Shown piece after piece: positions 1 to 23,339 of a DNA stretch of 23,339 bases. A program made the position numbers and the translations under genes. Location of the stretch: IMG/VR virus record IMGVR_UViG_3300042905_003458, positions 1 to 23,339 of that record, one strand, 5' to 3'. Source of the stretch: a virus. The notes beneath the pieces are model-generated. The model was not told the origin of the DNA. It saw only the letters and a program-made list of their open reading frames with translations, and ran no database searches. How positions within the stretch are numbered: position 1 is the stretch's first letter; each line of letters begins with the position of its first letter.

Positions 1-107
1 TCAGTGTATCAATTCATACTTAAGTCATTGAAAACAAACAGGAACGGCTTGCAACACTTCCTGCAACACCGTGATACACCAATCGCTAAAATATCAGGGG
101 AGGGGTG
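1..107. other. AT-richer non-coding leader upstream of the small terminase
   Basis: This leader is visibly richer in A and T than the rest of the window. It holds an 8-bp inverted repeat, GTGTATCA (4-11) and TGATACAC (72-79), and a direct repeat GCAACAC at 51-57 and 63-69. A weak sigma70-like promoter can be drawn with TTGCAA (49-54) and GATACA (73-78), 18 bases apart, but the match to consensus is poor. The purine-rich run at 96-105 is the ribosome binding site of the next gene. The segment could be a late promoter with an operator or simply the end of an upstream intergenic region; nothing to the left is visible. Confidence 0.35.
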
Positions 108-509
108 ATGGGGCGAAAACCTGGGGCGCTGAACCGCAAGACGACGATGATGCTGCCGATGCTCGAGGCGCTGGGCTATCGCGATCCGGCGCATGTGCTG
201 GGCGAATATGCCAGCATGCCGGAGGCGCGGCTGAAGAAGCTGATGAGCAGCGAGGCCGGCCGCGCGGCGGTGGCGGCCCGGCTGAAGGCTGCCTCCGAGC
301 TCATGCCCTACTGCCACGCGAAGATGGCCGTGAAGGTGGACCTGGGCGGCGAGCTGCCGATCTTCCACATTCTGGGCGACCGTGACCAGATCGAAGAAAA
401 TCAAGGGGTTGCGGCTCCGGTGATCGAGCATGTCGGACAGCAGCCGGTCGGACGGGAGGGCGATCTATTTGAAACCGCTCAGCAATCTGGAGAAAAAACG
501 GATGATTGA
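108..509 (+). CDS. Probable terminase small subunit (DNA-packaging protein)
   Basis: A 133-residue basic protein that precedes the large terminase gene, the usual place for the small subunit that recognises the packaging site and regulates the motor. ATG at 108 is chosen over the in-frame GTG at 105 because the ribosome binding site AGGGGAGGGG (96-105) overlaps the GTG. The N-terminus is Lys/Arg rich (GRKPGALNRKT), followed by a predicted helical region and a segment reading ELMPYCHAKMAVKVDLGGEL. That last segment resembles the C-terminal part of small terminase-like proteins in alphaproteobacterial podophages, where a PYxHxK motif is common. No diagnostic helix-turn-helix is obvious by eye. 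The acidic tail ends in GEKTDD. Identification rests mostly on position and general character, so another small DNA-binding phage protein is possible. Confidence 0.55.
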   Translation: MGRKPGALNRKTTMMLPMLEALGYRDPAHVLGEYASMPEARLKKLMSSEAGRAAVAARLKAASELMPYCHAKMAVKVDLGGELPIFHILGDRDQIEENQGVAAPVIEHVGQQPVGREGDLFETAQQSGEKTDD

Positions 510-716
510 AAATCAGCGGTTCGCCGCGTGGTCGACCACGGCCTGCCCGGCGCCGGCAGTCTGCGTGCCCCGCGGCTGGCCCGAGGCCCCCGGAAAGTGC
601 CCCCCCCCTGCCCCCTATAGGGGTGCCCGTTCTCACAGGGTTCAGCTTTGGGAGGCCTCTCAGGGCTTTGGAGGCCGGAACCATAAATTTGGGCTCCGGG
701 GTCCGGGGGGCCGGGC
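510..716. other. GC-rich non-coding gap with palindromes and repeats; candidate packaging (cos/pac) site
   Basis: This 207-bp gap between the two terminase genes is the largest interruption in an otherwise overlapping operon. It holds three perfect palindromes: CGTGGTCGACCACG (527-540), CCGGCGCCGG (547-556) and CCCCTATAGGGG (612-623). It also has an imperfect direct repeat, GCTTTGGGAGGCC (645-657) and GCTTTGGAGGCC (665-676), and ends in dense G runs. Reading frames through it give Pro/Arg/Gly-rich products without coding character. Packaging sites are classically found in or near terminase genes, so a cos or pac element is a reasonable inference, but a transcriptional regulatory element cannot be excluded. 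Confidence 0.35.
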
Positions 717-2357
717 ATGAGCGTGGCGGTTGGGGGCGATGACCGCTTCGAGGGCATGACGGCGGAGGAGATGGCGCAACTCCATGAGGTGGATGCGGCG
801 CCGGACGTGACGACATGGGTGCCGCCGGGGCCGGTGAGCCGGGCCTTCTTCAATGACGACGTGTCGCGCATCCTTCCCTTCATGGGTCCGGTAGGTGGGG
901 GCAAGACGTCAACCTGCATCATGAAGCGCCTGCGCATGGCCTCGCTGATGCCGCCTGACAGCGAGGGCTGGCGGCGGGATTACCTGGTGGTGATCCGCGA
1001 CACCTATCGCTCGGCCGCGAAATCAACACTCGTCTCGTGGCAGGACTGGCTGCCCAAGACGCTGGCGGGCTCGACCTGGACGGGCGGCGATGACCGGCCC
1101 GTGACCCATGTGGTGCGCGGTGCGCTGCCGGACGGAAGCAAGTTCGAGGCGACCACCGAGGTGGTGGGGCTCAACGGCAACCGTGTCGAGGCGGTGATGC
1201 GCGGCAAGCAATTCTCGTCGGCCTGGATCAACGAGGCATCGGACCAGCCGCGCGATGTGCTGAGCTATGTGATGCAGCGTCTGGGGCGCTTCCCGAAGAA
1301 ATCCAGCCTCAACGGCAAGGAGCCTTTCGCCCAGCTGATCATGGATTTCAACGCGCCGGACAATGACCACTGGCTGAAAGAGGTTTGCCTTGAGAAGCCG
1401 CTGCCGGGCCTGACCTTCTATGCCCAGCCCGCCGCCATGCTGCGCCACGGCCAGGGGGATGACCGGCGCTATGTGATCAACCCCATGGCCGAAAACATCA
1501 AGGCGCTGCCGTCCAATTATTACCAGAACATGTGCGCCACCGAGGAAGACTGGTACATCCGCCGCTTCGTCATGAACGAGTGGGGCTACAGCCGCGATGG
1601 GCTTCCCGTTTATGCCGACTACTTCGATGAGAAGCTGCATGTGGCGCGCGCGCCGTTGCGGCCTGACCTTTCCCGCCCGGTGATGATCGGCATGGACGGC
1701 TCGACGGCGGGCTTGCGGCCGGCGGCGGTTCTGGCGCAGCAGACGGGCGAGGGCGGGCTGCGGGTGCTGCGCGAGATCGTGCCGGGGCAGGGCTATGGCG
1801 CGGCACGCTTCGCCGAGCTGGTGGCGGCGGAAATCGGCTCAAGCTTCGCCGGGGTTCCGGGTGTCGCGGCGTGGTCTGACCCGGCGGCGCAATATGGCGG
1901 CGACCGCGAAGGCGGGCAACTCAGCTTCTGCGACATTGTGGGCATGATCCTGGGCGTGCCGGTGCAAATCCCCTTCAACGGCTCGAACGAGATCGGCCTG
2001 CGCTTGCAGGCGGTGAAGAACGAGTTGCGGCCCGGTGGCTTGCGGCCGGCGCTGATGATCGACCCTTCCTGCCGGATGCTGATCCGGGGCTTTGCCTCCA
2101 ACTATCGCTTCAAGAAGCGGCCCCCCAATTCGGCCACGCCCTGGGACGTGGTGCCCGACAAATCGACGCCATCGGCTGACGTGCATGACGCGCTGCAATA
2201 TCTGGTGGGCGGGCTGCGGGGCATGCGGGGCGTGATGAACCAGGCGGCAGGCGGCTGGAGCGGCGGCGCGGGCTGGGCCAGCCAGCAGAAAGACCGGCCC
2301 AAGGGACCCTGGGGACGGGCCGGAACGGCGCGTGATTTCGACGTGACGAAGATCTGA
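717..2357 (+). CDS. terL: Terminase large subunit (packaging ATPase and nuclease)
   Basis: A 546-residue motor protein that pumps DNA into the prohead and cuts the concatemer. The ATPase half shows a Walker A loop GPVGGGKTS (residues 57-65) and a Walker B-like FSSAWINEAS (166-175) with probable catalytic E173. The nuclease half shows the spaced acidic residues expected of an RNase H-like fold: D327 in IGMDGS, D388 in WSDPAAQYG and D491 in SADVHDALQYL. The length is close to T7 gp19 and related podoviral terminases. ATG 717 has no clear ribosome binding site; an in-frame ATG at 756 preceded by GAGGG is a plausible alternative and would remove 13 residues that precede any recognisable motif. 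The stop overlaps the next start as TGATG. Confidence 0.95.
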   Translation: MSVAVGGDDRFEGMTAEEMAQLHEVDAAPDVTTWVPPGPVSRAFFNDDVSRILPFMGPVGGGKTSTCIMKRLRMASLMPPDSEGWRRDYLVVIRDTYRSAAKSTLVSWQDWLPKTLAGSTWTGGDDRPVTHVVRGALPDGSKFEATTEVVGLNGNRVEAVMRGKQFSSAWINEASDQPRDVLSYVMQRLGRFPKKSSLNGKEPFAQLIMDFNAPDNDHWLKEVCLEKPLPGLTFYAQPAAMLRHGQGDDRRYVINPMAENIKALPSNYYQNMCATEEDWYIRRFVMNEWGYSRDGLPVYADYFDEKLHVARAPLRPDLSRPVMIGMDGSTAGLRPAAVLAQQTGEGGLRVLREIVPGQGYGAARFAELVAAEIGSSFAGVPGVAAWSDPAAQYGGDREGGQLSFCDIVGMILGVPVQIPFNGSNEIGLRLQAVKNELRPGGLRPALMIDPSCRMLIRGFASNYRFKKRPPNSATPWDVVPDKSTPSADVHDALQYLVGGLRGMRGVMNQAAGGWSGGAGWASQQKDRPKGPWGRAGTARDFDVTKI

Positions 2358-2833
2358 TGCGCCTCGCGATCCACCAGCCCGCCACGCAAGTGGACCTGGC
2401 GGCCTGCCTGCCCGGCACCACCTTGCAGCTATGGGCGCTGGCCAAGGTGCAACTGCGGCTAGGCCCCAGCTGGGCGGCGCGGACGGCGGACGGCGCGGCG
2501 CTGATGTGCGGGGGTTACATCTATCGCGATGATGAGACCTGTGATGCCTGGTTCCTGGCTGCACCGGCGGCGGCCCGGCACATGCTGAAAATCATCCGGG
2601 CAATCCGCTTGACGGGCATTCCGGCCCAATACAGTCGCGCCATCACATTTGTCTCGACCCCGGAGGGCCGGAGGATCGCGGCGGCGTGTGGCTACCGGCG
2701 CATCGCGGTGCGCCCAGATGGAATGGAGGTTTTCGTCTATGAGCGGACTTTTGGGCGGCAACAATCAGGCAGACAAGATGGCCAAGCTGCAGAAGCAGCA
2801 GGCGGAAGCGGCGCAGCGCCGCGCCATGGCTGA
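2357..2833 (+). CDS. GNAT-fold-like virion assembly protein, T7 gp13-like
   Basis: A 158-residue protein that starts within the terL stop codon. Its body has the strand-helix-strand pattern of GNAT-type folds: DGAALMCGGYIYRDD, a Trp-rich DAWFLAAP segment, a long basic helix, then a strand reading AITFVSTPEGRR, IAAACGYRRI and a final EVFVYER. T7 gp13 and its relatives, needed for internal virion protein assembly, share this layout of glycine-rich strand, WFV/WFL segment and final FxLF strand. A canonical acetyl-CoA loop (R/QxxGxG/A) is not seen, so enzymatic activity is doubtful. The last 30 or so residues (GRQQSGRQDGQAAEAAGG) are low-complexity and are written over the start of the next gene in another frame. 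The gp13 link is inferred from pattern, not alignment. Confidence 0.6.
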   Translation: MRLAIHQPATQVDLAACLPGTTLQLWALAKVQLRLGPSWAARTADGAALMCGGYIYRDDETCDAWFLAAPAAARHMLKIIRAIRLTGIPAQYSRAITFVSTPEGRRIAAACGYRRIAVRPDGMEVFVYERTFGRQQSGRQDGQAAEAAGGSGAAPRHG

Positions 2834-2945
2834 AATGGCCCGGCAGCAGGCCGAGGCTGACCAGGCCAAGGCGGCGGGCGGACGCAAGCGCGGGCGGTCC
2901 ATGCTGACTTTCCTCGGCGCTGACGGCCAGGCCACGCTGGGCTGA
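2739..2945 (+). CDS. Small basic coiled-coil protein, T7 gp7.3-like tail assembly protein
   Basis: A 68-residue protein starting at ATG 2739, supported by GGAGGT at 2725-2730 with eight bases of spacing. The frame is open further upstream but only that start has a good site. The N-terminus MSGLLGGNNQ is followed by a Gln/Ala/Lys-rich helix (about residues 11-46) of coiled-coil character, then GGRKRGRSMLTFLGADG. The C-terminus resembles that of T7 gp7.3, which also ends with GRKK-type basic residues and a Ser/Leu/Gly tail and also lies directly upstream of the portal gene. Proteins of this layout are common just before podoviral portals. The gene overlaps the previous coding region by 95 bases in a different frame. 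The role in tail assembly is inferred from this analogy. Confidence 0.6.
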   Translation: MSGLLGGNNQADKMAKLQKQQAEAAQRRAMAEMARQQAEADQAKAAGGRKRGRSMLTFLGADGQATLG

Positions 2946-2947
2946 GC

Positions 2948-4522
2948 ATGGATTATCAGGCGATCAAGGCCCGCCGCGCGGCGGCGCTGGGCGCGAAGCT
3001 GGCCTTCAAGCCGCTGCTCGACGAGGCCTTCGAGTTCGGCATTCCTTACCGGAAAGGAACCAGCGAAACCGGCGAAGGCGAGAAGCGCGTGAACCGCGTC
3101 TATGACGCCACGGCCATGGAAGCCTCGCTGCGCTTCGCCGGGAAATTCGCGCGCGACATCTTCCCGCCCGGCTTCTTCGCCATCGAACCAGGCAAGTGGC
3201 TGCCAGACGACACGGTGAAGGAAGAAATCCGCAAGCAGGTGGCGCCCGTCACCAAGGTGGTGGACACGTTCTTTCTCTCGGGCGAATGGGAGCAGGCCAA
3301 GGCCGAAATGGGCATTGACCTGTGCGCGGGCAACACCGCGCTTCTGGTGCTGAAAGGCACTCAGGCCAAGCCCTGCCGTTTCGTGGTGGCCCCCATGGAC
3401 GAGATCATGTTTGAGAATGGTCCGTTCAATGACATCACCGGCGTGTTCTGGGAGCGGAAATGGCCGCTGCGCGCCATCGCCGAGGAGTTCCCGAACGGTA
3501 AGTTTTCCGATGAATTGCGGCAGCGCATAGACAAGACGCCCGAAGGCACGATCACGCTCTATCAGGACACGGTGTGGGACAAGAAAACCAGCCGCTGGGT
3601 GCGTCATGCCTGGTGTGACGGTAATCAGGACATGATCATCGAAACCACCACGAGCCGCACCTGCCCATGGGTGACGCCGCGCTATTTCCGCGTGCCAGGC
3701 GAAGTCTATGGCCGGGGCGTGCTGATGCTGGCCATGCCGGCGATCCGCACGCTGAACGTGGCGCAGAAGATCATGCTTCAGGCGGCGGCCATTGCCATGC
3801 TGGGCATTTACACGGCAATCGATGATGGCGTGTTTAACCCCGATAATAGCCCCTTGCAGCCGGGCGTGTTCTGGAAGGTGGCGCGCAATGGCGGGGTGCT
3901 GGGGCCAAGCGTGATGCGCTTTCCGGACCCGCGCATCGACCTTGCCGGCATCCCCATCGACAAGCTTCAGATGCAAGTGAAAAGCGCCATGAACGACAAG
4001 GCGCTGCCGCCCGACACCGGCGCGGTGCGGAGCCCCACAGAGATCATCGAGCGGGTGAAGCAGATCGCCTTTGATGACGTTGGCGCTTTCGGGCGGCTGG
4101 TGCATGAGGGCGTGGTGCCGCTGGTGAAGCGCTGTGTGGAAATCGCCTATGACCTTGGGCTGCTGGGCCGCGAGATCAACATCGATGATTTCATATTGCG
4201 GGTGGAAGTGCGCTCGCCCATGGCCATGGCGCGCCAGCAGATGCGCAGCGAGAGCATCATGCAGTATTTCCAGATCGTGACAGCGGTTTATGGCGACAAT
4301 CCGCAGATGGTGGACCAGATGGTGCATCGCGACAAGGCGCTGGCGCATGTGGCCGAGGCGCTGATGGTGCCGGAGGATGTGCTGGTGACGACAAGCGAAC
4401 GCGAGAAGATTGCCGAGGCGCAGGCCCAGGCGCAAACCGCCCAGATGGTGGCCAGCGCGGCCATGGCGGCGCCGGAACAGGCGGTGGCGGCGGCAGAAGC
4501 CGCGGGAGGCATGGCATCATGA
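2948..4522 (+). CDS. Portal protein (head-to-tail connector, T7 gp8-like)
   Basis: A 524-residue protein, near the 536 residues of T7 gp8, that forms the dodecameric ring at the capsid vertex through which DNA enters and leaves. Family hallmarks are visible: VNRVYDATAMEASLRFAGKF and DIFPPGFFAIEPG near the N-terminus (compare the yDSTa...ltPp pattern of connectors), then GEVYGRGV at residues 251-258 followed by MPAIRTLN, the signature of head-tail connecting proteins. Residues from about 440 form a helical, Ala/Gln-rich C-terminal region (AEAQAQAQTAQMV) that would make the crown or barrel inside the head. It starts two bases after the previous stop and its end overlaps the next gene by ATGA, consistent with coupled translation. 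Confidence 0.93.
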   Translation: MDYQAIKARRAAALGAKLAFKPLLDEAFEFGIPYRKGTSETGEGEKRVNRVYDATAMEASLRFAGKFARDIFPPGFFAIEPGKWLPDDTVKEEIRKQVAPVTKVVDTFFLSGEWEQAKAEMGIDLCAGNTALLVLKGTQAKPCRFVVAPMDEIMFENGPFNDITGVFWERKWPLRAIAEEFPNGKFSDELRQRIDKTPEGTITLYQDTVWDKKTSRWVRHAWCDGNQDMIIETTTSRTCPWVTPRYFRVPGEVYGRGVLMLAMPAIRTLNVAQKIMLQAAAIAMLGIYTAIDDGVFNPDNSPLQPGVFWKVARNGGVLGPSVMRFPDPRIDLAGIPIDKLQMQVKSAMNDKALPPDTGAVRSPTEIIERVKQIAFDDVGAFGRLVHEGVVPLVKRCVEIAYDLGLLGREINIDDFILRVEVRSPMAMARQQMRSESIMQYFQIVTAVYGDNPQMVDQMVHRDKALAHVAEALMVPEDVLVTTSEREKIAEAQAQAQTAQMVASAAMAAPEQAVAAAEAAGGMAS

Positions 4523-4896
4523 GCACTGACGCTTCAAATGGCGGCACCAGCATTGACGTTTCAATCAGCGACCTGATGGCGGGGCTTGGCGGTGACGCCA
4601 CGCTCAGAGACCTGTTCTCGCTCACCGATGACCGGGTGAAGGCGCTGAACATGGCGCGGCAACTGAAGGATGCGCAGCGCAAGCCGGTGGCCGCCGCCGT
4701 GGCGCGGGTGCTGGCGAGTGATGACGGCAAGGTGCTGTTTCAGGCGCTGCTGGACATGACGTTCCGCAGCCATGCGGATGTGGCGGGCATGGGCCTGCCA
4801 TCCGATATCGCGCTGCAACAGCTGGTGGCGGAGAACGCGCGCAAGGAACTCGTGGTGCAGCTGGTGAAGCTGGCCCGGGAAGGGGTGGCGGAATAG
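4519..4896 (+). CDS. Bbp19-like small phage protein
   Basis: A 125-residue protein lying between portal and scaffold and overlapping the portal stop by ATGA. The central part reads VARVLASDDGKVLFQALLD, then LVAENARKELVVQLVKLAR near the end. This matches the layout of proteins related to Bordetella phage Bbp19: a short helix, a tpdGrxvL motif, a variable loop, then an R-rich helix that closes with a hydrophobic stretch. Such proteins are often encoded between portal and scaffold in podophages; their function is not established. The N-terminal 30 residues are Ser/Gly/Asp rich and probably flexible. Assignment is by pattern memory plus position. Confidence 0.6.
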   Translation: MSTDASNGGTSIDVSISDLMAGLGGDATLRDLFSLTDDRVKALNMARQLKDAQRKPVAAAVARVLASDDGKVLFQALLDMTFRSHADVAGMGLPSDIALQQLVAENARKELVVQLVKLAREGVAE

Positions 4897-4928
4897 GCCG
4901 CCGCCCGCAAATCAAGAGGCAATGAACC

Positions 4929-5765
4929 ATGGCAGATGAACAAGCCCCGCCGCCAGGTGGCGGACAGCAAATACCGCCGCCAGGCAGCGCGGGTGGCACG
5001 GGAGAAGGTGCGGGTGGCGCAGGCGGCACGGGTAACACGGGTGGCGACTTGCCCGTGTGGAAGACGCTGGGCATTCCTGAGCACATGCTGAAAGACAGCG
5101 CCGAAGCCACGCTGGCGGAAGTCTATAAGGGCTTTCGCGGTTTTCAGGAAAAGCAATCGGCTCAAGGGCCGGTTGGCAAATCGGCGGATGACTACAAGTT
5201 CGAATTCGCGGATGAGATCAAGCCGTGGTTCGGCAATGCCGATGACCCGGCCCTGGCCAATTTCCGCGCGGTGGCGCACAAGTTCGGGCTGCCGGTGAAG
5301 ACGGCAAACGCCATTCTGAACGAGGTGTTTGGCCCGCTCGCCAAGGACGGCAAGCTGCCAAAGCCCTATTCGCCGCAGGCCGAGCTGGACGCCATGGCCA
5401 AGATGCTGGGAAAGACCGGGGCCGAAGCCGCCCCGGCCATCGAACAGGCGCAGACCGAACTGCAGGCCTGGGCCGCCAACACCGGCCAGCAATTGAAGCT
5501 GACGGAAGACGAGCAGATCGAGCTCGAAAGCCTGTTGCTCAATGCCTCGGGCTTCGGGCTGCTGCGCAAGCTGCAAGGGGCGGGCGGCGGTGACGGTTTC
5601 CGGCTGGGTGGCAAAACTCCTGGCGCGCTGACACGCGCCGAGCTCGAGGCGATGCAGAATGACCCGCGCTTTGATCCGGCCTCCTCGAGATTCGATAAGG
5701 CCTTCCGCCAGCGCTATGAGGATGGCTGGCGCGCGCTGCCGCTGGAGCAGCTGAACCGCCGCTGA
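4929..5765 (+). CDS. Scaffolding (capsid assembly) protein, T7 gp9-like
   Basis: A 278-residue acidic protein directly upstream of the capsid gene, preceded by AGAGG about nine bases before ATG 4929. The first 40 residues are a flexible Pro/Gly-rich stretch (PPPGGGQQIPPPGSAGG). The rest is predicted to be mainly helical with many Glu, Lys and Gln, including KSADDYKFEFADEIKPWFG, which recalls the (P)edYeF motif of phage scaffold proteins. The C-terminus (SSRFDKAFRQRYEDGW) is basic and aromatic, as expected for the helix-loop-helix that contacts coat protein. Length and position match T7-type capsid assembly proteins, which direct shell formation and are then lost from the head. Confidence 0.85.
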   Translation: MADEQAPPPGGGQQIPPPGSAGGTGEGAGGAGGTGNTGGDLPVWKTLGIPEHMLKDSAEATLAEVYKGFRGFQEKQSAQGPVGKSADDYKFEFADEIKPWFGNADDPALANFRAVAHKFGLPVKTANAILNEVFGPLAKDGKLPKPYSPQAELDAMAKMLGKTGAEAAPAIEQAQTELQAWAANTGQQLKLTEDEQIELESLLLNASGFGLLRKLQGAGGGDGFRLGGKTPGALTRAELEAMQNDPRFDPASSRFDKAFRQRYEDGWRALPLEQLNRR

Positions 5766-5790
5766 TTGCCCCCAGCGTGCCGGAACAGCC

Positions 5791-5820
5791 GGGCCGGATG
5801 CCTTGACGGGCATCCGGCCC
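5791..5820 (+). terminator. Perfect 12-bp hairpin between scaffold and capsid genes
   Basis: GGGCCGGATGCC (5791-5802) pairs perfectly with GGCATCCGGCCC (5809-5820) around a six-base loop TTGACG. The following sequence is GATTAGTTT, a broken T-tract, so termination would be partial at best. It lies 25 bases after the scaffold stop and 130 bases before the capsid start. It could act as an attenuator, or as an RNA end stabiliser that sets the scaffold-to-coat ratio. Confidence 0.65.
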
Positions 5821-5949
5821 GATTAGTTTCCACGCCCAGGCACGGGGGCGGACCTCCGCCGCCGCCGGTTTACCTTACCAGGCCCGGCTTCGCGGCAAGT
5901 CTATCCAACCCGGTGATGAACAGAACCCTCATCAACGGAGACAATCCAA

Positions 5950-6822
5950 ATGACTATTCAGGCCGATGCACATTATGTGCAGCAGTACAACAGCCGCGTC
6001 ACCCACATCTACCAGAACAAGGGCTTTCTTCTGAAGGGCATGTTCATGCCCGAGAACAAGATTGAAGGCTCGACGGCCTATTGGCCGATCCATGGTTCCA
6101 CCGTGGCCCGCAAGAAGCAGCGCCACATTCGCGCCAGCGAAGGCAACATCGCCAAGTCAATGCGGAGCGCCACGCTTCAGACCTGGGAAACCTTCGATTA
6201 CGTCGGCCAGTTCGACATGGTGCGCCAGACGGTGAACGAGAAGGAAAGCCTGCAACAGGCGGGCGCCATGGCGCTGGGCCGCGCGGTGGACCAGGAACTG
6301 ATGGACCTGCTGAACGCCAATGCGCCGACAGCGGGAAACAGCTGGCTCGACACCGGCGCGGCCGCGCTTGGCCTCGATCAGGTGATGCTGCTGATTGCCC
6401 GCTTCATGGGCAACGCGAAGATCCCGGCTGACGGGCAAATCTACGGCGCGCTGAATGCCCTGGCCTGGCAGCTGCTGAGCGGCTTCAAGCAGTTTTCGAG
6501 CTCCGATTATGTGGGACCCGACCTGCCATTCCGCCAGCGGACGCAGGCCAAAACCTGGAACTTCGTGAATTGGGTGCTGCTGCCGGATGATTACTTCCCG
6601 GTGCCGGCGGCTAACCGCGCGGACCTGTTCCTGTGGCACAAGCCCGCCGTGGGCTGGTGCGACAATGTAGGCGAAAACCTGCGCAGCACCTTCGCCTGGG
6701 ACAACGGCTATGGCGAATGGTCACTCCGGCAGGAAGCCGAAGGCGCCGCGGTGTGCCTGCTGCCCGAAGGCCTGGCGCGGCTGCGCATCAAGACCGACGT
6801 CTCTGCCATCGCGCTCAACTAA
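5950..6822 (+). CDS. Major capsid protein (HK97-fold, podoviral type)
   Basis: A 290-residue protein immediately after the scaffold. ATG 5950 has GGAG at 5937-5940, nine bases upstream. The sequence has the expected features of a compact HK97-type coat: an N-terminal arm (ADAHYVQQYNSRVTHIYQ), a segment STAYWPIHGSTVARKK, and the long spine-helix region QTVNEKESLQQAGAMALGRA followed by VDQELMDLLNA. This last pattern (x-A-x-A-L-G-R-A-x-D) recurs in many phage coat proteins. The C-terminal part is rich in beta strands. At 290 residues it is shorter than T7 gp10A (345), which may be why a separate small protein follows. It is bracketed by hairpins, fitting a gene that must be expressed at the highest level. 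Confidence 0.88.
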   Translation: MTIQADAHYVQQYNSRVTHIYQNKGFLLKGMFMPENKIEGSTAYWPIHGSTVARKKQRHIRASEGNIAKSMRSATLQTWETFDYVGQFDMVRQTVNEKESLQQAGAMALGRAVDQELMDLLNANAPTAGNSWLDTGAAALGLDQVMLLIARFMGNAKIPADGQIYGALNALAWQLLSGFKQFSSSDYVGPDLPFRQRTQAKTWNFVNWVLLPDDYFPVPAANRADLFLWHKPAVGWCDNVGENLRSTFAWDNGYGEWSLRQEAEGAAVCLLPEGLARLRIKTDVSAIALN

Positions 6823-6832
6823 CGCCTCGTGA

Positions 6833-6857
6833 CCGGGCCGCCATGACGGCGGCCCGG
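6833..6857 (+). other. Perfect 10-bp hairpin after the capsid gene
   Basis: CCGGGCCGCC (6833-6842) pairs with GGCGGCCCGG (6848-6857) around the loop ATGAC. It begins ten bases after the capsid stop. No T-tract follows, so it is not a classical intrinsic terminator; a 3-prime stabilising structure for capsid mRNA or a processing site is more likely. Confidence 0.5.
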
Positions 6858-6891
6858 CGCCTGCCCTCAATTCAAACCGGAGAACACTTCT

Positions 6892-7170
6892 ATGCCATTC
6901 GACGTCAAAGGACTGAACCGCCTCTATCAGCTGGGCACCAGCGGAACGCTGCAGCCCACGAATTTCTGGGGCTACGTGACCGCCGATGCGCACGCCACCA
7001 TCATTGCGGCCAACTATTTCAACGCCCAGGCGCAGCACATGCGGGTGGGCGACATCATTCTGGCCACCACGGCCATCGGCGGCACGCCGCTGGCGCGCAT
7101 GTATGTGGTGACAGCGGTGACCGCGACCACCGTGACCATCGCCGCCGTGACAGGCGCCGGCTGGACGTAA
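6892..7170 (+). CDS. Small beta-rich protein, candidate head decoration protein
   Basis: A 92-residue protein one gene after the coat protein, with CCGGAG at 6877-6882 as ribosome binding site. After an N-terminal MPFDVKGLNRLYQLG it reads TNFWGYVTADAHATIIAANY, then FNAQAQHMRVGDIILA and a Thr/Val-rich strand ending (VVTAVTATTVTIAAVTGAG). The aromatic-TxDAxATI...YFNxxxxxxxVGDxIL layout recurs in short proteins encoded directly after the coat gene of many phages. They are thought to bind the outside of the head, but no function is demonstrated here. The gene sits between two hairpins and would be transcribed with the coat gene. A head fibre or another minor structural role is also possible. Confidence 0.6.
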   Translation: MPFDVKGLNRLYQLGTSGTLQPTNFWGYVTADAHATIIAANYFNAQAQHMRVGDIILATTAIGGTPLARMYVVTAVTATTVTIAAVTGAGWT

Positions 7171-7177
7171 CGAGATC

Positions 7178-7207
7178 GCGCCGCCCGTACTCATGGCCGG
7201 GCGGCGC
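7178..7207 (+). other. Perfect 10-bp hairpin upstream of the main terminator
   Basis: GCGCCGCCCG (7178-7187) pairs with CGGGCGGCGC (7198-7207) around a ten-base loop. It lies directly before the stronger hairpin at 7214-7242, so the two form a tandem structured element after the decoration gene. Confidence 0.5.
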
Positions 7208-7213
7208 GGACGG

Positions 7214-7247
7214 CCGGAGCGGCCCGGCCTCGGCCGCTCCGGTTTTT
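7214..7247 (+). terminator. Strong intrinsic terminator after the capsid/decoration genes
   Basis: CCGGAGCGGCC (7214-7224) pairs perfectly with GGCCGCTCCGG (7232-7242) around a seven-base loop and is followed at once by TTTTT (7243-7247). This is a textbook factor-independent terminator. It separates the head genes from the tail genes and lies only 17 bases before the start of the tail adaptor gene, so downstream genes need read-through, antitermination or another promoter. Confidence 0.85.
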
Positions 7248-7264
7248 CATAGGCCGGAGGACAC

Positions 7265-7894
7265 ATGCCCATTACCGCCGACATCGACATTGTGAACGCC
7301 GCCTGCGCGCTGCTTTCCATCGACCCGTTGCAGAGCATGGGCGATGAAATGCCGGGCGGCCAGGCCGCGCAAATGCTTTATGACCCGATTGTGGAACTGT
7401 GCCTGGGCCTGGCGCCATGGTCTTTCTCGCGCCGCACCGGGCAATGCGCGCTGTTGGCCAGCGTCACCTCGCTTCTGGGCTATGGCTATGTGCATCAGCT
7501 GCCCGCCGACAGGATCGGCCTGCCGGACCGGCTGCTGGCCGATGCCACGGTTCCCGGATCGGCCATTCAGGCCTTCGAGTATGACGAGGAAGACCGTGTT
7601 CATTCGGACTGGAACCCGCTCTGGGCGCAATACACGGCGCGCACCCTGCCGGGGCGCTGGCACCCGGTGTTTCGCACGGCCGTGATCCATGCCGTGGCGG
7701 CTGGCTTCTGCGAGCTGCTGACCGGCAACAGCGGCATGGCGCAGGACCTGCACCAGAAGGCATTCGGCACGCCTTCCGAGACCTATCGCGGCGGGCTGAT
7801 GCGCGCGGCGCTGGCAGCCGATGGCCGCAACACCCCGGCACGGCGGCTGCCGGAAGGCTCCAACCCGCTGCTCGTGGCCTGGAACGCATCATGA
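7265..7894 (+). CDS. Tail tubular protein A (tail adaptor, T7 gp11-like)
   Basis: A 209-residue protein, close to T7 gp11 (196), that attaches under the portal and links it to the nozzle. GGAGG at 7256-7260 gives a good ribosome binding site for ATG 7265. The N-terminus DIDIVNAACALLSIDPLQSM has the usual start of this family (vNxaLxxlGxxpI). It is followed by AAQMLYDPIVELCLGLAPWSFSRR, equivalent to the a..ly......L...pWnFa region of gatekeeper proteins. The C-terminal half (VIHAVAAGFCELLTGN) is helical, ending in a stretch that overlaps the next gene by ATGA. Position between head genes and the nozzle supports the call. Confidence 0.87.
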   Translation: MPITADIDIVNAACALLSIDPLQSMGDEMPGGQAAQMLYDPIVELCLGLAPWSFSRRTGQCALLASVTSLLGYGYVHQLPADRIGLPDRLLADATVPGSAIQAFEYDEEDRVHSDWNPLWAQYTARTLPGRWHPVFRTAVIHAVAAGFCELLTGNSGMAQDLHQKAFGTPSETYRGGLMRAALAADGRNTPARRLPEGSNPLLVAWNAS

Positions 7895-9960
7895 GCGGGC
7901 AGGCGGCGCGCCAGCAAGCGGTGTTCAACAGCCTCGAACTGGGGCCGCGCCTCCATGAACGATCTGAACTGAAATACTTCAACACCGGGCTGGCCTATGC
8001 CCAGAATGTGGAAGCCCTGCCGCAAGGCGGCTTCGCCGTGCGCGCTGGCTTGCGCCACATTGGCACCACGCTTTCCACCGCCGCGCGGATTGTGGATTTT
8101 CAGGCCAATAACGGCACGGTGTTCGACATCATCTATGGCGCATCGACGGCGGAAGCCTGGGGCCAAAGCGCCATGATCACCAGCTATTCGCACCCCTATA
8201 GCGAGGCGCAGGCCCGCGTGATGGACCATGCGCAGGCGCTGGACACGCTTTTGACATTCCACGAGGATGTGGCCCCGCAGCGCGCGCTGTTCAACCCTTC
8301 AGGCAACAGCTTCAGTGCCGGGGCGGCGCCGCTGACGAATATTCCGGCCTATGACTATGGCGCGACCTACACCAATGGCGTGGCGGCGGTGTGGGATATT
8401 GATTTTCAGGGGCTTGAAGTTGGCGCAGGTGGCAACAACGACGTGACGCTGGGCGTCTATACGCTGACCCTGAACGGAATTGAGACGCTGCAAATCAAAT
8501 ACGCCGGCAACAACACGACAAATGCGTCGCGCATCTTCACGGCCCTGGAACAGACCGGGCTGTTGAAAAGCGGCTTCACCGTTGCGGCCGGAAGTGGCGT
8601 TGATGTGCGCGTGACTTTCTCCGGCACGGGCAATGTAGGCGATGACTGGGCTTTGTCAGGCCGCTGCGTGAACAAGGCCGATGCCGCCGTGGTGACATAC
8701 AAGACCACGGCGGGCGTGACGCCCGGAGAAGATATCATCTCAGCATCGCGCGGCTGGCCGCGCTGCGGGACGTTCTATCAGCAACGGCTGCTGATGGGCG
8801 GCCTCAAGAGCCTGCCCGGCAGCTGGATGGCCTCGCTTGCGGGTGAGTATTATAATTTCACGTCCAAGATCAAGGACGCGAATGGCAGCTTCGTGGCCAT
8901 CATGGACGTGCCCGGCGGCGAGACGGTGCGCAGGATTGTGAACAACACCTTCCTGCTGATCATGACCTCCAACACCAATTACTGGATCGCCGGATCGCAG
9001 GATGGGCTGAAGAAAACCGAACCGCCCAAGCACATTCCGGCTTCCGACCACGGCATCGCGGCTGGCGTGCCGGTGATCCAGAATGAAGGCGCGGCCGTCT
9101 ATGGCCACTCCTCCGGCGATTTCATCGGCGAGATGCGCTACACCGACACGGATGGCAATTATGTGTCGCTCGATATGTCCTTGCTGGCCTATCACCTTGT
9201 CGATGGGGTGATTGACCTGACGGCGCGGAAAAAGGCCGATCAGCAGGCCTGCAACCAGATTGCGGTGCTGAATGGCTCTGGCGCGCTGAACATCGCCTAT
9301 GTACTGCGCGAGCAGGAGATCACCGGTTTCGCCCGCGTCAACAGCGGTTGCGCCTTCAAGGCCGTGAACGCCAATGGCCGGAACGAGCTGGCCGTGGTGA
9401 CGGAACGTGGCGGCTCACGGCGGCTGGAACGCTTCGAGGCTGGCCTTCTGCTGGACGCGGCGGTGACGGTGACCAATGCGCCGGCCTCGGCCACGGTCAG
9501 CGGGCTTTCGCATCTGAACGGCTTCACAGTGTGGGCGCTGGCCGATGGCCATGTGTTCGGCCCCTTCGCGGTGAGCGGCGGGCAGATCACCCTGCCGATT
9601 GCCGCCAGCAGCATCACAGTGGGCACCTGGACGCCGCCCGTGGCAACCACGCTGCCGCTGCCCAGAACCCGTGGCGAGGGCATTGTGGTGAAGCGGAAAG
9701 GGCGCATTCACACGCTGCATGTGGAGATCGAGGACACCACCTCCCTGGCGATAGCGGCCAATGGCGGCCCGGCGCGTGATGTGGACCTGACCCGCTACGG
9801 CACAGTGCTGGCTGACCAGCCGGAACTGACCCAGGGCGTGAGCGGCACGGTGAAGATCAGCGGCCTTCAGGGCTGGAGCGACCTGCCGCAGATCACCATC
9901 ACGCAAACCCGGCCAGGACGGCTGACCGTCAAATCAGTTTCAATAGAGGCGAAGCTATGA
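7891..9960 (+). CDS. Tail tubular protein B (nozzle, T7 gp12-like)
   Basis: A 689-residue beta-rich protein that should form the hexameric stubby tail tube through which DNA and internal proteins pass. The N-terminus shows FNSLELGPRLHERSELKYFN then YAQNVEALPQGGFAVRAGL, the characteristic start of nozzle proteins (sGelsP.l.gRtDl.kY..g...a.N......G...rRpG). The central signature is GWPRCGTFYQQRLLMGG from residue 288, followed by SLAGEYYNFT; together these are the GWPr.v.f.qqRl.fgG...S..GdyfdF hallmark. It is somewhat shorter than T7 gp12 (794). ATGA overlaps at both ends join it to the gp11-like and gp14-like genes. Enzymatic function is neither expected nor seen. Confidence 0.88.
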   Translation: MSGQAARQQAVFNSLELGPRLHERSELKYFNTGLAYAQNVEALPQGGFAVRAGLRHIGTTLSTAARIVDFQANNGTVFDIIYGASTAEAWGQSAMITSYSHPYSEAQARVMDHAQALDTLLTFHEDVAPQRALFNPSGNSFSAGAAPLTNIPAYDYGATYTNGVAAVWDIDFQGLEVGAGGNNDVTLGVYTLTLNGIETLQIKYAGNNTTNASRIFTALEQTGLLKSGFTVAAGSGVDVRVTFSGTGNVGDDWALSGRCVNKADAAVVTYKTTAGVTPGEDIISASRGWPRCGTFYQQRLLMGGLKSLPGSWMASLAGEYYNFTSKIKDANGSFVAIMDVPGGETVRRIVNNTFLLIMTSNTNYWIAGSQDGLKKTEPPKHIPASDHGIAAGVPVIQNEGAAVYGHSSGDFIGEMRYTDTDGNYVSLDMSLLAYHLVDGVIDLTARKKADQQACNQIAVLNGSGALNIAYVLREQEITGFARVNSGCAFKAVNANGRNELAVVTERGGSRRLERFEAGLLLDAAVTVTNAPASATVSGLSHLNGFTVWALADGHVFGPFAVSGGQITLPIAASSITVGTWTPPVATTLPLPRTRGEGIVVKRKGRIHTLHVEIEDTTSLAIAANGGPARDVDLTRYGTVLADQPELTQGVSGTVKISGLQGWSDLPQITITQTRPGRLTVKSVSIEAKL

Positions 9961-10505
9961 CTTTCATTCTTCCCATGCTTGGAGGGCTGGCCGGGGCCGG
10001 TGGCGCGGCGGGCGGCGCGGCAGCCGCCGCCACCGGCGCGGTGGCCTCAGCGGGCAGCAGCCTGTTTTCGGCCTCTGGCCTTCTCTCAGGCCTGGCCACG
10101 GTGGGCGGCGTGCTGGCCTCCATGGGCGCGGCCAATGCCCAGGCGGCGGCCTACAAGAACCAGGCGTGGCAAAGCAAGATGGAGGCCGAGAACGAACGCA
10201 TCCAGGGCATGCAGCGCACCACCCGCATGAAGCGGGAGCTGGGGCGCATCGTGGGTGAAAGCGATGTGAACTATGCCGCGGCGGGCATCGACCTTTCGGG
10301 CGGCGTGGCCAAGGAAGCCCGCGACACGGCGGAAAGCCGCGCCACGTCGGAAATCTCCATCGACCGCGCCATGACCGAAAGCCGCCGCCAGACATTGCTG
10401 GCGCAGCGCGCCGTGTATCGCCAGATGGCCAAGGACGCCAAGAAGACAGGCTTCATGAACGCCTTCGCGGCGGCCGCACAGGGACTTGGGGGGCTTGCTG
10501 GCTGA
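9957..10505 (+). CDS. Internal virion protein, T7 gp14-like ejectosome component
   Basis: A 182-residue protein opening the internal-protein cluster. The first 60 residues are Gly/Ala rich and hydrophobic (LPMLGGLAGAGGAAGG, then GLLSGLATVGGVLASMGAAN), suited to insertion into a membrane. The rest is a charged helix (KMEAENERIQGMQRTTRMKR, ESRATSEISIDRAMTESRRQ) that closes with AAAAQGLGGLAG. This matches T7 gp14 in size (196), layout and place: after the nozzle and before the large internal proteins. gp14 is ejected first and makes the channel in the outer membrane. Similarity was judged by composition, the motif AAGxDlsgG and position. Confidence 0.78.
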   Translation: MTFILPMLGGLAGAGGAAGGAAAAATGAVASAGSSLFSASGLLSGLATVGGVLASMGAANAQAAAYKNQAWQSKMEAENERIQGMQRTTRMKRELGRIVGESDVNYAAAGIDLSGGVAKEARDTAESRATSEISIDRAMTESRRQTLLAQRAVYRQMAKDAKKTGFMNAFAAAAQGLGGLAG

Positions 10506-13120
10506 TGGCTTCTGAAATTGACCTGATGAACCCCATCGGCATTGCCCGGCGCGGCGCGCGCCGCTCACAGCCTATCGAAACCTTCGACCTGCGCGCGAAT
10601 GTGGCGGGCGATTTTGCCGACCTGCCATCACCCAATGGCGAGATGGCCATCGCGGCAGGTCGCGCCATTGCCGCCGTGGGCCAATCGCTGGCGAGGCTTG
10701 CCAAGGCCGGAGAAGACGCCGCGCTGGCGAAGGCAGTTGACAGCGCGGGCGCCCAGGGCGCGGCGGATGCCGCCGCCGGTGTGAGCATGCCCAAGGTAAC
10801 CGCCGCGCCGGAGATGCCCAAAGGCACGCGCGGCCAGGCCTCGGCGGCCAAGGCCTTTTTCGAAGGCCAGGGCTGGACGCCGGTGCAGGCGGCGGCCATC
10901 GTGGGCAACCTCATTCAGGAAAGCGGCCTGAACACCACGGCCAAGAACCCGAATGACCCCGGAACCTCCGTGGGCCTGGCGCAGTGGCACTCGGAGCGCA
11001 AGGCAAGGCTGGTGGATTTCGCGGCCAAGCGCGGCACGGACTGGCATGACTGGACGACGCAGCTCGCCTTCGTGCAGCATGAGCTGACCACCACCGAAGC
11101 CGCCGCCGCCAATGCGTTGCGGCAGGCATCGACCCTCGAGGATGCGGTGGCGGCCTTCATCGGCTATGAGCGGCCACAGGGCTGGAGCGCCGATAACCCG
11201 CGTGGCGGGCATGGATTTTCCAACCGGCTTTCATTCGCGAAGGAACTGGCGGGCGGCGGCAAGAGCGCGGCGATTGCTGTGGAAATCCCCGATGTGAAGC
11301 CTTTGCAACTCCGCCAGGACGGCACGCCGCAAGGCGCGGCCTATGACCAGGCGCTTCTGAAAACCGGCGCTTACCGCGCCAACACCGCCATGCAATCCGG
11401 CCTGGATGCGCTGGCCGAGCAATTCGCGGGAGACCCGGACGGCTTCGAGAAGGAAGCCGCGAAACTCAAGAAATCCTATGTCCAGGCTTTTGCCATGGAC
11501 CCCGCCATTCAGGCGACCGCTGATGCCAGTTTTGAGGCCAATGCCCTGCCGATCCGCCGCAAGCTGATAGCGGAGCGGGAAAGCAGCGCCAATGCCGAAA
11601 TGAAGGTGGCCGCCACCGAGGCGCTGGTGAGCCAGGGAAGCCTGCTCGAGAAGCAGGCCTATGGGCTTGGCATCAACGCCGATGCCGGGCCGCAGCTGGA
11701 GGGGCTGCATCAGCGCGCCATGCTGATGATCGATGAGGCGCTGGCGGCGGGCGCCATCAGCACGGCCGAGGCGGCCAGCAAGCGGCAGGATGTGCGATCC
11801 CGCCTGACACAGGCGCGGTTTGATGGCGTGTTCGATGCGCTGAAGACGCCCGCCGAAAAGACGGCCTTCGCGGAAAAGATGGCCAGCCCCGCCATGCGCG
11901 ATGAACTGCTGCAAAGCATGACGCTGGCCGACTGGCGCACCATGACGGGGCGCTATGCAATGGCCGCGCGGCAGCAACGCGAAGCCGCCGACGCCGCCGC
12001 CCGGGTGGACAAGGAGCGCTTCAAGGGCCTGGTGAAGGATGACGTGGCCTCGATTGCGGCCACTGGAAAACCGCTGGCGCTGGGCGGCGTGCCGCTGTCA
12101 GCGGCGGATGTGGCGCGGGTGCTGGGTCCGGACGGCGCCGCCAGCTGGGCGGCGGACCGCGCGCGGGCCTTGAAGCTGTTTTCCGGCACCGATGGCCTGG
12201 CCATGCTGAATGAAGACGCGATTGGCGCAAGGCTGGCCGCCATCGCGCCCAAGCCCGGCGCGGAAGGCTTCGCGGAAGATCAGAAACTGTTCGACACCGC
12301 CAGCCGCCAGGCGGAAAAAGTGTTGCGGCGGCGCGCCGATGACCCGGCGGCGGCGGTGGATGAGGCTTTCGGCCTGGCCAAGCAATTCGGCGAGGACAAG
12401 CAGGCGCTGGCCCAAGCGCGGCTTGATCACCAGGCGGCACTTGGCATTCCAGAACTTGCGCGGCAGCCGCTGACCAATGCCGAGGCGCGGGACTTCGCCC
12501 GCCGGTTGCAGCTTTACGAGGATGACCCTGCCGCGCAATCGACGCTGGCGCAGCGCATGGTGCTGGACCTGGACAGCCAATATGGATCCATGGGCGATGA
12601 AGCCATGGCGCAGGTGCTGCGCGTGAACGGCATGACCAAGGACATGTCTATCCTGCTGACGCAGGCCGCCAAGAGAACAGCCCTGGGCCAGCCGCTGACG
12701 CGGCCGAACTTGCAGGAGATTGACCGTACGCTGAGCTGGGAGCGGCCCGATGCGGCCATGAATGGCGCGCCTTCGCCGATGCCCGCCGCCCCGGCGCAAC
12801 CTGGCTTCGGCATTGGTCAGCGCACGCCGCAGCCGCAGACCAGCCGCCGCCCGGCCAGCAAAACGCCGGGACCGGCAAAGAAGGCAAAGCCCAGCTTGCC
12901 CAATGCGGGGGCGGTGGAATTCCTGCGCGCCAACCCGCAACTGGCAGCCGAGTTCGACCGGAAATATGGCCAGGGCCTGGCGCAGAATTACCTGACAGCC
13001 GCGCAGCGCGATTTCCGCGAGCGCCGCCTGAGCGACGGCAGCCGCGAGATTACCTATGAGGATGGCTGGGTCGAAACCATCCGGCCCGATGGGTCTATCG
13101 AGGGGAGGCAAGGCCCATGA
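10505..13120 (+). CDS. Internal virion protein with tail-lysozyme domain (gp15 position)
   Basis: An 871-residue protein in the place of T7 gp15, overlapping its neighbours by TGATG and ATGA. Residues about 108-245 form a phage tail-lysozyme domain: AKAFFEGQGWTPVQAAAIVG, NLIQESGLN with probable catalytic E139, SVGLAQWHSERKARL, and AVAAFIGYERPQGW. This fold cuts peptidoglycan, so the protein should open the cell wall during DNA ejection. After it come some 500 residues of mainly helical, Ala/Gln/Lys-rich sequence, then a Pro/Ala-rich linker (about 751-800). The end holds a compact tail with VEFLRANPQLAAEFDRKYG and a small beta repeat, EDGWVETIRPDGSIEG. In T7 the lysozyme domain lies in gp16, not here, so the domain order differs from the model phage. 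Confidence 0.86.
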   Translation: MASEIDLMNPIGIARRGARRSQPIETFDLRANVAGDFADLPSPNGEMAIAAGRAIAAVGQSLARLAKAGEDAALAKAVDSAGAQGAADAAAGVSMPKVTAAPEMPKGTRGQASAAKAFFEGQGWTPVQAAAIVGNLIQESGLNTTAKNPNDPGTSVGLAQWHSERKARLVDFAAKRGTDWHDWTTQLAFVQHELTTTEAAAANALRQASTLEDAVAAFIGYERPQGWSADNPRGGHGFSNRLSFAKELAGGGKSAAIAVEIPDVKPLQLRQDGTPQGAAYDQALLKTGAYRANTAMQSGLDALAEQFAGDPDGFEKEAAKLKKSYVQAFAMDPAIQATADASFEANALPIRRKLIAERESSANAEMKVAATEALVSQGSLLEKQAYGLGINADAGPQLEGLHQRAMLMIDEALAAGAISTAEAASKRQDVRSRLTQARFDGVFDALKTPAEKTAFAEKMASPAMRDELLQSMTLADWRTMTGRYAMAARQQREAADAAARVDKERFKGLVKDDVASIAATGKPLALGGVPLSAADVARVLGPDGAASWAADRARALKLFSGTDGLAMLNEDAIGARLAAIAPKPGAEGFAEDQKLFDTASRQAEKVLRRRADDPAAAVDEAFGLAKQFGEDKQALAQARLDHQAALGIPELARQPLTNAEARDFARRLQLYEDDPAAQSTLAQRMVLDLDSQYGSMGDEAMAQVLRVNGMTKDMSILLTQAAKRTALGQPLTRPNLQEIDRTLSWERPDAAMNGAPSPMPAAPAQPGFGIGQRTPQPQTSRRPASKTPGPAKKAKPSLPNAGAVEFLRANPQLAAEFDRKYGQGLAQNYLTAAQRDFRERRLSDGSREITYEDGWVETIRPDGSIEGRQGP

Positions 13121-16100
13121 GCGAGACCGCCAACCCCTTCGACCGCTTCGACGGCTATGTGCCGGAAGGCGAAGTTGTGACGCCTGGGCCGCGGCCGGGC
13201 TTCATCGAGCGCTTCCAGAACAATTACGACCAAGGCTTTTATTCCGGAACCGTAAGCGGCGCGGTGCAAGGCGCCTATGACCAGCGAGAGGAAAAGCGCC
13301 AGACAGCGGCCCGCTTCGAGGCCATGCCGCAATGGGAAACGCCGCTGGAAGGACTGGCGGCGCTGGGCGGCCAGCTGGCCGGGGCAGCCTCAAGCTTTGA
13401 GAACTACATTCCGCTGACCTGGGGCGCCAAGGCAGTTGGCTGGACCGGGATTAAGATGCCGCAAGTGGCGGCAAGGTTCTTCGCCGGGGCCATCGATGCC
13501 GGAACCGTGAATGCCGCCGTCGATACCGCTGTGCAGGGGATCGAGATCGGGCAGGGCCAGCGTGACAGTTTCAGCCCCGGCCAGCTGGCGGCCAGCACCG
13601 CGCTGGGCGCGGTGGCGGGCGGCACGTTCAATGCTGGCTTTGGCGCGCGCGCGCCCGCCGCCGCACCAGAGCCCGCGCCAATTGCGCCGGAGCCCGCGCC
13701 CAAGCCCGCGCCGGTTGCCGCGCCGCTGACCATGGGCGGCACGGCCACGGCGGAATTCGCGCCGCCTCCCATGCCGGTGACCATGGCCCCGCCAACCATT
13801 GGCGAGACGCTGGACGCCACGGCGCGCAGCCGCCGGAACCTTGGGCCTTCCACCGTGACGCCGCCGCCCGCGCAGCCCGTGATCGGCAATGCCGCCGATG
13901 CCGCCGCCGTGGCGGCAAGGCCCGGCCAGGCGGCTGGCACCTTCATGTTCGATGCCCGCCAGCTGGAGGTTGACGCCAATCGCTTCCAGTTCAAATCAGG
14001 CGGTGACGCCAAGGGCGTGACCGACACGCTGCGGAATGTGAAACGGTGGATCCCCGAGCGGGGCAACCAGCTGATCGTGTGGCAGGATGCGGCGGGGCGG
14101 AATTTCGTGGTGGATGGCCACCAGCGCACGGGGCTGGCCCGCCGGCTGCTGGACCAGGGGCTTGAGAACGACATTCAAATTCCGGGCGTCCTGTTCCGTG
14201 AGGCGGATGGCTTCACGCCTGAAAACGTGATGACCATTGCCGCGCTGAAGAACATCGCGGAAGGCAGCGCCAGCCCCATCGACGGGGCAAAGATCATCCG
14301 CCTGGCCGGACGCCAGGCGCTGGCGGACATGCCGCTTTCAAAAGATGCGGTGCGCACGGCGGCTGACCTTGCGTTGCTGAGCGATGACGCCTTCGGCATG
14401 GTGGTGAACGAGGTTGTTGACGCTGCGCATGCCAAATATGTGGGGCGGTTCATTCCCGCCGATCCGGCGCGGCAGAAGGCCGCCATGGATGCGCTGGCCA
14501 AGGCCGACCCCGCCAATGAGGACGAAGCCGCGGTGCTGGTGCGGCGCGTGGCCGAGGCGGAACTGGTGAAGGCTGAAAATGGCGCGCAGGGCGACATGTT
14601 CGGCACCGGTGCTGAAAGCACGGCCATCGAGGAAGTGAAGATCGTGGCCGGCGCCATCCGGGCGCTGCGATCAGACGCCAAGCTGTTCGCGCGCGTGTTC
14701 CGCGAAGCTGACCGCATCGAAAGTGCTGGGTCCATGGTGGCGCGGCAGGAAAGCCAGGATGCGGCGCGGCGCGCCGAACTGGCCGCGCTGATGGTGGAAA
14801 AAGAGGCCTTCCGCGCCGGGCCGCTGCGCGATAGACTGAAGCAACTGGCAATCGAGGTGAAGAATGACCGGCAATCCCTGGGACAGGCTCGCACAGCATT
14901 TCTCGACGAACTCTCCCGAACGGATTTCCGCCCTGATCAGGTCCGGGCTGATGCTGGCGGAGGGAGCGGCGGCGGAGAGCCTGCCGCCCCTGCCGCCCGT
15001 GACACCGCCGAACCCGGGGCCGATGGAAAGCCGCAAACCGTCCTGACGGGGGCGGAGCGCATCAGCGATGCCGAACTGGCCCGGCGGCGCACCGCCGAAC
15101 CCCTGAGGCCCCAGGCGGCCCAGAAGCTGACCATGGAAGACGGGCTTTTCGGCGATGGCTCGAAGCAGCCAGATTTTCTTTCCGCCGCCGCCGGGCTTCA
15201 TACCGGCTCAATAACCCGCCAGCCCATGGGCATTGGCGGCATGGCGGCCAACCCCGGCTTCACCCGGTTGCAGGACATTGCCGAGCGCCTGGGCGAGGCG
15301 CTGAATGTGGTGGCGGTGCGGCAGGGGCGCCTTAGCGCCAAGGTGGGCGGCAAGACGGCGGCCGGGCAATATGGCACCAGATCAGGCGTGATCCGGCTGA
15401 AAAAGGCCGATGATTATGACGTGTTCGCGCATGAGCTGGGCCACCATGTGGAAGCGGCCATGGGCAAGCCCCTGAAGCAGTTGATGGCCCAGCATGCCAG
15501 CGAGCTGACGCCCATGGCCTATCAGGGCGCGGACCCCAGGATGCTGGTGGAGGAAGGCTTCGCTGAATATATGCGGATGTTCGCGACCAACCCGCTTTAT
15601 GCGGCGCGCGAGGCCCCGGCCTTCGACAAGGCCTTTCGCGCCTATCTGGCCGCCGATGCGCCGGATGCGCTGAAAGCAATCGAGGAGGCCGCCGCCGCCT
15701 GGCGCGCCTGGAACGAGCAGCCTTCCGCCGATGTGGTTGCCGCGACCGTGGTGACGGGCAAGGAACCGGGGTGGTTCGCCAAGGCCCGCGCCGACATGGC
15801 CATGCATGGGCTGGCGGGCACCATTGCGCAGCGGCTGCATGGCATTTACGAAACCCGCTTCGACACCATTCACCCGATGACACGGGCCGTGCGCGAGCTG
15901 GCGCGGATCTACAAGCGCAACACCGGCGGCAAGCTGCTGGAGCTGCGTGATTTCGACAACCCGATGAAGCTGATCCGCACCGCGCGCATGGCGCATGGCG
16001 CGGGGCACCGTGACGTGCTGGAAGGGGTTTCGCCCTACCGCGCATTCACACCGCAAGGCCCCAATCTGCGCGATGCGCTGGTGACGGCGCTGGGCAAGCC

Positions 16101-18846
16101 CAATGTGCTGTCTGGCTGGGATGATGCCGCCTTCCGGCGCTTCGGCGCCTATCTGTGGAGCCGGCGCGCGCTGGGCGAATGGGACCGGTTCGACCAGGGG
16201 CTTATTCCCAACCCGCCGGACAAGCTGACGCGCGGCGACCATGCCATGAATGTGGCGGAGGCTGAAAAGGCCTTCCCCGGCTTCAAGGCCGCGGCGGACA
16301 TGGTTTATGAATGGAACCGGCTGCTGTGGACCAAGAAGCGCGATGCCGGGCTGATCACCCATGAGCAATGGGAAGAAGGCCTGAAAATTCGCGATTATGT
16401 GCCGGGCGTGCGCGCCTTCGACGCGGCGGGCGATGCCGCGCCGGGCGGCGGCGGCAAAGGGTCTCTCAAATCCGGGATCGTGAAACGTTTCCGGGGATCG
16501 CGGCGGGACGTGATCAACCCGTTCGAAACGCTGGTGCAGGACGCCTACCACACCGCCGAGGCCATTGCCCGGAATGACGCCATCAAATTCCTCGACCGCC
16601 TGGCGCTGCAGGCCGGGCCAGGCGGTGGCGCCATTGCCGAGCGCATTCCATCGCACCGCATGAAGGCCACCATGGTGGACGCCATCGAGGCGGTGGAGGC
16701 GGCGGCCAAGCAGGAAGGCATGGCCAAGGCGGACATCGTGGCGCTGCGTGACCTGCTGGAAGGCCTGCTTGGCGATGAGAAGGCGGCGATCTTCCGGCCC
16801 GCCATGATCAATGAACAGGGCGAGCCGATTGTGTTCTTCCGCGATGGCGGCGAACTGAAGGCGCTGCGGCTGGCGGATGGCGATTTCGGGCGGCAGATGA
16901 TGACGGTGCTGAGCGGCATGACGCCGCCCGTCAAGGACATGTTCCTGGAAACCTTCGTGAAGACCGCCGCCATCGGGCGGCTTGGCGTGGTGACTGATCC
17001 GGTGTTCATGGTCAAGAACGCCATCCGGGACATGGTGCAATCCATCCTGTTCTACGGAAAGCCGTTCGAGCGCGTGGCCAATACCTTCCGCGGCGCCGCC
17101 GACGAGGCCTTGCAGCGCGAGGCGGCCCGGCAATATGCGGCGGCGGGCGGCGTGATGGGCGGCGTCTATACCCAGACGGCGGGAGAGCTCCGCTGGGGCC
17201 GTGACATGAATGCGCTGCGCGTGATGGGCTGGCGGGCCGGGCAATTCACCACGGTGGATGGCTTCCTGCAGGCCACCGAATTCAGCGAAAGCGCCATGCG
17301 CTTCGGGCTTTTCCGCACCTTCTTCGACGAGGCCAAAGGCCGTGGGCTGGATGACAATGCCGCCATCTTCGAGGCCGCCTACCGGGCGCGCGACCATGCG
17401 GATTTCTCGCGCCACGGATCCCGCATGGTGACGCTTGGGCGGCTCATTCCGTTCTTCCGCGCCTCGCTGGTGGGTGTTGACAAGTTCGCGCGGCAAACAG
17501 TGGTGCCGCTGCTGCGTGAGCCGCTGACGGCCGAGGATGCCCGCGCCCGCGCCATGGCCATGAAAAGCTGGGCGATGATCGGCGGCGCGGTGCTGGCCTG
17601 GCTGCCCATTCACGCCATGATGGCCGATGATGAATATTACCGCGAGGCCCATGCCCAGCGGGCGCGGAATTTCGTTTTCCGCTACGGTGACAGCTACATC
17701 ACCATACCAAAGCCCTATGACCTGGCCGTGTTCTTCAACTCGGCGGAGGCCATCTGGGATGCCTTTATGCTGCAAGACCCGCGCGCCGCCGCCCAATGGG
17801 TGGAGGCGCTGCGCACCACCGCCATGCCGCCGGACATGCTGCAAGGCAACCCGCTGATGAAGACGCTCATCGAAATGCGGACCGGAAAAGACATGTTCAC
17901 CGGCAATGACATCGTGCCGGAGGACATTGCCGGGCTGGAGCCCTTCGCGCAGGCAACCGAGCGCACCAGCGCGCTGGCAACCGCCATCGGCGAGGCCATC
18001 AACAAGCCGCCGGTGTGGGTGGATCAGCTGATCCTGAACGGCTTCACCTCCATGGGGCGCGCGGCGCTGAGCCTTTATGATTATGCCGCATCCGACAAGC
18101 CCATGCCGGGGTGGGATGACACGGTGATCACCATGGGTTTCATCAAGGATGCCTCACGCGGGGCCACCTCATCCCGCGCCTTCTGGGACATGGTGGGCGA
18201 ACGGAACGGCAGCCTGGCCACGGCGCGCCGCACCTATGACGCCCTGGCAAATTCCGGTGATGCGGCGGCGGCGGCCGAGTTTCTGGCGGGGCAGGATGCC
18301 ACCACCCGCAACTGGATTGCCGCCGGGACGGTGGACATGGCGGCCCGGCGCATTCACCCCTTTCAGCGCGCGCGGGACGCCGTGGCGGCCATCAGCAAGC
18401 TGCGGCGCGATCTGGCCAGCCCGGAGATCGACACCGCCACCGGCCCGGTGACGCTGGGCCGCATCGACCGTGGCGCGGCGGACGACATTCTGAGCCAGCT
18501 GCAGTTCGCCGAGGCACGCAATGCCCTGGTGATGATGCAGGTGCCGGGCTGGCAGGACCGCGAGCTGATCGAGACGGCGGGCTTCTTCCGCGAGCTGGCG
18601 GCGGCGCAGCCGGATGTGGGCCGCGCGCTGGCGGACCGGCTGGCCACGGCCCGCGTGCTGCCGCTGGACACGGTGGAACGGCTGTGGCCGGAATTCGAGC
18701 AGCGGCTGGCGCGAGACGGCTCCGCCGCCATGGTGGCTGACCTGGCCGCCCAGGCCAAGGGGGCGGGCTTCGAGGCCAATGGGCAGGCCATCAAGCGGAA
18801 GCAGCGGGCCGCCGTGCCCGGAGAGGCTGTGGCGCCCGCGCCTTGA
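13117..18846 (+). CDS. Giant ejected polyvalent protein: ParB-like, metallopeptidase-like and LPD38-type regions (gp16 position)
   Basis: A 1909-residue protein, last of the internal virion set. Residues 74-177 hold Gly/Ala-rich, possibly membrane-active segments, followed by an Ala/Pro linker to about 260. Residues about 276-430 look like a DdrB-type ParB-like domain, with FMFDARQLEVDANRFQ and VDGHQRTG (D333-R337). A Gly/Ala/Pro linker spans about 612-645. Residues about 700-860 carry a zincin motif, AHELGHHVE, with probable zinc ligands H772 and H776, catalytic E773 and a second element EEGFAEY (E813 and E817). From about 890 to 1540 the sequence resembles LPD38-containing large polyvalent proteins: RDYVPGVR (1092-1099), DPVFMVKNAIRDM (1294 on), a hydrophobic helix (1485-1503) and IPKPYD (1530-1535). 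By position it should leave the virion with the DNA. ATGA links it to the gene before. Domain names are recognised from motifs; the activities are inferred. Confidence 0.8.
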   Translation: MSETANPFDRFDGYVPEGEVVTPGPRPGFIERFQNNYDQGFYSGTVSGAVQGAYDQREEKRQTAARFEAMPQWETPLEGLAALGGQLAGAASSFENYIPLTWGAKAVGWTGIKMPQVAARFFAGAIDAGTVNAAVDTAVQGIEIGQGQRDSFSPGQLAASTALGAVAGGTFNAGFGARAPAAAPEPAPIAPEPAPKPAPVAAPLTMGGTATAEFAPPPMPVTMAPPTIGETLDATARSRRNLGPSTVTPPPAQPVIGNAADAAAVAARPGQAAGTFMFDARQLEVDANRFQFKSGGDAKGVTDTLRNVKRWIPERGNQLIVWQDAAGRNFVVDGHQRTGLARRLLDQGLENDIQIPGVLFREADGFTPENVMTIAALKNIAEGSASPIDGAKIIRLAGRQALADMPLSKDAVRTAADLALLSDDAFGMVVNEVVDAAHAKYVGRFIPADPARQKAAMDALAKADPANEDEAAVLVRRVAEAELVKAENGAQGDMFGTGAESTAIEEVKIVAGAIRALRSDAKLFARVFREADRIESAGSMVARQESQDAARRAELAALMVEKEAFRAGPLRDRLKQLAIEVKNDRQSLGQARTAFLDELSRTDFRPDQVRADAGGGSGGGEPAAPAARDTAEPGADGKPQTVLTGAERISDAELARRRTAEPLRPQAAQKLTMEDGLFGDGSKQPDFLSAAAGLHTGSITRQPMGIGGMAANPGFTRLQDIAERLGEALNVVAVRQGRLSAKVGGKTAAGQYGTRSGVIRLKKADDYDVFAHELGHHVEAAMGKPLKQLMAQHASELTPMAYQGADPRMLVEEGFAEYMRMFATNPLYAAREAPAFDKAFRAYLAADAPDALKAIEEAAAAWRAWNEQPSADVVAATVVTGKEPGWFAKARADMAMHGLAGTIAQRLHGIYETRFDTIHPMTRAVRELARIYKRNTGGKLLELRDFDNPMKLIRTARMAHGAGHRDVLEGVSPYRAFTPQGPNLRDALVTALGKPNVLSGWDDAAFRRFGAYLWSRRALGEWDRFDQGLIPNPPDKLTRGDHAMNVAEAEKAFPGFKAAADMVYEWNRLLWTKKRDAGLITHEQWEEGLKIRDYVPGVRAFDAAGDAAPGGGGKGSLKSGIVKRFRGSRRDVINPFETLVQDAYHTAEAIARNDAIKFLDRLALQAGPGGGAIAERIPSHRMKATMVDAIEAVEAAAKQEGMAKADIVALRDLLEGLLGDEKAAIFRPAMINEQGEPIVFFRDGGELKALRLADGDFGRQMMTVLSGMTPPVKDMFLETFVKTAAIGRLGVVTDPVFMVKNAIRDMVQSILFYGKPFERVANTFRGAADEALQREAARQYAAAGGVMGGVYTQTAGELRWGRDMNALRVMGWRAGQFTTVDGFLQATEFSESAMRFGLFRTFFDEAKGRGLDDNAAIFEAAYRARDHADFSRHGSRMVTLGRLIPFFRASLVGVDKFARQTVVPLLREPLTAEDARARAMAMKSWAMIGGAVLAWLPIHAMMADDEYYREAHAQRARNFVFRYGDSYITIPKPYDLAVFFNSAEAIWDAFMLQDPRAAAQWVEALRTTAMPPDMLQGNPLMKTLIEMRTGKDMFTGNDIVPEDIAGLEPFAQATERTSALATAIGEAINKPPVWVDQLILNGFTSMGRAALSLYDYAASDKPMPGWDDTVITMGFIKDASRGATSSRAFWDMVGERNGSLATARRTYDALANSGDAAAAAEFLAGQDATTRNWIAAGTVDMAARRIHPFQRARDAVAAISKLRRDLASPEIDTATGPVTLGRIDRGAADDILSQLQFAEARNALVMMQVPGWQDRELIETAGFFRELAAAQPDVGRALADRLATARVLPLDTVERLWPEFEQRLARDGSAAMVADLAAQAKGAGFEANGQAIKRKQRAAVPGEAVAPAP

Positions 18847-18875
18847 CGGGCATCTCGCCGGTTTACCTTGCGGCC

Positions 18876-20801
18876 ATGAGCGTGACCCTGCCGATTTCAG
18901 CTTCCACCCGCCGCATGGCCAGCGCAACCGCGACGGCCGGTCAGACGGCTTTCCCCTACACATTCCCGCTCCTGCGCGCTAACGACATCCGCGTGCGGCG
19001 CACCCGCGCGGGCGTGACGGTGACGCTTTCACAAAGCACGGACTACACGGTTTCCGGCGTGGGCAATGCCGCCGGCGGCACGGTGACGCTGGTGGCGGGC
19101 TCCCTGGCCGGAGACATCATCGACATTGACGGGCTGGCCGGGCTGGACCGGGTGACCGGGGTAACCTCGGCGGGGCGGTTTTCATCCGCGCAGATTGACC
19201 GGGACCTTGACCTTACCGCGATACGCGATCAGGAACTGCGCCGCGACATCGACCAGGTTGTTTACCAGACGGCAAACATCCCGGAGTTGCGGGAAAACAT
19301 TCAGGACATCGTTGGGGCAATGATGCGGGCCGGTGTCAACGCATTTGTCACCTATGACGATGTAAACAACACGATTTCAATATCTGCGGGCAATTCAAAT
19401 AGCATCAGCCCCAAAACATATGGCGCGATTGGAGATGGCACAACGGACGACACCGTTGCTCTTCAAACTGCAATAAATGCCGCCGCAGTCTTAAATCTGC
19501 CTGTTATTCTTGATGGACATTATCTTGTAAAAAATCTCACCATTCCGGCATCTGACATTTACTCGTCGGATATGCCGTTTTGGAAGTTTACCACACGCCT
19601 GATCGGTGTTCCCGGAACTGTTATCGAGCGCATTTCAGGCGGCAACACGGCCTACATGATGGCTTCTCAGCGGTGGGCAGAAAACATTCCCTATGGCTCA
19701 TCCCCTGTTTGGGTGCAGAACATTCGCTTTGATGGCGGCTTTTTGTGTGACAACGTATTTGTTAATGTAGGATATGCAAGTGTTTTTACCGACTGTATTT
19801 TTGAGCGCGGCAATGGCGACGGTTTTCTAGAGCCGGCCACAACGCTAAATGGAACGACGATTTCCGGCTCCCGTGCTCTAAACCGCTATACAGGCAACAA
19901 ATTCCGCAATAACAAGGGGATAGGCTTTGCTGTCGCTGGTGCGATTGGCGCCAACTACAACACAGACTGTTGGTTCGAAAATAATGAATTATATGATAAC
20001 AACCGCAACGCTTCATTTGGCCAAGCCGCAGGCTGGAAAATCATCGGCAACCACGCATGGAACTACGCAGTTGCTCCCGGCGTTTCAGAAAATTGGAGCG
20101 TCTATCTACAAAATGGAAATGTCGCCACGCTTTCCAATAACATCTGGGAAGGCTATGCGCAGCAGACGTCAGGATTGCTGGTTAATTGCGACGGCCTGCC
20201 ACCTCGGATCATTGGCGACAACTTCCTTAATGGCCTGGGTCTGGAAGTGTCTTTCTCTGCCGCTTCAACGCTGCTCGTTCAAGGATGTGCATTCTTCGGG
20301 CCATTCGCAACTCTGCGCCACGGCACATCTGGTAACGGCCGTGATATTCTTAGCATCAACAATGCTTTCAACGCCTCGCCGCCGTATGTCTTCCTAGGCG
20401 GCGCTGGTCACCTTGGCCGTATTATAAGCCGGGATGACGTGGTTCAAGGCAACACGCGCATTCTCACGGGAATGCAGCGCCACAATGTGCTTGCCGCTCA
20501 GACTGTGGAAGGGATTAGCTACTGGACGGCAGATGCGGACTTCCAATGCACCGACGCAATTTGCACTGTTATTCGAGTTGGTGTAGCGCCGACCGGCACC
20601 CGCAACTTCACACTGGATCAAAATCCCAGTTTTGGAATGCGCAGAACCCTAGTCCGCAGCGCATCTGGAAGCGGCTCGAACACAATAAATGTTTATGCGT
20701 TTGGCTCAGGCTCCATTCTAGCTGCAGTTGGGCCAGGATCATCATGGACCTTCCAATACGATGGAGCCGGCTGGTTCATCGAAGCCCAAGGCGCAGCATA
20801 A
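18876..20801 (+). CDS. Tail fibre/tailspike: T7-type N-terminal anchor and pectate-lyase-like beta-helix
   Basis: ATG 18876 gives 641 residues; the frame stays open to a TTG at 18843 that overlaps the previous stop, but that TTG has no ribosome binding site at the right distance (neither does the ATG). Residues about 10-135 resemble the T7 gp17 N-terminal domain that attaches to the tail: ATAGQTAFPYTFPLLRANDI, DYTVSGVGNAAGGTVTL and a helix FSSAQIDRDLDLTAIRDQEL. From about residue 178, PKTYGAIGDGTTDDTVALQT is the classic entry into a right-handed beta-helix of the pectate-lyase/glycosidase type. It is followed by Asn/Gly-rich coils (NNIWEG, NFLNGLG) and a small C-terminal domain. The protein probably binds and may cleave surface polysaccharide. 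GC falls sharply in the beta-helix part (19 of 60 bases at 19741-19800 against 45 of 60 at 18961-19020). Confidence 0.87.
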   Translation: MSVTLPISASTRRMASATATAGQTAFPYTFPLLRANDIRVRRTRAGVTVTLSQSTDYTVSGVGNAAGGTVTLVAGSLAGDIIDIDGLAGLDRVTGVTSAGRFSSAQIDRDLDLTAIRDQELRRDIDQVVYQTANIPELRENIQDIVGAMMRAGVNAFVTYDDVNNTISISAGNSNSISPKTYGAIGDGTTDDTVALQTAINAAAVLNLPVILDGHYLVKNLTIPASDIYSSDMPFWKFTTRLIGVPGTVIERISGGNTAYMMASQRWAENIPYGSSPVWVQNIRFDGGFLCDNVFVNVGYASVFTDCIFERGNGDGFLEPATTLNGTTISGSRALNRYTGNKFRNNKGIGFAVAGAIGANYNTDCWFENNELYDNNRNASFGQAAGWKIIGNHAWNYAVAPGVSENWSVYLQNGNVATLSNNIWEGYAQQTSGLLVNCDGLPPRIIGDNFLNGLGLEVSFSAASTLLVQGCAFFGPFATLRHGTSGNGRDILSINNAFNASPPYVFLGGAGHLGRIISRDDVVQGNTRILTGMQRHNVLAAQTVEGISYWTADADFQCTDAICTVIRVGVAPTGTRNFTLDQNPSFGMRRTLVRSASGSGSNTINVYAFGSGSILAAVGPGSSWTFQYDGAGWFIEAQGAA

Positions 20802-20820
20802 AGGAGCAGTGAGGAACGGA

Positions 20821-20913
20821 ATGTTTGAAAAAATGCCACACAGCCGCCACCTGCTCAGGCCCGTGCCGCACTTGTTTATAGTGCTCGCCATCTATCTGTT
20901 GGACCTGCCATGA
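20821..20913 (+). CDS. Possible 30-residue membrane peptide at the head of the lysis genes
   Basis: A short frame starting at ATG 20821 with GAGG at 20811-20814 six bases upstream, and a second AAGGAG at 20802-20807. The N-terminal half is basic (MFEKMPHSRHLLRPVPH) and the C-terminal half is hydrophobic (LFIVLAIYLLDLP), long enough to dip into or span a membrane. Its stop overlaps the next start as ATGA, like nearly all junctions in this operon, which supports real translation. Its only role may be to couple translation of the downstream gene; a holin-modulating peptide is another option. Nothing recognised by family. Confidence 0.45.
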   Translation: MFEKMPHSRHLLRPVPHLFIVLAIYLLDLP

Positions 20914-21215
20914 ACCGTGACCAGCCGCATCATTCGCATGTCGATTTCTGGTTGCGATCTCCGGATGCCCCCGGCAACCGCAGCCGCACGACGGATGAGC
21001 GGGTGGCGGTGCTGGAAGTGGAAGCGCGGCACATGATGAAGGCGGTGACGGACATCACCGAGGATGTGAAGCAGATCGACGCATCGGTGAAGAATATCGA
21101 GAAAACGCTGACCACGGCTGGCGGCGTGAAGATCGCGCTGATCGCCATCGGATCACTGGTCATGTTTCTGGCGACACAGGCTTGGCAGTTTCTTGGATTG
21201 AAGGGGCTCAGATGA
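20910..21215 (+). CDS. XhlA-like coiled-coil membrane protein of the lysis cassette
   Basis: A 101-residue protein. Residues about 28-70 form an amphipathic coiled coil (RVAVLEVEARHMMKAVTDIT, EDVKQIDASVKNIEKTL) and residues about 73-95 a single membrane helix (VKIALIAIGSLVMFLATQAW) near the C-terminus, with a basic end. This layout, a soluble coiled coil followed by one C-terminal helix, is that of the XhlA-type proteins that assist holins in phage lysis cassettes. It lies directly upstream of the endolysin and overlaps it by ATGA. No N-terminal signal or lipobox is present, so it is not an obvious spanin. Function as a lysis accessory is inferred from shape and context. Confidence 0.6.
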   Translation: MNRDQPHHSHVDFWLRSPDAPGNRSRTTDERVAVLEVEARHMMKAVTDITEDVKQIDASVKNIEKTLTTAGGVKIALIAIGSLVMFLATQAWQFLGLKGLR

Positions 21216-21907
21216 AGCTTTCACGCGCGGGCGCAAACCAGCTGCTGGCCGAGGAGGGCATTGCCCTGAAGGCCTATCGCTGCTCCGGCAATGTGCTGAC
21301 CATCGGCGCGGGCCACACCGCCGCCGCCGGGCCGCCAGCGGTGAAGGAAGGCGACACCATCACGCTGGCCCAGGCGCTGGACATGTTTCTGGTTGACATC
21401 GTGCCTTATGAGCAGGCGGTTCGCCGCGCCGTGAAGGTGACGCTGCTTCAGCATGAGTTCGATGCGCTGGTGCTTTTCCACTATAACACCGGCGCGATTT
21501 CATCCGGTTCAATCGATGACAAGCTGAACCGTGGCGACCGGGCCGGTGCGCTGGCCACCTGGAGAAGCTACAACAAGGCAGGCGGCAAGATCAGCAAGGG
21601 CCTGGTGGCCCGCCGCGCCCGTGAAACCGCCATGTTCGAGCGTGGCATTTACGCAACCCGCAATATCCAGATTATCGAGGCGGATGGGCGGAAGCGTTCG
21701 CTCTACCCCAACAGCTATCTCTGGCCCGGCGCTGCTGCTGACCCAACGCCGCCGCCGGTTCCGACCCCGCCGGTGCAGGTTGCGCCGCCTGTTTTCGTGC
21801 CGCCGCCGCCCGATGTGGAGCCGCCGCCGCCGCAGGAGCCGCCAGCGCCTTCACTGCTGGCAAGGATCATTCTGGCCATTGCGGTCATTTTCAGGAGGAA
21901 GGCATGA
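21212..21907 (+). CDS. GH24 (T4-type) endolysin with catalytic Cys and a C-terminal proline-rich membrane tail
   Basis: A 231-residue protein starting at ATG 21212, inside the previous stop. Residues 1-145 are a GH24 muramidase: EEGIALKAYRCSGNVLTIGAGHT gives E15, then position 24 and T30 with the spacing of T4 lysozyme E11-D20-T26, though position 24 is Cys, not Asp. SKGLVARRARETAMF (128-142) is the family C-terminal signature. The motif is split here by: EEGIALKAYR (14-23) and CSGNVLTIGAGHT (24-36). Residues 178-213 are a Pro-rich linker (PPPVPTPPVQVAPP), then LLARIILAIAVIF (215-227) and RRKA, a hydrophobic tail with a basic end. No signal peptide or N-terminal SAR helix is present. The tail could anchor or deliver the enzyme at the inner membrane. 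Confidence 0.9.
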   Translation: MKLSRAGANQLLAEEGIALKAYRCSGNVLTIGAGHTAAAGPPAVKEGDTITLAQALDMFLVDIVPYEQAVRRAVKVTLLQHEFDALVLFHYNTGAISSGSIDDKLNRGDRAGALATWRSYNKAGGKISKGLVARRARETAMFERGIYATRNIQIIEADGRKRSLYPNSYLWPGAAADPTPPPVPTPPVQVAPPVFVPPPPDVEPPPPQEPPAPSLLARIILAIAVIFRRKA

Positions 21908-22131
21908 AGCTTGTCGATGGCTGGCGGGGCGCGTGGCGCTGGTTCTCCATGCAGGCGCTGGCCGTGCTGGCGCTGGCGCCCGTCGTGTGGCCCACACTGC
22001 CGCCTGATGTGCGCGCCTGGGTGCCGCAAGACTGGCAGCCCTGGTTGCTGGTGGCCATTGCCGTGGGCGGCATCGCCGGACGGCTGATCGATCAGAACGG
22101 GGCTCGCGCCAACGGAACGCAAGCGCCATGA
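21904..22131 (+). CDS. Small two-helix holin-like protein
   Basis: A 75-residue membrane protein with a strong ribosome binding site, AGGAGGA at 21893-21899, set inside the end of the endolysin gene. It begins MKLVDGWRGAWRWFSMQALA, has a first hydrophobic stretch (QALAVLALAPVVWPTL, about residues 17-32), a loop PPDVRAWVPQDWQP, and a second (WLLVAIAVGGIAGRLI, about 47-62). It ends in a polar tail. The start (MKLxDxWRxAWRxxS) and the final GRxxDQ are typical of a small holin-like family next to endolysins in alphaproteobacterial prophages. It probably forms or regulates the membrane lesion that lets the endolysin act. Confidence 0.7.
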   Translation: MKLVDGWRGAWRWFSMQALAVLALAPVVWPTLPPDVRAWVPQDWQPWLLVAIAVGGIAGRLIDQNGARANGTQAP

Positions 22132-22532
22132 CATCGCTGATCGCCGTGATCGCCAAGCTGCTGGCTGGCCCGCTGTTCGACTGGCTGAAGGCCCGTGACG
22201 CCGCGCAGCTGACCCAGGCCACGCTCGAAGCCGAAATCAACAAGGCGCTCATCGCGCAGGAAGCGCAGATCGCCGAGGCGCAGGCGCGCATCATCACCAC
22301 GGAACTGACGGGCGGCTGGCTGCAACGCCACTGGCGGCCCATCGTGGCGCTGACGGCGTTTTTCAGCTACTGGTTCGTGATCGTGGGCTACCCCTTCGCG
22401 CTGGCCTGGAACCTGGTCCCCTTCGTGCGGTTCGGCGAAGCCGGGCTGCAGAACCTGTTCTGGCTCACAACCATTTGCGTGGGCGGCTACATCGGCGGCC
22501 GCTCGCTTGAGAAGATCTGCGGAAAAGCATAA
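22128..22532 (+). CDS. Holin, GTA-type 3TM family
   Basis: A 134-residue protein overlapping the previous stop by ATGA. After an N-terminal hydrophobic helix and a charged amphipathic helix (ALIAQEAQIAEAQARIITTE), it shows the family signature GGWLQRHWRPIVALTAFFSY, a hydrophobic hairpin (WFVIVGYPFALAWNLVPF), and the closing helix ICVGGYIGGRSLEKICGK. The WLQRxWRP start and GGYxxGRSxEK end are hallmarks of the 3TM holins first named in gene transfer agents and found widely in alphaproteobacterial phages. It should permeabilise the inner membrane at lysis. Two holin-like genes side by side suggest a holin plus antiholin or pinholin pair; which does which cannot be told from sequence. Confidence 0.82.
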   Translation: MTSLIAVIAKLLAGPLFDWLKARDAAQLTQATLEAEINKALIAQEAQIAEAQARIITTELTGGWLQRHWRPIVALTAFFSYWFVIVGYPFALAWNLVPFVRFGEAGLQNLFWLTTICVGGYIGGRSLEKICGKA

Positions 22533-22544
22533 GGAGCCCGCCCC

Positions 22545-23291
22545 ATGACACGACTGCACGGCAATCTCAACGCCGCCTTCCCCACGCGGGAAAGCATCCT
22601 CAACACCGGCACGCTGAATGCGCTGAATGGCACCGTGATCGTGAACGCCGAAGGGGCTGGCAATATCGGCCTGGCGATCTCCGGCACCTATGTGGGCACG
22701 ATCACGCTTGAAGGCTCGATTGACGGCACCAACTGGGACGCGATCCCCATCAAGCCTTTGAACGCGGCAGCCATCTATGTGCTGACCCTGGCATCCGCGG
22801 CGCAGGGCCGCTGGGTGGGTCCGTCAGGACCCTACCAGCAGGTGCGCGCCCGCATGTCGGCCTTCACGTCCGGTTCCGCATCCGTAACGGTGATCGCGGA
22901 CATCAATGACATCATCGTCGAGGCATTCTCCAAGCCAGCGGATCAGGCTCTCACAGTCACAGCGGCGGCGGCGGCGGCGGCCACGCTTACCCTGCCGGCG
23001 CCCGGCGCGGGGCTTTATCAGCACATCACCAGCCTGCTCATTGAGCGCCACACGGCGGCGGCCATCACCGGCGGCGTGACGCCAATCGTGGTCACCAGCA
23101 CCAATCTTCCCGGCTCGCTGGCGTGGTCATTCAATCCCAATGCCGCCGCCGCAGGCGACAAGGTGGATTTCCAAAGCGAGCCAAACCAGCCGCTGCGCGC
23201 ATCAACCGCCAACACGGCTGTCACCATCGTCATGCCCGCCACCACATCAGTGATCTGGCGCGCCACGGCCTTCTGGTATAACGCGCCTTAA
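22545..23291 (+). CDS. Beta-rich protein of unknown function, probable virion component
   Basis: A 248-residue protein with AAGGAG at 22531-22536 eight bases before ATG 22545. Residues about 25-125 read like an immunoglobulin-type or jelly-roll beta sandwich: NGTVIVNAEGAGNIGLAISG, YVGTITLEGSIDGTNWDAIP, GPYQQVRARMSAFTSGSASV. A poly-Ala hinge (VTAAAAAAATLTLP) leads to a second beta-rich half (LYQHITSLLIERHTAAAITG, VDFQSEPNQPLRAS, SVIWRATAFWYNAP). The TLEGSIDGTNWDAIP pattern occurs in adhesive or capsid-decorating modules of other phages. Position after the lysis genes is unusual for a main structural protein, so a late-acquired decoration or accessory adhesin is a fair guess. No catalytic motif is seen. 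Confidence 0.6.
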   Translation: MTRLHGNLNAAFPTRESILNTGTLNALNGTVIVNAEGAGNIGLAISGTYVGTITLEGSIDGTNWDAIPIKPLNAAAIYVLTLASAAQGRWVGPSGPYQQVRARMSAFTSGSASVTVIADINDIIVEAFSKPADQALTVTAAAAAAATLTLPAPGAGLYQHITSLLIERHTAAAITGGVTPIVVTSTNLPGSLAWSFNPNAAAAGDKVDFQSEPNQPLRASTANTAVTIVMPATTSVIWRATAFWYNAP

Positions 23292-23297
23292 AAGCTG

Positions 23298-23339
23298 GCC
23301 ATCCGACATTACGCAAGTTTTGGCCCAATGTCGGATGGC
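23298..23339. terminator. Perfect 13-bp inverted repeat at the right edge (candidate terminator)
   Basis: GCCATCCGACATT (23298-23310) is matched by AATGTCGGATGGC (23327-23339) with a 16-base spacer that contains GTTTTGG. It starts six bases after the last stop and its second arm ends exactly at the last base of the window, so any T-tract is out of sight. A terminator for the late operon is the simplest reading; a site bound by a dimeric protein or a terminal inverted repeat of a mobile element is possible. Confidence 0.45.

Follow-up and report, generated by a model that had tools for sequence, protein, structure and literature searches.

The ejection module and its giant gene

The window, meaning the whole stretch of DNA that was analysed, is the 23,339-base virus record IMGVR_UViG_3300042905_003458, probably a fragment. 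Its structural genes follow a T7-type order: large terminase, portal, scaffold, capsid, tail tube A, tail tube B, a gp14-like protein, a lysozyme in the gp15 slot, a giant gene encoding 1909 amino acids, and a spike. The large terminase was called from its Walker A motif, its PHROG match to terminase being weak. The genes on which the argument draws are these:

2948..4522, + strand: portal (head-tail adaptor; phrog_332, E 2e-58)
7265..9960, + strand: tail tubular proteins A and B (phrog_394, E 6e-16; phrog_376, E 2e-76)
9957..10505, + strand: gp14-like internal virion protein (phrog_418, E 2.6e-5)
10505..13120, + strand: gp15-slot protein with a Phage_lysozyme2 domain at residues 112-236 (PF18013, E 2.5e-28)
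13117..18846, + strand: polyvalent ejection-slot protein of 1909 amino acids, whole gene (open reading frame and Pfam search)
18843..20801, + strand: tail spike with a pectate-lyase-like region (Pfam/PHROG-type profile matches)

The initial annotation had placed the giant gene in the slot of T7 gp16, and the gene order from portal to spike supports that placement. The slot (tail tube A/B, gp14-like, gp15-like lysozyme, giant gene, spike) is preserved across about 30 distinct relatives. Since the relatives include prophages in Ancylobacter, Cohaesibacter, and other Alphaproteobacteria, "T7-like" refers here to the ejection module and not to the family Autographiviridae.

The reading frame lies at 13117-18846 on the plus strand, as first described, and the motifs that had been picked out within it are found where they were said to be: DGHQR at residue 333, AHELGHH at 771 (with H772, E773, and H776), EEGFAEY at 812, RDYVPGVR at 1092, DPVFMVKNAIRDM at 1294, and IPKPYD at 1530. 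In 2,000 shuffles of the protein, HExxH arose by chance in 1.6% and DGHQR in 0.1%, and the combination of HExxH with a motif of the E-x-x-x-E type 20-70 residues downstream arose in none (0 of 2,000). A ParB fold, a zincin fold, and LPD38 all lie within this one reading frame (their activities being predicted from the folds), and late virion genes adjoin it. Several unrelated domains and a late virion neighbourhood are features of large polyvalent proteins, and the assignment of the protein to that class is supported.

Domains of the 1909-residue protein

The following parts can be distinguished within the product:

13195..13632, + strand: conserved N-terminal leader, residues 27-172 (HMM match in 39 core-bearing reading frames and in the separate cargo gene of the split loci L023/L043 and L033)
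13642..13944, + strand: linker rich in proline and alanine, about residues 176-276 (sequence)
13945..14910, + strand: ParB/sulfiredoxin-fold cassette and the helical domains that follow it, residues 277-598, with DGHQR at 14113-14127 (AlphaFold2, mostly pLDDT >90; Foldseek; VIA)
14911..15249, + strand: low-confidence linker between cargo and zincin, residues 599-711 (pLDDT mostly under 50)
15250..15732, + strand: zincin-like metallopeptidase domain, residues 712-872, with HELGH at 15430-15444 and EEGFAE at 15550-15567 (pLDDT about 97; VIA; HExxH conservation; hhalign)
15754..18843, + strand: C-terminal body, residues 880-1909, a mostly alpha-helical, conserved unit (AlphaFold2, pLDDT 82.5 and pTM 0.73, both for the model of residues 870-1909; BFVD matches)
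17554..17628, + strand: the sole hydrophobic, membrane-like segment conserved in the family, residues 1480-1504 (mean hydropathy across 64 rows)
17626..18123, + strand: Pfam LPD38 (PF18857), residues 1504-1669 (E 6.4e-31)

The AlphaFold2 model of residues 265-880, built on 89 aligned rows, has a mean pLDDT of 82, rising above 90 across most of the ParB and zincin parts. The ParB/sulfiredoxin fold proper spans about residues 277-400, and helical domains come after it. Foldseek gives as the top match of this N-terminal part Noc (7nfu, E 6.9e-4, over a 216-column alignment), followed by ParB with CDP or CTP and, lower in the list, sulfiredoxin; VIA aligns the ParB part with 6sdk at Z 8.3. The pocket residues D333, G334, H335, Q336, and R337 are kept in 22 of 22 ParB rows, and with them the G-x-x-R of the ParB/sulfiredoxin superfamily pocket (G334 and R337). 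The ParB-like domain proposed from the DGHQR context is therefore supported as a fold. A PDB search with its sequence returned nothing, and in structure alignment A2 some ParB fragments are misplaced at 812-822, where the alignment is noisier for it.

The Pfam ParB and ddrB-ParB models match neither this domain (PF18763 gives no match at E<=1) nor the other members scanned, whereas one relative (L044) carries in the same position a true PF18763 domain, at E 3.6e-32. For this reason the cassette is taken, by sequence, as a ParB-fold family of its own, and the profiles do not assign it to the DdrB clade.

For the metallopeptidase, VIA aligns residues 715-850 with two M34-type zinc protease domains (Z 9.0 and 8.1), the Pfam matches in the region being weak and below threshold. 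HExxH sits on a helix within the zincin fold, and every aligned relative selected without reference to HExxH retains it (59 of 59). By hhalign, eight C-terminal regions of the N4 type match the zincin family at 93% (E 2.9e-7), at the C1 region of the N4 virion RNA polymerase (vRNAP); against zincin and body together they match at 79%, at the zincin only, and column-shuffled and reversed controls stay below 1%. The moderate Z scores of 8-9 gain weight from the conservation of HExxH and from the N4 match, and the zincin core that had been proposed around H772, E773, and H776 is supported. Both domains for which structure prediction had been named as the deciding check are thus favoured by it. 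The third zinc ligand, initially taken to be E817, may instead be E813: both are conserved, but the EGFAE motif had been used to retrieve almost all of the rows, which keeps its conservation among them from being independent evidence. Protease activity is predicted from the model of the fold. In two proteins, gp44 of Pelagibacter phage HTVC034P and PTXU04_00025, the body is present and HExxH is not, so the zincin is evidently dispensable in some lineages.

The match to the fold of a Pro-Pro endopeptidase suggested proline-proline cleavage sites in the linkers, but there is no enrichment of such sites (83 observed against 87.6 +/- 7.8 expected), and no cleavage site was found.

The initial annotation had also recognized LPD38-type sequence. 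The Pfam match is strong (108.4 bits, against a gathering cut-off of 27), but it lies at residues 1504-1669 and not, as had been thought, across 890-1560. Pfam LPD38 in fact covers only a minor portion of the conserved unit, which is much larger and consists of the zincin and about 1,050 mostly helical residues. Foldseek of the body in BFVD gives matches at E<1e-3 to 76 viral proteins, many of which align over about 1,000 residues with a TM of about 0.6; they are named as large polyvalent proteins or after other domains (RelA/SpoT, methylase, LT_GEWL). The PDB holds nothing convincing by fold (best Foldseek E 0.18; best VIA Z 6.4, to a helical bundle) and nothing by sequence. A search with PTXU04_00025, which is of the LPD38 type, also finds matches in giant proteins of Shiga-toxin-converting, Bacillus, Pelagibacter, and Vibrio phages.

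Exchange of cargo and splitting of the chain

In about 90 relatives, the zincin and body form the C-terminal part of proteins ranging from 1,233 to 4,981 residues. What lies between leader and zincin differs. In L002, L028, and a few others this bay is empty, leader and zincin being joined by nothing but a Pro-rich linker about 110-150 residues long. Among 47 N-terminal parts, the cargo is ART-PolyVal in 11, PBECR1 in five, Zeta_toxin in three, ROS_MUCR in two, and LPD23 in two, with single cases of InPase (pyrophosphatase), ddrB-ParB, SLT, GNAT, and SNF2. The nearest relatives of the 1909-residue protein do without ParB: L002, 53% identical, aligns over residues 5-176 and then 682-1897, omitting the cassette. 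On the body tree, parsimony puts the number of changes in the presence of ParB at six, and well-supported branches call for at least four, the tree having been made by a quick method and L026, whose start is cut off, having been counted as lacking ParB. These alignments indicate that a constant leader and a constant zincin-body unit flank an exchangeable cargo bay.

The ROS/MUCR domain, a bacterial transcription regulator found in the bay of two relatives (alignment A4 N-parts), is possibly another injected cargo. A linker motif, GAERI...LAxRR...PL...GLFGD, occurs at the end of the cargo, at about residues 634-691 (15016-15189) here and at 923-979 of the L023 cargo protein, with 55% identity.

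The ParB cassette itself is found beyond these proteins. In another group of podoviruses it occurs as a stand-alone gene between the gp15-type protein and a virion protein of 824-836 residues (phrog_684); the latter was considered as the body and ruled out. In the gp16 slot of Prochlorococcus phage P-SCSP1g (OM416768, 7624-15312), a 2,563-residue protein carries the same ParB family at residues 456-775. In L008 the cassette is found together with Zeta toxin. Such movement among unrelated ejection-slot proteins is consistent with an injected function. In the study of the P-SCSP1 phage group, internal virion proteins had been named solely from the size and position of their genes (PMC9860041), and the present comparison adds a domain to ejection-slot proteins of cultured phages that its authors left unannotated.

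Several other occurrences may be recorded. A Zeta-toxin kinase domain and the ParB cassette share one chain in three different proteins (L007, 4116-11045; L008, 8963-12196; L056, 3698-13576). The P-SCSP1g protein has HESFH at residue 1204, possibly marking a second zincin clade, though the profile match (4.5%) is only suggestive. The PHROG profile phrog_21, labelled portal protein, ends in the same ParB family (1015-1329 of 1362), which suggests portal-ParB fusions elsewhere. Finally, Dunaliella viridis virus SI2 (HQ332136) has a green alga filed as its host, yet it has genes for tail tube, gp14-like protein, ParB, and an 830-residue virion protein of the kind that belongs to a bacterial podovirus, and the host was probably entered in error.

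The chain is not always continuous. In L023 and L043, whose bodies are 65% identical, one gene encodes the leader with the ParB cargo and a second, set apart from it by intervening genes, encodes the zincin with the body, while in their close relative L056 all the parts lie in one chain of 3,293 residues. The break falls at the junction of cargo and zincin, so that the zincin goes with the body and not with the cargo. L033 shows a similar split with the genes overlapping in different frames, where a sequencing frameshift is possible. The existence of the two-gene form beside the fused form implies that the halves can work as separate chains. The split and fused forms are the main comparative support, drawn from sequence, for a function in two pieces and for the zincin as what may separate the pieces where they are fused.

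A proposed delivery chassis compared with known systems

The means by which phages bring working enzymes, as well as DNA, into a cell by way of a narrow tail are still being worked out. Among the ejection proteins of this short-tailed phage, the 1909-residue protein is probably the largest: a delivery chassis with replaceable cargo, in which the zincin would cut the chain and the ParB-fold domain would be the current cargo. Packaged in the internal core of the virion, it would leave by the tail alongside the gp14- and gp15-type proteins. The leader and the LPD38-containing helical body may carry it into the virion and then through a conduit of gp14/gp15 type into the host, where body and leader could take up a position at the inner membrane like that modelled for T7 gp16 (PMC8954989); the one membrane-like segment is thin evidence for insertion. 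The zincin, at the junction of cargo and body, would most likely cut the chain, either before packaging or after entry, and the cargo would be freed from the channel-forming body. In the host, the ParB-like enzyme might then act on DNA or nucleotides within minutes of the start of infection. That the protein is carried in the virion and enters the host is suggested by analogy with JC1 gp69 (PMC9144972) and N4 vRNAP (PMC12633501).

One may ask whether the zincin acts on the chain or on the host. If zincin and ParB were both effectors, the protease would cut host proteins (defence or transcription factors) while ParB attacked host DNA or nucleotides. The relatives hold cargoes that are typical of effectors (ART, Zeta toxin, PBECR), the solved structures closest in fold to the zincin, at Z 8-9, are secreted endopeptidases with foreign substrates, and Iyer et al. 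allow for such a role (PMC5512222). But the zincin stays with the constant body while the effectors change, it remains with the body in split loci, and the fold match shows no substrate. A role against restriction, raised in the initial annotation, finds no backing: the protein has no methylase, helicase, ArdA/DarA, or other defence-related match, and PADLOC and NCBIfam give no match for it. Self-processing of the chain seems to fit the comparative data better, and we regard a pair of effectors as unlikely. Less likely again is a structural part for both domains, the zincin fold serving assembly with no protease activity and ParB being a passive DNA-binding component of the ejectosome. T7 gp16-C does bind DNA with no sequence preference (PMC8954989), encapsidation in N4 depends on the region around the zincin (PMC5512222), and the best matches of ParB are DNA-binding proteins. 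However, a passive role sits poorly with an H-E-x-x-H that never varies in rows picked without regard to it (a sign of metal binding and catalysis), with the complete conservation of the ParB pocket, and with the dispensability of ParB in close relatives.

That the protein is not ejected at all, but is made late or remains inside the capsid and has its role in assembly or within the producing cell, is very improbable. P1 DdrB is indeed processed before packaging (PMC5512222). Nevertheless, the slot between the gp15-like protein and the spike argues for ejection, as does the presence of a homologue, JC1 gp69, in virions (PMC9144972), and as does N4 vRNAP, which has a related zincin and is ejected (PMC12633501).

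Injected multi-enzyme proteins have been proposed before. The 1909-residue protein is a polyvalent protein in the sense of Iyer et al. 2017, who defined the class and proposed that such proteins are processed by metallopeptidases (PMC5512222). The DarB-like giants of Bcep22, BcepIL02, and Burkholderia phage JC1 share with it the C-terminal body, LPD38, an HExxH upstream, several unrelated enzyme domains, and the virion neighbourhood. BcepIL02 gp70 (4,667 residues) has the same body by hhalign (99.7%, E 2.7e-26, 711 columns) and HEAFH upstream of it; its zincin, compared as a single sequence with that of the 1909-residue protein, gives no signal. Its homologue JC1 gp69 was represented by 51 unique peptides in the mass spectrometry of CsCl-purified virions (PMC9144972). 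The giants differ in their length, 4,500-4,700 residues, and in carrying transglycosylase-like, methylase-like, and helicase domains (PMC9144972), whereas the present protein has 1,909 residues and ParB, with lysozyme in the gp15-slot protein. P1 DdrB and the DdrB-like ParB proteins (PF18763) likewise join a ParB/Srx fold to a zincin in a phage protein, but PF18763 matches L044 and not the ParB of the 1909-residue protein.

T7 gp16, with 1,318 amino acids, is the largest ejection protein, as the 1909-residue protein would be, and occupies the same slot between a gp15-type protein and the tail fibre or spike. It has an N-terminal lytic transglycosylase, however, which by Pfam is absent from the 1909-residue protein, where lysozyme is encoded by the preceding gene. 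In phiKMV, too, the gp15-slot protein (gp36) carries lysozyme and a large protein, gp37, lies in the gp16 slot; gp37 differs in its annotated endolysin domain, and profile comparison found no LPD38 body in it. Comparison by hhalign of the body with gp16 of T7, phiKMV, and P-SSP7 was negative, but the positive control, phiKMV gp37 against the T7 family, failed as well.

The best-studied case of enzyme delivery by a phage is the N4 virion RNA polymerase. Gp50 of N4 (Schitoviridae) is the largest ejection protein, as the 1909-residue protein would be, with a related zincin and the same order of N-domain, enzyme, zincin, and large helical domain. It is ejected, and comprises an N-domain, the polymerase, C1 with HExxH, and a helical C2 of about 1,125 residues with no known structural relatives (PMC12633501); it is packaged unprocessed (PMC5512222), so that self-cleavage does not hold as a general rule. 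It has an RNA polymerase where the 1909-residue protein has ParB (a single-subunit RNA polymerase domain was sought in the latter by Pfam and Foldseek, with no match), and the profiles of C2 and body show no sequence kinship (0.5%), even with five distant LPD38 relatives added. We would entertain, as a tentative and rather doubtful extension, that N4-like phages and T7-slot podoviruses share an ancestral ejection chassis of leader or N-domain, zincin, and a helical body of about 1,100 residues, in which the enzyme between leader and zincin has been exchanged (among its forms RNA polymerase, ParB, ADP-ribosyltransferase, Zeta toxin, and RNase) and is freed by the zincin on entry. If so, the 1909-residue protein would be an analogue of N4 vRNAP with ParB in place of polymerase.

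A constant leader and body around an exchanged enzyme, with fused forms beside split ones, amount to natural experiments on which part carries the delivery signal and on whether the protease releases the cargo. The class has been known since 2017; what is added here is a constant leader-zincin-body chassis in the slot of T7 gp16, with its exchangeable bay, the gain and loss of ParB, the split and fused forms, and the kinship of its zincin with that of N4.
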